Shown: positions 1 to 64,000, numbered from the stretch's first letter. The stretch is DNA of 64,000 bases from Salana multivorans (GCF_003751805.1 NZ_RKHQ01000001.1:930001-994000); one strand, 5' to 3'. The notes: generated by a model from the letters alone, not told the origin. Translations and numbers: made by a program.

Positions 1-677
1 ATCTCCTCGCAGCTCGCGTCGAAGGCCACCGACAGGCCGGCCAGCACGCGGTCGCCGGGCCCCAGCGGGTCGTCGGCGAGGAACAGGTCGGCCTCGGCGT
101 CGACGAACGCCGCGGCGCTGCGGTGGGAGACCGCGACGCCCTTGGGCGTGCCCGTCGAGCCCGACGTGAAGATGATCCACGCGTCGTCCTGCGGCCGCGG
201 CTCGTTCGTTGACGTGTCGTCGGCGGCACCGATCGCGTCGGCGACCGGGGCGTAGCCGTCCGGGCCGACGACGCCGACGACCCGCGCCTCGCCGAGGACG
301 AGGGCTGCGCGCTCCTCGGGGTCGTCGGCATCGACCGGAACGTAGGCAGCTCCCGCGGCGAGCACCGCGAGGATCCCGAGGTACAGCTCCCGCGCGCCCG
401 AGGGGACGCGGACCCCGACGCGGTCGCCGCGGCGGACGCCGGCCGCGGCGAGCGACGCCGCCTCGCGCTCGACGGCCGCGAGCAGCTCGGCGTAGGTGAG
501 CACGGGTGACTCGTCGTCGCCATCCGCCGCGAGGTCCGGCCTCCCCGCGAGCGACGGCGCATCGAGCGCCGGTGCGTCCGGGTGACGTGCCACGCTCGCG
601 CGCAGCACGTCGAGCAGGGTGCGCGGCGCGGCGGCTCCGGCGGTCGCGTCGAGGACACCGGGTGCGCGACCAGGCAC
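1..677 (-). CDS. Pls/PosA-type NRPS-like adenylation enzyme, N-terminal part
   Basis: The minus strand encodes the first 225 or so residues of an amino-acid adenylating enzyme that runs off the left edge. The AMP-binding signature FTSGSTGTPKGVAVSHR is intact (about residues 170-186), preceded by the usual fold elements (LTYAELL, GVRRGDRVGV, LAAGAAYVPVDADDP). The stretch LAGLSVAFDASCEE matches what I know of the Pls/PosA family, single-module synthetases with an adenylation domain, a carrier domain and a C-terminal membrane region; those later domains lie outside the window, so that assignment is inference. The GTG start at 677 is chosen because GGAGAGAGG lies about 9 bases upstream. An ordinary NRPS or acyl-CoA ligase is the alternative. 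Confidence 0.75.
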   Translation of the reverse strand, partial: MPGRAPGVLDATAGAAAPRTLLDVLRASVARHPDAPALDAPSLAGRPDLAADGDDESPVLTYAELLAAVEREAASLAAAGVRRGDRVGVRVPSGARELYLGILAVLAAGAAYVPVDADDPEERAALVLGEARVVGVVGPDGYAPVADAIGAADDTSTNEPRPQDDAWIIFTSGSTGTPKGVAVSHRSAAAFVDAEADLFLADDPLGPGDRVLAGLSVAFDASCEE

Positions 678-820
678 GGGTGCCCCTCTCTCCTCGGTCG
701 GTCCAGCGGCCCGACGCGGGCGACGAGCGCCCGGTGATCCTCGCTCCGCATTCTGCCCGAGCGAGGTGAACGGGACCTGAACGAGGCGTCGGGAGCCCGC
801 GCGGCGGTACGCTCCCGGGC

Positions 821-1864
821 ATGACGGATGCGCAGCGCGCCACGGCCGACTGGCACCCCGACGTGCTCGGCGGCGAGGTCGCCGCGCGCTCGATCCCCCT
901 CACCCCGGACCGCGCGGCGGCGGAGAGCCCGGGCGCCGCGCCGTTGACCGCGACGCTCGTCCGGATGGCCCCGCCGCGCCATCGCCGGGCGTACCTCTAC
1001 CTCCACGGGTTCTCGGACTACTTCTTCCAGACCGACTGGGCGAGGAGGCTGGGCGAGCGGACGCGCGGCGACTTCTACGCGATCGACCTGCGCCGCTACG
1101 GGCGCTCGCTCGGCCCCGACCAGCTCGCCGGCGACGTGCGCGACCTGGCCGAGTACGACGAGGAGCTGCTCGCCGCGATCGACCTCGTGCGCGCCGACGG
1201 CCACGACCAGGTCCTCCTCGTCGCCCACTCCACCGGCGGCCTCATCGCGCCGCTGTTCCTCTCCCGGCACCGCCGGGCGGTCGACGGTCTCGTCCTCAAC
1301 TCCCCGTGGTTCGACATCAACGACTCCGGTCTCATGCGCCTGGTGTCCGGTCCGCTCGCCCGCGCCCACGCGCTGCGCGACCCGCGACGGATCGTGAGCG
1401 AGCTCGGCCCGGGCTACACCGAGACGATCCACGCGAGCCGCGGCGGGGAGTTCGACTTCGACCTGGCCTGGAAGCCGTTCGAGGGGTTCCCCGTGCGCGC
1501 GGGCTGGCTCGCCGCGATCCGTCGCGGCCAGCACCAGCTCGCCCGCGGGCTGCACCTCGGCCTGCCGATCCTCATGTGCACGTCCAGCCGCAGCGGGGGC
1601 ACGAACGGGCGCGCGCCGCGGCCCGGCGACCACGACGCCAGCGACACGGTGCTCGACGTCCGGCACATGTGGCGCGCCGTGCCGACCCTCGGGCGCGACG
1701 TCGTGCTGCGGACCGTCCCGGGCGGACGCCACGACCTCGCGCTGTCGGCCGGGCCGGCCCGCGACGACTACCTCCACGCCGTCGTCGACTGGGTCGAGCA
1801 GCGGTTCGGCATCGAGGACGACGACGGCCCGGCCGACGACCCCGAGGAGCGTCGTGCCCGATAG
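821..1864 (+). CDS. alpha/beta hydrolase (serine lipase/S33-like)
   Basis: A 347-residue cytoplasmic alpha/beta hydrolase of the Hydrolase_4 type. The oxyanion segment YLYLHGFSDYFF, the nucleophile elbow AHSTGG (catalytic Ser) and a late GGRHDLAL carrying the probable catalytic His are visible. Length suits monoacylglycerol-lipase-like or lysophospholipase-like members. The substrate cannot be told from sequence. Its last 11 bases overlap the start of the following membrane-protein gene, so the two are probably translationally coupled and may act on the same membrane lipid. Confidence 0.8.
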   Translation: MTDAQRATADWHPDVLGGEVAARSIPLTPDRAAAESPGAAPLTATLVRMAPPRHRRAYLYLHGFSDYFFQTDWARRLGERTRGDFYAIDLRRYGRSLGPDQLAGDVRDLAEYDEELLAAIDLVRADGHDQVLLVAHSTGGLIAPLFLSRHRRAVDGLVLNSPWFDINDSGLMRLVSGPLARAHALRDPRRIVSELGPGYTETIHASRGGEFDFDLAWKPFEGFPVRAGWLAAIRRGQHQLARGLHLGLPILMCTSSRSGGTNGRAPRPGDHDASDTVLDVRHMWRAVPTLGRDVVLRTVPGGRHDLALSAGPARDDYLHAVVDWVEQRFGIEDDDGPADDPEERRAR

Positions 1865-3293
1865 CCCACCCGGCTCGTCGGCGCCGTGGCGGGCGGTCGC
1901 GGCCGAGCTGCGGGCCCTCGTCGTCCTGCTCGGCCGGATCCTGCTGCGCCACGGACTGCCGCTGCTCGGGATCGGCGCGCTCGGGCTCACGGCCTCGTTC
2001 TGGATGCAGCAGCTCGCAGTGGTCGTCTCCCGCGCCGACGCGCTGCTCGGGCTGCTCGTCTTCGCGCTCGTCCCGGCGATCAGCTTCGGCACGGTCGCGT
2101 GGATGATGCTCCACCTCGGCCGGCCCGCCCCGTCGCTCGACCACACCCGCGGCCGGATCGCCGTGCTGGGCAGCGCCCTGCTGGTCTACCTGCTCATCTA
2201 CGAGCAGTCCGGGCAGCTCCGCGAGGAGCGGCGCAGCTACCTCTGGGAGACGGTCTACGAGGCGATCTGGTCGGGCGACACCGACGCGACGAGCCGCATC
2301 CCCGACCTGCTGTCCGTCCCGACGCTCACCGTCGTCGCCGTGGCCTTCGGCCTGCGGATGCTCGGCTCGCGCCTCGTCCAGCGGCTCGAGGAGCGGCCCG
2401 GCACGAGCCGCGGGCTCGTCACCCTCCTGCGCCTGCTCGTCGGCTACGCCGAGATCGTGTGGATCGTGCTCGCCGTCCTGTCCCTGTTCAACGCGTGGGA
2501 CAACCTCGCCACGTGGTGGGACAGCCGCGTCGTCGTCCACGCGGTGACGCAGTGGTGGGCCGGCCTCGCCCTGCCCGACCTCCCGGCGCTCGTCGGGAGC
2601 ATCGCGAGCGTCGTCGGGACGCTCGTCGCCGCGCTGACCCGGGGCGTCCTCGTGCCGCTCGTGTGGCTCGTGCTCGCCTCGCTGCTCTACGGGGTCCGGT
2701 TCGGCGACGTCACGGCCGTCCCGACCTACCTGGCTCGCCTCACCGCGAGCGCCGGGAACCGGCTGGGCGGCGTCGGGCGCCGGGTGCTGCGCCGCGACGT
2801 CGCCGTCGACCCGGCGGCGCTCGAACGGTCCTGGCGCCGGCTCACCGAGCCCGAGGGACGCTGGGACGCGCTCGGCGGGGCGCTCGGTCTCGTGCTCGCG
2901 CGGGGGCCGGTGGCCGTGCTCGTCTACTGCGTCGTCTTCCTCGCGCTGTCCCAGGTCGACCTCCTGCTCTGGGAGCTGGTCGGCCTCGCCTTCGCGAACC
3001 GGCCGATGAGCGAGTGGGCGCTCATCGTGCCGACCGCCGGGGCGCTCGCGACGCTGCTGCCCATGGTCCTGGCCGTTGCGACGGCGGCGGCCGGCGCCGA
3101 CCTCGCGCTGCGGAACGCCGGCCTCTCCTCGCCGCTGCGTCGGGGCATCAGCCACGGCACGGACGGGGCGGGGACGACGGCGACGGGGGGCGCGGCAGGG
3201 GGGTCACTCGACCCGACCGGTGCCGACGCGCCCGGCATCGGCGCGACGAGTGCCGTCGGCGCGGCTCAGCCGTCGACGGGGAACGACCAGTAG
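1854..3293 (+). CDS. polytopic membrane protein of unknown function
   Basis: A 479-residue integral membrane protein with roughly eight to ten hydrophobic segments, for example near residues 23-45, 60-83, 100-117, 193-217, 245-275 and 340-420. The C-terminal 50 residues are Gly/Ala/Thr-rich and low complexity. No transporter or enzyme signature was recognised. GTG at 1854 is the start and lies inside the 3' end of the hydrolase gene, implying co-translation. Its 3' end overlaps by 28 bases the stop of the convergent gene ending at 3266. Confidence 0.75.
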   Translation: MPDSPPGSSAPWRAVAAELRALVVLLGRILLRHGLPLLGIGALGLTASFWMQQLAVVVSRADALLGLLVFALVPAISFGTVAWMMLHLGRPAPSLDHTRGRIAVLGSALLVYLLIYEQSGQLREERRSYLWETVYEAIWSGDTDATSRIPDLLSVPTLTVVAVAFGLRMLGSRLVQRLEERPGTSRGLVTLLRLLVGYAEIVWIVLAVLSLFNAWDNLATWWDSRVVVHAVTQWWAGLALPDLPALVGSIASVVGTLVAALTRGVLVPLVWLVLASLLYGVRFGDVTAVPTYLARLTASAGNRLGGVGRRVLRRDVAVDPAALERSWRRLTEPEGRWDALGGALGLVLARGPVAVLVYCVVFLALSQVDLLLWELVGLAFANRPMSEWALIVPTAGALATLLPMVLAVATAAAGADLALRNAGLSSPLRRGISHGTDGAGTTATGGAAGGSLDPTGADAPGIGATSAVGAAQPSTGNDQ

Positions 3294-3919
3294 GGCGTCT
3301 TCGGCGAGGGCACGAGGCGCACGCGCACCGGCTCCACGCCGTCGGGCAGCAGCACCATGTTCTGGTACCGACCCGTCTCGTCCGGCACGGAGTCGAGCCA
3401 CCCGTCCGGCGGGGAGCCGCTCGTGAACGCCGAGGGCCGGGAGTAGGTCTTCCCGTCGGACGCCACGACGGAGAAGGAGAGCCACGGCGAGGTCAGGCCG
3501 CCGTACCGGTCGGTGAGGTCGCTCGCTCCGTCGTCGGCATCGTCGGTGCCGTCGGTGCTGTCGGCGTCGGTGCCGTCGTCCTGAGCGGCGGCCGCGACGG
3601 TCACGTCGAGGTCCGCGAGCCAGAGCTGCCAGCCCGGCGGGGCGTCGACGGTCTCGTAGGCGAGGACGAGCTGCTGGCTCGGCTCGATCCGGACGAGCGA
3701 GATGGTGTACGCGCCGATGGTCACGGCGCCGTCGGCGTCCGGCGTCGCCGCGATCCGCGGCTCCGCGTCCCACCACCAGTCGCGGCCCGTCTCCCAGCCG
3801 ACGCTCACGGCGAGCGCGAGCACCGCGAGGACGGATGCGGCCCCCACCGCGACGGCGCGGCCGCGACGAGGACGGACCCGGCCCTCCTCCCGACGGGGCT
3901 CGTCGCGCGGCTCAGGCAT
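3266..3919 (-). CDS. membrane-anchored hypothetical protein, third gene of operon
   Basis: A 217-residue protein: short basic cytoplasmic N-terminus, one membrane anchor (about residues 23-42), then an extracytoplasmic domain interrupted by an Asp/Thr-rich linker near residues 112-136. The end LPDGVEPVRVRLVP resembles Ig-like extracellular domains but no family was recognised. The ATG at 3919 overlaps the stop of the preceding gene by 8 bases, so the three genes between 5218 and 3266 form a tight operon. All three share the plan of one anchor plus one beta-rich outer domain and may form a complex; that is inference. Confidence 0.7.
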   Translation of the reverse strand: MPEPRDEPRREEGRVRPRRGRAVAVGAASVLAVLALAVSVGWETGRDWWWDAEPRIAATPDADGAVTIGAYTISLVRIEPSQQLVLAYETVDAPPGWQLWLADLDVTVAAAAQDDGTDADSTDGTDDADDGASDLTDRYGGLTSPWLSFSVVASDGKTYSRPSAFTSGSPPDGWLDSVPDETGRYQNMVLLPDGVEPVRVRLVPSPKTPYWSFPVDG

Positions 3920-4598
3920 CGTTCTCGACCCAGACCGAGTGCATGAGCTCGAGCGGGGCGTCGAGGTGCTGCACCTCGTCGGCTCGGACGTCGATGACGC
4001 CGGTCCGGTAGGGCACCCCCTGCACGGGGGAGCGCGGCGAGACGAGCACCTCACCCGCCCCCATGGTGCCGGGGGCGACCTCGATGACGACGTCGCTCAC
4101 CAGCCACTGGCCGGGCTGCGCCTCGTCGTCACCCGCGCCGATCCGGGTGTCGACGGCGAACGTGCGGCCCTGGTCGTCGCGCCACTGGATCGTCCCGAAC
4201 CGCGCCGGCCCGGTCGCCCCCTGGTAGGCGAGCCGCACGACGAGCCAGGAGCCCGCCGTGTCGTAGGTCGTGGGGTCGCCCCAGCGGCTCGGCTCGACGA
4301 CGGCGTCGACCTGCCGGACGGAGTCGACCGCGACGAGCACGCCGCCGACCTCGAGGACGTCCCCGATGCCGCCGTGGACGGGCCTGGTTCCGTGGTCGGC
4401 CGGACGCTGGTCGAGCAGCCAGCCCAGCCCGGTCGTCAGGAGCAGCAGGAGCACGACGGTCAGCCGGGTGGCGAGGCCGGCGCGCCGCGGCGCCTCCGGG
4501 ACGTCGACGTCGGGGGCCTCGGCGGCCGCGGCGGCGTCGGCGGCGTCGGCGGCGGCGGCCGTCGGGGACGGGGTGCCCGCGAGAGAAGCGTCCGTCAT
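3912..4598 (-). CDS. membrane-anchored hypothetical protein, second gene of operon
   Basis: A 228-residue protein with an Ala/Asp-rich cytoplasmic tail, one transmembrane anchor (about residues 44-61, TRLTVVLLLLLTTGLGWLL) and an outer domain of about 165 residues with alternating hydrophobic strands (GSWLVVRLAYQG, QWLVSDVVIEVAPG). The fold hints at a DUF4352-like immunoglobulin-type domain, but I cannot confirm it. The start ATG at 4598 shares one base with the TGA of the upstream gene, indicating coupling. Confidence 0.7.
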   Translation of the reverse strand: MTDASLAGTPSPTAAAADAADAAAAAEAPDVDVPEAPRRAGLATRLTVVLLLLLTTGLGWLLDQRPADHGTRPVHGGIGDVLEVGGVLVAVDSVRQVDAVVEPSRWGDPTTYDTAGSWLVVRLAYQGATGPARFGTIQWRDDQGRTFAVDTRIGAGDDEAQPGQWLVSDVVIEVAPGTMGAGEVLVSPRSPVQGVPYRTGVIDVRADEVQHLDAPLELMHSVWVENDA

Positions 4599-5218
4599 CA
4601 CGCGTTCCTCTCGGCCAGCGCCGCCACGTAGGCGGCGAACGCCGACTGGTCGCGCGGAACGGCGACGACGGCGATCGGGTCGCGCTCCCACCACCCCAGC
4701 TCGCCCGAGAGCGAGTGGGCCGCGTGCTCGTAGGCGGTCGGCAGGAGCTCCAGGTCGTCGTCGCCGAGCGCCTCCAGCTCCGCCGGATCGGCGACGGGCA
4801 GCGTGAGGATGACCTCCTCGGTCACCCCCGGCGTGAGCGAGGAGAACCGGGAGAGGCCCTCGACCCGGACGGCGCTGAGCCAGCCGTCCTCGGCCACGTC
4901 GGCCAGGTGCACCAGGTGCGTCGGGAGGTTCATCGACTCGGTCGCCGTCGTCGTGACGGTCGCGCGGATCGCGAGGGTCGCCACGACGCGCGGCTCCTCG
5001 CCCCGGTAGTCCTCGAGCGGGACGACGCCCCACGAGTGCAGGCTGAGCCGGACCGGCCCGAGGTCGATGCCCTCGCCGGCCGCCACCTCGGGCAGGTCGC
5101 GCTCGCGAGCGCCCTCCGCCTCGGCCCAGCCGCCGGCCAGGCCGATCGCGACGATCACCGCGAGGAGCACGCCGACGACCGCGGCCAGCGGCCACACGTA
5201 TCGGGAGCTCCGGAGCAC
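4598..5218 (-). CDS. membrane-anchored hypothetical protein, first gene of operon
   Basis: A 206-residue protein with a basic N-terminus, one anchor (about residues 8-28) and an outer beta-rich domain. It contains LPTHLVHLADVAEDGW and ends in a helix rich in Ala. The GTG at 5218 is preferred because the membrane anchor then begins a few residues in, as in the two downstream genes; the in-frame extension to 5317 has an Arg/Pro-rich translation typical of non-coding DNA. It is the first gene of a three-gene operon of similar architecture. Function unknown. Confidence 0.65.
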   Translation of the reverse strand: MLRSSRYVWPLAAVVGVLLAVIVAIGLAGGWAEAEGARERDLPEVAAGEGIDLGPVRLSLHSWGVVPLEDYRGEEPRVVATLAIRATVTTTATESMNLPTHLVHLADVAEDGWLSAVRVEGLSRFSSLTPGVTEEVILTLPVADPAELEALGDDDLELLPTAYEHAAHSLSGELGWWERDPIAVVAVPRDQSAFAAYVAALAERNA

Positions 5219-5344
5219 GACGTCAGCGTAGTTGCCGCGCCCGCGGGCCGCGGCTCGGCAGCGTCTCGGCCATCGCGGAACCGGGGCGGCGAGCGGCGCA
5301 CGGAGGCGACTAGGCACGCTCGCGCGGTGCTAGAGTCTTTCCTA

Positions 5345-5380
5345 GCTGGCCCGTCGACCGCCCCCTGCCGACGGGCCAGC
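5345..5380. terminator. strong hairpin with U-tract
   Basis: GCTGGCCCGTCG pairs perfectly with CGACGGGCCAGC (12 bp, 12-nt C-rich loop), followed on the plus strand by CCTTTTC. It lies between the EF-G-like gene (ending at 5385 on the minus strand) and the next minus-strand operon. The U-tract is on the plus-strand side, where no gene is being read; see findings. Confidence 0.7.
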
Positions 5381-5384
5381 CTTT

Positions 5385-7532
5385 TCATGCCCCGACGCGC
5401 GCCGCGCGAGGGCCCGAGCGCTCAGCGCGCACCTCCTCGTAGCCGTCCGGCACGTGCTCCATCGAGCCCAGGCCGTGCGTCAGCGCCCGCAGGTCCATCA
5501 GGTACCGCTCGACCTCGCCGGCCGGCACCCGAGCCGTCACGATCGCCTCCGTCGAGTCCTCGCTCATCGAGGTCCCGGTCACCTGCCCGCGCCGCGTCGC
5601 AAGGTCGCCGAGCACGTCGCCCTGCGCGTCCATCGGGACGCGGACGGTGAGTGCGACCATCGGCTCGAGCAGCACCGTCCCCGCCGCCTCCAGCGCCGCG
5701 CGGACCCCGAGCGACCCGGCCGTGCGGAACGCCATCTCCGAGGAGTCGACGGCGTGCGCCTTGCCGTCCGTCAGCTCGACGCGCAAGTCGACCACCCGGT
5801 GCCCGCGCGGGCCGCCGTGCCCCATCGCGTCCCGGACGCCGCGCTCGACGGCGGGGATGAACTGCCGCGGCACGGCGCCGCCGACGACCGAGTCGACGAA
5901 CTCGAGGCCGCTGCCGCGCGGGAGCGGGGAGACCGTGAGCTGGACGAGGGCGAACTGCCCGTGCCCGCCGGACTGCTTCTTCAGCCGGCCCTCCGCCGTC
6001 GTCGCCCGCGCGATCGTCTCGCCGTACGCGACGGCGACGGGCTCGGTGGTCACGACGACGCCGAGCAGCCGCGCCATGCGCTCGACCGCGACGGCGACGT
6101 GCTGGTCGCCCAGCCCGCGCAGGACGGTCTGCGAGCCCACCTGCTCGACCACGAGCGACGGGTCGGCCAGGACGAGCCGCGCGAGCGCGCCCGGCAGCTT
6201 CTCCTCGTCGGAGCTGCGCTCGGCCACGAGCGCGACGCCGTAGCCGGGCGTCCGCGGCCGCGGCAGCAGGGGGCGGACGTGCGCGCGGGCCAGCGGCGAC
6301 GTTGCGGGCAGGAGGAGCGATCCGGTCGGCGAGCCCGAGAGCTTCGCGACGCCGACGACCTGCCCCGCGACGGCACCCTCCGCCGGCAGGTGCTCGGCGC
6401 CGAGCAGCCGGAACGGCAGGTGGACGCGCTCGGCGGACCCCGTCGTGGCGTTGACGAGCTGGACGGCACCGTCGAGCCGGCCGGAGAGCACCTTGAGGTA
6501 GGAGATCTGCCCGACGTACGGGTCGGTCAGCGTGCGGAACACCTGGAGGACGACGTCGCCGTCCGGGTCGGCCTCGACGGTCTCGACCACGGCGCCGCCC
6601 TCGTCGACGTCACCCGACCCGACGACGACGCGGGCCGGTCGCGTCGCGGGACTCGGCCCGAGCTCGCAGAGGAAGTCGAGCACCTCCTCGACGCCGACGC
6701 CGGTGACGCCGGAGGCGATGAGGACGGGGACGGCGCGGCGCGCGAGGATCTCGGCGCGCAGCGTGGTCCGCAGCTCGGCCGTCGTCGGCTCGTCGCCGTC
6801 GAGGTAGCGCTCGAGCTGCGCGTCGTCGTGGCTGACGATCTCCTCGGCCAGCTCCTCGTGCGCGCTCGCCTCCTCGTCCGCGACGTCGGCGGGCATCGGC
6901 TCGGTGTGCGGGCCGTCGGCGTCGTACACCCAGGCGGTGTTGGCGAGGACGTCGGCGACGCCGTGGAACGCCTCCTCCTCGCCGAGCGGGAGCTCGAGCG
7001 GCAGCACGGCGACACCGTCGCCGGCGAGCGAGCGCAGCTCCTCGACGCACCGGTGGAAGCTCGCGCGGTGCTTGTGCTCCTTCGTCACCACCGCGACGAC
7101 GGGCAGGTCGAGCTCGGCCGCGCGTCGCCACGTCGCGATCGTGCCGGGCTGGACGCCGTCGACGGCGCTCACCGTGAGGAGCAGCACGTCGGCGACCGCG
7201 AGCGCGGCGTCGAGGGAGCCGGCGAAGTCGGGGCTGCCGGGGGTGTCCAGCAGCGTGAGGTGGGTCTGCTCGCCGCCCGGCGGGGTCCACTCGAGGTCCG
7301 CGACCGCGAGCGTCAGCGTGACGCCGCGCGCGATCTCCTCGGGGTCGTGGTCGCACACCGTCGTGCCGTCCTCGACGCGGCCGGCGCGCGTGCGCGTCCC
7401 CGCCGCCACGAGCATGGCCTCGACGAGGGTGGTGCCTCCGCTACCGCTGTGTCCCGCGACCGCGACGTTGCGGATCGAGGCCGGGTCGAGATTTCTGACG
7501 GGCATCGACGCGCCGTCCCGTGCACCGTTCAT
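5385..7532 (-). CDS. EF-G2-like translation-factor paralogue with degenerate GTPase motifs
   Basis: A 715-residue protein collinear with elongation factor G: N-terminal G domain, domain II (about 310-395), domains III-V with KKQSGGHGQFALV, FVDSVVGGAVPRQFIPAVE and the closing LTHGLGSMEHVPDGYEEV. It matches the actinobacterial EF-G2/FusA2 group rather than canonical FusA. The G domain departs from consensus: the P-loop reads GHSGSGGTT (the usual Lys is Gly33), and the NKxD motif is TKEH (residues 150-153). Switch II is DTPGSPDF, without the His of DxPGH, which is usual in this subfamily. The start ATG at 7532 follows AACGGAGG by 5 bases. It probably binds ribosomes; whether it hydrolyses GTP is doubtful from these motifs. 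Confidence 0.88.
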   Translation of the reverse strand: MNGARDGASMPVRNLDPASIRNVAVAGHSGSGGTTLVEAMLVAAGTRTRAGRVEDGTTVCDHDPEEIARGVTLTLAVADLEWTPPGGEQTHLTLLDTPGSPDFAGSLDAALAVADVLLLTVSAVDGVQPGTIATWRRAAELDLPVVAVVTKEHKHRASFHRCVEELRSLAGDGVAVLPLELPLGEEEAFHGVADVLANTAWVYDADGPHTEPMPADVADEEASAHEELAEEIVSHDDAQLERYLDGDEPTTAELRTTLRAEILARRAVPVLIASGVTGVGVEEVLDFLCELGPSPATRPARVVVGSGDVDEGGAVVETVEADPDGDVVLQVFRTLTDPYVGQISYLKVLSGRLDGAVQLVNATTGSAERVHLPFRLLGAEHLPAEGAVAGQVVGVAKLSGSPTGSLLLPATSPLARAHVRPLLPRPRTPGYGVALVAERSSDEEKLPGALARLVLADPSLVVEQVGSQTVLRGLGDQHVAVAVERMARLLGVVVTTEPVAVAYGETIARATTAEGRLKKQSGGHGQFALVQLTVSPLPRGSGLEFVDSVVGGAVPRQFIPAVERGVRDAMGHGGPRGHRVVDLRVELTDGKAHAVDSSEMAFRTAGSLGVRAALEAAGTVLLEPMVALTVRVPMDAQGDVLGDLATRRGQVTGTSMSEDSTEAIVTARVPAGEVERYLMDLRALTHGLGSMEHVPDGYEEVRAERSGPRAARVGA

Positions 7533-7653
7533 GACGACCTCCGTTGGTCGGTCCCGGGCTCGGCACCCGAGGCTGGTGCCTCTCACCGTAGGAGCGCGGC
7601 GACCGGAGCGGGAGGGGACCTTGGGCCCGGGTTCGCGCCGACCGGCTCAGCCG

Positions 7654-7753
7654 GCGTCCACGGACGGTTGACGCGGGTCAGGCGACGGCGAGGACGGCCG
7701 CGTCCACCGTGGGTTGACGGACCGCTCACGGCGGCGTCCACGAGCCGTTGACG
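7654..7753. repeat. three copies of a 20-bp GCGTCCAC...GTTGACG repeat
   Basis: Copies at 7654-7673, 7700-7719 and 7734-7753 share GCGTCCAC, five or six variable bases and GTTGACG in direct orientation. They lie in the 327-base gap between the EF-G-like gene and the phosphate transporter. No gene lies in this gap. Confidence 0.7.
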
Positions 7754-7802
7754 ACGCGGCTGTACCGGCGCTGAGCAGGGACTTTGCGCCGAGAGTGAAA
7801 CT

Positions 7803-7824
7803 GTTCACGAAGTGTTCCCCCGGT
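7803..7824 (+). promoter_or_regulatory. candidate Pho box upstream of the phosphate transporter
   Basis: Two adjacent 11-base units, GTTCACGAAGT and GTTCCCCCGGT, match the direct-repeat layout of actinobacterial PhoP boxes (GTTCACC plus four bases). A weaker third unit (AGTCAACCGCC) follows. It lies 36 bases before the phosphate transporter start, so phosphate control of this gene is a reasonable inference. Confidence 0.55.
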
Positions 7825-7859
7825 AGTCAACCGCCCGGATCGCCTGTCACACTCGGACC

Positions 7860-9209
7860 ATGGACGTCGAGCTCATCATCCTCGGCCTGGTGGTCGTCAC
7901 GGCACTCGCCTTCGACTTCACCAACGGCTTTCACGACACCGGGAACGCGATGGCGACGTCGATCGCGACCGGTGCCCTGAAGCCCAAGACGGCCGTCGCC
8001 TACTCGGCGATCCTCAACCTGGTCGGCGCGTTCCTCTCCGTCGAGGTCGCGCTCACCGTGACCCGCAACGTCCTCAACATCCAGACGGAGAGCGGAGCCC
8101 TCGTCGAGGGCCTCAGCCCGGCGACCGCGATCATCATCATCTTCGCCGGCCTCATCGGCGGCGTCCTGTGGAACGTGCTGACGTGGCTGCTCGGCCTCCC
8201 GTCGAGCTCGTCCCACGCCCTGTTCGGCGGCCTCATCGGCTCCGGCCTCGCGGCGATGGGGCTGCTCGGGGTCAACTGGGGCGGCGTCCTGGCCAAGATC
8301 ATCCTGCCGGCGCTCCTCGCGCCGCCCATCGCGATCGCCGTCGCGTTCTGCGGCACGTGGCTCGTCTACCGGCTCACGCGGTCGATCACCGACACCGAGC
8401 GCCGCAACCAGGGCTTCCGCTGGGGCCAGGTCGGGACCTCGGGCCTCATCTCCCTCGCCCACGGCACCGGCGACGCGCAGAAGACGATGGGCGTCATCGC
8501 CCTCGCGCTCATCGCGCACGGCTCGCTGTCGGTCGACGGGATCGAGGAGGGCGGCCTTCCCCCGTGGATCATCGTCGTCTGCGCGTGCGCCATCGCGCTC
8601 GGCACCTACCTCGGCGGCTGGCGCATCATCCGCACGCTGGGCAAGGGCCTGGTCGAGGTCGAGGCCCCGCAGGGCATGGCCGCCGAGGCGTCGTCGGCCG
8701 CGATCATCCTCACCTCCGCCACGTTCGGCATGGCACTGTCGACGACGCACGTCGCCACCGGCTCGATCCTCGGCTCCGGCCTCGGCCGCAAGGCGCAGGT
8801 CCGGTGGAGCGTCGCTGGACGGATGGCCGTCGCCTGGCTCATCACGCTGCCGGCCGCCGCCCTCGTCGGCGCCGTGTCCTTCTTCATCGCGAACGCGCTG
8901 CCGCCGCTGGCCGGCGCGCTCACCATCTTCGCGATCCTCGTCGCAGGCTGCCTCGCCGTCTGGCTGCGCTCGCGTCGCCAGGCCGTCAATGCCGCGAACG
9001 TCAACGACGAGTGGGACGCCGGGACGGCGGCAGCCGTCGAGACGTCCGCCGGGGCCGGGCTCGGCTCGGCCCGGGTCGACGGCGTCGACGAGCCGCTCGA
9101 CCGGGAGGCAGCCGAGCTGCTCGCCGCCGAGCTGCTGACGCGCGAGTCCGCCGCAGCCGGGTCGGCGGGGAGCCCCGCGTCGTCCTCGTCCACCACCACC
9201 GCCGGCTGA
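7860..9209 (+). CDS. pit: PiT-family inorganic phosphate transporter
   Basis: A 449-residue inner-membrane protein of the PiT (PHO4) family, which imports metal-phosphate complexes with protons or sodium. The N-terminal signature DFTNGFHDTGNAMATSIATG and the second half with GTGDAQKTMG, plus about ten membrane segments, are diagnostic. The C-terminal 80 residues form a hydrophilic Ala/Glu/Ser-rich tail. ATG at 7860 starts directly at the first membrane helix. A Pho-box-like element lies just upstream, and a two-helix membrane protein follows after 26 bases. Confidence 0.92.
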   Translation: MDVELIILGLVVVTALAFDFTNGFHDTGNAMATSIATGALKPKTAVAYSAILNLVGAFLSVEVALTVTRNVLNIQTESGALVEGLSPATAIIIIFAGLIGGVLWNVLTWLLGLPSSSSHALFGGLIGSGLAAMGLLGVNWGGVLAKIILPALLAPPIAIAVAFCGTWLVYRLTRSITDTERRNQGFRWGQVGTSGLISLAHGTGDAQKTMGVIALALIAHGSLSVDGIEEGGLPPWIIVVCACAIALGTYLGGWRIIRTLGKGLVEVEAPQGMAAEASSAAIILTSATFGMALSTTHVATGSILGSGLGRKAQVRWSVAGRMAVAWLITLPAAALVGAVSFFIANALPPLAGALTIFAILVAGCLAVWLRSRRQAVNAANVNDEWDAGTAAAVETSAGAGLGSARVDGVDEPLDREAAELLAAELLTRESAAAGSAGSPASSSSTTTAG

Positions 9210-9235
9210 CCGCCGCAACGACAGGGAGCCGAACC

Positions 9236-9520
9236 GTGGACTTCGAATCGATGGGCCTGGCGATCGTGCGGGTGCTGCTCGCCGGTCTCCTCTTCGGCGC
9301 CGGCGTGCCCGCCGTGTTCGCCGCGGGCATCCGCATGTGGGCGAAGGGGCACGACGAGGTCCTCCCCGACGGGTCGGTCCGTCGCGGGAACCGCGCCGCG
9401 CTCGCTGGCGCCGCCGCCGCGCTCCTGGTCACCGTCGCCATGGTGGTCGTCGGCGTCCTGTGGATCACGCGCAAGAGCCTCTACCACTACCTGGGGATCT
9501 CGCTGTTCGGCATGGGCTGA
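9236..9520 (+). CDS. small two-helix membrane protein downstream of pit
   Basis: A 94-residue protein with two membrane segments (about residues 8-27 and 54-77) separated by a short charged loop (WAKGHDEVLPDGSVRRGNR). GTG at 9236 is preceded by GGGAG at a 7-base spacing. It is almost certainly co-transcribed with the phosphate transporter gene 26 bases upstream and may be an accessory subunit; that role is inference. Confidence 0.7.
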   Translation: MDFESMGLAIVRVLLAGLLFGAGVPAVFAAGIRMWAKGHDEVLPDGSVRRGNRAALAGAAAALLVTVAMVVVGVLWITRKSLYHYLGISLFGMG

Positions 9521-9527
9521 CACGCGG

Positions 9528-9600
9528 CAACGTCCCGTTGACGCTTGCCCCGGGGGGACGTGTATCCTTGACGGTGTCGACGAGACAACGTTCCGTTGAC
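9528..9600. promoter_or_regulatory. promoter region with two CAACGTYCCGTTGAC elements
   Basis: CAACGTCCCGTTGAC (9528-9542) and CAACGTTCCGTTGAC (9586-9600) are near-identical and each is an inverted repeat CAACG-N3-CGTTG. They flank a possible promoter (TTGACG at 9538, TATCCT at 9563, 19-base spacer) for the DUF3349 gene. A repressor bridging the two sites would fit, but this is inference. Confidence 0.45.
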
Positions 9601-9658
9601 ACCGAGGTGGTGAAGCCAGCCGCCTCAGGACGACGCACCCGGGACGGAGGCGCCCACG

Positions 9659-9931
9659 ATGACCCTGACGGACTCGACGCGCTCGATGCTCGCGTGGCTT
9701 CGGACCACCCCGACGGACGCACCTGACGCGCTCGACGCCTCGTGCCCGCTGCTCGTCCTCGAGCGCACCCGGCTCTCCGAGGACGAGACCGGCCACGTCG
9801 CCGACCTGGTCCGCCGGTTCGACCCGGTGACCGCGCTCGACGTCGGCGTCGAGATCACGCGGGTGCTGGACGCCCTGCCCCACCCGGAGGACGTCGCTCA
9901 GGTGCTCGCGCTGGTCTCCGCGCGTCCGTAG
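9659..9931 (+). CDS. DUF3349-family small protein
   Basis: A 90-residue soluble protein that matches my recollection of the DUF3349 family known from mycobacteria: N-terminal helix MLAWLRTTP, then PLLVLERTRLSEDE and the end VGVEITRVLDALPHPEDVAQV. The family has a small helical fold and no firmly assigned role. ATG at 9659 follows GGAGG at a suitable distance. Its 3' end overlaps the convergent flippase-like gene by 34 bases. Confidence 0.7.
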   Translation: MTLTDSTRSMLAWLRTTPTDAPDALDASCPLLVLERTRLSEDETGHVADLVRRFDPVTALDVGVEITRVLDALPHPEDVAQVLALVSARP

Positions 9932-10968
9932 CGCAGCCGCCAGGCCGCGAGGACGACGCCGCCCAGCGCGAGCGTCCCGAGGATGGTGACGGCCCGCCAC
10001 ACGATCGTCGCCGCGACGATGCTCGCCTCGTGCTCGACGCCGGCGGTCAGGGTCCACGCCCCGACGACGATCGCCTCGAGCACACCGAGCCCGAACAGCG
10101 GCAGCGTCGTGAGCGGGTAGCACAGGAGCACCCAGCCGAGGATCTCCAGCAGCGGGAGCGAGCCGGCGTCGAGCCCGACCCCGCGCAGCGCGACCGCCAG
10201 GATCGACGCGTCGGCGAGCACCATCCCGACGAGGGCGATCATCGACGGGAGAAGGCCGCGGCGCAGGCTGTCCGACGCCTCGTGGCGCAGCCGCACCATC
10301 CGCGCGGGGTAGCCGCTCACGTCGGCCGAGCGCTTGACGAGGCGGACGAGCCGGCCGGCGATGCGGCCGATCAGCTCGGCGAGCGCGTCGGAACGCAGGA
10401 GCAGCACGAGCGCGGCGAGGATCGCGGCGGACACGGCGAGGCAGAGCACGGCGACCACCCACTGGCGACGCTGCACCTCGAAGCCCGCGAGCAGCACGAG
10501 TCCGATGACGGGGGCGAGGAAGCGGACCGCGTAGAACTTGAACGAGTTGAGCGTCACGCCCGTCATGCCGCGGACCGGGTCCAGGCCCCAGGAGCGGAAC
10601 ATCGCGACGCGCAGCACGATGTCGCCCGGCGGCGGCGCGAAGGTCGCCACGACGTTCGCCGCCAGGTCGTTCTCGACGGAGCGGAACCAACCCAGCCCCG
10701 GGACGTAGTACATGAGCGGGACGGCGTTGAGCACCTGCCGCAGGAGGAGCAGCAGGAACATCGGCAGGACCGTCGCGAGGGGGTCGAGCAACCCGAACGC
10801 CGCCGCGACCGCGCCCCAGTCGACCGCGCCGATGATCCGGGTGAGCGCGAACCAGGCGAAGACGCCGACGACGACCCAGATCGCGATGCGGGTCAGCCGG
10901 CGACGCAGCGCGTGCGGGACGGGGGTCGACTGGTCGGCGACCTGGGGGACCTCGGCGGCGCGGGACAC
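9898..10968 (-). CDS. lysylphosphatidylglycerol-synthase-TM/flippase-like membrane protein
   Basis: A 356-residue protein with about eight membrane helices, resembling the UPF0104 / LPG-synthase transmembrane region family. That family includes lipid flippase domains and glycolipid-associated proteins. Features include the amphipathic FAPPPGDIVLRVAMFRSWGL loop and a late Gly-rich LPLFGLGVLEAIVVG helix. No catalytic acyl-tRNA transferase domain is fused. GTG at 10968 is chosen because TACAAC ends exactly 6 bases upstream, as for a leaderless transcript; an in-frame extension further upstream runs into repeat DNA and is not credible. Confidence 0.75.
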   Translation of the reverse strand: MSRAAEVPQVADQSTPVPHALRRRLTRIAIWVVVGVFAWFALTRIIGAVDWGAVAAAFGLLDPLATVLPMFLLLLLRQVLNAVPLMYYVPGLGWFRSVENDLAANVVATFAPPPGDIVLRVAMFRSWGLDPVRGMTGVTLNSFKFYAVRFLAPVIGLVLLAGFEVQRRQWVVAVLCLAVSAAILAALVLLLRSDALAELIGRIAGRLVRLVKRSADVSGYPARMVRLRHEASDSLRRGLLPSMIALVGMVLADASILAVALRGVGLDAGSLPLLEILGWVLLCYPLTTLPLFGLGVLEAIVVGAWTLTAGVEHEASIVAATIVWRAVTILGTLALGGVVLAAWRLRYGRAETSAST

Positions 10969-11040
10969 CCCCGAGTTGTACCAGAACGGCGGGTGAGCCG
11001 CAGTCGGGAGCCGCGCGTCCGCCGTGGCGATCCGGTTCTC

Positions 11041-11520
11041 CGGTGGCCACCGCGACGTCCATCGCCGCCACACCCGCCGTGGCCACCGTGGCACCGCTTG
11101 TCTAGTGTGACCCGGCCCTCCGGTGGCCACCACGTTCGCCGTGGCCACCCTGGGGCCGCCTCCCCCAGGTGATCCGGCCCTCCCGTAGCCACCCGGAGCT
11201 GCCTTCCGGTGGCCACCGCGAAGTCCATCGCCGCCACACCCCCCGTGGCCACCCCGGGACCGCTTGTCCGGTGTGACCCGGCGCTCCGGTGGCCACTGCG
11301 CTCGCCGTGGCCACCCTGGGACCGCCACCCCGAGGTGATCCGGCCCTTCCCGTGGCCACCACGAAGTCCATCGCCGCCACAGCCGCCGTGGCCACCCCGG
11401 GACCGCTTGTCCAGTGTGACCCGGCGCCCCCGAGGCCACGGCGCTCGCCGTGGCCACCCTGGGGCCGCCTCCCCGAGGCGATCCGGCGCTCCAGTGGCCA
11501 CCACGGACGGTGGCCACCCC
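11041..11520. repeat. tandem repeat block, about 143 bp period, built on GTGGCCAC
   Basis: About 3.3 copies of a unit with period 141-143 bases start near 11041, 11207, 11350 and 11491; the first carries an extra 23 or so bases. The perfect palindrome GTGGCCAC occurs 13 times exactly (11043, 11079, 11123, 11141, 11209, 11245, 11289, 11307, 11352, 11388, 11450, 11494, 11510), plus near copies at 11184 and 11432. Spacing repeats as 36, 44, 18 and about 45 bases. Other shared words are GTCCATCGCCGCCACA, CCGCTTGT and GTGTGACCCGG. The block fills the gap between a minus-strand and a plus-strand gene. Long frames through it exist only because the repeat lacks stops. Confidence 0.9.
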
Positions 11521-11557
11521 GGGTCGGTCGCTACCGCGCGGGTGGGAGGATCGTGCG

Positions 11558-11986
11558 ATGGACTCGCCCTCGCCGTCACGGCGTCGTGCCCTCCCCTGGG
11601 CCCGGCCCCCGCGCGTGGCCGACGTCGGCGACGGGTTCGTCCTCGCCGAGGCCGCCGCACACCAGGATCCGCTCGCGGCCCTCGCCGGTCGCTCCGCGCC
11701 CGTGCACCTGGACGTCACGTTCGTCGACGCGCCGGAGGCCGTCGTGGCCGTGAGCAGGAACCGCAACGTCGGGTTCGTCCCGGCGTCGCACGCGGAGGCG
11801 ATCCGCGCCCAGCTCTCGCTGCTTCGCCCGCGCGAACGGCTCGGTCACGAGGCGGAGGCGTTCGTCCGCGACGGCGTCTGGCACGTCTGGGTCGGCCCTG
11901 GACCGCGACCGACCGACGTCGAGATTCCCGTCGACACGATCCAGCCGAAGCCGCGCCGCATCGCCGGGGTCCCGCTTGAGCGCTGA
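11558..11986 (+). CDS. hypothetical protein (142 aa)
   Basis: A soluble 142-residue protein with no recognised domain. It has an Arg/Pro-rich start, a central beta-rich part (PVHLDVTFVDAPEAVVAVSRNRNVGFVP) and an aromatic WHVWVGPG segment. GGGAGG lies 8 bases before the ATG at 11558, which decides the start; the frame stays open further upstream only through the repeat block. Single gene between repeat DNA and the convergent S9 peptidase. Confidence 0.65.
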   Translation: MDSPSPSRRRALPWARPPRVADVGDGFVLAEAAAHQDPLAALAGRSAPVHLDVTFVDAPEAVVAVSRNRNVGFVPASHAEAIRAQLSLLRPRERLGHEAEAFVRDGVWHVWVGPGPRPTDVEIPVDTIQPKPRRIAGVPLER

Positions 11987-12121
11987 CCGGCCGCGAGGGC
12001 GACGGTCGCGGTCACGGCGTTCAGACCATCCACCGGGTGCAGCCGGCCCCCGCGACCCGTCCGGCCGCGCACACCACCCGAGAGCCGCGGCCGTCACCCG
12101 CGGCCAGCGGGCTGCGACCGG

Positions 12122-14308
12122 CTAGCCGCCCAGCGCCAGCACCTCCGGCAGCTGCTCCTCCTGCCCGAGGACGTGCTCGGCCAGGAACGCCGACACCACC
12201 CCGTACCAGACCTTGGCGTGCTCCGGCGTGAGCACCCAGTGATTCTCGTCGGGGAAGTAGAGGAACCGGTGCGGCGAGCGTCCCTCGTCGTCCGCCGGCA
12301 GACCCGAGGACGCGAGCAGCTCGTACCAGAGCCGCAGCCCCTCGCCGATCGGCACGCGATAGTCCTTGTCCCCGTGCACCACGAGCATCGGCGTCACGAT
12401 GTCCCCGACGAACCGGTGCGGCGAGTGCTCGCGCGCCATCTCCGGCGACACCTCGGCCCGCCAGTAGGACGGCACGTCGGTGGTCGGGCCGAACTGGTCG
12501 AGCGCCCACAGGCTGGCGTGCGTCACGATCGCGCGGAAGCGGTCGGTGTGGCCGGCCACCCAGTTCGCCATGTACCCGCCGAAGCTGCCGCCCATCGCGG
12601 CGGTCCGGGTCTCGTCGACGTCCGCCCGCCGCTCGACGGCGTCGGTCAGCGCCATGAGGTCGGTGTACGGCGCCGCGCCCCAGGCGCCCCAGCCACGCTG
12701 GACGAAGTCGCGGCCGTAGCCGGTCGAGAGCGCGGGGTCGGGCAGCAGCACCGCGTAGCCCTTGGCGACGAGCAGCCACGGGTTCCACCGCCAGCTCCAC
12801 GCGTTCCACGAGCTGAGCGGTCCGCCGTGGATCCACAGGAGCAGCGGGGCGGGGTTGGCCTCGTCCGCGCCGTCCGGGAGCGCCAGGTAGCCGCGGACGC
12901 GGACGGCGGTGCCGTCGGGATCCGTCACGGTCGTCTCGACCTCGGTGAGCCAGCCCGGGAGCTCCGGGCTCGGAGCCGGCGAGCGCAGCTGCGTCACCTC
13001 CGACGTGGCGAGATCGATCCGCACGGGCTCGTTCGGCGCGACGTAGGAGGCGCGGAGTGCGTAGGCGCAGCTGCCGTCGGGGGAGACGACGACGCTGGAG
13101 TACGCCCCGTCCTCCGTGAGCCGCTCGACGTCGGCAGCGGTGGCGTCGGGGGTGGCGGGGACCCGGAACACCGGCGCGTCGCCGGTGTCGTCGGCCACGA
13201 CCAGGAGCGCCGCCCCGTCCGGCAGCCAGGCGGCCGAGACCGGCCACCGGTCCCAGTCGGCGACGAGGCGTCGCGCGCCCGTGCCGTCCGCGCCGACGAC
13301 CCAGAGCTGCTGGTCGACGGCCGTCGTCGGGGTCGGCTCCGTCTCCAGGACGTAGCAGACCCACCGGCCGTCGGGACTCACGACGGGGTTCGACGCGTGG
13401 CCCTCGCCGGCGCCGGGGTCGACGAGCACGCGACGCTCGCCGCTGGCGACGTCGATCCGCTCGAGCCGGTCCCGCAGACCGGCGCGCTCCTGCGGGACGG
13501 ACTGGACCACGACGGCGAACGAGCCGTCCGGGGCGAGCGCCGCGCCCTCGAACCCGGGCAATCCGTCCGGGGTGAGGTCACGGGTGCCGCGCTCGGCGTC
13601 CGGGTCGCCCGGGTCGGCGACGACGGGCGCCGGCGCGGCGTCGTCGCCGTCCTTCGCCGCGGCCGTCGGCAGCGGGGCGCCCTCGACCGCGAACAGGCGG
13701 GGGAACGCGGGACCGAGGTCGGCGTCCCAGTAGCGGACCGGCGAGGCGCTGTGCAGGATCGCGGCGACCTTGCGGTCCTCTCGCAGGTCCCGCAGGCGAC
13801 GCTCGTCGGCCTCGTCCCGCGCGCCGCGCAGGGTGTCGGCGACGACGAGGACGGTGTCGGCGTCCTCCGCGGCGAGCACGGACGACACCCCGGCCGGGCG
13901 ACGCGCGAGGACGTGAGCCTCGCCACCGGCGGCGGGCAGACGCCAGACGCAGGCCTTCGCGTCGCTCTCGGCGGTGCCGGGCTCGGCGCGCCGGGCGACG
14001 AAGAGCAGGTCCCCGGCGCTGGTGAAGACGGGGCCACCCTCGCCCTTGGCGCCGCGGGTCAGGCGACGCGCGGGGGCCACCCCGGTCGGGTCGACCTCCC
14101 AGAGCGAGGTGACGTAGGCGGTGCGCTTGGCGTCGAGGCCCTGCTGGGTGACGACGAGCCGACGCCCGTCGGGCGAGAGCGCGAGCGTGCCGAGCCGCGG
14201 CAGCGCGACGTACTCCTCCAGCGAGTGGAACGGGGTCGGCGCGGCCGGGGCGGCGTCGGAGACGGGGTCGGGAACGGCGGGGTCAGCCGGTGCGGTCGAT
14301 TCGGTCAC
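12122..14308 (-). CDS. S9-family prolyl oligopeptidase/acylaminoacyl peptidase
   Basis: A 728-residue serine peptidase. The N-terminal 430 residues form a WD40/TolB-like beta-propeller (repeated LSPDGRR, VSPDGRWVC, WLPDGAALL). The C-terminal alpha/beta hydrolase domain carries WIHGGP (oxyanion), the nucleophile motif GGSFGGY, the HGDKDYRVP segment with the catalytic Asp, and DENHW with the catalytic His. No signal peptide, so cytoplasmic; it degrades short peptides or N-acylated peptides. Length is typical of the family. ATG at 14308. Confidence 0.88.
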   Translation of the reverse strand: MTESTAPADPAVPDPVSDAAPAAPTPFHSLEEYVALPRLGTLALSPDGRRLVVTQQGLDAKRTAYVTSLWEVDPTGVAPARRLTRGAKGEGGPVFTSAGDLLFVARRAEPGTAESDAKACVWRLPAAGGEAHVLARRPAGVSSVLAAEDADTVLVVADTLRGARDEADERRLRDLREDRKVAAILHSASPVRYWDADLGPAFPRLFAVEGAPLPTAAAKDGDDAAPAPVVADPGDPDAERGTRDLTPDGLPGFEGAALAPDGSFAVVVQSVPQERAGLRDRLERIDVASGERRVLVDPGAGEGHASNPVVSPDGRWVCYVLETEPTPTTAVDQQLWVVGADGTGARRLVADWDRWPVSAAWLPDGAALLVVADDTGDAPVFRVPATPDATAADVERLTEDGAYSSVVVSPDGSCAYALRASYVAPNEPVRIDLATSEVTQLRSPAPSPELPGWLTEVETTVTDPDGTAVRVRGYLALPDGADEANPAPLLLWIHGGPLSSWNAWSWRWNPWLLVAKGYAVLLPDPALSTGYGRDFVQRGWGAWGAAPYTDLMALTDAVERRADVDETRTAAMGGSFGGYMANWVAGHTDRFRAIVTHASLWALDQFGPTTDVPSYWRAEVSPEMAREHSPHRFVGDIVTPMLVVHGDKDYRVPIGEGLRLWYELLASSGLPADDEGRSPHRFLYFPDENHWVLTPEHAKVWYGVVSAFLAEHVLGQEEQLPEVLALGG

Positions 14309-14386
14309 GGAACCGGTCTATCACGCGTCGACGACATCGACGCGGGCAACGCCGGCCCGCGGGTGACGCCGACGTGCCCCGAGACG

Positions 14387-14427
14387 CGGACGGGCCCACG
14401 CGAGCGATGCTCACGCGGGCCCGTCCG
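14387..14427. terminator. hairpin downstream of HTH gene
   Basis: CGGACGGGCCC pairs with GGGCCCGTCCG, and the stem continues imperfectly to a short loop. It sits 8 bases past the stop of the minus-strand HTH gene and before the start of the S9 peptidase gene, so it probably separates the two transcripts. Confidence 0.65.
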
Positions 14428-14434
14428 AACGGCC

Positions 14435-14671
14435 TCAGTTCGCCTCGGCCTGCTCCTCCTTGCGGCGCTGGACGGCTTCGTCCTTCTTGCGCTGGATGTA
14501 GTTGTCGAGCTCGACGCTCTCGACACGCCACATCCCACGGCCTCCGATCTGGAAGCCGATGATCTCGCCCTGCTGCACGAGCGTGCGGGCGGTCGGAACG
14601 GTAATGCCGAGCATCTCTGCCACGTCGGCAAGATTGAGGATCCGCGCGCGGCGCGTCTCTTCATCGGTCAT
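14435..14671 (-). CDS. excisionase-like/MerR-type HTH DNA-binding protein
   Basis: A 78-residue protein with a winged HTH of the excisionase/HTH_17 type: ILNLADVAEMLGITVPTARTLVQQGEIIGFQIGG... then GMWRVESVELDNYI, followed by a charged Lys/Glu tail. Small proteins of this type are usually chromosomal regulators or nucleoid-related factors in Actinomycetota rather than phage excisionases, and no integrase is nearby. ATG at 14671 with GAGGGA upstream. An AT-rich stretch with TACGAT near 14710-14718 is a plausible promoter. Confidence 0.8.
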   Translation of the reverse strand: MTDEETRRARILNLADVAEMLGITVPTARTLVQQGEIIGFQIGGRGMWRVESVELDNYIQRKKDEAVQRRKEEQAEAN

Positions 14672-15076
14672 GGTGCTGCATCCCTCATCTCAGCCCCTAC
14701 ATACAAATATCGTACGCGAGGCTGGATTACGCATCGTTGGCGACGGGGGGTCGCCGCTGATACTCACTCGGTACGATCCCGCCGCGCGGGCAGGGGGTTG
14801 TCGGCCGCGGGCAGGTAACCAGGGTATATGACACGCTGATGGTGAACGACATGGGGCGGGGCGCGTCGGCTGACGAGTTTGGGCAGGAGCACGGCGACGC
14901 TGGCGCACCTGCGACCTAAAAGGAGCGTAAGCGCGTCATGTGCTGCTGACGGCGCCGTCGCGGCCGGGTCGAGGCGGCGGGGCCCTCGGACCGGGGTCGA
15001 CGGCCGAGCCCCGGACGCGCCGCGATTCGCCCGTCGGCCGAGGGTCGGGTATGATCGTCTGCGGCCCAAGGGCCAC
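14672..15076. other. 405-base gap before tRNA-Arg
   Basis: It holds the likely promoter of the HTH gene on its left side (ACAAATATCGTA near 14702-14714, unusually AT-rich for this window). An AAAAGGAG sequence at 14919 precedes only a four-codon frame. I see no convincing gene here. Confidence 0.5.
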
Positions 15077-15149
15077 GCGCCCGTAGCTCAATGGATAGAG
15101 CATCTGACTACGGATCAGAAGGTTGGGGGTTCGAGTCCCTCCGGGCGCG
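15077..15149 (+). tRNA. tRNA-Arg (anticodon ACG)
   Basis: A 73-base cloverleaf. The acceptor stem GCGCCCG pairs with CGGGCGC, the D arm contains AGCTCAATGGATAGAGC, the anticodon loop CTACGGA sits on stem TCTGA/TCAGA giving anticodon ACG, and the T arm contains GGTTCGAGTCC. CCA is not encoded. It reads CGN Arg codons after A34 deamination. Confidence 0.93.
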
Positions 15150-15170
15150 CTCGTTGAGACAGCGACGCTG

Positions 15171-15202
15171 AAGCCCCTCCCCGGTTCGCCGGGGAGGGGC
15201 TT
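15171..15202 (+). terminator. rho-independent terminator after tRNA-Arg
   Basis: AAGCCCCTCCCCGG and CCGGGGAGGGGCTT form a perfect 14-bp stem with a 4-base loop, 21 bases after the tRNA and followed by CTGCG. The next 299 bases up to the LysR gene contain no gene that I can support. Confidence 0.85.
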
Positions 15203-15501
15203 CTGCGTTCCCGCGGGCGCGCACCAAGGGTGCAGCGAGGCCGCGGAGACCGTCGGACGGTCGAGGGTGGCCGTTCGGTCTGCTTCACTCCGGCACCAGG
15301 GAGCTGGGCGCACCCGGCCGGAGGCAAACCTCTACCGGTGCGGGCCGGTCCCTCTGAGTGCTTCTCGGCCCACTCGACCGGGGCCGGGCGGAACGGACTC
15401 TGCGACACGGGGATCGACATCGCCAGCCATCACGGTCCCGCGCACATGCCGTCTATCCAGTGGACGTCGAGAGCTACCTCCACTGCTGGGATAGTGGGGG
15501 T

Positions 15502-16467
15502 GTGACGGAGCGGGTGAGTCTCGAAGGGCTCCGGTACGCCAAGGCGGTGGCGGAGACCGGCAGCTTCAGCGCAGCCGCGCGCGCCTTCGGCGTGAGCCAG
15601 CCGGCTCTGTCCAGCGGAGTTGCTCGGCTCGAGGAGCGCCTGGGGGCTCGTCTGTTCGAGCGCTCGACACGGGGGGTGCGGATGACTGCGTTCGGCGCCC
15701 AGATCCTTCCGTTGATCGAACGGACTCTTGGCGATGTCGATGCTCTGACGGCGGAGGCTCGGCGCCTCACCGATCCAGGGCCACGCAGTATCCGGGTCGG
15801 GGTGTCACCACTCGTGGATCCCGGGTTGGTGACCCGGGCCTACCGAGCGGTGCGGGAGCTCGATCGGCCCCGCGATCTCGTCCTTCGAGAGGCGGATCTG
15901 GCGATGCTCCAGGACGGTCTGGTGGCCGGCGACCTGGACCCGGTCCTCGCGCCGTCCGTCTCCCCGCTGCCCCGGTTCGAGCATCGGATCATCGACGCGG
16001 AGCCCATGGTCGTGGTGACCGCCCAGGCTGCTGACGCCTCGTCCGCGGAGGGCGCCGTCCGCCACGAGCCCGTGGAGCTCACCGACGTCGCCGGTGACCC
16101 GTTCATCCTCGTGCCGGACGCGTGCGGTCTCACGACATTCACCTCGCAGCTCTTCGCAGCGCACGACCTACCGTTGACTCCGTATCCGGGTGCGGCCTCG
16201 AGCTACCGCGTGCTGGAGCAGTGGGCGGGTCTGGGGTTCGGCGCCGCACTCCTGCCGCTGTCGAAGCTCAGCTCACCCGATGCGCCGCACCGCCCCCTTC
16301 TGGACGGCGGGGTCGAGGTGGAGATCTTTTACGAGGCCGTCTGGGATCCCGGGTCGGGCCTCGCCCCCGACCTCTGCGCGCTGGCCGACCAGCTCGCAGC
16401 TCGCCCCGATCGACTCGGGTGCCTCGAACGGGTCGGCCAGCCCACGCGAGATGACGCCGCGTCATAG
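15502..16467 (+). CDS. LysR-type transcriptional regulator
   Basis: A 321-residue LysR regulator. The winged HTH occupies about residues 5-64 (GSFSAAARAFGVSQPALSSGVARLEERLG, LFERSTRGVRMT). A periplasmic-binding-like effector domain follows from about residue 90 (RSIRVGVSPLVDP, LGFGAALLPLSKL). The GTG at 15502 is chosen because the HTH begins there and GATAGT ends 6 bases before it, suggesting a leaderless mRNA. It stands before the DsbB-like pair on the same strand; the effector is unknown. Confidence 0.88.
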   Translation: MTERVSLEGLRYAKAVAETGSFSAAARAFGVSQPALSSGVARLEERLGARLFERSTRGVRMTAFGAQILPLIERTLGDVDALTAEARRLTDPGPRSIRVGVSPLVDPGLVTRAYRAVRELDRPRDLVLREADLAMLQDGLVAGDLDPVLAPSVSPLPRFEHRIIDAEPMVVVTAQAADASSAEGAVRHEPVELTDVAGDPFILVPDACGLTTFTSQLFAAHDLPLTPYPGAASSYRVLEQWAGLGFGAALLPLSKLSSPDAPHRPLLDGGVEVEIFYEAVWDPGSGLAPDLCALADQLAARPDRLGCLERVGQPTRDDAAS

Positions 16468-16639
16468 ATTGCTCGTATACCGCTATCGTCGGCGCCCGCC
16501 TACCCGAGCGTGACCTCTCTCACTAACGTGAGTCGGCGGCGAGGAGAGATCTCGCCACCCCGACAGGCTGACGTTCTCCGGCGCATATAGCGGCTGCCTC
16601 GCAAGGGTCCCTGGTAGACACACGCGAGATGAGTGGATT

Positions 16640-16807
16640 GTGGAGTTCCTGACCTATAGCCTTGGCGCCGCTTCAGTGTTCTTCGTTCTGTTCCGACCAA
16701 AACGGGAGCGGCTGGCATTCCGGCTCCTGGTCGCTGCCCTGGCCATCGCTGTCGTCATGTTCATGATCGCCGTGAGCACGTCGATCGTTCCCCAGGTCAA
16801 CCTCTGA
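16640..16807 (+). CDS. small membrane protein (55 aa) preceding the DsbB-like gene
   Basis: An open frame of 55 residues starting VEFLTYSLGAASVFFVLF and ending VPQVNL. It has a short first hydrophobic segment, a basic turn (RPKRERLAFR) and a second strong membrane helix (LLVAALAIAVVMFMIAV). The stop lies 16 bases before the next gene start, so it is probably co-transcribed with the DsbB-like fusion. The upstream RBS is weak (GAGTGG). It could be a small subunit of that enzyme; this is inference. Confidence 0.55.
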   Translation: MEFLTYSLGAASVFFVLFRPKRERLAFRLLVAALAIAVVMFMIAVSTSIVPQVNL

Positions 16808-16823
16808 GCCCGGGGACGAAGAC

Positions 16824-18467
16824 GTGACGACCAAGCCCTCACCTACGACCACCCACGTTGCCGACGGCGGCGACACAGCTGCCAGCTCCCCCACGCCGAC
16901 GGCGTGGGTCGTGAGCGTGTTCTCCGAGCGGGTCTTCAACATTGCCGTCGCCAGCGCCGCCCTCCTGGTGATGGCGCTCCCTGTCGGGATCGCCACCATC
17001 TATCTGGGTTTCGTCCATGGGGAGTCCCCCTGCACGCTGTGTGGGTTCGAGCGTTTCGGGATGGTGGTCGTCGCCATCCTGGCGCTCTTCATCCTTCGGT
17101 ACGGACCGCGGCGGAAGTACCTGTTCACCCTGATCCTGACCGCCGTGTTCTTCCTCTACGCCACGGTGATCCAGTGGATGCGCTACGCACCGAGGGACGT
17201 GGGGCAGGGATTTGCGGAGGACGTCTTCGGCGTCCACACCTATACCTGGGGAACGTTCGTATTCTGGGTGATCATTGCGTTTGCCGCGGTCGGCCTCCTG
17301 TGGGTCTCCCGCGATGAGCGGCTTCTCGCCGAGTTCGGTGGCCGCGAGATCAGAGTCAAGCGCTACTCGAGGTACTCGACAGTGGCGGGCGCAGTGACGT
17401 TCGCCATGATCCTCCTGAACTGCGTGCAGTTCCTCATCATCGATGGGCCACCCCCGTTCACCGGGACGGGTCAGCCGCCGCGAATGACGCTCGACATCAC
17501 CAAGACCGCTCCGAACTGGAGCCTGCATCTGTGGGAGCGAGTTGGCACTCTCACCGTCCACAGCTACAGCCCGCCGATGGTTCACATCCCTGGCGTGCAC
17601 GATGTCGAGATGGCGCACACGGGTTCGGCAGCCGATGCTCCTGTGCCGGTCTCGGGCACCCTTGAGCTGCTCGACACGACGCCGCTCGGCTTCGAGGCCG
17701 TCGGACCGTTCGGTGGCCGCGCCGGCGGGATCGCCTACGACGAGGCGACTGGGCTGTTCGGGATCGTGTCGACCGGTGGCGGCCTGTACTACGTCGAGAA
17801 CGACTTCTCCACCGTCGTGTCGAGCGCGGTCCTCGACACTGTGAACGGGAACAACGTGCGGGAGACGACCGACGCCATGTTCCTCGGCCCGAACCAGCTC
17901 GTCGGGCTCGCCTGGAACAAGACGCTCTACGGCGCGCAGCGGGTCGGCGCCGACGAGGCTGACGACTGGGAGTCCTGGAAGGAGTACCGCAGCAGCACGG
18001 GCGACCTGGAACCGCTCTGGGGGGTGAAGTCGCGTCAGATGCTCCAGACGATCCGGGCCAAGTCGGCCTTTGCGCTGAGCATCGCGATGGACCAGGACAC
18101 CGGACGCTACGCGGTCGTCAGCGTCCCTTCTCCGCAGACCGGAGACTTCATCGTCGTCAGCGAGTTCGGCCCCGACCACAAGCTGGCGCGCGAAGGAGTC
18201 CTGACCGCGGGGGAGAGCGAGGTCGACCTGTCCGGTTACTACCCGGTCGGGGCGACGATCCTCGACGGGACCATGTTCCTCCTGTCGAAGACCTACCAGT
18301 CGCTCCTCGTCGTCGACATGGACACGCTCCGGGTCACCGCAACCTGGGAGCTGCCCGAGATCGGGGACTACCACGGGATCGCCGCGGCCGACGGGTCGTT
18401 CTTCGTCCTCGCTGACGACGGCGGCGACGACATCGTGGCGCGACTCGTTCCGCCCACGGGGAGCTGA
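16824..18467 (+). CDS. DsbB-like thiol oxidoreductase fused to an extracellular beta-propeller-like domain
   Basis: A 547-residue protein. Residues 35-165 hold four membrane helices and a DsbB-like motif ESPCTLCGFER (Cys70, Cys73) in the first outer loop, as in DsbB proteins that pass electrons from thiols to quinones. A fifth helix (about 190-212, ILLNCVQFLII) leads to about 330 outer residues with repeated strand patterns (GGIAYDEATGLFGIVS, SIAMDQDTGRYAVV, YHGIAAADGSFFVLADD), probably a beta-propeller. The second outer loop has no cysteine, so the second redox pair of classical DsbB is missing. GTG at 16824. Naming the first domain DsbB rests on the motif and topology only. Confidence 0.65.
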   Translation: MTTKPSPTTTHVADGGDTAASSPTPTAWVVSVFSERVFNIAVASAALLVMALPVGIATIYLGFVHGESPCTLCGFERFGMVVVAILALFILRYGPRRKYLFTLILTAVFFLYATVIQWMRYAPRDVGQGFAEDVFGVHTYTWGTFVFWVIIAFAAVGLLWVSRDERLLAEFGGREIRVKRYSRYSTVAGAVTFAMILLNCVQFLIIDGPPPFTGTGQPPRMTLDITKTAPNWSLHLWERVGTLTVHSYSPPMVHIPGVHDVEMAHTGSAADAPVPVSGTLELLDTTPLGFEAVGPFGGRAGGIAYDEATGLFGIVSTGGGLYYVENDFSTVVSSAVLDTVNGNNVRETTDAMFLGPNQLVGLAWNKTLYGAQRVGADEADDWESWKEYRSSTGDLEPLWGVKSRQMLQTIRAKSAFALSIAMDQDTGRYAVVSVPSPQTGDFIVVSEFGPDHKLAREGVLTAGESEVDLSGYYPVGATILDGTMFLLSKTYQSLLVVDMDTLRVTATWELPEIGDYHGIAAADGSFFVLADDGGDDIVARLVPPTGS

Positions 18468-18470
18468 TCC

Positions 18471-18518
18471 GCGCCGTGGTGTCCCGGGCGAGAGCGCACG
18501 TTCGGGACACCACGGCGC
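18471..18518. terminator. bidirectional terminator with perfect 16-bp stem
   Basis: GCGCCGTGGTGTCCCG (18471-18486) is fully complementary to CGGGACACCACGGCGC (18503-18518) with a 16-base loop. It lies between the convergent DsbB-like and amine-oxidase genes, starting 4 bases after the first stop. Confidence 0.8.
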
Positions 18519-18550
18519 TCCCCGACAGGTGGGGAGGGGCAGGCGCCCGA

Positions 18551-19633
18551 CTACAGCGCGCGAACGGCGCGGTCGGCCGCCCGCCGACCGGCGACGATGG
18601 CTCCTTCGACGTGACCCGCGTACGCGGTGGCCGTCTCCGTCGACGCCCAGTGCAGTCGACCAAGGACCGGCCGCTGGTAGACGGGAGCCCCGAAGGTCTG
18701 CGTCGACATCGGGCCGGAACGGATCACGGGTCCGTGTGGCGAGGTGAAGCGCTCCCTGCTCCAGTTCACCACGTGCACCTGAACGGGCCGGCCGGCCCGT
18801 TCCCCGAACATACGCCGCAGCTGGACGACCAGCTCCTCGCCGATCTGGGCATCGGACGCTGTCGCCGACAGCTCCTTGGCCTGCGCGAACCCGAAGATCG
18901 CCGCCGAAGTCCCGTACGGGCCGCTGTGGTCGTGGAACTCCCGGAAGGGGCCGGCGTAGCTGACCGCTGCTCCTGCCAGGTCCTCCGAGCGCCAGAACGC
19001 CTCCGGGTAGACCGCGACGGCCTTGACCGTGCCGCCCATCCACACCGGCGTGGCCTCGGCCGTCGTCCGCAGCGCTGTCGGCAGGGCCGGCGCGAAGGTC
19101 AGCCGTTCCACGGCCAGCGCCGGAGGGACAGCGAGGATCGCCTGATCACCGAGAATGCGGCCGCGAGGGGTGTCGATCCGGACACGGGCAGCGTCGATGC
19201 TCACGCCCGTCGCCGGTGTGCCCAGGAACACCGTGCCGGCCGGCAGCGCCGCCGCCAGGGCCAGCGCAAGTGCCTGCACACCGTCGACCATGCGGGTCGC
19301 GGGTGAGTCGATCGGGTTGCCAGCCAGCCGCTGAACCGCCTGTGGCGGCATGTCGACAAGAGCGTCTCCCTCCCGGTGCTGCGCGAACGTCCGCAGACCG
19401 AACCGGCTGACCAGCTCCCGCACGCGCGGCTCGTTCGACCAGTACCAGGTCGCTCCTAGGTCGACGGCCCCACCGGGAACGTCGAGGGACAGAGCTCGTC
19501 CTCCGACCCGGTCTCGCGCCTCGAGCACCCGGACCGTTCGCCCGGCGTCGAGCACGGCGTGAGCCGCAGTCAGGCCCGCGATACCGGCGCCCACCACGAC
19601 CACATCGACATCCATCGTGGGTTGCCGGTTCAC
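18551..19633 (-). CDS. FAD-dependent amine oxidase
   Basis: A 360-residue flavin amine oxidase. The N-terminal Rossmann motif VVGAGIAGLTAAHAVLDAG is followed by EARDRVGGRALS, and the C-terminal FAD motif is WASTETATAYAGHVEGAI with a following GRRAADRAV helix. These proteins oxidise primary or secondary amines to aldehydes or imines with H2O2. It is shorter than most (about 450), mainly in the substrate domain. GTG at 19633 follows GGGAG and overlaps the stop of the MFS gene (GTGA), making it the last gene of a three-gene operon. The substrate is unknown. Confidence 0.85.
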   Translation of the reverse strand: MNRQPTMDVDVVVVGAGIAGLTAAHAVLDAGRTVRVLEARDRVGGRALSLDVPGGAVDLGATWYWSNEPRVRELVSRFGLRTFAQHREGDALVDMPPQAVQRLAGNPIDSPATRMVDGVQALALALAAALPAGTVFLGTPATGVSIDAARVRIDTPRGRILGDQAILAVPPALAVERLTFAPALPTALRTTAEATPVWMGGTVKAVAVYPEAFWRSEDLAGAAVSYAGPFREFHDHSGPYGTSAAIFGFAQAKELSATASDAQIGEELVVQLRRMFGERAGRPVQVHVVNWSRERFTSPHGPVIRSGPMSTQTFGAPVYQRPVLGRLHWASTETATAYAGHVEGAIVAGRRAADRAVRAL

Positions 19634-20994
19634 GATCCGCTCCCTTCGCGCCGACCAGGGCCGGACACGAACGAGGAGGCCGAACGCAGCGCAAGCACCG
19701 TGAGCGGGACGAGCACGGCGATCGCGCACAGCGACAGCATCGAGAAGCCCGCGAGCGCAAGCAGCGGGCCGGCGGCGAACGCGGCGGTGGCGCCACAGAG
19801 GTTCGCCAACGCGTCGACCCCGCCCTGCGAGGACGCTCTGGTCCTGTCCGAGACCACCGCAGCGAAGAGCGCGGATCCCGCAACGTTGACGAAGGACCAG
19901 CCGACACCGAGCAGGACGAGCGACACGACGATCCAGCCGGTGTCGTGCGCCCGGACCGCACCGATGACGAGCGAGACGAGGAGGACCGCGACGCCGACCA
20001 GGACCGCGGCCCGAGCCCCAGGTCGGTCGACGAGATGGCCGACCACGGGCGACAGTGCATACATCCCCAGGACGTGGAGGCTGATCGTGAGACCCACGAC
20101 GGCGATGGAGCCGCCCTGGTGCACCATGTGGACCGGCGTCATGGTCATGATCGAGACCATGACGACCTGGGCGGTGAGGATCGCGACGAGCGCGAGGCGG
20201 GCACCTGGGTTCACGCGAAGCTCGGCAAGCACGACCCGGATCCGACCGGGGCGTCTTGCCCCGTCGGGCGCGTGAGCCTGACTGACTGGAACCTGAGCGG
20301 TCGCCGCCTCCCCTCGCAGGACGAGGAGCGGGTCCGGACGCAGCCAGGCCACGACCACCAGTCCGGCCAGCGCCAGGAACACCGCGGCGATGAGGAAGGC
20401 GCCGGCGTAGACGTTCAACCCGACACGGTCACCGACGACCTGCCCCGGGACCCCCAGGTTCGGGCCGAGCACAGACCCGACCGTCCCGACCCACACGATG
20501 AGCGCGAGCGAACGCGCCTTGTGTCGGGGTTCCGCCAGGTCGGTGGCGGCGAACCGGGACTGCAGGCTGACGGCCGACCCCGCGCCGATCAACAGCAGGC
20601 CGACGAACATGGGCACCGCCTGGCTCCGCTGCGCGGCGACGACGAGAACCGCGCTGCCCGCCGCCGCGATCCACCACCCGGTCGTGAGCGCGGCACGGCG
20701 TCCGAACCGTGCGGCGAGGTTGCCGAGCGGTAGACCGAGCAGCGCGGCACCGAGCGTGCTCGCCGTGCGCGCAAGCCCTGCCCACGCCTCGTTCTGGGTG
20801 ACCTCTCCCGCCATGAGGACGCCGATCGACGGGGCGACTCCGACCCCGACCGTCCCGACGACCTGGGCGACGATCAGGACGATCATGGTCCGACGCTGCA
20901 CCTGGTCCAGAGCGGGCCGTTCCGGATCGGGCCGCGACGGCGCATCGACGGCGGACGGCTCGGCCGCCGAGTCCCGCGCGGGTGCCTCAGCCAT
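19630..20994 (-). CDS. MFS transporter
   Basis: A 454-residue major-facilitator protein with 12 predicted membrane helices. The helix 2-3 loop motif GLPLGNLAARFGRRAALTTG is the classic MFS signature, and a second copy of the loop (VVGHLVDRPGARAAV) marks the second half. The N-terminal 35 residues are hydrophilic. ATG at 20994 is preferred over one 12 bases upstream because GGTGGGG is then at 6 bases. It overlaps both neighbours, so export or import of the amine or alcohol handled by the flanking enzymes is a fair inference. Confidence 0.85.
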   Translation of the reverse strand: MAEAPARDSAAEPSAVDAPSRPDPERPALDQVQRRTMIVLIVAQVVGTVGVGVAPSIGVLMAGEVTQNEAWAGLARTASTLGAALLGLPLGNLAARFGRRAALTTGWWIAAAGSAVLVVAAQRSQAVPMFVGLLLIGAGSAVSLQSRFAATDLAEPRHKARSLALIVWVGTVGSVLGPNLGVPGQVVGDRVGLNVYAGAFLIAAVFLALAGLVVVAWLRPDPLLVLRGEAATAQVPVSQAHAPDGARRPGRIRVVLAELRVNPGARLALVAILTAQVVMVSIMTMTPVHMVHQGGSIAVVGLTISLHVLGMYALSPVVGHLVDRPGARAAVLVGVAVLLVSLVIGAVRAHDTGWIVVSLVLLGVGWSFVNVAGSALFAAVVSDRTRASSQGGVDALANLCGATAAFAAGPLLALAGFSMLSLCAIAVLVPLTVLALRSASSFVSGPGRREGSGS

Positions 20995-22021
20995 CGACGA
21001 CCCCACCGGTCGTCGCGTCCAGCACGATCCTGAACCGGGCCTCGCCTGCGCGCAGGCGCTCGAGCGCTGCCTGGGCGGCGCCCAGGGGCGCTCGTTCGAT
21101 CACGGGCCGCACCCCGGTGAGGACGGCGAACCTCATGGCCTCCTCGGTGTCGAGCGGGCTGCCTGTGAGCTGGCCCGTCACGGTCTGCGCCTTCGACACC
21201 AGCTGCCCCACCGGGATCGCAAGCTGCTCGCCGTCGACACCGACGAGGACTAGCCGCCCATGGGCGCGCAGACCGGTCGACAGCTCCGCCAACGCAGCCG
21301 TCCGGTGCGCCGTGCCGACGATGGCATCGACGCCGCCGAGCTCGGCCAGGGCCGCCCCCGGCGCGAGGACGGTCGAATCGACGTAGTGGTGCGCGCCAAG
21401 CTCCCGTGCCGGTCCCTCGCGCTCCGCCCCGCGGGCGACCACGATGACCTCGTAGCCCAGTCGCGCCGCAAACTGGACCGCCAGATGCCCGAGGCCGCCC
21501 AGCCCAACGACTGCGACCCGCCCGCCAGAAGGTGTCCCCGAGCGCCGCAGGGCGTTGAACGTCGTGACGCCGGCGCACCCCATCGGTGCCGCGTCGCGGA
21601 GGTCAAGCCCCTCGGGTACGCGCGCCAGGGCAGCGGCCGGGACGGTGACGGACTGAGACCAGCCGCCCGGATAGCTCACACCGGGGACCATCCGCTCCGG
21701 GCAGTGCACGACATCGCCTCGACGGCACGCGTCGCAGTGCCCACAGCTGCCGCCGAACCACCCGACGGCCACACGGTCACCCTCGTCCCAACCCGCCACG
21801 CCGGCGCCAACCTCGGCGACAGTTCCGGCGATCTCGTGCCCTGGGGTCACGGGGAGCGAACCCGCGCCAGCGGCCGCCGTCGCCAGGTCAGCACGGCACA
21901 TCCCGCTCGCGACCACAGCCACCCGGACCCACCCCGGCATCGGCGGCTCAACCTCGACGAGCTCGGCCGTCAGGGGCGCCCCGGGGGCTCGGACTCGCAT
22001 CGTGACTGCGGATGCCGCCAT
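20987..22021 (-). CDS. zinc-dependent alcohol dehydrogenase (MDR family)
   Basis: A 344-residue medium-chain dehydrogenase. Catalytic zinc ligands are in SGMCRADL and TPGHEIAG, and the structural zinc site is the four-Cys cluster CGHCDACRRGDVVHC. The NAD(P) site is VVGLGGLGHLAVQFA. It belongs to the AdhP/AdhT-like group that interconverts alcohols and aldehydes. It is the first gene of the ADH-MFS-amine oxidase operon; the aldehyde made by the amine oxidase would be a natural substrate. ATG at 22021 with GGGAGG upstream. Confidence 0.88.
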   Translation of the reverse strand: MAASAVTMRVRAPGAPLTAELVEVEPPMPGWVRVAVVASGMCRADLATAAAGAGSLPVTPGHEIAGTVAEVGAGVAGWDEGDRVAVGWFGGSCGHCDACRRGDVVHCPERMVPGVSYPGGWSQSVTVPAAALARVPEGLDLRDAAPMGCAGVTTFNALRRSGTPSGGRVAVVGLGGLGHLAVQFAARLGYEVIVVARGAEREGPARELGAHHYVDSTVLAPGAALAELGGVDAIVGTAHRTAALAELSTGLRAHGRLVLVGVDGEQLAIPVGQLVSKAQTVTGQLTGSPLDTEEAMRFAVLTGVRPVIERAPLGAAQAALERLRAGEARFRIVLDATTGGVVDG

Positions 22022-22178
22022 GGCTGGACGCCTCCCGGGCTCGCCGGACGGGCCCCGCGCCCATCCGCCGACCGACGCTACGGCGGGGACGGCGCAGCCG
22101 GTAGCCCGAGCGAACGAATCCAGCGATAACCCACTTGTATGGCCGGAGGCGGGAGCACGCCAGCAGGAGAGGGGACAA

Positions 22179-22201
22179 GGTCATACGTGAGCGCTATGAC
22201 C
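22179..22201. promoter_or_regulatory. palindrome GGTCATA-N9-TATGACC between divergent genes
   Basis: A perfect 7-bp inverted repeat with a 9-base spacer lies between the alcohol dehydrogenase gene (minus) and a small plus-strand gene. It contains a T-N11-A core (T22184, A22196), as LysR-family boxes do. The cognate regulator is not identified; the LysR at 15.5 kb is one candidate. Confidence 0.55.
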
Positions 22202-22310
22202 GCATTCGCAGCGCTCCCCTACCGGCACGGAGAGGCCATTCCTAGCCTGAGGCGTGGCCGTCCCGCGCCACGTCCCCGGCCGCCGCCGAGGCCGCACACG
22301 AAGGAGAACC

Positions 22311-22592
22311 ATGGCTTATCTGGAGATCACCCTGACCGTCGAGGAGGCCGATCGACCCGCGGCCGCCGACGTCTACACGCGCTACCGACAGCCGTTCCTC
22401 GACACGGTGCGCGGAGCGGTGAGCAAGCAGCTGCTCGTGCGCGAGGAGGACGTCCAGGTGTTGCACGGCTTCGAGACCGTCGCTGACGCGCAGGCCTATC
22501 TGTCGAGCGATCTGTTCACCACGGATGTCGTCGCCGGCCTCGCCCCGCTGCTGAAGGCCGAGCCCGAGATCCGTATCTACGAGAACGTCTGA
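22311..22592 (+). CDS. small protein, possible dimeric alpha/beta-barrel (ABM-like)
   Basis: A 93-residue protein beginning MAYLEITLTVEEADRPAA. The alternation of strands and helices and the end VAGLAPLLKAEPEIRIYENV suggest a ferredoxin-like dimeric alpha/beta-barrel, similar in outline to antibiotic-biosynthesis monooxygenase/YgiN-type proteins. This is a weak structural guess. GGAG lies 7 bases before the ATG. It is divergent from the ADH operon and shares its palindromic control region, so it may take part in the same oxidation chemistry. Confidence 0.6.
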   Translation: MAYLEITLTVEEADRPAAADVYTRYRQPFLDTVRGAVSKQLLVREEDVQVLHGFETVADAQAYLSSDLFTTDVVAGLAPLLKAEPEIRIYENV

Positions 22593-22608
22593 CCGCGCCG
22601 ACACGATC

Positions 22609-22646
22609 GCCCGGGCCGCGCCGACCTGCCGTCGGCCGGCTCGGGC
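22609..22646. terminator. hairpin between convergent genes
   Basis: GCCGAC-N5-GTCGGC is nested in an outer GCCCG...CGGGC pairing. It lies between the small plus-strand gene (stop at 22592) and the stop of the minus-strand lipoprotein gene at 22664. Confidence 0.6.
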
Positions 22647-22663
22647 TCACCGATGACCAAGGC

Positions 22664-23869
22664 TCACAGCCCGGCGTCGCCCGCACCCTCCGGCTCGTAG
22701 ACGGTCGCCACGAGGTAGCCGCGGTCGTGCACGAGCACGCTGGCTCCGTTGGGAGCGATCTGCCAGGGAACGACGATGGCGCCCTCCCTCCCCGGGTCGT
22801 ACGCCTCCGCCACCGCTCCGGTGATGACGTTGTGCACCCGCAGCACGTCACCCTCGCGCAGGTAGAGGAGAACGCCGCCCAGCGCCGCGATCGTCGTTCC
22901 GGGCGCCACCGTCTGTGACCACAGTGCTTCGCGGTCGCGGTCGAACGCCTGCAGCGTCGCCCCGTCGAGCGTGACGAGAGCACCGCTCGTGGCATCGACG
23001 GCCACCTCGGTGACGCTCTCGCTCAGGACTGCACCGGAGCCCAGGTCGATCAGTACGCCGCGCGCATCCGCCGGGTCGGACACGGTGAGGATCACCAGCC
23101 CCGGTGCCGGCGGAGCCTCCGGCGAGGCTGAGACGGCGCTCGAGCCCCACCCATGGTCGGCGAGCTCGACACGCCAGAGCTCGGAGTCATCGGCCGTCGC
23201 CCGCGCGACCAAGGCATCGGACTCGACGGTGAGCACGACGCCGCCGTACTCACCAACGAGGCGGACCTCCCCGGAGGCCGTCTCGGCTACGGCAACCCGA
23301 CCGGTACCGGGATCCAGCGCCGTCCGCGGCCCGGTCTCACCCATCATCCCAGCGGGCGGAGCAGCGAAGACCAGGCCGGGGCCCTGGTGCGGCCCGGACA
23401 CCTCGACCGGACCCCACACCCTTCTCCCCGTCGCCAGCTCATAGGCCGTCGCGGTGACCGCGGCTAGCGCCTCGCCGGTGGTCTCGGTGTCGGTGAGCAC
23501 AGCCAGAGCCCGGCCTGCTCCGTCGGTCGTGACGACGAACCCGGCACAGCTCGCCGGCCGCTGCGCCGACCACAGCACCTCGCCGGTGTCCGCCAGCGCC
23601 GTGAACTCCAGGACCCCGTCGCGCTCGGCGCCGCCGAGATAGATGCCATCGGCATACTGCGGCTCGGTCACCCATCCGGGTTCGACCACCCGCAGCTCCT
23701 CGTCCGGGATCGGGAGTCGCATCTCGCTGATGTCGACGGCCGGCAACAGCTCTCCGACGACGCGGGGCTCGCGTTCCACCTCGGGTGAGGGCGAGCCGCA
23801 CCCGACCAGTAGGAGCGTTGAGGCGACGACGAGAGCGGTGACGGTGCGGGGCCGGGGTCGACGACTCAT
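22664..23869 (-). CDS. PQQ-like beta-propeller lipoprotein
   Basis: A 401-residue exported lipoprotein. The signal peptide ends in a lipobox LLVGCG (Cys near residue 24). The rest shows about six or seven repeats of the PQQ-like propeller pattern (GRRVWGPVEV, DSELWRVEL, REALWSQTV, GEVLWSAQR, each with a Trp). There is no enzyme motif; such domains usually serve as assembly platforms or redox cofactor shells. It overlaps the stop of the next gene by four bases (ATGA), making it the third gene of DsbA-CcdA-lipoprotein read right to left... more exactly CcdA is upstream and this gene is downstream of it. It may partner the thiol-disulfide proteins. Confidence 0.8.
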   Translation of the reverse strand: MSRRPRPRTVTALVVASTLLLVGCGSPSPEVEREPRVVGELLPAVDISEMRLPIPDEELRVVEPGWVTEPQYADGIYLGGAERDGVLEFTALADTGEVLWSAQRPASCAGFVVTTDGAGRALAVLTDTETTGEALAAVTATAYELATGRRVWGPVEVSGPHQGPGLVFAAPPAGMMGETGPRTALDPGTGRVAVAETASGEVRLVGEYGGVVLTVESDALVARATADDSELWRVELADHGWGSSAVSASPEAPPAPGLVILTVSDPADARGVLIDLGSGAVLSESVTEVAVDATSGALVTLDGATLQAFDRDREALWSQTVAPGTTIAALGGVLLYLREGDVLRVHNVITGAVAEAYDPGREGAIVVPWQIAPNGASVLVHDRGYLVATVYEPEGAGDAGL

Positions 23870-24756
23870 TGCTCGTTCCCACCCTGCTCGACGATCGGGG
23901 CCTCCGGACCGCCCGAGATCAGGCCTCCAGAGCCCCGGTCCCGCCGTAGTCGCCAGACCCAGACCAGGAGGATCGCGCCCGCCACCATGACGACGACGAG
24001 GACATCAAGGACCGGACCGCTCAGCTGGGCCACCCGTTCCTGCAGCCACGCCTGTGCCGCGATCGGGACGAGCTCCGGCGTCCCAACGAGGCCGTTCGTC
24101 GTCCAGAACACGACGCCGACGACCATGATGAGCAGGCCGCTGACCACGGAGGTCGTGTGCAGCCGCCGGCCGAGCAGCGTGAACGAGCGGCCCCGGAGGA
24201 CCCGCTGGCCGCGGGCGCCCAGCCGCCGCCACAGCAGGGCGACGAGAAGGAGTGGCACGACCATGCCGGCACCGTAGACGGCGAGCAGCAGCGCTGCGGC
24301 GAGGGTGTCGCCCCGGGCCGCCGCCAGCGTCAGAACCGCGCCGAGGATGGGCCCCGCGCAGAAGCCCGCGACTCCGCTGGCCGACCCGAGCAGGAGTGTC
24401 TTGGCGATACCCGTGCTGGCCGCGGCACGCGAGTGCAAGTCGGGGCCGGGCAGCAGCCGGGCCGGGTCGAACCCGAAGCCGAGCGCCTGGGCCGCACCGA
24501 GAACGATCATCACCAGCGAGGCCACGAGCACGACCGCCTGGCGATGGGTCACGAAGAGCGCGCCGACTGTGCCGGCGCCGACGCCGAGCGGCACCAGCAC
24601 CGCGAGGAGCCCGAGGTAGAACACGGCCCCGTGCAGAAGCAGCCGAGGTCCCGTCCCGACCGTCGAGGCGAAGAACGCGGGTAGGAGCAGCGCTCCGCAC
24701 GGGCTCAGCAGCGCGAGCGCGCCGCCGAGGAAGGCGGCAAGGAGCCCGATGTCCAT
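23866..24756 (-). CDS. ccdA: CcdA/DsbD-like thiol electron-transfer membrane protein
   Basis: A 296-residue membrane protein of the CcdA (DsbD transmembrane) family, which carries electrons from cytoplasmic thioredoxin to extracytoplasmic thiol proteins. The two catalytic cysteines sit where expected: LLSPCGALLLPAF in helix 1 (Cys20) and SGVAGFCAGPILGA in helix 4 (Cys133). The sequence continues past the usual six helices with one extra C-terminal helix and a charged tail. ATG at 24756 is chosen over an in-frame GTG at 24765, because the first helix then starts at once. It lies 5 bases from the DsbA-like gene stop. Confidence 0.85.
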   Translation of the reverse strand: MDIGLLAAFLGGALALLSPCGALLLPAFFASTVGTGPRLLLHGAVFYLGLLAVLVPLGVGAGTVGALFVTHRQAVVLVASLVMIVLGAAQALGFGFDPARLLPGPDLHSRAAASTGIAKTLLLGSASGVAGFCAGPILGAVLTLAAARGDTLAAALLLAVYGAGMVVPLLLVALLWRRLGARGQRVLRGRSFTLLGRRLHTTSVVSGLLIMVVGVVFWTTNGLVGTPELVPIAAQAWLQERVAQLSGPVLDVLVVVMVAGAILLVWVWRLRRDRGSGGLISGGPEAPIVEQGGNEQ

Positions 24757-24761
24757 CCCGG

Positions 24762-25517
24762 TCACCTCGCTGCGGCGAGAGCGGCCGCGAACGCGTCGAG
24801 GAACACCGCCGACGGCTGCGCGCCGACGATCGGCTGCCCGCCGAGGATGAAGGCGGGGGTGGAGTAAGCGCCCAGGTCGATGCCGAGCTGGGCGTTCTCG
24901 GTGATCTGCGCGACCGTCTCCGCCGAGGCCAGATCGGCGGTGAAGCGCTCGACGTCCAGACCGAGCTCCTCGGCAAGCGCGATCAGCGCCTCGTCGCCTA
25001 GCTCGTTCTCGGTACGGGTGGCACCGCCCTCGAACAGACGGTCGTGGTACTCCCAGAACACGCCCTGCTTTGCTGCGGCGTACGAGGCGCGAGCCGCGCG
25101 CTCCGATGCAGGCCCGAAGACGTTGACGTCGCGCCACTCGATCCGCAGCTCGCCAGCATCGACGTGATCCATCAGCAGCGGCAGCGTCTCGGCACTCCAC
25201 CGCGCGCAGAATGGACACTGGTAGTCGGAGAAGACCACGAGTGCGACGGGCGCATCCACTGGTCCCACCGCGAGCAGATCGTCCGCCTCCCGACGCTCGG
25301 CCGACCTGAGGTCGAGCTGCTCGGGTCCCTGCACCTCGGTTGGACCCCCGGGAACGGGCGCTGTGGCTGCCGGCTCCGCGCCGGAGTCACGGTTCCGGCT
25401 CATCGCGAGCACCAGTGCGACGATGACGGCGGCGACGGCAAGCACTGCGACGGGTACCAGCCAGGAAGGGTTCGAAGAACGACGCCTCCCAGACGCACGG
25501 CTCGGCTGGACAGGCAC
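24762..25517 (-). CDS. membrane-anchored DsbA-like thiol-disulfide oxidoreductase
   Basis: A 251-residue protein with a basic N-terminus, one anchor (about residues 20-39), a Pro/Gly linker and a Thioredoxin_4/DsbA domain. The redox motif CPFC is at residues 101-104 (SDYQCPFCARW) and the cis-Pro loop is YSTPAFILGG. It would introduce or reshuffle disulfides in exported proteins. GTG at 25517 is chosen because GGGGAGA lies 7 bases upstream. First gene of the DsbA-CcdA-lipoprotein operon, divergent from the CPVC-BlaI-M56 operon with shared operator DNA between. Confidence 0.88.
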   Translation of the reverse strand: MPVQPSRASGRRRSSNPSWLVPVAVLAVAAVIVALVLAMSRNRDSGAEPAATAPVPGGPTEVQGPEQLDLRSAERREADDLLAVGPVDAPVALVVFSDYQCPFCARWSAETLPLLMDHVDAGELRIEWRDVNVFGPASERAARASYAAAKQGVFWEYHDRLFEGGATRTENELGDEALIALAEELGLDVERFTADLASAETVAQITENAQLGIDLGAYSTPAFILGGQPIVGAQPSAVFLDAFAAALAAAR

Positions 25518-25569
25518 GGGCACTCTCCCCACATCACGACAGTGCGTCCCGATGAGGACGCCACGCTCT

Positions 25570-25607
25570 ACTATCGCAGATAGTCGACTAAGGCGGATAG
25601 TCGACTC
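25570..25607. promoter_or_regulatory. candidate BlaI operators between divergent operons
   Basis: Three palindromic elements lie side by side: ACTATC-GCA-GATAGT (25570-25584), the perfect 10-mer TAGTCGACTA (25581-25590) and a near copy TAGTCGACTC (25598-25607). The word GATAGTCGACT is directly repeated with a 17-base step. They precede a -10-like CACAAT (25612-25617). Control by the BlaI-type repressor encoded 570 bases away is inferred from position and palindromy. Confidence 0.6.
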
Positions 25608-25624
25608 GTGGCACAATGGGATGG

Positions 25625-26179
25625 ATGCTTCCCCTCTCGGAGTCACGCAGCCGCGCCACTCAGCGGGGCCTCGCGCTGACTCTTCACGCTCTGCGGGCCT
25701 GGACCGCGCGTGAGCTGTGGGTCGCGGTTACGGCGGGCCTCGCGGTCACCCTCGTCATCGGACTGGCGACGGTCCTGATCCCCAACCCGGCCTTCGGTCG
25801 GGACGTTCCGCCGGTGTGGTGGAACTACCCGGTGTGGCTCCTCACCTCGGCCCTGTCAGGCATGCTCGTCGCCACGTACGTCCGTCCCGCCTCTGAGGAC
25901 CCGGCCACCCTCTCGACCGCCCTCGACGACGAGGGTCGACGAGCGAGTCGCATGGGCGTGGCCGGCGGGTTCCTAGCGTGGTTCGCTGTGGGTTGCCCCG
26001 TCTGCAACAAGCTCGCACTCCTGGCCCTCGGCTACTCGGGGGCGCTCACGTGGTTCGCCCCCGTCCAGCCGTTCCTCGCGGTCGGTGCGATGCTTCTGAC
26101 GGGCGCGGCGTTGGAGCGGCGACTTCGGGGCCAGATCGCCTGCCCGGTGAGCCCCGGCCGACTCGAGGACGCGCGGTGA
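25625..26179 (+). CDS. four-helix membrane protein with intramembrane CPVC motif
   Basis: A 184-residue protein with four predicted membrane helices (about 31-52, 63-86, 109-135, 143-163). The third contains AVGCPVCNKLALLALG, a CxxC pair (Cys124, Cys127) at the membrane boundary, reminiscent of VKOR/DsbB quinone-linked oxidoreductases but not recognisably homologous. A further Cys lies in the tail (GQIACPV). ATG at 25625 is preferred because CACAAT ends 7 bases before it (leaderless); another in-frame ATG at 25616 overlaps that -10. The stop overlaps the BlaI gene (GTGA). Likely a thiol redox protein; unproven. Confidence 0.7.
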   Translation: MLPLSESRSRATQRGLALTLHALRAWTARELWVAVTAGLAVTLVIGLATVLIPNPAFGRDVPPVWWNYPVWLLTSALSGMLVATYVRPASEDPATLSTALDDEGRRASRMGVAGGFLAWFAVGCPVCNKLALLALGYSGALTWFAPVQPFLAVGAMLLTGAALERRLRGQIACPVSPGRLEDAR

Positions 26180-26565
26180 GCGACGAGTCTGGCGCGGCCC
26201 CGAGCCGGTTCGGGCTGGGGGCGCTCGAGGCGCAGGTGATGGACGTGCTGTGGGACAACGGGCCGTCGACTATCCGCGAAGTGATCGACCACCTCGCCTC
26301 CCACCCCGCCTACACCACGATCGCGACGGTGCTGACCAACCTGGATCGCAAGCGTCTGCTGACGATCACCCGGCAGAACCGCTCGACCCGGTACGCGACC
26401 CGGACCAGCCGGGAACAGCACGCGGCCGAGCAGATCGAGCAGGTCCTTCGAGCGAGCCGCGACCGCAGGGCGTCGATCCTCGAGTTCATCAACTCGATGC
26501 CGCAGGACGACCTCGACCTCCTGCGCAGCTACCTCGACGACCACGACCGGGGGAAGGAGCCGTGA
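26176..26565 (+). CDS. BlaI/MecI/CopY-family repressor
   Basis: A 129-residue winged-helix repressor. The DNA-binding part LGALEAQVMDVLWDNGPSTIREVIDHL, then YTTIATVLTNLDRKRLL, is typical of BlaI/MecI, followed by a helical dimerisation tail (EQIEQVLRASRDRRASILEFINSM). In this family, repression is lifted when a membrane M56 peptidase is activated. Here the M56 gene follows with a 4-base overlap. No beta-lactamase or penicillin-binding protein lies nearby; the likely targets are the flanking thiol-redox operons. GTG at 26176. Confidence 0.88.
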   Translation: MSDESGAAPSRFGLGALEAQVMDVLWDNGPSTIREVIDHLASHPAYTTIATVLTNLDRKRLLTITRQNRSTRYATRTSREQHAAEQIEQVLRASRDRRASILEFINSMPQDDLDLLRSYLDDHDRGKEP

Positions 26566-27542
26566 CCGCACTCGCGCTGACGGCCCTCCTCGCCGGCGGA
26601 CTGATCACCCTCGCCATCGCCGGCCCGTGGCTGCTCCGACAGGCCGCGCCGACACTGGTCCGCATCCCACGGCTGGCGATCGCCCTGACCAGCACCGGCG
26701 TCGTCGCATGGCTAGGGTCGCTGCTCGCGGTCGGCCCGGTGCTTGCCTGGGCCGGCTCCGGGCCCGCACTGCTTCCAGAGCCTGCGGCCGCCGTCTGCCG
26801 TAGGTGTCTGGCCGCAGCCACCCCATTCGGGCTCGACGCTTCCAGCACCGCGGTCCCGGCCGCGCTGCTCCTGGCGCTGCCCGCTGCGTTCGGGCTCACG
26901 CTAGCCACCAGCCTGGCCTCCCACGTGCTCCATCGGGAGCGGCGATCCCGCCACGCCGCCGAAGGCCTGCTCCTGGCCGCGCGACGACGGATCATCCGCG
27001 GGCACACGGTCTCCGTCATCGACTCGGACCACCCGTTCGCTCTCGCGCTCCCACGCCGACACGGTGGAGTCCTACTGTCCACCGGAGCCCTCGCTACGCT
27101 CGACGCGGTCGAGCTGGACGCCGTCCTGGCCCACGAACAGGCACACCTGCGCCAGCACCATCACGCCATCAACATGCTCGTCACCAGCCTTGCCGCACTC
27201 CTTCGGTGGGTCCCGCTGATCCGGGCCGCGGCCGACGCTCTGCCGCACTACCTCGAGATCGCAGCTGACGACCAGGCACGTCGCCGCACCAGCACGTCGG
27301 CGCTCGTCAGCGCCCTGGTCAAGCTCAGCAACCCATCCGGACACAGCGTTCCCCCGCACGCCCCCGCCGAGGCTCTCCATGCTGCTGCCGGTCCCAGCCG
27401 GGTCCGCCAGCTCGTTCAGCCCGCGGTCGGACCCACCGGCACGATCCCGACTGTCCTAGCAGGCCTCTACGTCGCCGCCCTCGCGGTCATCGGCGCGGCG
27501 GCGCACGCGCCCTACCTCGTGGCAGCCCTGACCGGCTGCTGA
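26562..27542 (+). CDS. M56-family membrane metallopeptidase (BlaR1/MecR1-like sensor)
   Basis: A 326-residue membrane protein with helices near residues 2-22, 33-62, 98-122 and 300-318 and a cytoplasmic gluzincin domain carrying HEQAH (His191-His195) and a downstream EIAADDQA glutamate. It lacks the extracellular penicillin-binding domain of BlaR1, so the signal it senses must differ. A CRRC motif (AAVCRRCLAA, near residue 80) in the outer loop after helix 2 could act as a redox sensor; that is inference. GTG at 26562 overlaps the BlaI stop. Confidence 0.82.
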   Translation: MTALALTALLAGGLITLAIAGPWLLRQAAPTLVRIPRLAIALTSTGVVAWLGSLLAVGPVLAWAGSGPALLPEPAAAVCRRCLAAATPFGLDASSTAVPAALLLALPAAFGLTLATSLASHVLHRERRSRHAAEGLLLAARRRIIRGHTVSVIDSDHPFALALPRRHGGVLLSTGALATLDAVELDAVLAHEQAHLRQHHHAINMLVTSLAALLRWVPLIRAAADALPHYLEIAADDQARRRTSTSALVSALVKLSNPSGHSVPPHAPAEALHAAAGPSRVRQLVQPAVGPTGTIPTVLAGLYVAALAVIGAAAHAPYLVAALTGC

Positions 27543-27751
27543 CGCGCGGACCACGCCAGGGCTAGGGGTGCCGGTCAACAAGACCGACACTCAGGGCAGA
27601 CCGGGCATGGAAGGAAAGGACGAGATCACTCGGCGCGGCGGCACCCTCCGCCGGCGCCCAAGGGCTCAACACGATTGCGCTGGCTCACCTGCGGATCTAG
27701 TCTGACTACGCCGTCAACTCAGTGGCAGCTTCCCGAGGGAGTGGCATCACG

Positions 27752-27967
27752 ATGGTCCGCGCAACGCGCGATTTCGACCGCAACCGGACGGTGAGCACGG
27801 TCGTCGAGCGGATCCACACGCTCCATCCAGAGCTCGACAAGGCCGCGCTCAAGACTCGAGTCGAAGAGAGGGTCCTCACTCTCTCGGACGCCCCGATCAC
27901 GGACTTCATCGACGTCCTGGCTGAGCGCTCCGTCCGCAACGACCTCCACCTCCCGCCAACTAACTAG
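27752..27967 (+). CDS. three-helix-bundle dimerisation-domain-like small protein
   Basis: A 71-residue soluble protein of three helices: VVERIHTLHPELD, AALKTRVEERVLTL and FIDVLAERSVRNDL. The pattern resembles the small actinobacterial three-helix-bundle dimerisation domain proteins, of unknown role. ATG at 27752 follows GAGGGAG at 10 bases; an in-frame GTG at 27722 is a weaker alternative. It is flanked by about 200-270 bases without genes on each side and seems monocistronic. Confidence 0.6.
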   Translation: MVRATRDFDRNRTVSTVVERIHTLHPELDKAALKTRVEERVLTLSDAPITDFIDVLAERSVRNDLHLPPTN

Positions 27968-28238
27968 GCAGACGGATGGCCGGGTTCCCGGCGGCGGTCG
28001 CGATCGACCGCCACTCGGCACCTGGCTAGACGACGCGTCATCCGGGTGAGTCTCCTACCCCGAGCAGGGCGCGTGGTTTCAGCCACGCGCGCCGACCGGG
28101 CCCGCCGAGGTCTCTGCGGCTCTCGGAAGAGCGCAACCGATCGTTCTCAAGAGGCCCACGCACCCAGCGAGGTCACCCAGCACACCGGACACCTCGGTCA
28201 GGCCGCGCAGGCGGAGGCTCTTCCATCATCCGGAGGCG

Positions 28239-28278
28239 ATGAAGGGTGCGGCTCCTGAGAAGGAGCCGCACCCTTCAT
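28239..28278. terminator. perfect 18-bp hairpin after the adhesin gene
   Basis: ATGAAGGGTGCGGCTCCT and AGGAGCCGCACCCTTCAT form an 18-bp stem with a GAGA loop. It lies 44 bases past the stop of the minus-strand adhesin gene and probably ends that transcript. Confidence 0.85.
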
Positions 28279-28321
28279 CTAGGTCGGCGCGTGCGGAGGG
28301 GGGAGCCGCACGCGCCGGGCC

Positions 28322-31300
28322 TTAGGCGCGCGCCTTGCGAAGACGCAGGGCGGTACCGCCCAGCGCGAGCGCCGTGAGCGCGACGAGGGCTAGCCCCACG
28401 GTGTTGGCGGCACCGGTGGACGGCAGAGGCTCGGTCGCCTTCGGGCTGGGCGTCGGGGTGATCTCGACACGGGTCGTGTCGTCATCGGTGACGTTGGGGC
28501 CCTGGGGCGGGACCGCGGTGACAGTCGCGGTGTTGTTGACCTCTCCGGCGTTGATGTCCTCCTTGGTGAGGGCGTACGTGGCCGTGGCCACGACGCTCTC
28601 GCCCGGCGCAAGGGTTCCCGGGCTGAGGGGCCACTGCCCGTACGTGATGGCAGTGAGTCCCGGCAGCTCGTCGGTGATCACGACGTCGCGGAGAGTCGTG
28701 CTCCCGGTGTTGGTGACGGTGAAGGTGAAGGTGACGAGATCTCCCACCTTGCCGGTCGCGTCGCTGCCCAGGCCGCCGGTCTTGACGATCTGGATCGCCG
28801 AGACCGCTTCGACGGGGACGGTCTCGTCGTCGACATCGCTCACTGGATCCCCCTGCGGCGGGAGGCCCGTCACGGTGGCGGTGTTGTCGACCCGAGCGGC
28901 GTCGACATCAGCCTGGGTCAGCGGATAGGTCGCCGTCGCCGACACGGACTCCCCCGAGGCCAGGCTGCCCGCGGCGCCCGGCCACTCACCGAACGTGATG
29001 GCGCTGAGACCCGGAAGCTCGTCGGTCAGAACGATGCCGTCGAGCGTGACGTTTCCCGTGTTCGTCACGAGGAAGGTGTAGATGACGAGGTCACCTGCCG
29101 TCCCCGTGGCGCCGGCTTCGAGCGCACCGGTCTTGACCAGGTCGATCGCGGGGACGTGGGGGACGGGCTGCTCGTGCTCGTCCTCGTCGTCCACGGGCGG
29201 ACCGCTGGGGGGATTCCCCGTGGTGGTCGCGGTGTTGTGGACCTGTCCGGCGTCGACGTCGGCCTGCGTCAGGGTGTAGGTGGCCGAAGCGGTCACCGAC
29301 TCGGCGGGCGCGAGGACGCCCGCTTCGGCCGGCCAGGCGTCGAACACGATCTGCGAGAGACCCGGCAGGCTGTCATGGAGCTCCACACCGCTCAAGGTGA
29401 CGTTTCCAGCATTGGTGATCGTGAAGGAGTACCGGATCTGGTCACCCACACCTGAAGCAGCTCCCTGCTCGAGGGCGCCGGTCTTGATCAGGTCGATCCG
29501 AGGTCCCTGGGGAACAGGAACGGTCTCGTCGTCCTCATCGTTGACGGGCGGGCCGCTGGGCGGGGTACCCGTGGCCGAAGCCGTGTTGTCCACCTGTCCA
29601 GCATCGACGTCGGCCTGCGTCAGGGTGTACGTCGCGGTCGCGACAACCGACTCCTCCGGCGCGAGAACACGCTCGAGGGAAGGCCACTCGCCGAAGGTGA
29701 TGGCCGAGAGACCCGGAAGCTCGTCGGTCAGGTCGACTGCGGTGAGCGTCACGTTTCCGACGTTCGTGATCTCGAACGTGTACTCGACCAGGTCGCCCGC
29801 GACCCCAGTCGACTCCTCCGCCAGGCTGCCGCTCTTCACCAGCGTGAGCTGAGGCAGCTGCGGGAGCGGCTGCTCGTCCTCGTCCTCGTCCTGCACCGGC
29901 GGACCGCTGGGCGGCGTGCCGGTGCTGGTCGCGTGGTTGTTCACCACCCCGGCGTCGACGTCAGCCTGCGTCAGCGCGTAGGTCGCGCGCGCCTCGACCG
30001 ACTCGCCGGGAGCAAGGACTCCCGCCTGCGCCGGCCACTGAGAGAAGACGATCTCCGACAGACCGGGCAGCTCGTCAGCGATGGTGACACCGGTCAGCGT
30101 GGTGTTGCCGACGTTGGTCACGGTGAACGCGTACTCGATCCGATCACCTGCGACGCCCGCGGCGCCAGCCGCCAGGTTCCCGGTCTTGACGAGCTCGATC
30201 GCGGGCGTGGGGCTGATGGTGACGGTCTCGTCGTCCTCGTCGCTCACCGAAGGGCCCTGCGGAGGAGTTCCCGTCGTGGTCGCGGTGTTGTCCACCCTCC
30301 CGGCGTCGACATCTGCCTGCGTGAGGGAGTAGGTCGCGGTGGCAGTCACCGACTCGCCCGCGGCGAGGACCCCCTGCTGAGCGGGCCACGGACCGAAGAC
30401 GATCGCCGACAGACCCGGAAGCTGGTCCGTGACGGTGACATCACGCAGCGTGACGTTGCCGGCGTTCGTGACCAGGAACGAGTACGTGACGACGTCACCG
30501 ACGCGTCCGGTGGCGTCTGCTGCGAGGGCCGCCGTCTTCACCAGCTCGATGCTCGGCGTCTGGGGAAGAGGCTGCTCGTCCTCGTCCTCGTCCTCGACCG
30601 GAGGGCCGCTGGGCGGGTTACCCGTCACGCTGGCGATGTTGTCGACAAGCCCCGCGTCCACGTCAGTCGCAGTCAGGACGTAGGTGGCCGTTGCGTTGAC
30701 CGACTCCCCCGGCGCGAGGGTTCCGGGCTGAGAGGGCCATGACCCGAACTCGATCTCGGACAGGCCGGGCATCTCGTCGGTGAGGGAGACGGAGGTGAGC
30801 GGAACCGCGCCGGTGTTGGTGACGGTGAACTGGTAGCTCACCAGGTCGCCCGCCGCGCCTGTCGCTCCCTCGCTGAGCGCGCCGGTCTTCGTCAGAGAGA
30901 TGCTGGAGCTGGGGTTGACCGGGACGGTCTCGTCATCGTCGTCCGCCACGGGGTCCCCGGCGGGCGGGGTGCCGGTCACGCTGGCCGTGTTCTCGACATA
31001 CCCACGCGCGATGTCCTCCGATGTCAGGACGTAGGTCGCGGTGGCGCTCACGCTCTCCCCCGGCGCCAGCACTCCTGCGGCGGCGGGCCACTGGCCGAAG
31101 GTGATCTCCGAGAGGCCGGGGAGCTGATCGACGAGGGTGACCGAGCCGAGGGTGACCGCACCGGTGTTCGTCACGGCGAAGGAGTACTCCACCGTGTCTC
31201 CGGCGTAGCCGTAGGCACCGGCCGCGAGCTGCGCCGACTTCTGCAGGTCGATCTCAGCGCAGTTCTGGTTGACGATCTGCACCAGCGTCTGCCGGAGCGC

Positions 31301-32065
31301 GTCGAACCCGCCGACGTAGTAGTCGCTGCCCTCGACCGTTCCTGAGACCTGGCTGATGTTCTCGCGGAACTCGACCAGGCCAGCACCCGTGACGTTGTCG
31401 TTCACGCCGATCGGGATGACGCGCGTGCCGGCCGCCTTCAGAGCGTTCGCGCTGGTGACCGCCGCGTTGATCGTGGCGACATCGGTCGAGCTGCCGGGCC
31501 CCTGAGCGGGGCTCCCGTACTGCGTGGGGTTGCCATCGGTCACCAGGAGCAGCGCGTCGTACGTCTCAGGCGCAGACGTGACGGCGGCGAAGGCGCGGTC
31601 CCAGTTGGTCCCGCCCGCCCCCGACGCCGGACGCTGAAGGTCCGCCACGTGCGAGGAGATGAGCGAGATCCCCTCGGCATCGAGGGCGGTCAGCGGCAGG
31701 GCCTGGTTGGACGCGTCTGCCGTCGCGGGGGCGTCGGAGGCGAAGTTGTGCAGAGCGAGCCGGACCGGGTAGCCCTGAAGGTCCTCGGCCAGCGCCGTGA
31801 GAGCGGCCTTGGCCTGCTCCAGCTGAGCGTCCGCCACCGAGTTGGACAGGTCAAGGCTGATGGCCAGATCAAGATCGCATCGATCGGGCATCGCAGGGTT
31901 GGAGGCGACCGGGACGGTTGCCTCCACAGCCTGTGCGCTGGCGATGCCCCCCGCGAGAGCAACCGTGCTGGCGAGCGCAACGCCGACGGCGCGTCGAAGG
32001 CGCCGTCCTCGAGTCGAACCCGGCGATGCTGATGGCGGACTGCTTCTGCGTGGTTGTGACGTCAC
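28322..32065 (-). CDS. LPXTG-anchored VWA adhesin with eight DUF11/DUF7507-like repeats
   Basis: A 1247-residue exported surface protein. A signal peptide (about residues 20-50) is followed by a von Willebrand A domain (about 60-270) with MIDAS residues DLSNS, GGTNWDRA and TDGNP. From residue 272 to about 1207 run eight tandem repeats of exactly 117 residues each (KTG...GDxVxYxFxVTN, PGLSxIxFGxWP, LAPGESVxATATY, PPxGPPVxDEDE). The end has LPSTG, a hydrophobic helix and a basic RLRKARA tail: a sortase signal. GTG at 32065 follows AGGAG at 8 bases. It probably projects from the wall and binds a surface. The divergent LuxR-type gene may control it. Confidence 0.88.
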   Translation of the reverse strand: MTSQPRRSSPPSASPGSTRGRRLRRAVGVALASTVALAGGIASAQAVEATVPVASNPAMPDRCDLDLAISLDLSNSVADAQLEQAKAALTALAEDLQGYPVRLALHNFASDAPATADASNQALPLTALDAEGISLISSHVADLQRPASGAGGTNWDRAFAAVTSAPETYDALLLVTDGNPTQYGSPAQGPGSSTDVATINAAVTSANALKAAGTRVIPIGVNDNVTGAGLVEFRENISQVSGTVEGSDYYVGGFDALRQTLVQIVNQNCAEIDLQKSAQLAAGAYGYAGDTVEYSFAVTNTGAVTLGSVTLVDQLPGLSEITFGQWPAAAGVLAPGESVSATATYVLTSEDIARGYVENTASVTGTPPAGDPVADDDDETVPVNPSSSISLTKTGALSEGATGAAGDLVSYQFTVTNTGAVPLTSVSLTDEMPGLSEIEFGSWPSQPGTLAPGESVNATATYVLTATDVDAGLVDNIASVTGNPPSGPPVEDEDEDEQPLPQTPSIELVKTAALAADATGRVGDVVTYSFLVTNAGNVTLRDVTVTDQLPGLSAIVFGPWPAQQGVLAAGESVTATATYSLTQADVDAGRVDNTATTTGTPPQGPSVSDEDDETVTISPTPAIELVKTGNLAAGAAGVAGDRIEYAFTVTNVGNTTLTGVTIADELPGLSEIVFSQWPAQAGVLAPGESVEARATYALTQADVDAGVVNNHATSTGTPPSGPPVQDEDEDEQPLPQLPQLTLVKSGSLAEESTGVAGDLVEYTFEITNVGNVTLTAVDLTDELPGLSAITFGEWPSLERVLAPEESVVATATYTLTQADVDAGQVDNTASATGTPPSGPPVNDEDDETVPVPQGPRIDLIKTGALEQGAASGVGDQIRYSFTITNAGNVTLSGVELHDSLPGLSQIVFDAWPAEAGVLAPAESVTASATYTLTQADVDAGQVHNTATTTGNPPSGPPVDDEDEHEQPVPHVPAIDLVKTGALEAGATGTAGDLVIYTFLVTNTGNVTLDGIVLTDELPGLSAITFGEWPGAAGSLASGESVSATATYPLTQADVDAARVDNTATVTGLPPQGDPVSDVDDETVPVEAVSAIQIVKTGGLGSDATGKVGDLVTFTFTVTNTGSTTLRDVVITDELPGLTAITYGQWPLSPGTLAPGESVVATATYALTKEDINAGEVNNTATVTAVPPQGPNVTDDDTTRVEITPTPSPKATEPLPSTGAANTVGLALVALTALALGGTALRLRKARA
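28445..31252 (-). repeat. eight 351-bp coding repeats
   Basis: Each unit encodes exactly 117 residues with no insertion or deletion among the eight. Linkers at unit ends alternate between an ETVPV-type (units 1, 3, 5, 7) and an EQPLP-type (units 2, 4, 6); the last unit has its own ending. At protein level the units are diverged (many substitutions) rather than identical. Confidence 0.85.
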
Positions 32066-32220
32066 GATCGAGACTCCTAAGCGATGCGAACAGGCATGGG
32101 CGTCTCACCCCGTGTGAGCCCCCGGGTTCGATGGTTGGCGGGCCCCCGAGCTGCTGTCCTCCCGCCTCCAGGAAGATCACCCGTCACTTCACCCGTTCAG
32201 CGGGTGTCGTCTCATCTACA

Positions 32221-32239
32221 GATTGCAGACCGTTGCAAC
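32221..32239. promoter_or_regulatory. possible operator TTGCA repeats upstream of the LuxR-type gene
   Basis: GATTGCAG and the perfect palindrome GTTGCAAC (32232-32239) place two TTGCA half-sites 11 bases (one helical turn) apart in the region between the adhesin and the LuxR-type regulator. Function as a regulator box is a guess. Confidence 0.3.
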
Positions 32240-32307
32240 TCGTGCTCAAACGCGACACGCTCCCGCATGCGTCACCACAGAGCAGGGAGATGGGTCAGGA
32301 TGAACAC

Positions 32308-34167
32308 ATGCGAAGAATCCTGGCCGCGGTGGGCCGCGCCCGAGAGCACCCACTCCAGGCGATCTCGCTGACTCCGGTGGTGACGCGCACCCATCTGGAG
32401 CTCGTGGACAGCGATCTCGTCGACTCGTTGACGCCTGTCGCCGTCGACGGAGACGGCACCGCGAGGACAACCTACGAGCTACCACCGGACCTTCGGCGAT
32501 CGATCGAAAGAACCGGATCACCCTTTACCGAACGGGAGACTCGGGACATCCACCGCGCGTTCGCGAGAGCGCTCTCCCAGGAGATATCCGACCCCGAGGT
32601 CGGCCTCGCGCTGCGACATGCACGCTACGGCGAGGACTGGGACACCATGCATGCACTATGGGTACGACACGGACTGGGGCTGGTGACCCGGTCCGCCGAA
32701 ATAGCCACATGGGCCTTTACCGATCTTCCGAGCGAGGCCACCAAGAAGTTTCCTTTCCTCAGCCTCGCTACGGCGATATTCGATCGCACGCTCGCTGAGT
32801 TCGACGCCCCGGACCGTCGTGCCACCATCCAGACGGTCGCACGACGCGCCTCCACCGCTATCCACGCCCTCTGGTCCAACCGCAGCGGTGCAGTAACTCT
32901 CCATCTGCTCGTTGGCCAGATCATCGATGAGCGCATCAACGGGTCGCTCAAGAAGGCGGCTCAGCTGGGGGCTCGCGTCGCAGCCGAGATCGAGAAGCAG
33001 ACAGAGCGAGGAACTCTCACCGACCACGGGCTCCTCGCGTGGTGCGAGTTCCAGGTCGGCATGACCCAGCTACTTCAGGGCGACACCTCTCTGTCGAGGA
33101 CCACCACCCGACGCGCCTACACAGCCGCGCTGAGCGGCGGGATCGACGCGGAGTACATCGTGGTCAACGCCGCAAGCCAGCTCGCTGTCATTCACGCGCT
33201 CAGTGGCGAGCTCAACGACGCCGAGGCCTGGGCGGATCGAGCCGAGCAGCACCAGTGCCACCCCTGGTTCGACCCGCTCGTAAGGCTCCCGGCACGGATC
33301 GCACGAGAGATGGTCAGCGTCGAGAGACTCCAGCCGTCACCGACCACGCTCGCAGCCGAGAGCGACTCACTCCGCGGCACCGAGATGTGGCCCTTCGTAG
33401 CCCGAACCCTCGCCAGGCGAAAGATCTACAACGGGAATGCGACCGGGGCCCTCCTGGATCTCTACCGGTGGCGATCGAACAGCCCCAACCACGAGCGCTT
33501 CGAGAACGAACGCCTGCTCATAGGACCCGAGGTCGAAGCACTCGTCAGCATCGGCGACCCCCACGACGCCACGAGATCCGCCGAGGCATTCTTTGCCAGA
33601 CACCAGGCGCAACCCGAGGACACGCCCGGCGCTTCTCTTCCTTACGCGCGAGCCCTGCACCTGTCAGGGGACTCGAGACGAGCACGGCGGATCGCCGCGA
33701 AGATCGCGCGGTCCAAAAGCCCCCATCCGCTCATCGACGTCATCGAGGCCCGTCTTCTCCTCGCCGACATCGAGCGGTCGGCCAGGAGCTCGGCGACCCA
33801 CGTCCCGCTCGGCCACCTCAACGAGGCGATCGACCACCTGGGCCTGACGCGACTGTACGCAACCGTCTCAGAGGATCTCCTGAGCACTCTCGGCCGCGGC
33901 CCGAATGGCGTCCTGGACGCCGCCCTCAGGCACATGGAGGCGACCGGACGTCTCTTTCCGCCTGCCGTCCAGCGTCCCGCCCTCACCCCTCGAGAGCTCG
34001 TCGTGCTCCGGCACCTCGCCGAGGGTCACCCTCTGAGCGACATCGCTCGCGATCTCGGACTCTCGGTCAACACGATCAAGACGCAGGCATCCAGCCTCTA
34101 CCGGAAGCTGGGTGCATCGACACGAAGGCAGGCGGTCGATGCCGCCGCACGCGAGGGATTCCTCTAG
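32308..34167 (+). CDS. MalT-like LuxR regulator lacking the NTPase domain
   Basis: A 619-residue protein ending in a LuxR/GerE HTH (LTPRELVVLRHLAEGHPLSDIARDLGLSVNTIKTQ). The middle is a helical, TPR-like region with repeated Ala-rich pairs (GELNDAEAWADRAEQH, GDSRRARRIAAKIAR). The N-terminal 110 residues resemble the winged-helix and arm segment that follows the NTPase in MalT/LAL regulators (RRSIERTGSPFTERETRDIHRAFARALS). No Walker A or B motif is present, so the usual 250-residue ATPase is absent. ATG at 32308 has AGGA 7 bases upstream; another in-frame ATG lies at 32290. Divergent from the adhesin. Confidence 0.78.
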   Translation: MRRILAAVGRAREHPLQAISLTPVVTRTHLELVDSDLVDSLTPVAVDGDGTARTTYELPPDLRRSIERTGSPFTERETRDIHRAFARALSQEISDPEVGLALRHARYGEDWDTMHALWVRHGLGLVTRSAEIATWAFTDLPSEATKKFPFLSLATAIFDRTLAEFDAPDRRATIQTVARRASTAIHALWSNRSGAVTLHLLVGQIIDERINGSLKKAAQLGARVAAEIEKQTERGTLTDHGLLAWCEFQVGMTQLLQGDTSLSRTTTRRAYTAALSGGIDAEYIVVNAASQLAVIHALSGELNDAEAWADRAEQHQCHPWFDPLVRLPARIAREMVSVERLQPSPTTLAAESDSLRGTEMWPFVARTLARRKIYNGNATGALLDLYRWRSNSPNHERFENERLLIGPEVEALVSIGDPHDATRSAEAFFARHQAQPEDTPGASLPYARALHLSGDSRRARRIAAKIARSKSPHPLIDVIEARLLLADIERSARSSATHVPLGHLNEAIDHLGLTRLYATVSEDLLSTLGRGPNGVLDAALRHMEATGRLFPPAVQRPALTPRELVVLRHLAEGHPLSDIARDLGLSVNTIKTQASSLYRKLGASTRRQAVDAAAREGFL

Positions 34168-34428
34168 GACATCTCGTCCTGACCGACGCACGTCCCGGTG
34201 TCGCCCCGCGGCGCCACCCGTCCACAGCGTCGTTGCCCCTGCTCGGCACCCGCGAGAGAGGTCCGGGCTGCTCGCCGGACCCGCAGCGGGGCTCGAGCCT
34301 TCATCACATGGGAGGAGAACACGTCGGGCTCCTCATCCCGAAGGTGGGTCGTGACGCTGGCAGTTCGTCGGTAGCGTGCGTGTCCCACCCTCTTCGCTGG
34401 CCAGGGGGTCGGGTGACAGGTGAGGACG

Positions 34429-35844
34429 ATGAGTGCAGCCGACATGAGCACGCGGCCTGGGCAGGAGTCGGGGCTCGGGGGCCCGACCGGGTTGCAGGAG
34501 TCCGACGTGAGACGGCGAGGGCCGGTGGGGCGGGCCCTGGCCGCGCGACCCTGGGCGTCCGACGTCTTGTGGAGCGTGGTCGTCCTTCTCGTCGGCGGTC
34601 TCGGCACGCTCGCGATGCGTTCCACGGTGCGGGGCTCGACCGCTCTCGGTCTGTTCGACCCGAGCTCCTCGCCGCTCCACACGATGACGGTGGCCTGGCT
34701 GGCCGGCTCGGTCGTCACATCCTCGCTTCTTCTCGTTCGCCGCTCGCGACCGCTGCTCGTGGCCGGCGCACTGACCATGGCGGGTGTCGTGTCGCTCGGG
34801 TTCGCCGGCGTGCTGGGCGTTGTCGGTCTCGGTCTCGCCTGTGCGCTCTACTCGGTCGCGTCACAGCGCACCTCTCGGACCGCGTGGGCCGCGGCGGTCG
34901 CGTCCTTTCTCGTCCTGGGTGCGGCGTGCTGGTGGTGGGAGCGCATCGGAGTGGCCGAGATGCTGTTGTGGATGGAACCGGCCACGGCAGAGGAGGACTA
35001 CGTTCCGGCCGCGTTCTTGGCTGCTCCTCCGTTCTCGGGCGGTCGCCGTTCGGTGTCGCTGCTCGTGCTTCTCGTCCTCCTGGGCCTGGGGATGGCAACC
35101 GGCTCGGTGGCCCGGGCGCGGCGTCTGCACGCGGCGGGACTCCTCGAGCGCTATCGCGCGGTGGTCCGGGAACGGGACAGCAGCGCGGCTCTCGCCCGCG
35201 CCGCGGAACGTGCACGCATCGCGCGAGAGATGCACGACGTGGTGGCCCACAGCCTGTCCGTCATGGTCGCCCTCTCCGACGGGGCCGGAGCGGCGATGGA
35301 CCGTGCTCCTGACCGGTCTCGCGAGGCACTGCGTGAGCTGTCGGCCACGGGCCGCTCGGCGCTGTTGGGCATGCAGGACGTCCTTCAGGCGCTCGACCCC
35401 CGTGGGGGTGAGGCCGCGGCGGCCGGCCGGCTGGCCGACCCCGTCGACGCCGATCTGCGCGTCGTGCTCGATCGGTTCCGCGCCGTCGGGATGTCGGTGG
35501 CGGAGAGTGGTGTTGAGCTCGTCGCCGCGCTGGAGACCGCGACCGGTCTCGCGGTGGTGCGGATCGTGACGGAGGCGCTGACCAACGTCCTGAGACACGC
35601 CCCCGGCGCCGTGGCGGTCGACGTGATCATCCGGCAGCTCGACGATGCGCTCGAGGTCGAGGTGCGAGACGACGGCGGACGACTCCCCAGCCTGGGCGGC
35701 GGGACCGGCCGCGGGCTGATCGGCATGCGCGAGCGCGCCGACCTGATCGGTGGAAGCCTCACGGCGGGACCGCGGCCCGAGGGCGGATGGTATGTCCGCC
35801 TCCTGCTCCCGGTCTCGCGCGACGGATCGGGGATCGACACATGA
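34429..35844 (+). CDS. NarL-type sensor histidine kinase
   Basis: A 471-residue membrane kinase. About five to six helices lie within residues 45-235, with no large outer domain. The HisKA_3 dimerisation helix ERARIAREMHDVVAHSLSVMV carries the phospho-acceptor His. The ATPase part shows EALTNVLRHAPG (N box), DDGGRLP (G1) and GGGTGRGLIGMRERADLIGG (G2). Its signal is unknown, but kinases of this build often sit with ABC exporters, as here. ATG at 34429 is the likely start; GTG at 34420 is possible. The stop overlaps the response-regulator start by four bases. Confidence 0.88.
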   Translation: MSAADMSTRPGQESGLGGPTGLQESDVRRRGPVGRALAARPWASDVLWSVVVLLVGGLGTLAMRSTVRGSTALGLFDPSSSPLHTMTVAWLAGSVVTSSLLLVRRSRPLLVAGALTMAGVVSLGFAGVLGVVGLGLACALYSVASQRTSRTAWAAAVASFLVLGAACWWWERIGVAEMLLWMEPATAEEDYVPAAFLAAPPFSGGRRSVSLLVLLVLLGLGMATGSVARARRLHAAGLLERYRAVVRERDSSAALARAAERARIAREMHDVVAHSLSVMVALSDGAGAAMDRAPDRSREALRELSATGRSALLGMQDVLQALDPRGGEAAAAGRLADPVDADLRVVLDRFRAVGMSVAESGVELVAALETATGLAVVRIVTEALTNVLRHAPGAVAVDVIIRQLDDALEVEVRDDGGRLPSLGGGTGRGLIGMRERADLIGGSLTAGPRPEGGWYVRLLLPVSRDGSGIDT

Positions 35845-36518
35845 CCACCGTCCTGCTCGTGGACGACCAGCAGCTCCTGCGCATGGGCTTCCGCCTGGTC
35901 ATCGAGTCCGAGCCCGACCTCGAGGTCGTTGGCGAGGCATCCGACGGCGCGGTCGCGCTCACCCAGGTCGCGGCCCTGTCTCCGGACGTCGTGCTCATGG
36001 ACATCCGCATGCCCGGTGTGGACGGGATCGAGGCCACGGCGCGCATCGTCGCTCAGCACCCCTCATCCCGGGTGCTGGTGCTGACGACGTTCGACCTGGA
36101 CGAGTACGCCTTCTCGGCGCTGCGCGCGGGGGCCAGCGGGTTCCTGCTGAAGAACGCTCGTCCGGCGGAGCTCGTGGAGGCCATCCGCTCGGTGGCCGCT
36201 GGCGGCTCGGTCGTGGCCCCGCGCGTGGTGCGCCGGATGCTCGACCTGTTCGCTCCGCACCTGCCGACGGCGACCGAGCGAGCCGAACCACATGCGCTGG
36301 ACCCGCGGCTGGGATCCCTGACGCCCCGTGAGACCGATGTCCTGCGATGCATCGCTCGAGGAATGTCGAACGCAGAGATCGCCGACTACCTCGTGCTCTC
36401 GGAGACGACGGTGAAGAGCCACGTGGGAAGGCTGCTTGCGAAGCTCCGCGTTCGTGATCGGGTCCAGGCCGTCATCGTGGCCCACGAAGCCGGTCTCGAT
36501 CGGAGCCCGGGTCTCTAG
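35841..36518 (+). CDS. NarL/LuxR-family response regulator
   Basis: A 225-residue regulator. The receiver domain has the acidic pair DDQ, the phospho-acceptor Asp in VVLMDIRMPGVDG, Thr in LVLTTFD and Lys in FLLKNARP. The LuxR HTH is at the C-terminus (LTPRETDVLRCIARGMSNAEIADYLVLSETTVKSHVGRLLAKL). ATG at 35841 overlaps the kinase stop. Its likely targets are the ABC transporter genes that start 140 bases downstream. Confidence 0.92.
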   Translation: MTTVLLVDDQQLLRMGFRLVIESEPDLEVVGEASDGAVALTQVAALSPDVVLMDIRMPGVDGIEATARIVAQHPSSRVLVLTTFDLDEYAFSALRAGASGFLLKNARPAELVEAIRSVAAGGSVVAPRVVRRMLDLFAPHLPTATERAEPHALDPRLGSLTPRETDVLRCIARGMSNAEIADYLVLSETTVKSHVGRLLAKLRVRDRVQAVIVAHEAGLDRSPGL

Positions 36519-36535
36519 CCCCCTGGTCCGCCGCG

Positions 36536-36553
36536 CTCCTCCCTTCGGAGGAG
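36536..36553 (+). terminator. short hairpin between regulator and ABC genes
   Basis: CTCCTCC-CTTC-GGAGGAG forms a 7-bp stem. With no U-tract it may act as a weak terminator or attenuator, which would allow different expression of the two-component genes and the ABC transporter. Confidence 0.4.
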
Positions 36554-36659
36554 GGCATCGGGTGCGCGATCTCCTCACCACGGACGTCCCCGACGCGGTG
36601 GCCACTTCCTAGCGTGGTTGCTGTCGCCGGCACCACGCCGGCGAGAGTGGAGCGGACGC

Positions 36660-37595
36660 ATGATCGAGGTATCTCACCTGTCGAAGCACTACGGCTCCGT
36701 CGCGGCGGTGAACGACCTCTCCTTCGTCGCGCGGCCCGGTGTCGTGACCGGCTTCCTCGGCCCGAACGGAGCCGGGAAGTCCACCACCATCCGCGCGATC
36801 GTCGGGCTCGAGCGGCCCACATCGGGTAGCGCCACCGTGGACGGACGACGCTACGCCGACCTCCGCGCGCCGCTTCAGGAGGTCGGCACCATGCTCGACG
36901 GACGCGGCGCACACCCCGGCCGCACCGCCGTCGGCCATCTCATGGGCCTGGCTCGCACGCACGGGATCGGCCGGTCCCGCGTCGACCAGGTCATCGCACT
37001 GACCGGCCTGGAGTCGGTCGCCCGACGTCGAGTGGGAACCTTCTCCCTCGGCATGGGGCAGCGCCTCGGCATCGCCGCCGCCCTGCTGGGCGACCCCGCG
37101 ACCCTCATCCTCGACGAGCCGGTCAACGGACTCGATCCCGACGGCGTCCTGTGGGTCCGCGGTCTCCTTCGAGCGCTGGCCGCCGAGGGGCGGACCGTGT
37201 TCCTGTCCTCCCACCTCATGAGCGAGCTGGCCGAGACAGCGACCCGCATCATCGTCATCGGCCAGGGACGCCTTCTCGCCGACGACGACCTCGAGAACCT
37301 GCTGGCCACGTCCGAGCGCGCGGGTCTGGTCCGCGTCCGGGCAGATGATCAGTCGACGCTCGCGACCGCCGCCCGGGAGCTCGGTGCCCGCGTCACCACC
37401 GACGAGGCCGGCACACTGGAGATCTCGGGCACGGACGCGGCAGCGGTCGGGGCCCTCGCTGCGCGCCTTGGCGTCAACCTGCTCGAGCTGTCCACCGCGT
37501 CGGGGACTCTCGAGGACGCCTACCTGAGCCTGACAGCTCAGGCCGCGCAGTATGCCTCCAACCGCGACGACGCAGGACGAGGGGCCACGCGATGA
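36660..37595 (+). CDS. ABC exporter ATP-binding protein
   Basis: A 311-residue ABC ATPase of the CcmA/DrrA group. Walker A is GPNGAGKSTT, the signature is FSLGMGQRLG (Met in place of the usual Gly-Gly form, common in this group), Walker B is LILDEPVNGLD, and the switch is SSHLMSEL. A C-terminal extension of about 90 residues is usual for these antibiotic-type exporters. GTGGAGCGG precedes the ATG. The stop overlaps the first permease gene. Confidence 0.9.
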   Translation: MIEVSHLSKHYGSVAAVNDLSFVARPGVVTGFLGPNGAGKSTTIRAIVGLERPTSGSATVDGRRYADLRAPLQEVGTMLDGRGAHPGRTAVGHLMGLARTHGIGRSRVDQVIALTGLESVARRRVGTFSLGMGQRLGIAAALLGDPATLILDEPVNGLDPDGVLWVRGLLRALAAEGRTVFLSSHLMSELAETATRIIVIGQGRLLADDDLENLLATSERAGLVRVRADDQSTLATAARELGARVTTDEAGTLEISGTDAAAVGALAARLGVNLLELSTASGTLEDAYLSLTAQAAQYASNRDDAGRGATR

Positions 37596-38413
37596 GCACG
37601 CATGCGGCCGGAGCGCCACCGGTGGGGATGCCCTCGAGGGTCGGCGTGACCTTCGCACGCGCCGTGGCGTCGGAGTGGTTCAAGGTCTGGGGCTTGCGCT
37701 CCACCCGCGTGGTCTTCGCCGTCTCCGTCCTCCTGACGCCGGCCCTCGCCCTCATCGGAGCGAGCGACCCGAACGTCCCTGCCGACGGCTACGGGACGCT
37801 CGCCTACTGGGTGGTGAGCCTGACGATCCTCACGCAGTTCCCGCTGCTGCTCCTCGGGGTCCTGCTGGGAAGCGGGGAGACGGCGAACCGGAGCGCTGCG
37901 AGCACCTTCGTCGCGGTCCCGACCAGGACCCCCGCGCTGCTCGCGAGGACCGTCGTGACCATCACCACGAGCACCGCCGCAGCCCTGCTCTCACTCGGGC
38001 TGGCGGCCGCGGTGACGCTTACCACCGGTCTCGGGCGTGAGCTGTCGACCGAGCTGACGCCGGAGACGACCCGGATGTGGCTGGGCACGTCGCTCTACCT
38101 CGTCGCTGCGACCACGTTCTGCTTCGGCCTCGGTCTGCTCGTAGGCCGCACGGTCCTCGCGGTCCTGGCGACCTTCGCCATCTTCATCCTCGACCTCGCC
38201 ACCATCGGCGCACCCGGGGCTCTCACCTCCATCACCGCCTTCCTTCCCGGCCACGCCGCAAGCGCGGTCACCTCCAGCGAGGAGTTCCTCGACGTGCTCC
38301 GCTCGATGGACGCCGCCCCTCTCGACCCTTGGGCCAACGTGGCGATCACGATCGGCTGGGCAGGCGCTGCCGTCCTGGCAGGAATCATCCGGACCCGGAG
38401 GCGCGATGTCTGA
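37592..38413 (+). CDS. ABC exporter permease, first
   Basis: A 273-residue membrane protein of the ABC2 type with about six helices. It starts with a cytoplasmic SEWFKVWGLRSTRVVF segment typical of permeases that pair with CcmA-like ATPases. It overlaps the ATPase gene by four bases and the next permease gene by eight. With its sister permease it would form a heterodimeric export channel; cargo unknown. Confidence 0.82.
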   Translation: MSTHAAGAPPVGMPSRVGVTFARAVASEWFKVWGLRSTRVVFAVSVLLTPALALIGASDPNVPADGYGTLAYWVVSLTILTQFPLLLLGVLLGSGETANRSAASTFVAVPTRTPALLARTVVTITTSTAAALLSLGLAAAVTLTTGLGRELSTELTPETTRMWLGTSLYLVAATTFCFGLGLLVGRTVLAVLATFAIFILDLATIGAPGALTSITAFLPGHAASAVTSSEEFLDVLRSMDAAPLDPWANVAITIGWAGAAVLAGIIRTRRRDV

Positions 38414-39266
38414 GCCCGCTCGCCCGTCGGCGCAACACCCTCGGCCGACGCGGTCAGCCCTCGCCACAGCAACCGGTCTCCCCCGCAACCGCGGCGTCAC
38501 GTTCCCGCGGGTCCTCCAGGCGGAGTGGTGCAAGGCGTGGACCCTGACGTCAACGCGCTGGGGAGTCCTGGCCGCCATCCTCGCCAACGGCGCCGTCGCC
38601 CTGTACATGGCTTACAACGCTCGTTACGCCACGCAGGCGCCGGCTCCGCGGACATCGGACCTCCTCACGCTGGGACTGGTCGCATCGCAGCTCCCGATCA
38701 TCACGATCGGCGTGATGATCACCGCGACCGAGTACTCCTCCGGCGGAGTGCGCTCGACCTTCCTCGCAGCCCCTCGACGAGGCCTCGTGCTGGCTGCCCA
38801 GGCCCTCACCTCCGGCATCGCCGCGGCACTCACCGCGGCGACGACCCTCTGCCTCACTCTCCTCGCCCTCCAGGTCTTCAAGCACGACCTCGCACCTGGC
38901 TTCGATCCCCTCGCGCCGGAGACCAGCCGGATGCTCGGTGGGTTCGTCCTCTACGCCCTGACCGCCGCGGTCCTCGGCGCATCGCTGGGCAGCCTCAGCC
39001 GCAGCACCACCACCGGCCTCGTGTCTGCCCTGGGGATCGTGTTCCTCCTCCCCCAAGCCATCGAGCTCCTGGGCAGCCCGCGACTGATCGCTGTCCTCCC
39101 AGGATGGGCCGGCGCCCTCGTGGCCAAGTCCGACGTCGCGGCCGCGGCAGCCGTCGACCAGATCGGCGTGGCGCTCGCTCCGTGGCAGGGATACGGCGTC
39201 CTCGCGACGTGGACGCTTGCAGCGCTCCTCACCGCCCTCGTCAGGCTGAACCGCACCCCGCTGTAG
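38406..39266 (+). CDS. ABC exporter permease, second
   Basis: A 286-residue ABC2-type permease paralogous to the preceding gene: both have an [AS]EWxKxWxLxSTR motif at the first helix (here QAEWCKAWTLTSTRWGV), the same helix spacing and a late LPGxA[GS]A segment. Such a tandem of two related permeases is common in bacitracin/lantibiotic-type exporters controlled by a kinase-regulator pair like the one upstream. Confidence 0.82.
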   Translation: MSEPARPSAQHPRPTRSALATATGLPRNRGVTFPRVLQAEWCKAWTLTSTRWGVLAAILANGAVALYMAYNARYATQAPAPRTSDLLTLGLVASQLPIITIGVMITATEYSSGGVRSTFLAAPRRGLVLAAQALTSGIAAALTAATTLCLTLLALQVFKHDLAPGFDPLAPETSRMLGGFVLYALTAAVLGASLGSLSRSTTTGLVSALGIVFLLPQAIELLGSPRLIAVLPGWAGALVAKSDVAAAAAVDQIGVALAPWQGYGVLATWTLAALLTALVRLNRTPL

Positions 39267-39300
39267 GCCTCCTGCGGGTTGCCGGCGGTACGACCGGCAG

Positions 39301-39383
39301 GCCCGGAGGCGGGCGCGGGCACGGCGCCCACCTCCGGGCTGCACCGGGTGTCGGGAGGATGCGGGAGAGCCGCCGACACCCGG
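39301..39383. terminator. two consecutive hairpins between convergent genes
   Basis: GCCCGGAGG...CCTCCGGGC (39301-39339) and CCGGGTGTCGG...CCGACACCCGG (39344-39383) stand back to back between the permease stop at 39266 and the GH16 stop at 39395. Each stem is perfect over at least 9-11 bp, giving termination in both directions. Confidence 0.75.
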
Positions 39384-39394
39384 CATCACCAGCC

Positions 39395-41734
39395 TCAGTC
39401 GAGCTGACTGCGTCGACGCAGGCGCATCGCCATGCCGAGTGCCGCGAGGACCACGCCGCTGAACGCTAGCGGCAGGATGGGACCGGCACCGGAGTGCGCG
39501 AGGGCCGCTGAGGCGGCGGTCCTGCCACCTGCTGGCGATCCGCCACCACCGGGCGTGACACCACCGGAGGCGCCACCAGTCGGTTCCTCTCCGCCGGTGG
39601 GCGTCGTGCTTCCGCCGCTGGGCGTCCCGCCGGGCGTGCTCGGTTCGGGAGTCGGCTCGCCAGCAACGGCGAGCGTCGTGGCCGCGCGAAGCGCGCCGCT
39701 CCTCGCGAGCACGCGGATCTCGTAGTCCCCCGGCTCGATGTCGGTCGGGATCGAGAGCTCCGCGTCGGCCGTTCCCTGGGAGACCCTGACCGGTGGGGAC
39801 GTCGACAGGGGAATGGCCGGCGCACCGGCCACGCCCTCGGCTGGGGCGAGCGCGAACGTCACCTCGTAGTCGACCAGGTTGGCGGCGTGGGCGGTGATCG
39901 TGTCTCCGGGGTCCACCAAGTCCGAGCTGATCGTGACGGTCGGGGCTTCGGTGTCGACGGTGCTCCAGGCTCTGACGTAGTCGACCGAGAGGCGACTGGG
40001 AGCCACCGCCGGGACACCGTTCCACGCCGAGAGGTTGAGGATGAGGTACTGCCGGTCCGTCGCGTTGAAGGGGTGACTGGCGAGGAGCTGGCCGTCGTAG
40101 TAGAAGTCGACCACGCCATCGAGGCGCCAGTGGGCGCCGTAGGTGTGCCAGGCGTCAGCTTCGATGTCGACGCACTGCTTTGCGCTGCCGGGGGTCGTGT
40201 GGACGCTCGCGCAGGCCCGGCCTCCATCCAGCGACTCGAGCACGTCGATCTCGCCCGTCTCCGGCCAGTCGTGGCTCTCGCCGTTGGTCCAGAACGCCGG
40301 CCAGTTCTCGATCACGGTGCCGGCGCCGGAGGTGTGGATGCGCGACTCGACGAAGGAGCCCGGCGCGACCGTGAACTTCTTCCAGGACTGGATCATCCCA
40401 CTCGTGTACTGGTAGTCGTACGTGTCGCCGCGCACCGTGCAGCTGGAGTCCTGTCGGACGAAGTCGAGGTGCAGCTCGCCGTCCTGGACGGTGACGTTGT
40501 CCGGGCCGTAGCACATCCACTCGATCGCCGGGTTGGCGCCGGTGGTCATCTGGCCGTCCTGACCGTCCACCCATCCTCGGTTCCAGACGCCGAGGTCGAG
40601 ACCGTCGCCGTCGAAGCCGTCGTCGAGGAGAACCTCTCTCATCTGCTGCGTCACCTGTCGCGGCGCCTCGGGAAGAGGATCGACGGAGCCGCCCGGCCCG
40701 CAAGGCTCCGGCGTCAGGTCGAAGGTCCAGGTCGTCTGCGCGCCCTTGGCGATTGCGTACCCCTCCGCTGCCGCAGCGGTGACACTGGCCTGGTAGCCGA
40801 CCCGCCGCTCGGTGTAGACGACACCGTCGACCTCGGGGATCGCAAGCGTCGGCTCCACGTCGCACTCGGCAGCGACCAGGGTCGGCGCGATCGGCACGAC
40901 CTGGGGCAGCGTGTCCCACGCGCGCACGTAGTCGACCACGAGCTGGCTCGGCGCCGTCACATCGCCCCACGCGCCGAGGTTGAGGATGGGATACATCGGG
41001 TCGGTGGTCCCGAGCGGGAAGCTCCACTGCAGGTCGCCGTCGTAGTAGATCTCCGCCGTGCCATCGGTCGTCCAGAAGACGCCGACGGTGTGCCACGCGT
41101 TCATGGCGAGGTCGGCGCAGCCGCCGCTCTTGCTGCCGTCACCGTCGGTCGCCTCGCCGCAGATCCCGTCGGCCTGTCCCTTCATCACGACGATGGACCC
41201 GTTGGAGGGCCAGTTCAGGCTCTGGCCCTGCATCCAGAAGGTCGGCTGGTTCGCGACCTCTCCTTCATCACCCGCCACGAAGACTCGCGCCTCGATGTAG
41301 TTCCCGGGACGAATCGTGAACTTGGAGTATCCGTTGACCATCCCGCTGGCGTAGGCGCGATCGACGCCGCCGCAGATGGACGCCTTCTCCTCGATGTCGA
41401 GCGTGAGCGCGCCGTCCGCGACCACTGCGTTGGCGGGGTCGTAGCACTGCGGCTCACCGCTGTTGACGGGGGGCGTCACCGTCCAGTCGTCGCCGAACCA
41501 CCCCCGTGTCCACACCGCGGCGTCGAGCGCGTCGCCATCGAAGCCGTCGTCGAGCAGGACCGCGGTCATCCGTTCGGACACCTCAGCCGGAACGTTCGGT
41601 AGCGGACCATCGAGGGCGACGGGTACGGCTGTCGCGGACGCGACGAACCCGACGCTTCCCGCGGCGACGACCGCGCCCGCGACCGCCCCCACCCACAGAC
41701 GACGGGATCGCGAGGATCCCTTGAGTGTTCTCAA
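39395..41734 (-). CDS. two-module GH16 glycoside hydrolase, first module catalytically dead, LAXTG-like anchor
   Basis: A 779-residue exported protein: signal peptide, GH16 module 1 (about 60-275), a linker, GH16 module 2 (about 345-600), a beta-sandwich (about 605-690), a Gly/Pro/Thr-rich linker and a terminal LAHSG, helix and RLRRRSQLD resembling a class E sortase signal (LAXTG). Module 2 has the catalytic EIDVLE (Glu495, Asp497, Glu500). In module 1 the aligned residues read SIVVMK (Ser180, Val182, Lys185), so it cannot be active and may bind glycan instead. GH16 enzymes cut beta-1,3/1,4-glucans or galactans. Start is TTG at 41734 with GGAGAAAGG 7 bases upstream. Confidence 0.87.
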   Translation of the reverse strand: MRTLKGSSRSRRLWVGAVAGAVVAAGSVGFVASATAVPVALDGPLPNVPAEVSERMTAVLLDDGFDGDALDAAVWTRGWFGDDWTVTPPVNSGEPQCYDPANAVVADGALTLDIEEKASICGGVDRAYASGMVNGYSKFTIRPGNYIEARVFVAGDEGEVANQPTFWMQGQSLNWPSNGSIVVMKGQADGICGEATDGDGSKSGGCADLAMNAWHTVGVFWTTDGTAEIYYDGDLQWSFPLGTTDPMYPILNLGAWGDVTAPSQLVVDYVRAWDTLPQVVPIAPTLVAAECDVEPTLAIPEVDGVVYTERRVGYQASVTAAAAEGYAIAKGAQTTWTFDLTPEPCGPGGSVDPLPEAPRQVTQQMREVLLDDGFDGDGLDLGVWNRGWVDGQDGQMTTGANPAIEWMCYGPDNVTVQDGELHLDFVRQDSSCTVRGDTYDYQYTSGMIQSWKKFTVAPGSFVESRIHTSGAGTVIENWPAFWTNGESHDWPETGEIDVLESLDGGRACASVHTTPGSAKQCVDIEADAWHTYGAHWRLDGVVDFYYDGQLLASHPFNATDRQYLILNLSAWNGVPAVAPSRLSVDYVRAWSTVDTEAPTVTISSDLVDPGDTITAHAANLVDYEVTFALAPAEGVAGAPAIPLSTSPPVRVSQGTADAELSIPTDIEPGDYEIRVLARSGALRAATTLAVAGEPTPEPSTPGGTPSGGSTTPTGGEEPTGGASGGVTPGGGGSPAGGRTAASAALAHSGAGPILPLAFSGVVLAALGMAMRLRRRSQLD

Positions 41735-41878
41735 TGCAGTGCCTTTCTCCCGGCCCAGAGCTCTCTGGGCGTCAGTTGTCTCGAGGCATGGACCCGGACC
41801 ACCGGGGTCCGGGCCGACAAGGCTAGGTACGCTCCCTCGTCGCAGCGCCCGGCGCAGATCAGCCTGCGCGCCTCGAAC

Positions 41879-41894
41879 GGTACATCGATTTACC
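41879..41894. promoter_or_regulatory. LacI-type operator upstream of the GH16 gene
   Basis: GGTACATCGATTTACC is a near-palindrome with a central CG, as LacI-family operators have. Read on the minus strand it is GGTAAATCGATGTACC, which matches 14 of 16 bases of the site at 49407-49422. It lies 145 bases before the GH16 start. The remaining part of this 294-base gap holds nothing I can name. Confidence 0.6.
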
Positions 41895-42028
41895 TAGATG
41901 CGGCAAGGGTTTGTCGGCACATCTCAGCGAGATGGAGCGCCGCGGACCGGGGTGACGGCGCGACGACGCGAGGGACGTCCCACGCCATTGCGCACACGTC
42001 CCCGTGCCTCCCCCGCGCGAGCCGGAGG

Positions 42029-42952
42029 TCAGTCCAGCGCGGCTCGGACGAAGCTCTCCACCAGGTCCAGCGTCCCGTCCGCCCAGAACACCGAGCCGCC
42101 GTGATCGGCACCGATGACGCGGTAGAGCTCGACCTCGTCACCGTCCTCGGCCACCGCGTCGGCGAACGTCGCGCTCTGGCCGAAGCCGACCACGCGGTCC
42201 CGGTCTCCGTGGAGGATCAGGACGCGCGGCCGCGCGCGCGACCTGGCTCGCTGGCCCAGCACCCTGGAGCGCTCCAGGCGCTCACCCGCCGACAGGACGT
42301 CGACGCCTCCCATCAGCACCCCCTCCGGGCTCTCCGCACCGAGGTGGTCGCAGATCGACGGCTCATCGTTCATCGTGGCGAGATCGGTCGGACCGAAGTA
42401 GTCGACGACGCATCGCACGCTCGACGACCCGCAGTCTTGTCCGGAGAAGTAGGGGTCCTCGAGCCCGTACGCGAGCAGGAGGGACGTGTGAGCGCCGGAG
42501 GAGTCTCCCCAGGCCACCACTCGATCGGGATCAACCCCGAAGCGACCTGCGTTCGCCCGCATGAAGGCCAGCGCGCTCACCGCGTCCTGGACCTGCGCCG
42601 GGAACGGCGCCAGGTCCGAGGGTCGGTACTCGACGACCGCCACCACGAACCCGCGTCGCGCGAACGCGATGAGGGCCGCAAGGTGCTGGCCCAGGTCCTG
42701 CGGCCCCCACCCTGACCCGGGGACGTAGAGCACGAGAGGCAGCCGGTCGTCCTCCCCGTCGCCAGGCGGGACGATCACCTGCAGGTGGAGCGGACTGCCC
42801 GCGACTCGCGCATACTCCACCCCGAGGTGGACCCGGGGGTGGGAGGCGCTCGGCGCCGACGCCAGGTCCTGCATCCGAGCGGCCCCGACACGGGAGGCAG
42901 GAAACTGGTCGAGCGGCACGTCGCGGGGCTCGATGTAGCGCTCCGTCCGCAT
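42029..42952 (-). CDS. alpha/beta hydrolase, acetyl-esterase-like
   Basis: A 307-residue esterase of the alpha/beta-hydrolase_3/Aes type. Visible are the oxyanion strand VLYVPGSGWGP, the nucleophile elbow WGDSSGAH, the Asp-bearing LILHGDRDRVVGF and the late HGGSVF His. No signal peptide, so it acts inside the cell. As the last gene of the sugar-uptake/glycosidase operon it probably removes acetyl or other ester groups from imported oligosaccharides. The ATG shares one base with the previous stop. Confidence 0.8.
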   Translation of the reverse strand: MRTERYIEPRDVPLDQFPASRVGAARMQDLASAPSASHPRVHLGVEYARVAGSPLHLQVIVPPGDGEDDRLPLVLYVPGSGWGPQDLGQHLAALIAFARRGFVVAVVEYRPSDLAPFPAQVQDAVSALAFMRANAGRFGVDPDRVVAWGDSSGAHTSLLLAYGLEDPYFSGQDCGSSSVRCVVDYFGPTDLATMNDEPSICDHLGAESPEGVLMGGVDVLSAGERLERSRVLGQRARSRARPRVLILHGDRDRVVGFGQSATFADAVAEDGDEVELYRVIGADHGGSVFWADGTLDLVESFVRAALD

Positions 42953-44163
42953 CACCGGCCTCCGCCCTGCGCTGCCGAGTCCGCCAGCCGGACCCGATCG
43001 ATCAGGTCCTCCGCGCGTGACTCGCGCACGATGACGGGGTGGGCGCCTCTGGCGACGAGCGCGAAGAACTCGTCGGCAAAGCTGAGGTCTGGGACACGAT
43101 CGTCGGGGAGGGTGAGCTCGACGCGCTCCCCGACCGCGCCCGGCTGGGGCTTGCCGTCCCGGTTGCGCTCGCGCGCGATCGCGTCGGCGACGGCGAGCCC
43201 GACTGGCTTGACCTCGTTCTCCACCGTCAGCAGACCGAGGTCGTACTCGAGCTCGTCGAACCCGGCGAGGCGACGATCGATGTCGTGCGAGCCCCACCAG
43301 GTCATCGCCCAGGGGTTGGCCTTGAGCGCCTCGGTGACGATCGAGCCGGCGAACTCCGCCACGTCGGCCCCACGCAGCCATCCCGGCGAGACCCCGATCT
43401 CCTGCAGCCACACGGGGCGCTCCCGCGTCTCACCGAAGGCGCGCGCGAGCTCGACGAGGTAGCGGGCGAGGTGGTGCGTCCCCAGGCCTTCGACGCCGTA
43501 TCGCTCGAGCGCGCCGGTGAAGTACACCCAGGAGTGCACGATCGATGCAGAACCGACGCGGCCGAGCACGTCGCGACTGAAGACCGACGTGTCTTCGAGC
43601 CAGGGCACGTGATCGACCCCGACGACGTGGAAGCGACCCGGAAGCGCATCGTCGCAGGCGGCGAGGAGACGCGTCAGCCATGCGTCCCCCTGCTGCCTGG
43701 TGGCGCCGTTGCCTGGAAAGCTCGCCAGCGCGTTCGGTTCGTTCCCTATGTCGATGCCGACCAGCCTCGTGCGGCCGTACCCGATCTCGGCGATCGCCTC
43801 GATCAGCCGGACCTGGGCGCCGATGACGTCAGGGTCGGAGTAGACCCCCATCGACGGCTCCTGCCAGAACGGCCGGAAGTAGGTCCCCGACATCCAACCG
43901 TTGAGCACGCTCAGGTGGACGTCGAGGTCGAGATCGGTCGCGATGTCGACGAGCTCCGCGAGCCGGGCGAGCGCCGATCGGCTGATCAGGTTCGGGTTGG
44001 GCTGGAAGATCGGCCAGAGGCAGTGAGCGCGGATGTGGTCGCATCCGAGGGCACGGATCGCGGCGAGGTCGGCGGCGATGTCGTCGGGGTTCCAGTCCAG
44101 CCAGCTGTAGAGCCAGTCACGCGCCGGGATGTAGTTGACGCCGAATCGGACATCGTCGGTCAC
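42952..44163 (-). CDS. clan GH-A glycoside hydrolase (GH5-like)
   Basis: A 403-residue cytoplasmic TIM-barrel glycosidase. The acid/base is in GIDIGNEPNAL (NEP) and the nucleophile probably in PVWLQEIGVS, the arrangement of GH5 and relatives. The N-terminal VNYIPARDWLYSWLDWNPDDIAADLAAI is typical of beta-mannosidase/GH5-like proteins; the exact family is uncertain. GTG at 44163 follows GGAAGA and overlaps the GH42 stop by four bases. No signal peptide: it would act on imported oligosaccharides. Confidence 0.78.
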   Translation of the reverse strand: MTDDVRFGVNYIPARDWLYSWLDWNPDDIAADLAAIRALGCDHIRAHCLWPIFQPNPNLISRSALARLAELVDIATDLDLDVHLSVLNGWMSGTYFRPFWQEPSMGVYSDPDVIGAQVRLIEAIAEIGYGRTRLVGIDIGNEPNALASFPGNGATRQQGDAWLTRLLAACDDALPGRFHVVGVDHVPWLEDTSVFSRDVLGRVGSASIVHSWVYFTGALERYGVEGLGTHHLARYLVELARAFGETRERPVWLQEIGVSPGWLRGADVAEFAGSIVTEALKANPWAMTWWGSHDIDRRLAGFDELEYDLGLLTVENEVKPVGLAVADAIARERNRDGKPQPGAVGERVELTLPDDRVPDLSFADEFFALVARGAHPVIVRESRAEDLIDRVRLADSAAQGGGR

Positions 44164-46244
44164 GTGGTCTTCCGTTCTCTTCCCTCGGGCGCTTGTTCTG
44201 TGTGAAGGACCAGGGTCGACCTCCCCGGCACGTCGACGCTCCCCTCGAGGTCGTCCGGGCCACGCCAACCCGAGCCGACGGACACGCTGGCTGGCGCGTC
44301 GGAGTGGTTCAGCAGGAAGAGGAGACCGCCTCGGCGTACCGCTTCGACGCCTGGCGGGAGGTCCGGGACCGTCGGCTGCACGCCGGCGTCATCCACGAGG
44401 CGTCCGACCAGCTCGATGAGGGATGCCTCGTCGATCCTCGCGGCGACGTACGTCGCGCGCCCGAGCCCGTGCCCTCGTCGGGTGATCGCCGGCTTGCCCG
44501 CGAGGTCTCCACCGGCGAACGTCATGACGACGCTCGCATCGGTCACCGTGATCGACTCGGCGAAGCCCGAGTAGGTGACCACGGGTCGGCCCGGATCCCG
44601 CTCGGACCAGGAGCCGGCGAGCGTACCGCCCGGTGCAGGCACGACGATGGATGCGCTGACGCGCGCCGAGGCCGGCGGGGGCTCGACCGCGCGGTCCGGT
44701 AGAGGCCAGTGCTCCTGCACCCTGACGCCGAGCATCTCCGTCAGCGGACCCGGCGCACCGGGGTGGGCGTGAACCCGCTCGTCGACGACGCCGGTGAGGT
44801 AGGTCGCCACCACGTGGCCCCCGTCTGCGACGTAGCGGTCGAGCGCTGCGGCGAAGTCGGGGGTGACCAGGAAGAGGCTCGGCAGCACCACGAGCCGGTA
44901 CCGGGACAGGTCGTGCCATGGCGCGATGAAGTCGACCGCCACGCCGTTCTCGAACAGACCCGCGTGCCAGCGTCTCGTCTCGGCGTCGGGCTCGCGGTCA
45001 TCCGGTCCGTGGGTGCTCCGCCTGGCCCACAGCGAGCTCCAGTCCAGGACGATGGCGACGTGCGCATCGACCGGGGCGTCGGCCGCGAGGTCGAGGCCGG
45101 CGATCCGTGAACCGAGCTCCACGACTTCTGCCCACCGTTCCCCGCCCGGTCCGGCGTGCGGAACCATCGCCGAGTGGAACGTCTCGGCTCCCGCGACGGA
45201 GGCTCGCCACTGGAACTGCAGGACGCCGCTCGCGCCGCGGGCCACCGTCTGCATGCTCCACAGCTGGAACTGCCGGGGACGCTTCGGCGTGTTGACGGCT
45301 CGCCACTGCACCGCGCTCACCGCCTGCTCGGTCTGCAAGAACGGCTTGCCTCGAGCGAGCGAGCGCATGAGGTCGCTGTCGAACGCTCCGATCCGGGCCG
45401 CTCGGGGATCGGCGGGATCCGGGTAGCAGTCGTTGCCGACGGCGTCGGCCTGGTCGGCCCACGCCCAGTAGTCGAGCTTGGGGTAGAGGCCCATGAAGTT
45501 GGTGAAGATGGGTGTGGACGGGTCACCGGACCGGAGGAGGTCCCGCTCGGTCATGAACTGTTCCAGCAGCAGATCGGAGTGGAAGCGGCTCCAGTCCACC
45601 AGTCGGCCGGGCATGTGGAAGTCCGTGGTCACGCGCGGAGGCATCACCTGCCTCCAGTCGCTCATCCGCAGCGACCAGAAGGTCGTCCCCCAGGCCTCGT
45701 TGAGGGCGTCGATGTCGCGGTAGCGCCTGCGCAACCATTCCCGGAACGCCTCGGCACAGCGGGTGCAGAAGCACTCGGTCGGCCCGAACTCGTTCCCGAC
45801 GTGCCACATGACGACCTCGGCCCGCCCCCCGAAACGAGCCGCGAGCCGTTCGACGATCACGCGGACGGCCGCCTTGTAGGTCGGCGAGCTCGGGCAGTGG
45901 TAGCCCCTGGTTCCGCCGGTTCGACGCAGTCCGCTGGCGTCGACGGACGCGAGCTCGGGATCGAGGTCGGCCAGCCACGCCGGGACGGAGGCGGTCGGGG
46001 TCGCGAGGTCGACCGCGATCCCCGCGTCGCCGAGCCGCGTGATGATCCCGTCGAGCCAGTCCAGATCCCAGGTGTCGGGCATCGGCTGGAGCTCGGCCCA
46101 GGAGAAGACGCCGAGGGTGACGAGCGTGACGCCTGCCTCGCCCATGAGGCCGATGTCCTGAGCGATCGTTCGCTCGTCCCACTGCTCGGGGTAGTAGTCG
46201 GCTCCGTACCAGACAGGAGGTCTGCCCGGGTGATCGTCGATCAT
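44160..46244 (-). CDS. GH42 beta-galactosidase
   Basis: A 694-residue enzyme with the GH42 layout: N-terminal barrel (YGADYYPEQWDERTIAQDI), acid/base Glu in WHVGNEFG, the zinc-site cysteines ECFCTRCAEAF, nucleophile Glu in FLQTEQAVSAVQW, then the trimerisation domain (from about 400) and a small C-terminal beta domain. It hydrolyses beta-galactosides, often from galactan or arabinogalactan side chains. Cytoplasmic. It starts 4 bases after the permease stop. Confidence 0.92.
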   Translation of the reverse strand: MIDDHPGRPPVWYGADYYPEQWDERTIAQDIGLMGEAGVTLVTLGVFSWAELQPMPDTWDLDWLDGIITRLGDAGIAVDLATPTASVPAWLADLDPELASVDASGLRRTGGTRGYHCPSSPTYKAAVRVIVERLAARFGGRAEVVMWHVGNEFGPTECFCTRCAEAFREWLRRRYRDIDALNEAWGTTFWSLRMSDWRQVMPPRVTTDFHMPGRLVDWSRFHSDLLLEQFMTERDLLRSGDPSTPIFTNFMGLYPKLDYWAWADQADAVGNDCYPDPADPRAARIGAFDSDLMRSLARGKPFLQTEQAVSAVQWRAVNTPKRPRQFQLWSMQTVARGASGVLQFQWRASVAGAETFHSAMVPHAGPGGERWAEVVELGSRIAGLDLAADAPVDAHVAIVLDWSSLWARRSTHGPDDREPDAETRRWHAGLFENGVAVDFIAPWHDLSRYRLVVLPSLFLVTPDFAAALDRYVADGGHVVATYLTGVVDERVHAHPGAPGPLTEMLGVRVQEHWPLPDRAVEPPPASARVSASIVVPAPGGTLAGSWSERDPGRPVVTYSGFAESITVTDASVVMTFAGGDLAGKPAITRRGHGLGRATYVAARIDEASLIELVGRLVDDAGVQPTVPDLPPGVEAVRRGGLLFLLNHSDAPASVSVGSGWRGPDDLEGSVDVPGRSTLVLHTEQAPEGRERKTT

Positions 46245-46248
46245 GTCA

Positions 46249-47088
46249 TCAGCCCTTCACCGCGCCGAGAGTCAGTCCCTTGCGCAGGTACTTCTGGAGG
46301 AGGAGGAACCCGATGATCAGCGGGATGACCATCAGCAGCGATCCCGCGAGCACGAGGTTGTAGGTCGACTCTCCCTTGTAGGACTGCCAGGCATAGAGGC
46401 CGAGCGTCACCGGGTAGAGCTTCTGGTTGGAGAGCATGATGAGCGGGAGCATGAAGCTGTTCCACGTTCCGACGAAGCTGAACAGAGCGATCGTGGCCAA
46501 CGCCGGGGTCAGCATCGGAACGGCGATCTGCCCGAAGATGCGCAGCTCGCTCGCTCCGTCCATGCGGGCGGACTCGATCACTTCGTCCGGCACGGACCCT
46601 TCGATGTAGACCCGGGCGAGAAACACCCCGAAGGGACTGACGATCGACGGGATGATGACCGACCAGATCGTGTTGGTCAGCCCCACGGAGGCGGCGACGA
46701 GGTAGAGCGGCACCGTCAGCAGCGCGCCGGGGATGAGCAGTCCGGCGATCACCGCACCGAAGAGCACTCGGTCGCCGAGGAACCGGAACTTTGCGAGGGC
46801 GTAGCCGCACGCCGCTGACGTGACCGTCGCCCCGAGCGCCGCCGCGAGCGAGTAGCCGACCGAGTTCAGCAGCCACCGCGGGAAGAGCCCAGCACCGCGA
46901 GAGAGCACCGCCTGGACGTTGTCGGCGAGATGGGGCTCGGCGAACCAGAGGCCGTTCGTCGCGAACAGGTCCGCGTTGCTCTTGGTCGCCGAGACGATCA
47001 GCCACCAGACAGGGAAGAGGAAGTAGATCGAGGTGAGGATCAGGGCGCCGTTCACCACGAGGCGGCTGCCGAGCATCGGGGTTCTCAT
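46249..47088 (-). CDS. carbohydrate ABC permease, MalG-type
   Basis: A 279-residue CUT1 permease with six helices and the EAA loop (ESARMDGASELRIFGQIAVPML). It starts LGSRLVVNGALILTSIYFLFPVWWLIVSATK, the standard MalG-like N-terminus. ATG at 47088 overlaps the MalF-type gene stop (ATGA). With its partner it imports an oligosaccharide delivered by the lipoprotein encoded upstream. No ATPase is encoded here; actinobacteria often share one MsiK-like ATPase. Confidence 0.9.
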   Translation of the reverse strand: MRTPMLGSRLVVNGALILTSIYFLFPVWWLIVSATKSNADLFATNGLWFAEPHLADNVQAVLSRGAGLFPRWLLNSVGYSLAAALGATVTSAACGYALAKFRFLGDRVLFGAVIAGLLIPGALLTVPLYLVAASVGLTNTIWSVIIPSIVSPFGVFLARVYIEGSVPDEVIESARMDGASELRIFGQIAVPMLTPALATIALFSFVGTWNSFMLPLIMLSNQKLYPVTLGLYAWQSYKGESTYNLVLAGSLLMVIPLIIGFLLLQKYLRKGLTLGAVKG

Positions 47089-48023
47089 GCGGACCGCTCC
47101 GATCGCGTCGAGGCGAGCTGGTAGATGACGGCGAGGACGCCCGCGATCAGGGCGATGACGATCGAGATCGCGCTGCCGCGCTCGAAGTCGTTGGCGCCGA
47201 ACGTCGTGTTCAGCGCCATCATCATCGGCGTCCAGTCCGAGCTGACCGCGGTCGTCACGGTCTTGAGGATGTAGGGCTCGTTGAAGAGCTGCACCGTTCC
47301 GATCATGGACAGCAGCGCCGTCAGTCCGACGGAGCCGCGGATGAGCGGCACCTTGATGCGCACGGCGATACCGGCCTCGCTGGCACCGTCGATGCGCGCG
47401 GCCTCGACGAGGTCCTGGGGAATCGCCTGGAGCGCGGCCGTGTAGATCACCACGTTGTAGCCGGTCCAGGACCAGATGGCAATGTTGGCGACCGAGAGCA
47501 GGACGGTCTGCTGGCCGAGCAGGTCGACCTGCCATCCGATCGCGTGCAGGCCCTTCACGATCGGACTGAGCTGCGGAACGTAGAGATAGGTCCACAGGAG
47601 CGTCGCGACGATACCGGGGACGGCGTAGGGCAGAAACGTCGTGAGCCGGAACACCGTCGGACGCCAGACAGCTCGGGAGTCGATCAGGAGGGCGATGAGC
47701 ATCGCCAGGACGAGCATCACGGGTATCTGGATCACGCCGTAGAGGAACACCCGTCCGACGGCGGCCCAGAACGCGGCATCCGCGAGGACCGACGCATAGT
47801 TCGCGAACCCTACGAAGACGTCCTCGGACGGCCCGAACCCCAGGCCCGAGGAACGGACCTGGAAGAGGCTTCGCTGCATCGCGTAGACGAGCGGGACCAC
47901 GTAGACGGCCAGGAAGAGGATCGCGAACGGACCGGCGAGGATCAGCAGCGCCGGTCGAGGCGCCGAGCGGGGGCGGGGGGCAGAGCGGGTGACCCGCCCC
48001 GCCCCCCGGGTGAGCGTCGTCAC
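47085..48023 (-). CDS. carbohydrate ABC permease, MalF-type
   Basis: A 312-residue CUT1 permease with six helices. The EAA motif is EAARIDGASEAGIAVRIKVPLI. The Arg/Ala/Pro-rich cytoplasmic tail precedes helix 1 (LLILAGPFAILFLAVYVVPLVYAM). GTG at 48023 overlaps the stop of the binding-protein gene (GTGA), so the three transport genes are one transcript. Confidence 0.9.
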   Translation of the reverse strand: MTTLTRGAGRVTRSAPRPRSAPRPALLILAGPFAILFLAVYVVPLVYAMQRSLFQVRSSGLGFGPSEDVFVGFANYASVLADAAFWAAVGRVFLYGVIQIPVMLVLAMLIALLIDSRAVWRPTVFRLTTFLPYAVPGIVATLLWTYLYVPQLSPIVKGLHAIGWQVDLLGQQTVLLSVANIAIWSWTGYNVVIYTAALQAIPQDLVEAARIDGASEAGIAVRIKVPLIRGSVGLTALLSMIGTVQLFNEPYILKTVTTAVSSDWTPMMMALNTTFGANDFERGSAISIVIALIAGVLAVIYQLASTRSERSA

Positions 48024-49309
48024 TTCTCGGTCACCGACACCCCAGCAGCCGTCATCGAGTCGACCTGCTGCTTCTGGAGCTTCGTCAGCAGCTCGCGGAG
48101 CGTGCCGTTCTGGTCCTTGAAGCCACCCATGCCGTCGTCGAACACCGGCTTGGTCTCGTTCCACGTCGGCGACCACGTCCACGGCGCGACCGTCTCTGCG
48201 ATGCGTGCGATCTCCTGGTTCACCTGCTGCCCGCCGAAGAAGTCGACGGTCGCGTCCCGCTCGGGGATGCTGTCCAGCGTGGCGGCCGGGAAGCCACCGA
48301 GCGCGATGGTGGTGTCAGCGTCGGACGTGATGAAGTGGGCGAACTCCATCGCCTGGGCCGGGTGCTCGCACCCGGCGATCGCGATGACCGAGCTGCCACC
48401 GTTGGGGGCCGAGACCTGCTGGCCACCGTCCCAGCTCGGCATGGGCGCGACAGCCCAGCTTCCGGCGCCGCCGGTGACGTTGTCGGCGATGAGGTCCGCC
48501 TGCCACGAGCCACCGATGACGGCGAGCTGACGCCCCTCGCTGAGGTCGTTGTAGAAGGTCGGGTCCCACCTGTTCGTGAGGTTCAGCAGGCCCTCGTCAC
48601 GCAGCTTCTGCCAGTAGTCAGCGACGTCCCGCGTCGCCTCGTTGTCGATGTCCACCACCCACGAGTCGCCGTCGATCCCGAACCAGGGGTCCGAGTGCTG
48701 AGCGGCGAGCGACACGAACCCGCCACCGTCGTCGGCCCCCATCCCGGTCAGGTAGGTCCCCGGGGCCTTCTCCGCGACGGTCTTGGATGCCTCGTAGAAC
48801 TCGTCCCAGGTCGTCGGCACATCGATGCCGAGCTCCTCGAGCCGGTCGGCCCGGTAGAACATCGCCATGGGACCCGTTCCCTGGGGCACGCCGAACGCTT
48901 GCCCGCCGAAGGTGACGGCGTCCCAGGTGCGCTCGATGTAGTCCCCCTGGAACTCCGCAACCTCGTCCGTGACGTCCAGGAGAGCGCCCGCGACGGCGAG
49001 CGACGGGATGAAGGGGTTCTCCATCATCGCCACGCACGGCGCCTCACCGGCCTTGAGCGCCGCGGTCAGCTTCGCCGCCTGGTCCTGCCAGCTTCCGGGA
49101 GCATCCGAGTGCTCGACCTGGATGTCGGGATGCTCCGCGTTCCATTGCGCGGCGATGTCGTCGCTGCCGGCCAGGCCGGACCACCACGCGATCGTCACCG
49201 GCCCTTCGTCGACCGGGGACTCGTCGGTCCCGGTGCTGCAGGAGGCGAGCAGAACAGCGGCCGCGACTGCCGCGGTCGCGGTCGCAGCTCGCTTGATGCG
49301 AATAGTCAT
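48020..49309 (-). CDS. sugar-binding lipoprotein of CUT1 importer
   Basis: A 429-residue extracellular solute-binding protein (family 1). The lipobox is LLASCS, and the mature part begins with the acidic TGTDESPVDEG linker. The fold signature VTIAWWSGLAGSDDIAAQWNAEHPDIQVE and the central GGSWQADLIADNVTGG are typical. ATG at 49309 is chosen over GTG at 49315 because GGAG is then 5 bases upstream. First gene of the transport-glycosidase operon; its operator lies about 100 bases upstream. Confidence 0.9.
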   Translation of the reverse strand: MTIRIKRAATATAAVAAAVLLASCSTGTDESPVDEGPVTIAWWSGLAGSDDIAAQWNAEHPDIQVEHSDAPGSWQDQAAKLTAALKAGEAPCVAMMENPFIPSLAVAGALLDVTDEVAEFQGDYIERTWDAVTFGGQAFGVPQGTGPMAMFYRADRLEELGIDVPTTWDEFYEASKTVAEKAPGTYLTGMGADDGGGFVSLAAQHSDPWFGIDGDSWVVDIDNEATRDVADYWQKLRDEGLLNLTNRWDPTFYNDLSEGRQLAVIGGSWQADLIADNVTGGAGSWAVAPMPSWDGGQQVSAPNGGSSVIAIAGCEHPAQAMEFAHFITSDADTTIALGGFPAATLDSIPERDATVDFFGGQQVNQEIARIAETVAPWTWSPTWNETKPVFDDGMGGFKDQNGTLRELLTKLQKQQVDSMTAAGVSVTEK

Positions 49310-49406
49310 GTGCACTCCATCGTGTCGTCACGCCGAGGCGTGTGACCGTCACTTCCGGTCTGGGTTCGTCCGCCATGGCGTCACCTTCGGCGCCGCGGCA
49401 TCGGTA

Positions 49407-49422
49407 GGTTAACCGATGTACC
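49407..49422. promoter_or_regulatory. LacI-type operator upstream of the importer operon
   Basis: GGTTAACCGATGTACC lies between the divergent binding-protein and LacI genes, with an overlapping palindrome ATCGGTAGGTTAACCGAT at 49400-49417. Both this site and that at 41879 continue with CTAG-like flanks (CGATNTACCTAG in the same orientation). It would let the LacI protein control its own gene, the importer operon and the GH16 gene. Confidence 0.65.
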
Positions 49423-49481
49423 TAGTGCTGTCAACGGAAATCCTCGGTCACGAGGGTGGGACGCGCGGGTACGATGCCCCT

Positions 49482-50585
49482 ATGTCCACTGGCGCGCGTC
49501 GACCCACCGGGCCTCGTCGTGTGACGATCAGTGATGTCGCGGAGCTCGCCGGAGTCTCGACGGCTGCCGTCTCGCGCTCGTTCAACGGGGCTGAGCGTCT
49601 CCCCCCCAGCACTGTCAAGCGGATCCACGACGCTGCCGCGCAGCTGGGCTGGAGGCCCAACGCGACAGCCCGCGCGATGAAGCGAGCGGCTGCCCACACG
49701 TTCGGGTTCATCCTGCTGCGAGCACCGGACCTGCTGGGGTCGGACCCCTTCTTCCCGCTCTTCCTCGCGGGCCTGGAGCCAGGGCTGTCAGCCGACGCCT
49801 ACGCGCTCATGATCAGGTTCGTCTCCACGGCCGAGGAGGAGAAGAACTGCTACCGCGACTGGGTGGCGGAGGGCCGCGTCGACGGGTTCGTCCTGACCGA
49901 CCTCCGCGATGACGACTATCGCCTGGATCTGCTCGCCGAGCTCAACGTTCCAGCGGTCGTTGCCGGTGATCCCGGGAGGTCGACGCCCTCGTCGGCCGTC
50001 TTCCACACGACCGACGGGTGCATTCGCGAGATGGTCGACGGATGGGCCGACCGTGGGCACAGCAGGATCGCTCACGTGATGGGCGATCCCGCACTCCTGC
50101 ACGCGCGGCGGCGTCGCGACGTCTGGGCGGCCGCCATGGCCGCACGTGGCCTCCGAACCGATCTCATCGCCGAGGGCGGGTTTACCGAGGCCGGCGCCGA
50201 TCAGGCAACGCGGAAGCTCATCGCGGCAGAGAACCCGCCGACGGCGATCTTCTACGGCAGCGACGTCATGGCCGCCGCTGGCATGCGAACCCTCGCCGAG
50301 CTGGAGGTTCGCGTCGGTGTCGACATCGCGATCGCTGGCTTCGACGACGTCCCCCTCGCCCCGTACCTGTCCCCACCGCTCGCGACCATCGCCTGCGACT
50401 ACCGCGAACTGGGTGCCGAGGCTGCCGCGATCCTCCTCGAGGAGGTCTCGCGGAGCCACCCCAGGGGGAGGTCCGCGCGGGCGGGTAAGCGACTCGAGCT
50501 CGACGGCGCGTTCATCGCACGCGCGTCATACGAGATCGAGCCGGGGCCCAGCTCACCACGGGAGACCTCGAGCTCAGCCGCCTAG
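49482..50585 (+). CDS. LacI-family transcriptional regulator
   Basis: A 367-residue repressor. The HTH is VTISDVAELAGVSTAAVSRSFNGAERLPPSTVKRI, followed by the hinge WRPNATARAMK and a periplasmic-binding-like sugar domain (FGFILLRAPDLLG, GFDDVPLAPYLSPPLATIACDY). ATG at 49482 sits exactly 6 bases after a -10-like TACGAT, so the mRNA is probably leaderless. Divergent from the importer operon. The 3' end overlaps the convergent epimerase gene by four bases. Confidence 0.9.
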   Translation: MSTGARRPTGPRRVTISDVAELAGVSTAAVSRSFNGAERLPPSTVKRIHDAAAQLGWRPNATARAMKRAAAHTFGFILLRAPDLLGSDPFFPLFLAGLEPGLSADAYALMIRFVSTAEEEKNCYRDWVAEGRVDGFVLTDLRDDDYRLDLLAELNVPAVVAGDPGRSTPSSAVFHTTDGCIREMVDGWADRGHSRIAHVMGDPALLHARRRRDVWAAAMAARGLRTDLIAEGGFTEAGADQATRKLIAAENPPTAIFYGSDVMAAAGMRTLAELEVRVGVDIAIAGFDDVPLAPYLSPPLATIACDYRELGAEAAAILLEEVSRSHPRGRSARAGKRLELDGAFIARASYEIEPGPSSPRETSSSAA

Positions 50586-51259
50586 AGGCCGGCGGGCGTC
50601 ACTCCTGCGCTCGCCGTTGCCGTGCCGTACCGGGTCGTGTATCGCGAGTGGTTCGCGGCGATCTCCTCCTCCGAGAGCCTTGCGAGGGTTCCTAGTCCGC
50701 GCGCGATGGCCACGGTCCGGGCGACGTCTTCGACCATGACGGCGGCCTGGAGCGCCTTGTCGAGCGAGGAGCCGATGGTGAACACGCCGTGCTGTCTCAT
50801 GATGATCGCGGGCGAGATGCCGATGGATCGGACGATCTCCTCCCCGATCTCGGCGGTGCCGATCCTGGCGTAGCCGCCGAGCGGTACGTCTCCGCCGAAC
50901 TCGTCGGCCATGGCCGTGAGGCAGCACGGGATGGGCTCCCCGATCGCTGCCCACGCGGTGGCGTAGGGCGAGTGCGTGTGGACGACGGCGCCGACGTCCG
51001 CACGGTGGCGATAGACCCCGAGGTGGGAGAGGGTGTCCGAGGATGGTCCGCGGTAGCCGTGGACGACAGCCCCGTCGAGGTCGACCACGACGAGGTCGTC
51101 TACTCCCATCTCGTCGTACTGCAGGCCGGATGGTTTGATGACGACCAGACCAGTCTCGGGGTCGCGAGCGGAGACGTTGCCGCTGGTCCATGTCACGAGG
51201 TCGAGGCGGGGAAGCGCGAGATTCGCCTTGAGCACGTCTCGGCGTAGCTCATCAAGCAT
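50582..51259 (-). CDS. L-ribulose-5-phosphate 4-epimerase (class II aldolase family)
   Basis: A 225-residue AraD/UlaF/SgbE-type epimerase, converting L-ribulose 5-phosphate to D-xylulose 5-phosphate. Seen are TWTSGNVSARDPETGLVVIKPSG (substrate phosphate region), the zinc motif VVHTHSPYATAWA, the internal Asp/Glu of DEFGGDVPLGGY and the late zinc His in RQHGVFTIG. It is the last step of the operon and delivers carbon to the pentose phosphate pathway. ATG at 51259, 19 bases after the preceding stop. Confidence 0.9.
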   Translation of the reverse strand: MLDELRRDVLKANLALPRLDLVTWTSGNVSARDPETGLVVIKPSGLQYDEMGVDDLVVVDLDGAVVHGYRGPSSDTLSHLGVYRHRADVGAVVHTHSPYATAWAAIGEPIPCCLTAMADEFGGDVPLGGYARIGTAEIGEEIVRSIGISPAIIMRQHGVFTIGSSLDKALQAAVMVEDVARTVAIARGLGTLARLSEEEIAANHSRYTTRYGTATASAGVTPAGL

Positions 51260-51278
51260 CGGTCTCTCCTGTCGGAAT

Positions 51279-52235
51279 CTACTCGCGGTCGCCGAGCGCG
51301 ATGAGCTGAGCGGGGAAACGCAGCGTCTCGTCGACGTCCCAGGGGGAGATGAGTGGGATCCCGGCGTCCGTCAGCCGGGAGACGATGAACTCGCGGGCGC
51401 GGGAGCTGATCTCCAGCGCGTCGGGTTCGGAGTCGTTCCACATCTCCACCAGCACGCGCCCGGACCACTCCTGACGCGCCAGCTCCGCGAAAGCGGCCTC
51501 CCAGGGAACGATTCCGTTCCCCATCGGGACGAACCGTGGATGACCGGGCAGCGTGTCCTTGACGTGAAGCGCGAACATGCGACCGTGACCGGCACGCAGC
51601 TGTTCGACGACGTCAAGCCCCTGTTCGGCAAGGTTACCGACGTCCGGGTAGAGCCCGAGGTAGGCAGAGCCGACATCGTCACACACCCGGCTGGCGGCGC
51701 CGATGGAGGTGATGTCGGTGCCGTCGACGTTCTCGATGCCGAGGAGCACTCCACGGCGGGCGGCGTGGTCGGCCCCCGCTCGCAGGACGTCGACGTATCG
51801 CTGCCTCGCCCCGGGATCGGCAGGCTCGTAGTAGGCGTAGTAGCCCGCGACCTGGAGGAGCGACACCCCCAGATCCGCGCACAGATCGATCGCCTCGAGC
51901 AGGATCGCAAGGGCTCGACGTCGAACGTGACGGTGAGCAGAACCAGGACCGATCGCCCGGTGAGCGGACAGGCACAGCGCGCCGAGCGCCATCTCCTGCC
52001 GGTGGGCCGCCTCGACCACCCGCCTGCGTTCGGCCGGTTCCCAAGCGAGTCGGTCGATTCGTTCCGGGGACTCATCGACCGACAGGTCGACGAACGTGTA
52101 GCCGGCTTCGCGGGCATTGCCGAACAGAGCGTCCCAGTCGTTCGTCCTCGGCATGGCCTTCTCATAGACCCCCAGCGCGACGCCGGCACTCGGGCGCCGA
52201 GCAGAGGGTTCGGCCCGGTCCAGCTCGTCAGCCAC
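51279..52235 (-). CDS. L-ribulose-5-phosphate (L-xylulose-5-P) 3-epimerase, UlaE/SgbU-like
   Basis: A 318-residue TIM-barrel epimerase. The motifs VALGVYEKAMPRTNDWDALF, FVDLSVDESPERIDRLAW, LCLSAHRAIGPGS, LQVAGYYAYYE, LYPDVGNL and ALHVKDTLPG align by eye with UlaE/SgbU. It converts L-xylulose 5-phosphate to L-ribulose 5-phosphate. The N-terminal 20 residues are an extension. It overlaps the preceding gene by 8 bases and sits immediately before the 4-epimerase gene, the expected next step. Confidence 0.88.
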   Translation of the reverse strand: MADELDRAEPSARRPSAGVALGVYEKAMPRTNDWDALFGNAREAGYTFVDLSVDESPERIDRLAWEPAERRRVVEAAHRQEMALGALCLSAHRAIGPGSAHRHVRRRALAILLEAIDLCADLGVSLLQVAGYYAYYEPADPGARQRYVDVLRAGADHAARRGVLLGIENVDGTDITSIGAASRVCDDVGSAYLGLYPDVGNLAEQGLDVVEQLRAGHGRMFALHVKDTLPGHPRFVPMGNGIVPWEAAFAELARQEWSGRVLVEMWNDSEPDALEISSRAREFIVSRLTDAGIPLISPWDVDETLRFPAQLIALGDRE

Positions 52236-52860
52236 GACGGACGGCCCGGGCGAAGCGAGCGGCGGTGGCGGCGGGGTCCGGCGCGTTCATCAGCGCGCCT
52301 CCGACGACGACGACGTCGGGTCCGTAGGAGACGATCCGGTCGATGGCGTCGAGCGTGATTCCGCCCGTGACCGCCGACTCCGCTCTGGTTGCCACCGAAC
52401 GGACGATGCTGAGCGCTTCGGTCGGCGGCAGGACGCTCTCACGCAGGTCGTAGGGAGTGTGGACGCAGAGGACGTCAACCCCCAGGAGGTCGAGCTCGGC
52501 GGCTCGTTCGGCGATGTCGCGCACGCCGATGAGGTCGGCCACCACGTGCTTTCCCCGTTCGTGGGCGGCGCCGACCGCGGCTGCGACGGTGGCGTCGTCG
52601 GCCACGCCGAGCACGGAGACGAGATCGGCTCCCGCGTCCAGGACGTGGCTGGCCATGCTGGAACCGCCGTCCATGATCTTGATGTCGGACAGGACGCTGA
52701 TCTCCGGTGCGGCGGACTTGACGGCGGCGATCGCGCGGACGCCGGCGCTGATCCCGAGTCCCGTGCCGATCTCCGCGATGTCGACGTGGGGGCGCACGCA
52801 GGCCAAGACCTCGAGGGCGGCGTCGAGGTCGAAGGTGTCGAGGGCGATCTGGAGTCTCAT
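52228..52860 (-). CDS. OMPDC-superfamily lyase: 3-keto-L-gulonate-6-P decarboxylase or 3-hexulose-6-P synthase
   Basis: A 210-residue orotidine-decarboxylase-like barrel. The active-site DxKxxD is SDIKIMDGG, with EIGTG at the second strand and VTGGI and VVVGGALMNAPDP forming the phosphate site. Sequence flavour (VSVLGVADDATV, ADLIGVRD) is closest to 3-hexulose-6-phosphate synthase, but the setting beside UlaE/SgbU, SgbE and an FGGY kinase is that of KGPDC (SgbH/UlaD), which yields L-xylulose 5-phosphate. I favour KGPDC by context with moderate confidence. ATG overlaps the kinase stop. Confidence 0.75.
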   Translation of the reverse strand: MRLQIALDTFDLDAALEVLACVRPHVDIAEIGTGLGISAGVRAIAAVKSAAPEISVLSDIKIMDGGSSMASHVLDAGADLVSVLGVADDATVAAAVGAAHERGKHVVADLIGVRDIAERAAELDLLGVDVLCVHTPYDLRESVLPPTEALSIVRSVATRAESAVTGGITLDAIDRIVSYGPDVVVVGGALMNAPDPAATAARFARAVRRG

Positions 52861-54467
52861 CGAATCTCACTCTTCTCTGGGGTCACCGGCGCTGTGGCGC
52901 CGTCGTCTTCCACGGAGTCCCACGACTCCAGGGCAGCTACCGCGCGGCAGAACCGGCGGTAGCCGAGAGCCATGTGCGTGATCCGCTCGGGGCTCGGCGA
53001 GACCGTCCGACCGACATCGGTGTCACCATGCGAGAGGGTCGGGCGGTCCCACCCGTCGAGGGTCGTGAGGTCGGCGGCCGTCGCTGCGGCGAGCGCGGTC
53101 CCCGCGAGGCCTAGTTCTTCTTCCGCGGAAACCTCGACCGGGCTGGCAAGGCAGTCGGCGAGCATCTGTGACCACAGCGGAGACCGTGCTCCTCCGCCCG
53201 CCAGTCGGATGCGGTCGGGCGGTGTTCGACGGGCGGAGAGCAGGCGGTCGACCAGGCGACGATGGGCGAAGGCCACGCCCTCGTAGGCGGCTCTGGCAAG
53301 CTCTGCTCGGCCGTCCGTGGTGGTGAGGCCGATCCAGCACCCGGCGGCCCTGCCCGTGCCGCCGTCACCCGCGAGGTAGGGAAGGAAGACCACCTCGGAC
53401 TCGTGCGAGCTCTGAGCGAGCGCTTCGAGTCTCTCGTACTCGTTCGTGCACCTTGTTCGCACATCGAGCGGGAGCGAGCGGAACTCCACGGTGTACTCCA
53501 GGCCCTCAGGGAACAGCGTCGAGCGCACCCACTCCAGGACACCGACCGACGAGTTCGATCCCTCCTCGACGAGGTAGAGGCCTGGCAGGCAGTACGCGGA
53601 GGTCAGCGCGACGCTTCCCGGGGGTGGCAGCTCCGCCGAGGCGTACACGCCGACCCCGGCCGTGCCCGTGATCACGCAGAGCGTCGACTCGTCCGTGCAG
53701 CCCGCGGCCAGAGCGGCGGCGTTGACGTCGAAGAGCCCTGAAGCCACACGCGTGCTCGTGGAACAGCCCAGCGCGGCAGCAGCCTCCTGAGTGAGTGTTC
53801 CGACGAGGTCGGTTCCGGTGAGCATCGGTGGCAGCCACGCCTGGGCTTCCTCGATGCCCAGCTCGGCGAGGATCCGGGGGTCGTAGGACAGGGTGTCGAG
53901 CCGCAGCAGGCCATTTCCGGACATGTTGCTGGCGTCACTGACGGCGCGGCCCGTGGCGCGCAGCACCAGGTAGTCCTTCATCGTGAGCAGCCAGCGGATC
54001 GAGGAGTAGGCAGCCGGGTCGGCGGACTTCAGCCAGGCGAGCAGCGCTGTCGGTTGTGAACCGAAGACACCCTGGCCGGTGATGGCACGCACACGGGCGG
54101 TCACGCCCTCCCTCCGCCATCGGGACGCGATGGCGTCCGCGCGGGAGTCGGCGGAGGTGATGGCCGGGCCGACGGGCTGTCCGGCGGCGTCGACCGCGTA
54201 CAGTCCCTTTCCCTGGCCGGCGAACCCGATGACGTCGATCTCCTCGGGCGCGACTCCCGCCTGTTCCACCGCCAGTCGCACAGCCGTCGCGCACGCCCCC
54301 CACAGCGCATCCAGGTCCAGCTCGACGTGGCCGCCTGGCCGCGCGACCGTGACGCTCGGCAGTCGCGCGAGAGAGAGTCGCTCGCCTGACGGGGTGAAGA
54401 CGCCGGCCTTGATGTAGGTCCCGCCGCTGTCGACGGAGACGATGTAGTGAGCCAAGGTTGAGGTCAC
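52857..54467 (-). CDS. FGGY-family sugar kinase (LyxK-like)
   Basis: A 536-residue FGGY kinase. Domain 1 begins IVSVDSGGTYIKAGVF (phosphate 1) and carries GFAGQGKGLYAVD; domain 2 has VITGTAGVGVYAS, YLAGDGGTGRAAG and the adenosine site LAGGGARSPLWSQMLADCL. The phosphorylated product would enter the lyase/epimerase steps encoded next, so 3-keto-L-gulonate or L-xylulose is the likely substrate (LyxK-like). GTG at 54467 is taken as the start, with TTG a few codons later possible. Confidence 0.85.
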   Translation of the reverse strand: MTSTLAHYIVSVDSGGTYIKAGVFTPSGERLSLARLPSVTVARPGGHVELDLDALWGACATAVRLAVEQAGVAPEEIDVIGFAGQGKGLYAVDAAGQPVGPAITSADSRADAIASRWRREGVTARVRAITGQGVFGSQPTALLAWLKSADPAAYSSIRWLLTMKDYLVLRATGRAVSDASNMSGNGLLRLDTLSYDPRILAELGIEEAQAWLPPMLTGTDLVGTLTQEAAAALGCSTSTRVASGLFDVNAAALAAGCTDESTLCVITGTAGVGVYASAELPPPGSVALTSAYCLPGLYLVEEGSNSSVGVLEWVRSTLFPEGLEYTVEFRSLPLDVRTRCTNEYERLEALAQSSHESEVVFLPYLAGDGGTGRAAGCWIGLTTTDGRAELARAAYEGVAFAHRRLVDRLLSARRTPPDRIRLAGGGARSPLWSQMLADCLASPVEVSAEEELGLAGTALAAATAADLTTLDGWDRPTLSHGDTDVGRTVSPSPERITHMALGYRRFCRAVAALESWDSVEDDGATAPVTPEKSEIR

Positions 54468-54531
54468 CTGTCTTTCCGGTATGGATCGGCGATGGCCGAG
54501 ATCGGACGGATCCGTGCGGTGTGGAGGTGGT

Positions 54532-55047
54532 TCACGAGTCCCGCGGCCCCCAGGGGTCGAGGCGGCCAGTAGCCGGGTCTCGCCACAGCGGGCTCCCGTC
54601 GTCCATGACGTTGGGGTGGTCGAGAGGGGCGACGAACTCGACGCGCACTCGACTCGTGGTCCGCGGTTCGGTGAAGAAGAGAAGGGGCTCGCCCTGGGGA
54701 TTGCGATCCACCCCGTTCACGGTGACACCGAGCTGCGCCAAGCGCTCGATCTCATCGTCAAGCTCCAGGATCTCCGTGAAGGCGAGATGATGGACCCCGG
54801 CCTGGGCAAGCGAGTGGGTGCCCTCCCCGGTCGCCTCGAGCAGCTCGATGTGCGGGGCCCCCTCGACGGAGAACGACAAGCGGGCGTCGTGAAAGTGCGG
54901 CGTAGGGTCGCTGTCGTCGACGTAGTGCGTGCTGCGGTAGCGATGAATAGGGCCGAACGTGTAGCCGGTGATGGCGGACCACAGCTCGATCGCACCTTCG
55001 AGGTCGGGGACGAGAATTCCGATGTGGTGAATCAGGCGGGCGGACAT
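54532..55047 (-). CDS. VOC-family (glyoxalase-fold) protein
   Basis: A 171-residue vicinal-oxygen-chelate protein. The metal ligands expected of this fold are visible: His in RLIHHIGILVPDLE, Glu in HIELLEATGEG, His in GVHHLAFTEIL and Glu in VRVEFVAP. It resembles methylmalonyl-CoA epimerase/glyoxalase I in outline; in a sugar operon it could be an epimerase or isomerase acting before the kinase. ATG at 55047 with AGGAG 6 bases upstream. Confidence 0.75.
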   Translation of the reverse strand: MSARLIHHIGILVPDLEGAIELWSAITGYTFGPIHRYRSTHYVDDSDPTPHFHDARLSFSVEGAPHIELLEATGEGTHSLAQAGVHHLAFTEILELDDEIERLAQLGVTVNGVDRNPQGEPLLFFTEPRTTSRVRVEFVAPLDHPNVMDDGSPLWRDPATGRLDPWGPRDS

Positions 55048-55099
55048 GCGTCGCTCCTGTCGTACTGTCAGGCGTAGGGATGGGCGCGGGCCGGTCGCG

Positions 55100-55933
55100 T
55101 CACTTGACGGCGCCGGCGAGGCCGTTGACGAGGTACTTCTGCGCGAACAAGAACGTGATGATGATCGGGATCGACACCACGATGAGGATTGCGAACAGCG
55201 CACCCACCTGCGTGAAGTGCTCTCCGCGGTAGACCAGCGGAATCAGGGTGAGGGGCTTGATGTTCTTGTCGACCAGCGCGACCAGCGGAAGAAGGAAGTC
55301 GTTCCAGGACAACATCAGCTGCCAGATGACGACGACAGCGATGGAGGGTCGTGCGAGCGGGAGGTATACGCGCCAGAACATCTGCCACTTGTTCGCCCCG
55401 TCCATCACCGCCGCATCGCGCGTCTCGCTCGGGACGGCGAGGAACGACGTGCGGATCACGATGATTCCGAACGGCAGCCCGATCGCCGTGTAGACGAGCG
55501 AGACCCCTAGTGTCGTGTCGTAGAGACCAAGGAGCTGGAGAACCTGGAAGGTTGCGACGACGATACTTGACATGGGCAGGACGAGCGCGAGCGTCAGGAC
55601 CCCGAAGATCAAGGCCTTGAGCGGGACGTCGAGCAGCGCCAGCGCGTAAGCCGCCATAGCGCCGAGGAACACGACGAGGAGGACCGAGGGGACGGCGATG
55701 AGCGCGCTGTTCAGGAGGTATCGAAAGATGGGGTTCTGCTCGAACACGAGCTCAAAGTTCGACAGCGACGGGTTCACCGGAAGGATGCCGAAGAAGAAGG
55801 TGGATGGATCGTTCGTCGGCTTGAGGGCGAGCCCAAGGACGAGAACCAGCGGAATCATCCACACGATCGTGATCGGCACGAGCGCCAGGTGGAGAAGATT
55901 GACGCGGGCTGACATGCGTCGTCGTGCTCTCAC
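55100..55933 (-). CDS. carbohydrate ABC permease, MalG-type (pentose/gulonate operon)
   Basis: A 277-residue CUT1 permease with six helices and the EAA motif DAAVMDGANKWQMFWRVYLPLA. The short basic start RARRRMSARVNLLHL precedes helix 1. GTG at 55933 is supported by GGAG 7 bases upstream and by the GTGA overlap with the MalF-type gene; an internal ATG at 55915 is less likely. Confidence 0.88.
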   Translation of the reverse strand: MRARRRMSARVNLLHLALVPITIVWMIPLVLVLGLALKPTNDPSTFFFGILPVNPSLSNFELVFEQNPIFRYLLNSALIAVPSVLLVVFLGAMAAYALALLDVPLKALIFGVLTLALVLPMSSIVVATFQVLQLLGLYDTTLGVSLVYTAIGLPFGIIVIRTSFLAVPSETRDAAVMDGANKWQMFWRVYLPLARPSIAVVVIWQLMLSWNDFLLPLVALVDKNIKPLTLIPLVYRGEHFTQVGALFAILIVVSIPIIITFLFAQKYLVNGLAGAVK

Positions 55934-56823
55934 TTCTTTTCTCCTGTCAGGAAGCCGGCCCCGAACACTCTGGTCATGAGAAGTGCCGCACCGACCGCGA
56001 TCACGAGGAGTGCGACGGAGATGGCTGAGGCATAACCGACCTCGTGGACCTGGAACCCCTGCTTGAACGCGTAGGTCGGCAGCATCTCGGTCGCATGGAA
56101 CGGCCCGCCGCTGGTCATGACGTAGATCAGCTCGAACGTCTTGAGCGATCCGATGATCCCAAGCAGCAGAAGAGTCAGGTGTGTCGTCCTGAGCAACGGG
56201 AAGGTGATGCGAGTGGTGCGCTGCAAGAAGGAGGCGCCATCGATCTTGGCCGCTTCGAACAAGGAGTGATCAATTAGCTGGAGGCCGGCGAGGTAGAAGA
56301 GCATCGACATGCCCGTGAACATCCAGATGTTGACCGCCATGACAGCGAACAGGGCGGTGTCCGGATCACCTAGGAAGTTCAGCTGGAGAGAGTCGAAGCC
56401 GAGCGCCCGCGCGACGGTGGCGAAGGTGCCGTGGTTCGGGTCAAGGATCTGCGACCACACGATGCCGACGACCACGGGCGAGAGAACCGCAGGGATGAAC
56501 AGCAGTGCTCGGTACACGTTGCGGAAGCGCAGCGGCTGGTCGAGCATGAGGGCGAAGGCCAGTCCGATGAGGGCCTGCGGGACGATCGTCAGCGGGATCC
56601 ACAGCGCTGAGTTGACGAGCGTCTTTCGGAAGACCGGGTCTCGCAGCAGCTCGCCATAGTTGCCCAACCCGACGAACGTTCCGTCGGAGGCGCCGTTCCA
56701 CTGGAGGGTGCTGGCCTGGAGGTTGTAGAAGATGGGGTACGCGACGAAGACGGCGAAGAGGATCAGCGCCGGGAGGACGAAGGCGAACGAGGCTAGTCGG
56801 TCACGCAGGGTGACACGTGTCAT
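55930..56823 (-). CDS. carbohydrate ABC permease, MalF-type (pentose/gulonate operon)
   Basis: A 297-residue CUT1 permease. Helix 1 is SFAFVLPALILFAVFVAYPIFYNL, the EAA motif is EAAKIDGASFLQRTTRITFPLL, and AFKQGFQVHEVGYASAISVALL lies near the end. With the MalG-type partner and the lipoprotein gene upstream it forms a sugar importer. No ATPase gene is in the operon. Confidence 0.9.
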   Translation of the reverse strand: MTRVTLRDRLASFAFVLPALILFAVFVAYPIFYNLQASTLQWNGASDGTFVGLGNYGELLRDPVFRKTLVNSALWIPLTIVPQALIGLAFALMLDQPLRFRNVYRALLFIPAVLSPVVVGIVWSQILDPNHGTFATVARALGFDSLQLNFLGDPDTALFAVMAVNIWMFTGMSMLFYLAGLQLIDHSLFEAAKIDGASFLQRTTRITFPLLRTTHLTLLLLGIIGSLKTFELIYVMTSGGPFHATEMLPTYAFKQGFQVHEVGYASAISVALLVIAVGAALLMTRVFGAGFLTGEKK

Positions 56824-56893
56824 GGAGAGCTCCTCACTGGTGTCGACAACCGCCGGACGGGGGTGTTTCGTCCGCCCGTCCGGCGGGCCGGTG

Positions 56894-58243
56894 TCACAGC
56901 GTGTCGTAGACCTTCTGGACGGACTCGGCCGCTTCCGCGGGCGTCATCGATCCGGCGGCGACGGCGGCGAGGGCATCCGCGACAGCGGTCTCGATCTTGG
57001 GCTCCTTGAAGTACCGGGAGTACTTGACCTCGGGCAGCCACTCGTCTGCCATCAGGCGGTAGATGTCGCGCTGCTTGTCCGACGTGAACGCCTCGGGCTC
57101 CATGCCCTTGACGGCGGGGAGGTCGAAGAGCGTGTTGATCAGCACCTGGCCACCATCACCCGCGATCCAGTCAGTGATCAGGTCGCACGCCTGCTCCTGG
57201 TTCGTCGAGCTCTTCGCGATGCCGAACAGGAACTCGGCGCCTCCGACGAACTGGGGCTCGTCAGCGCCTCCGGGAATGGTGGGGAAGAGGAACGGCTCGT
57301 ATCCCTCCATCCCTCGCGACAGGGGCGCGATGGTGTCCTGGTCGGCCGTCGGGTCGGACTGCTGGATCCACTGTGATCCGAGCGGGAGGAAGAGCGCGTC
57401 TCCGGCCTCGAACATGCCGACGGCGTCGGGGTAGGGCGCCAGCGCGTTGGCGCCGGGCTGAGCGATCCCGTCGGTGAAGAGCTTCTGCCAGTACTCGAAG
57501 GCCTGGACCAGCGCCGGGTCGGTCCACGGCACCTCGCCGTCCTCGGCCTGGTAGACGGTTCCGGGAGAGATGTTGTTCGCCAGCTCGAGGTAGATCGAGG
57601 TGTTGAGCCAGTACTCCTTGGCGCCGAGGAGGAACGGCGTGAAGCCCTTGCCCGCATAGGTCGGCGTGACTGCCTCGAGCTCGGCCCACGTTGCCGGGAT
57701 GGTCGCACCCTCCTGCTCCATGATCTCCGAGTTGGCCCAGATGTTCATGATCTGGGAGAGCACCGGGAGCCCGTAGTAGTTGTCGTCGCCCTCGGGGTTG
57801 CCGAGTCGCGCCTGATCGAGTGCGATCGGGTGGAACTTGTCCTCCCAGTCCTCACCCCAGACCCTGACGGCACAGTCGTTCAGCGGGAGGAGGTGGTCGC
57901 GGTACTGCTGCGTCTGGGCCCCGGGCATGAGCCCCACGACGTCGGACATCGTGCTGGAGGTCACCCGCGCCGCCAGATCGACCCAGTAGTCGGGCCCTCC
58001 CATGGTCGTCGCGTCCACGGTGACGCCCTCGTGGCCCGCCTCGAAGGCGTCGATCATTCCGCCGAGGGCGGGGTCGATCGGTGCCCAGCTCCTGAAGGTG
58101 ACCGTGGTCGCGCCGCCGGACCCGCCGGCCTGGGATCCGGTGGCGTCGGTCGCGGCCGGCCGAGCCGTCCCGGCGCAGCCGGCGACCAGGCTCGCAGCCG
58201 CCACCACGGCCCCTGCTGCGACCCAGGTGTGACGTCGGTTCAT
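56894..58243 (-). CDS. sugar-binding lipoprotein (pentose/gulonate operon)
   Basis: A 449-residue extracellular solute-binding protein. The lipobox is LVAGCA, and the mature part has VTFRSWAPIDPALGGMIDAFEAGHEG and TYAGKGFTPFLLGAKEYWL. ATG at 58243 follows GGAG at 8 bases. It is the first gene of the eight-gene operon and is divergent from the SorC-type regulator; several palindromes lie between them. Confidence 0.88.
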   Translation of the reverse strand: MNRRHTWVAAGAVVAAASLVAGCAGTARPAATDATGSQAGGSGGATTVTFRSWAPIDPALGGMIDAFEAGHEGVTVDATTMGGPDYWVDLAARVTSSTMSDVVGLMPGAQTQQYRDHLLPLNDCAVRVWGEDWEDKFHPIALDQARLGNPEGDDNYYGLPVLSQIMNIWANSEIMEQEGATIPATWAELEAVTPTYAGKGFTPFLLGAKEYWLNTSIYLELANNISPGTVYQAEDGEVPWTDPALVQAFEYWQKLFTDGIAQPGANALAPYPDAVGMFEAGDALFLPLGSQWIQQSDPTADQDTIAPLSRGMEGYEPFLFPTIPGGADEPQFVGGAEFLFGIAKSSTNQEQACDLITDWIAGDGGQVLINTLFDLPAVKGMEPEAFTSDKQRDIYRLMADEWLPEVKYSRYFKEPKIETAVADALAAVAAGSMTPAEAAESVQKVYDTL

Positions 58244-58275
58244 TCCTCTGCTCCTTTGCATCTGGACCTGCACAC

Positions 58276-58419
58276 GCTCAAGTGAGCGCGTGCAGTGATC
58301 ATGTGTCGATTCGTGGACAGTGCGCTCATGCGTCCATGCGGTACGCTCTTATGAGCAGGCTGCGGTTCTGGGATTCGCGAGCATCCGTCAACTACTACCG
58401 CGCCTCGTTCACGAGTGAA
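58276..58419. promoter_or_regulatory. three palindromic sites between SorC gene and importer operon
   Basis: GCTCA-AG-TGAGC (58276-58287), GCTC-TTAT-GAGC (58345-58356) and TTCAC-GA-GTGAA (58408-58419) are inverted repeats spaced about 69 and 63 bases apart, six or so helical turns. GCGCTCATGCG near 58323 may be a further half-site. Multiple spaced operators fit a tetrameric SorC repressor that loops DNA; inference. Confidence 0.5.
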
Positions 58420-58458
58420 GCAGTGGCCCATCGACTACGGCAAGTCTATGCTTCACAT

Positions 58459-59412
58459 ATGAGCACCCCTCCTCGACGGGATGCGGCACCTGCCCGCTCC
58501 CACGACGACACCCTTCTGGCCGTCGCCCAGCGCTACTACTTCGCTCAAAACAGCATGGTGGCAATCGCTGACGAGCTCGGGATCTCACGCTTCCGAGTCG
58601 CACGACTACTGGAGGAGGCCGAGCGGCGAGGGGCGGTCAGGATCACGCTGCACCGCCCGACCGAAGTGAAGAACGACGCGGCCGCCCACCTCAGGGCGCG
58701 GTACGGGCTTCGCCACGCCGTCGTGGTGAGCGGCGGACACCTCACCGAGGCGCAACAGCGCAGTGCGCTCGGCCGAGCGGGCGCCACACTCCTGCAGAGC
58801 CTGCTGGCTGACGGCGACGTCCTCGGCGTCGGCTGGGGTAGGGCCGTCGAGGCGGTCGCCGACATGTCCGGGACCCTTCCGCGGTGCAAGGTCGTCCAGC
58901 TCTCGGGGATCACGGGACACCCCAACAGCAACTCGATGGAGCTGGTGCGCCGGTTCTCCACCCTCACGGGCGGCGATGCATACCCGCTGTATGCGCCCCT
59001 GCTCAGCCCCAACGCCGCCACCGCCGCCAGCCTCCGCGAGTCCGACGGGATCGCCGAGACCTTCGCTCTCTTCCGCGAGGTCTCCGTCGCGATCGTGGCC
59101 ATCGGCAGCTGGAATCCCCCGAACTCCCAGCTCCACACGGTCGTCTCCCCCGCGACACGCGAGATCCTCACCGCCGCCGGTCTGCAGTCGGAGATCGGCG
59201 GCGTCTTCCTCGACGCCGAGGGCCAGGAGATCCAGACCTCTCTCTCCGACCAGATCATGAGCATCTCCGCAGAGGAACTTGCCCAGGTCCCCACGGTCAT
59301 CGCCGTAGCCGGGGGCGCCTCAAAGGCGTGCTCGATCCGCGCCGCCCTCAAGGGCGGCTACATCAACGCCCTCGTCACCGACCAGGCAGCCGCACGCCAC
59401 CTCCTCACCTAG
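58459..59412 (+). CDS. SorC/DeoR-type sugar-responsive regulator
   Basis: A 317-residue SorC-family regulator. The N-terminal HTH is YYFAQNSMVAIADELGISRFRVARLLEEAERRG, followed by a large phosphosugar-binding domain (GVGWGRAVEAVADM, KVVQLSGITGHPNSNSMELVRRF, VTDQAAARHLL). ATG at 58459 lies 6 bases after TATGCT, so the message is probably leaderless. It would sense a phosphorylated intermediate of the downstream pathway and control the divergent operon. Confidence 0.88.
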   Translation: MSTPPRRDAAPARSHDDTLLAVAQRYYFAQNSMVAIADELGISRFRVARLLEEAERRGAVRITLHRPTEVKNDAAAHLRARYGLRHAVVVSGGHLTEAQQRSALGRAGATLLQSLLADGDVLGVGWGRAVEAVADMSGTLPRCKVVQLSGITGHPNSNSMELVRRFSTLTGGDAYPLYAPLLSPNAATAASLRESDGIAETFALFREVSVAIVAIGSWNPPNSQLHTVVSPATREILTAAGLQSEIGGVFLDAEGQEIQTSLSDQIMSISAEELAQVPTVIAVAGGASKACSIRAALKGGYINALVTDQAAARHLLT

Positions 59413-59704
59413 GCCCCAGCGCGGACCGCCGCTCGCGTCTCCGGCCACGCACCACCTCAGAGTCCGTTCGGGCCGCGCCTCGCGGCGACCGGACTCGAGA
59501 CCAGTGCACGTGGGCGCAGGGTCGCCGCACCGAATCGACTCGTCGCCACGCCGAGCTCCCGTCGGACGCATCCCTGAGCTCGTGGGCTGGCGTGCGCGCT
59601 GACTCCGGTTGCTCCGCTCTCGTCTGCTCTCTGGTCGTCGTTCCCCGCCCTCCACGGACGAGGCTGCCCGTCTCCAGCGAGGTCTCCGAGTCCCACGATC
59701 CGGT

Positions 59705-60967
59705 TCAGCGCCCTAGGAGGGTCTGGCCGACAAAGCCGTCGGCGGTGAACCCGGGAGGGATGGCGAAGACGGCTGATCCGATCGGCGTGGTCCACTCGTT
59801 GAGCAGGTCGAGCTCGTCAAGGCGTCGCTGGACCGGGGCGAACTGGGCCAGCGGGTCTGCCTGGAAGGCCGTGAAGATCAGTCCCGAGCGGGATGTCTCG
59901 CCGGGGCCGGGGGGATCGTCGTAGTTGTACGCGCGGCGGTAGAAGCGCTGGCCGGTATCGGCCGATCGGGCACGGCGGATGTGCGCCTCCATCGGGATCA
60001 CCGGGAAGCCGATGCCATCGCGCGCGGCGAAGTCCGGTTCGTCGTGCTCGCCGTCCCCGGTCAGGGGCGCACCGTCGGCGAGCCGGCGACCGACGGCCTG
60101 CTCCCGCCCGTCCCGACCGAGCAGGTCCCAGCGCTCGAGGTCCATCGCGATCCGCCGGATCACCAGGCTCGTCCCGCCGGTCAACCAGCCCTCACGGATC
60201 CAGACAAGGTCGTCGAAGTCGGCCGTCGACGGCGCGGGGTTCACGGTGCCGTCGACCTGGCCGAACAGGTTGCGCATCGTCGCCCCGTCGGGGCGGGCAC
60301 CGTAGGCGTGGCGGAAGCCGTGCTGCTGCCACCGGATGGTGGCGAACGCCCGTGCGTTCTTCAGGAGCATCCGGGTCGCGTGGGTCACCGTGACGGGATC
60401 GTCCGAGGCGACCTCCAGCAGGAGGTCGCCGTCGGACCACTGCGGCAGCAGCCGGTCGACGCCGAAGGCCGGGAGCGGCGCCAGCCACCCCGGCACGGGG
60501 GCACCGGCGCGCTGCACCAGCCGCGGCCCGAACCCGAGCGTGACGGTGAGTCTCGACGGCGTCAGCGCGAGCTCCGGCTCCATGTCGGCCAGGGCGGCCC
60601 GACCCGAGGTGAGCCGTTCGATGTCCGAGCTGAGGATGCGCAGCAGGCGCCGGAGCGCGTCCGCATCGACCTCGTCGCGCAGGTCGAGGGAGGTGAAGGT
60701 CGAACGGGCCTGTGGTGCGACCGTCACCCCGGCCTGGTGCTCGCCGTGGCAGGGCACGACGGCGCTACCGCGCAGACCGGTGATGTCCTGCGCGGGCGGG
60801 GCCGACGAGGTGTCCGAAGACGACGGGGGGCGGGCGGCGTTGTCGAGACCGAGGGCGAGCGCGGCGCCCCAGCCGGCGACGGCTCCTCCGATGAGGAGCT
60901 GTCGCCGACTGGGTCCTGCCGCGTCACCCGAGCCGTTCCGTGCGGAACTCCTGGGTGCGCGTGTCAT
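59705..60967 (-). CDS. Tat-exported DyP-type peroxidase (EfeB-like)
   Basis: A 420-residue dye-decolourising heme peroxidase. A Tat signal (SRRQLLIGG, then a hydrophobic run) marks it for folded export. Key residues are the distal Asp in FGQVDGTVNP (GxxDG) and the proximal His in PMEAHIRRARSAD, with the Arg nearby. It belongs to the EfeB class that oxidises dyes or heme with H2O2. It is the last gene of a copper-related operon. The 292 bases between it and the SorC gene hold no gene I can support. Confidence 0.9.
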   Translation of the reverse strand: MTRAPRSSARNGSGDAAGPSRRQLLIGGAVAGWGAALALGLDNAARPPSSSDTSSAPPAQDITGLRGSAVVPCHGEHQAGVTVAPQARSTFTSLDLRDEVDADALRRLLRILSSDIERLTSGRAALADMEPELALTPSRLTVTLGFGPRLVQRAGAPVPGWLAPLPAFGVDRLLPQWSDGDLLLEVASDDPVTVTHATRMLLKNARAFATIRWQQHGFRHAYGARPDGATMRNLFGQVDGTVNPAPSTADFDDLVWIREGWLTGGTSLVIRRIAMDLERWDLLGRDGREQAVGRRLADGAPLTGDGEHDEPDFAARDGIGFPVIPMEAHIRRARSADTGQRFYRRAYNYDDPPGPGETSRSGLIFTAFQADPLAQFAPVQRRLDELDLLNEWTTPIGSAVFAIPPGFTADGFVGQTLLGR

Positions 60968-60976
60968 CGGGAGCCG

Positions 60977-61585
60977 TCAGTGCTCGGCGTGGTCGTCTTC
61001 GTGCATGTCCATGCCGTCCATCTCTCCGCCGACGTACTCCTCGTCGGCGCCCGCGAACTCACGTGCCTGGACGGTCACCGAGTAGGTGGACCCATCGGCC
61101 AGATCGAGGGTCAGGTCGACGTCGTCACCGGGAGCGACCGGAGTCGTCAGGTCCATGAACATGAGGTGGTTGCCGCCGGGCTCGAGAACGAACGTGCCCC
61201 CGGCCGGCACGGTGAACGAGTCGACCTGTTGCATCTTCATGGCACCGTCCACCACGACGGTCTCGTGCAGCTGCATCTGCGAGGAGACCGGGGAGGAGAC
61301 GCCGACCACCGCGAGGTCGGAGTCGGTGGGGTTCTCCAGAACACCGAAGGCGGCGCTCATCCCCGAGTCGGCCGCCTTGACCCAGCCGTCCACCAGGGTG
61401 AGGCCAGCGAGCTGGGTGGACTCGGCGGACTCCCCGCCGGTGGTGTCGGTGTCGACCGGCGAGGCCGTCGACGTCGCCGCCTGGGCGGTGCCGGTGTCCG
61501 AGCCGGACGCGCAGGCCGCGAGGGTCAGCGCGAGGAGTCCGGTGCCGAGCACCGCGGCCACGCGGTTCAGCGTGAAGGTCGTCAT
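60977..61585 (-). CDS. PCu(A)C copper chaperone lipoprotein
   Basis: A 202-residue lipoprotein (lipobox LAACAS) of the PCu(A)C family, which carries Cu(I) to cytochrome oxidase. The ligand pattern H-M...M...H-x-M is present: QMQLHE, GAMKMQQVD and GGNHLMFMD. The tail MDGMDMHEDDHAEH is rich in Met and His and may bind more copper. ATG at 61585 with GGAG 8 bases upstream. Nine bases separate it from the peroxidase gene. Confidence 0.88.
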   Translation of the reverse strand: MTTFTLNRVAAVLGTGLLALTLAACASGSDTGTAQAATSTASPVDTDTTGGESAESTQLAGLTLVDGWVKAADSGMSAAFGVLENPTDSDLAVVGVSSPVSSQMQLHETVVVDGAMKMQQVDSFTVPAGGTFVLEPGGNHLMFMDLTTPVAPGDDVDLTLDLADGSTYSVTVQAREFAGADEEYVGGEMDGMDMHEDDHAEH

Positions 61586-61611
61586 GGGTGGTTCTCCAGT
61601 GTCAAGAAGGT

Positions 61612-62208
61612 TCAGTTCGGGTGAGAGCGCCGATCGCGGCGCAGCGACGCGAGCCGACCGACCATCCACCACAGCACCAGCGCTCCGACCGCTCCCGCGG
61701 CCGCGATCCCCAGCACGCGCCCGACGCCCTGCCCGGCGACACGGTCCTCGGCCCCGGGCGACGGCGCCGGTGGCGCCGACGGGGCCGAGTCCGTCGAGGG
61801 TTGCGCCGCCGAGGCCGGCGGAGAGCCGTCGGCACCCGGACGGGGACCGACGTCCCCGACCGTGAACGGGATCAGGCCGGAGATCGGGTGACCGTCGGAG
61901 GACACGACACGCCACCGGACGTCGTAGAACCCCTCGGTGAGATCCGCGAGGTCGACGACGGCATCGTTGCCCGAGAGGGACAACCCGGTCGCGTGATCGA
62001 CGCCGTCGAGATCGGTCACCATGACCGTGGTGCCGATCTCCAGCGGCTCGGCGGACATCGTCAGCACCACCTGGGTCGGCGGTTCGTCGAGCACCTCTCC
62101 TGCCAGAGGAACGGAGGAGACGAGCTCGTCATGGCCATGGGCAACGGGGGCGACCAGCACGAGCGCAAGCGCGAGCATCCCGGCCGCCACCCAGCGACGC
62201 GTGGGCAT
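61612..62208 (-). CDS. CopC-domain copper-binding protein with C-terminal anchor
   Basis: A 198-residue protein: signal peptide ending AHG, CopC domain starting HDELVSSVPLAGE (the N-terminal His is a copper ligand) and containing VSSDGHPISG, then an Ala/Pro/Ser linker and one membrane helix (GIAAAGAVGALVLWWMVG). It binds copper at the outer face of the membrane. ATG at 62208 with GAGG 8 bases upstream. It precedes the PCu(A)C gene by 26 bases. Confidence 0.87.
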   Translation of the reverse strand: MPTRRWVAAGMLALALVLVAPVAHGHDELVSSVPLAGEVLDEPPTQVVLTMSAEPLEIGTTVMVTDLDGVDHATGLSLSGNDAVVDLADLTEGFYDVRWRVVSSDGHPISGLIPFTVGDVGPRPGADGSPPASAAQPSTDSAPSAPPAPSPGAEDRVAGQGVGRVLGIAAAGAVGALVLWWMVGRLASLRRDRRSHPN

Positions 62209-62225
62209 CAGGGCATCCTCGGAGC

Positions 62226-62243
62226 GCGGGCGAGAACGCCCGC
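62226..62243. terminator. short GC hairpin upstream of copC
   Basis: GCGGGCG-AGAA-CGCCCGC forms a 7-bp stem in the 80 bases between the His-rich membrane protein gene and copC. No U-tract follows, so it may be an attenuator or an operator rather than a terminator. Confidence 0.35.
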
Positions 62244-62288
62244 AGGGGTGGAAGAGAGCCGCACCGGTGTCCCGGCACGGATGATCGG

Positions 62289-62939
62289 TCAGGCAGCCAG
62301 CCCCAGCGGGGGTGCGCGGCCCGGGACCACCCGGGTCAGGAGCAGCAGTCGGAGGACATCGACCGGCGCGCACACGACCACACGCGGGCCCTCGCCTGGT
62401 TCGACGAGCAACGGCGTGGCGGGCAAGACCGCGGCGACGGCGGCCCGGCCGAACGCCACCAGCCACCGCACGAGCACCTCACCGCGATGCAGCACGAGGG
62501 CCGTGACGATCGCGGCCACCAGGTGCATCGACCACATCCGCACGTCACCGTGCAGCATCGAGTGCTCGACTCCACCACCGTGCGAGGCGCGGTCGACCAC
62601 CGCCGCGATCTCCGCGGCACCCTCGGCGCCGCCGTGGTGATGTCCGCCCGGGATGGCCGAGATCACGGCGGCCGATCCCGTAGCCACCGCACCGAGAGAG
62701 AAGGAGACGTGGAACACGACCTGCGCCAGACAGGCCGCCGCCATCGTCGTCAGCAACCGGGGACTGCGCGACATCATCGCGCTGGCACCGACGCAGGACA
62801 GGATCAACGGCACGAGCAGCCCGAGCGGGCCGGGAGCCGCTCCACCTCCAGCCAGGTGGAAACCGAGCGCCAACGCGGTCGACGCGGTCGCGGCACCCAC
62901 CCCGCGCAGCACCCGCACCCGGCCATCCACAACCGACAT
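62289..62939 (-). CDS. His-rich membrane protein of copper operon
   Basis: A 216-residue protein with about five membrane helices and a loop GGHHHGGAEGAAEIAAVVDRASHGG, then HSMLHGDVRMWSMH. His and Met in these positions suggest metal binding, fitting its place before copC and the PCu(A)C gene. No family recognised. ATG at 62939 has only a weak RBS (AGG 1-2 bases away), so the start is less certain. It is probably the first gene of the copper operon. Confidence 0.65.
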   Translation of the reverse strand: MSVVDGRVRVLRGVGAATASTALALGFHLAGGGAAPGPLGLLVPLILSCVGASAMMSRSPRLLTTMAAACLAQVVFHVSFSLGAVATGSAAVISAIPGGHHHGGAEGAAEIAAVVDRASHGGGVEHSMLHGDVRMWSMHLVAAIVTALVLHRGEVLVRWLVAFGRAAVAAVLPATPLLVEPGEGPRVVVCAPVDVLRLLLLTRVVPGRAPPLGLAA

Positions 62940-63358
62940 CCTGACACACCGTCAGAGCGCCGTATCTGGACACCCGGGGACGTTCACCGACGAGGGCGGA
63001 AGCTCGCACCTCAGCCGGAGATCGCGAGAAGGGGCTCGTCCGCGGCGCCTCCCTACCCCTCCGACGGGAGCGCCCTCACACCACGGCACTCATGACCTCC
63101 GACGTGTACGACAACCTCATGCAGGGACCCAACGTCGAGCGGGCGAGAGGCGACCGCGGCATGGCCGAGATCCTCACCCACGCAGTGTTCTGCGCCTGCG
63201 GGCCCAGGCAGTCCACGCAGGCTTGCGTCTCCTCGTCAGCGCGGAGGCTCCGGGACCAAGGTCCCACGAATCCGTCTCACTCCGCGGTTGATCCACGGCA
63301 CGCGCCCCGCCCGGCCGCCCAAGGCGGTCCGCTGGAGTTCCCGACGAACGGAGCCCCC
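62940..63358. other. 419-base gap, with in-frame extension of the following gene
   Basis: It contains the promoter region of the copper operon at its left end. From ATG at 63092 a frame runs without stop into the URO-D-like gene, adding 89 codons (MTSDVYDNLMQGPNVERA...). I do not treat it as coding because the conserved family start is at 63359 and that ATG has GGAG upstream; see findings. Confidence 0.4.
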
Positions 63359-64000
63359 ATGTCCAGCACGACTCACGTCAGCACGACGACCGCGACGACC
63401 CCCCGCGCCGACGCCGCGTCCGCCCGCCGCACGCGCTTCGGCGACGTGCTCGCCGGTCGCACACCCGACCGCATCCCGGTGACCGCCTGGCAGCACCACA
63501 TCCCCGCCGAGTCCGACGTGGTGGCGCTCGCCGACGCCATCGCCGCCGAGGTCACCCGGTACGGCTGGGACTGGGTCAAGGTCAACCCGCGCGCCACCTA
63601 CCTGCCCGAGGCGTTCGGCAACGTCTACGACCTCTCCGACTACGACGGCGTCCTCCCGCGGGCCTCCCGCGTGCTCCTGCACTCGGTCGCCGACCTCCAC
63701 CTCGTCCGGGCCACGACGACGGCGCACTCGCTCACCGAGCACGTGCGGCTCATCGAGCTCCTGCGCGAACGCCTCCCGGCCCACCCGCTGCTGCCGACCG
63801 TCTTCTCGCCGCTCTCGGTGCTGCTGGCGCTCGCCGGCGTGCCGTCGTACGCCACTGCCCTGCCCACCGACGAGCCGGGAGTCTCGGACGGCACCGCGAC
63901 ACGGCTGCCGGTCGACCTTCTTGCGCAATGGGTCGCCGACGACTCCGAGGCCGTGCACGCCGCGCTGCAAGCGATCGCTGACACGCTCGTCGACTACCTC
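63359..64000 (+). CDS. uroporphyrinogen-decarboxylase-superfamily protein, N-terminal part
   Basis: The first 214 residues of a URO-D superfamily protein that runs off the right edge. After a Thr/Ala-rich start, FGDVLAGRTPDRIPVTAWQH and DWVKVNPRATYLPEAFGNVYD resemble the family's substrate pocket region, as in UroD/MtaA-like proteins. Whether it is a true heme-pathway enzyme or a methyltransferase-type homologue cannot be told from this half. GGAG lies 7 bases before ATG 63359. Confidence 0.75.
   Translation, partial: MSSTTHVSTTTATTPRADAASARRTRFGDVLAGRTPDRIPVTAWQHHIPAESDVVALADAIAAEVTRYGWDWVKVNPRATYLPEAFGNVYDLSDYDGVLPRASRVLLHSVADLHLVRATTTAHSLTEHVRLIELLRERLPAHPLLPTVFSPLSVLLALAGVPSYATALPTDEPGVSDGTATRLPVDLLAQWVADDSEAVHAALQAIADTLVDYL

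Follow-up and report, generated by a model that had tools for sequence, protein, structure and literature searches.

The window, a 64,000-nucleotide stretch of the Salana multivorans genome (3.9 Mb, two contigs, actinobacterial), contains at 22664–27542 two divergent operons whose six genes share one gap. Comparison with related loci gives good support to the view that the BlaI-type repressor and the M56 membrane protease encoded here form a dedicated control circuit for envelope thiol genes. Sensing by the protease through its outer cysteines is plausible. The module, its dedicated operator and the outer-cysteine pattern are conserved among the sequences compared, and BlaI itself has no Cys sensor. 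The explanation as a whole, an envelope thiol-homeostasis module with its own BlaI/M56 circuit and outer-cysteine sensing, we regard as somewhat better than an even bet. A more specific version, in which the protease would be an extracytoplasmic thiol sensor whose penicillin-binding domain is replaced by a cysteine switch between the first extracellular loop and the last helix, with a dedicated regulon including a MerT-like CPxCN family, falls a little short of even. If true, signalling by regulated proteolysis would extend to thiol chemistry outside the cell, and one subtype of M56 proteases without a penicillin domain would gain a defined regulon, a predicted operator and a candidate three-cysteine switch. 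The literature searched, subscription journals aside, yielded no account of this system and no report joining BlaI/BlaR with DsbA/CcdA.

Gene content and conservation of the locus

The minus-strand operon encodes a DsbA-like exported thioredoxin-fold protein (24762–25532, GTG start inferred), a CcdA-like thiol electron transporter (23866–24756) and a propeller lipoprotein (LPP, 22664–23869). The plus-strand operon encodes a membrane protein with a CPVC motif (25616–26179), the BlaI-type winged-helix repressor (26176–26565) and an M56 membrane metalloprotease without a sensor domain (26562–27542), the three genes overlapping at their ends. All six lie where the earlier note had read them from the sequence. 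Pfam backs four of the assignments (DSBA and Thioredoxin_4 for the DsbA-like protein, 1e-18; DsbD_TM for CcdA, 6e-9; Penicillinase_R for BlaI, 2e-24; Peptidase_M56, 3e-10) and gives weak support to the propeller lipoprotein (PQQ_2, 3e-4). An Rfam scan of 21000–29000 gave no match.

The earlier note proposed a search for co-occurrence of the CPVC protein with BlaI–M56 and CcdA, and this search shows a neighbourhood conserved across many actinobacterial families. In an even draw from the class, relatives of the CPVC protein occur in 32 of 297 genomes and 23 of 115 genera, and 8 of 30 CPVC loci also hold DsbA, CcdA, BlaI and M56, with a gene order that varies between loci. GTDB genomes were scanned separately with a CPVC alignment; 48 of the 80 closest loci hold all five genes, a fraction that describes the best-scoring relatives and not the class as a whole; 33 of these 48 also have the lipoprotein. 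The 80 loci come from genera including Agrococcus, Isoptericola, Nesterenkonia, Leucobacter, Dietzia, Corynebacterium, Nocardia, Brevibacterium and Amycolatopsis. A Microbacterium plasmid carries exactly the arrangement seen in the window, and on a Pseudonocardia plasmid the order is BlaI-M56-DsbA-CcdA-CPVC, all in one direction. M56 proteases without a penicillin domain are common in actinobacteria, with 157 of 198 sampled genomes matching the M56 profile. Among 60 further loci taken from lower-scoring M56 matches, DsbA together with CcdA is present just once (L130), so the wiring is a trait of a subtype. A search of viral contigs with the M56 sequence found no relatives.

A predicted operator common to both operons

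Computational footprinting of related loci revealed repeated 15-bp palindromes in the shared gap. The resulting pattern, WCTATSNNNSATAGW, has 17 exact sites in nine whole genomes, 16 of them inside the module, compared to none for the reversed pattern in the same genomes. In the window genome the sole exact site is box 1 (ACTATCGCAGATAGT, 25570–25584), and allowing one mismatch adds only box 2 (ACTAAGGCGGATAGT, 25587–25601), 17 bp after box 1; neither palindrome is assigned a strand. Dinucleotide shuffles of the window contain no box. The region that the earlier note had guessed as a BlaI footprint, 25560–25625, thus contains two tandem boxes missing elsewhere in the genome, and the operator region that it supposed the operons to share can be given as a specific predicted operator.

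Across the 80 CPVC loci the box is present in 54 of 58 that carry BlaI and in 0 of 22 that do not. Most sites (86 of 97) lie no more than 300 bp upstream of the genes for the CPVC protein, DsbA, BlaI or LPP, the commonest spacing of tandem boxes is 16–17 bp, and 10 of the 13 DsbA genes that do not adjoin the CPVC gene own a separate box. It is likely that WCTATSNNNSATAGW is the operator of BlaI in this module, and we infer binding of BlaI to the boxes from their co-occurrence. The operator differs from the TACANNTGTA-type BlaI/MecI operator, in that the gap has ACTATSNNNSATAGT-type boxes and no TACA...TGTA. A scan of the gap for sigma-70 promoters found none. Ten of the 11 other operator sites are upstream of hyp182, an exported 182-residue protein with several cysteines, in islands of the Microbacterium type; in one of these loci (L227) the hyp182 and DsbA genes diverge from each other and have their boxes in common.

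Outer cysteines of the M56 protease

BlaI is the sole Penicillinase_R match in the genome and scores over the cut-off. The window protein has no cysteine and an alignment of 59 BlaI sequences has no conserved cysteine column; judged from these sequences, BlaI cannot be the thiol sensor, because the residue is lacking. CopY/TcrY repressors, which belong to the same superfamily, sense copper directly through C-terminal cysteines. We rejected the reading of BlaI as such a copper repressor, since a protein without any cysteine cannot form the CopY-type metal site; its score against the CopY/TcrY NCBIfam model is 35.5 bits, compared to a cut-off of 122.

The M56 protein carries the zinc protease motif HExxH (HEQAH, 27132–27146) and matches Peptidase_M56 with 40 bits, over the cut-off. 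It is 326 residues long and stops one residue past its last helix. As the earlier note maintained, it has no penicillin-sensing domain: Pfam finds none, and the chain ends at residue 326. The structure model (mean pLDDT 81) has helices at residues 2–32 and 36–66, a low-confidence loop at 67–96, a long helix at 97–139 and, after it, the zinc domain; residues 294–325 form the last helix. In a fold search this model matched M48-type proteases and S. aureus BlaR1, with scores that were modest (E 0.1–0.7 for BlaR1) because it was built on 11 sequences. By analogy, the loop at 67–96 would correspond to EL1 of BlaR1; displacement of EL1 sets off signalling by way of helix 3 (PMC9834060).

The protease has three cysteines in total, all predicted to lie on the outer side: C79 and C82 belong to the CRRC motif (residues 79–82, 26796–26807 on the plus strand) of the predicted loop, and C326 follows the last helix (27537–27539). 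The earlier note had singled out CRRC. The placing of this motif in an outer loop agrees with the prediction, and both of its cysteines are present in all 53 members of the close subtype, but the motif is incomplete: C326, which the note missed, is conserved alongside it (tail cysteine in 49 of 53), and the wider module keeps just the second cysteine, C82, as the invariant one of CxxC, with the C-terminal cysteine in common. We therefore revised the idea of CRRC alone as the sensor. Of the four close-set proteins that lack the tail cysteine, several are truncated by the end of a contig or altered in the tail. A Streptomyces-like subtype has one EL1 cysteine and a CxC tail. Of 75 M56 proteins, 40 have both C82 and the tail cysteine, 1 has C82 alone, 6 have the tail cysteine alone and 28 have neither (Fisher p 1e-13, uncorrected for relatedness); all 12 module members of the set have C82. 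The single protein with C82 and no tail cysteine has an altered tail.

The outer pair is also found in 26 of 60 other actinobacterial M56 proteins, beside genes that include DUF305, CtaG/CopD and NlpC/P60, so the pair may be an older feature that was reused in the module. Of the 27 module M56 proteins in a tree built with FastTree, 25 share a single clade (support 0.94) that contains no outsiders. The remaining two, L061 and L064, are placed elsewhere, which suggests that other BlaI/M56 lineages came to adjoin the same genes.

The occurrence of the same pair in many proteases beside NlpC/P60, DUF305 and other genes is what favours a structural disulfide with no part in sensing. The protease would then respond to a different cue, such as stress on the cell wall or the condition of the propeller lipoprotein. 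We find this unlikely, but it survives best among the alternatives. It sits poorly with the fact that module proteases mostly have a third outer cysteine and control thiol genes specifically; three or four outer cysteines are present in 9 of 11 module proteins, compared to two in 22 of 26 non-module proteins that have the pair. The third cysteine also sits differently in each subtype, in an EL1 CxxC or in a tail CxC, as if a third thiol matters. Sensing of the state of the lipoprotein is further disfavoured by some otherwise complete modules from which the lipoprotein is missing. Reading of outer thiols by M56 is the best explanation because BlaI is free of cysteine and the sensor domain is gone, because conserved outer cysteines occur at the signalling loop and at the point of sensor attachment, and because the outputs are thiol proteins.

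Thiol proteins of the module

The CcdA-like protein matches DsbD_TM with 36 bits (cut-off 27), and its Cys20 and Cys133 are invariant, both being present in 55 of 56 sequences with a gap in the remaining row. A role of this protein in cytochrome c biogenesis was considered and rejected: a separate CcdA in the window genome adjoins ResB (C1:714 kb), so the module copy probably does not serve cytochrome c. The DsbA-like protein has a CPFC active site (25206–25217), with CxxC conserved in 63 of 63 sequences, and its nearest solved chains are named DsbA, for example 4pwp. The CcdA partner suggests that it is kept reduced; its nearest solved relatives may be oxidases, however, so the pathway could run in either direction. 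The lipoprotein has a lipobox Cys24 and a second, largely conserved Cys108, found in 6 of 6 sequences in one comparison and 30 of 38 in another; the LPP family is present in 5 first-set loci.

The CPVC protein matches no Pfam family, and a fold search of its model against the PDB gave no usable match. Its motif, GCPVCNK, contains C127 and C130, present in 59 of 59 sequences, and C176 is present in 58 of 59. MerT is weakly matched by 10 of 25 members (best 1.2e-4, below the Pfam cut-off), the window protein giving no hit. On this sequence evidence the CPxCN proteins form a widely conserved, as yet unnamed family of membrane proteins with a distant likeness to MerT.

Model for induction and candidate inducers

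We infer BlaI binding, disulfide formation, cleavage of BlaI, the inducer and the electron flow as follows. Dimers of BlaI would bind the tandem boxes between the dsbA and CPVC genes and repress both operons. The protease would be built like BlaR1, with four membrane helices and a cytoplasmic zinc domain but no penicillin sensor; two outer cysteines (or one) would lie in the loop that joins helix 2 to helix 3, the counterpart of EL1, and one (or two) just past the last helix, where the BlaR1 sensor would start. The three thiols probably make up a disulfide and a free thiol that tie EL1 to the last helix. Alteration of this bond by oxidation, reduction, persulfidation or capture of a thiol by metal would move helix 3 and activate M56, which would cleave BlaI and so induce the module. 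CcdA would pass cytoplasmic electrons to the DsbA-like protein for repair or recycling of outer thiols, and the CPVC protein and the lipoprotein could be accessory parts in the handling of thiols or sulfur.

Candidate inducers are oxidants, reactive sulfur and thiophilic metals. The redox-sensing circuit that the earlier note sketched gains from the conserved neighbourhood, the common predicted operator, the conserved outer cysteines and the lack of a beta-lactamase or penicillin sensor. Its proposal that oxidation induces repair is now one option, with reactive sulfur and thiophilic metal as live alternatives, because the CPVC gene and some module loci adjoin persulfide/sulfite genes and the CPVC family is distantly MerT-like.

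An extracellular persulfide, polysulfide or sulfide as inducer, with the module as the envelope arm beside a cytoplasmic CsoR/CstR system, is a special case of the explanation that we prefer and takes its share from the same probability; on its own we rate it as rather improbable. A subset of module loci sits in persulfide-detoxification islands, and the closest plasmid relatives adjoin genes for MBL-fold/rhodanese, TauE, TrxA and CsoR proteins, a combination that in Streptomyces coelicolor deals with sulfane sulfur (PMC7533328). Such genes are near 10–13 of the 58 BlaI loci and 3–6 of the 22 BlaI-free CPVC loci. Lone CPVC genes, outside the module, have rhodanese as their commonest neighbour family, and TauE, SLAC1, thioredoxin and MBL-fold genes also occur there. 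Against this, the persulfide islands have a CsoR of their own, and about three quarters of BlaI loci, the window included, lack such flanking genes. Chromosomal module loci have no conserved sulfur genes among their outer neighbours, which confines the sulfur link to a subset.

Equally improbable in our judgement is a thiophilic metal as the signal, with Cu(I), Ag(I) or Hg(II) bound by the outer thiols of M56, the module repairing metal-scrambled disulfides and the CPVC protein acting as a MerT-like carrier. A cluster of three thiols is suited to a soft metal, the weak MerT matches fit a carrier, Scs isomerases are linked to copper (PMC5524982), and a metal ATPase is nearby in 5 of 58 BlaI loci and on some plasmids. 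However, genes for a metal pump, reductase or metallochaperone are missing from most loci and from the window neighbourhood, the MerT likeness does not extend to the window CPVC protein, and the cysteine-free BlaI excludes a CopY-type site. The idea of a chance neighbourhood of unrelated genes, for which the unusual gene mix and nothing more speaks, can be set aside as extremely improbable given the conservation across families, the specificity of the operator, the relocated dsbA genes that carry it and the two further M56 lineages that adjoin these genes.

Comparison with known systems

The regulatory pair is of a kind familiar from penicillin resistance, and the locus resembles the Staphylococcus and Bacillus systems BlaR1/BlaI and MecR1/MecI in its adjacent genes for a BlaI-type repressor and an M56 protease and in a divergent promoter with repressor boxes. 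It differs in the missing penicillin sensor, the operator and the three outer cysteines, and its adjacent targets are DsbA, CcdA, the lipoprotein and the CPVC protein, with no beta-lactamase or PBP gene. Mycobacterium tuberculosis has a likewise actinobacterial BlaI/M56 pair, Rv1846c and Rv1845c. The described targets of its BlaI are blaC, cell-division genes and genes linked to ATP synthase (PMC12565901), and the literature searched held no link of this pair to DsbA/CcdA.

The CPVC protein shares with MerT a cysteine pair in a membrane protein, but has the CPxCN motif, and no mer genes were seen. Scs (suppressor of copper sensitivity) systems likewise combine an exported thioredoxin-fold protein with a membrane electron donor of the DsbD/CcdA type; they are Gram-negative, consist of different proteins and lack the CPVC protein, the lipoprotein and BlaI/M56. 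The CsoR/CstR circuit (PDO, rhodanese, TauE) answers reactive sulfur and has genomic islands in common with the module, but uses a cytoplasmic cysteine repressor, and the window locus has no CsoR. In CutRS/CssRS of Streptomyces an outer cysteine pair is proposed to report the extracellular disulfide state (PMC12802291). These are two-component kinases, whereas the module has a protease/repressor pair with conserved outer cysteines; CutS provides a precedent for outer-cysteine sensing from the same phylum (PMC12802291).

Operator boxes of the module's type, 15-bp palindromes predicted to bind BlaI, also occur upstream of the gene for an exported protein of 182 amino acids (hyp182) in the Microbacterium-type islands and in L227. 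The gene lies at 12982–13530 on the plus strand of L062, a Microbacterium plasmid locus, and at 1241–1757 on the minus strand of L227. The protein belongs to no Pfam family and contains an LQTC motif along with several cysteines that are conserved; it is probably a further member of the regulon and, by eye, a candidate sortase-like protein. Across the nine genomes searched, the sole operator-like site off the module is G171:C1:4544864-4544878.

Compared with its near-identical counterparts in L213–L215, the M56 protein of L062 (8982–10004) has an apparent frameshift near the C-terminus, by which the outer Cys is lost. A broader group of M56 proteases with an outer cysteine pair (L131–L155) neighbors DUF305, DUF4142, CtaG/CopD and NlpC/P60 genes and may be triggered by copper or by stress on the wall.

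Roughly 4 kb ahead of the module, the window encodes a DsbB/DsbI-like protein (16824–18467, plus strand) with a CTLC motif in its membrane part and a long C-terminal domain, which could be a second component for thiol oxidation. The window also encodes a large surface protein (28322–32065, minus strand) whose N-terminal part appears vWA-like and which carries an LPSTG sortase signal and many DUF11-like repeats that resemble one another. Some CPVC loci (L058, L059, L060 and L061, the last checked directly) have Big_10/YkuD L,D-transpeptidase genes nearby, which possibly ties this branch to cell-wall enzymes.
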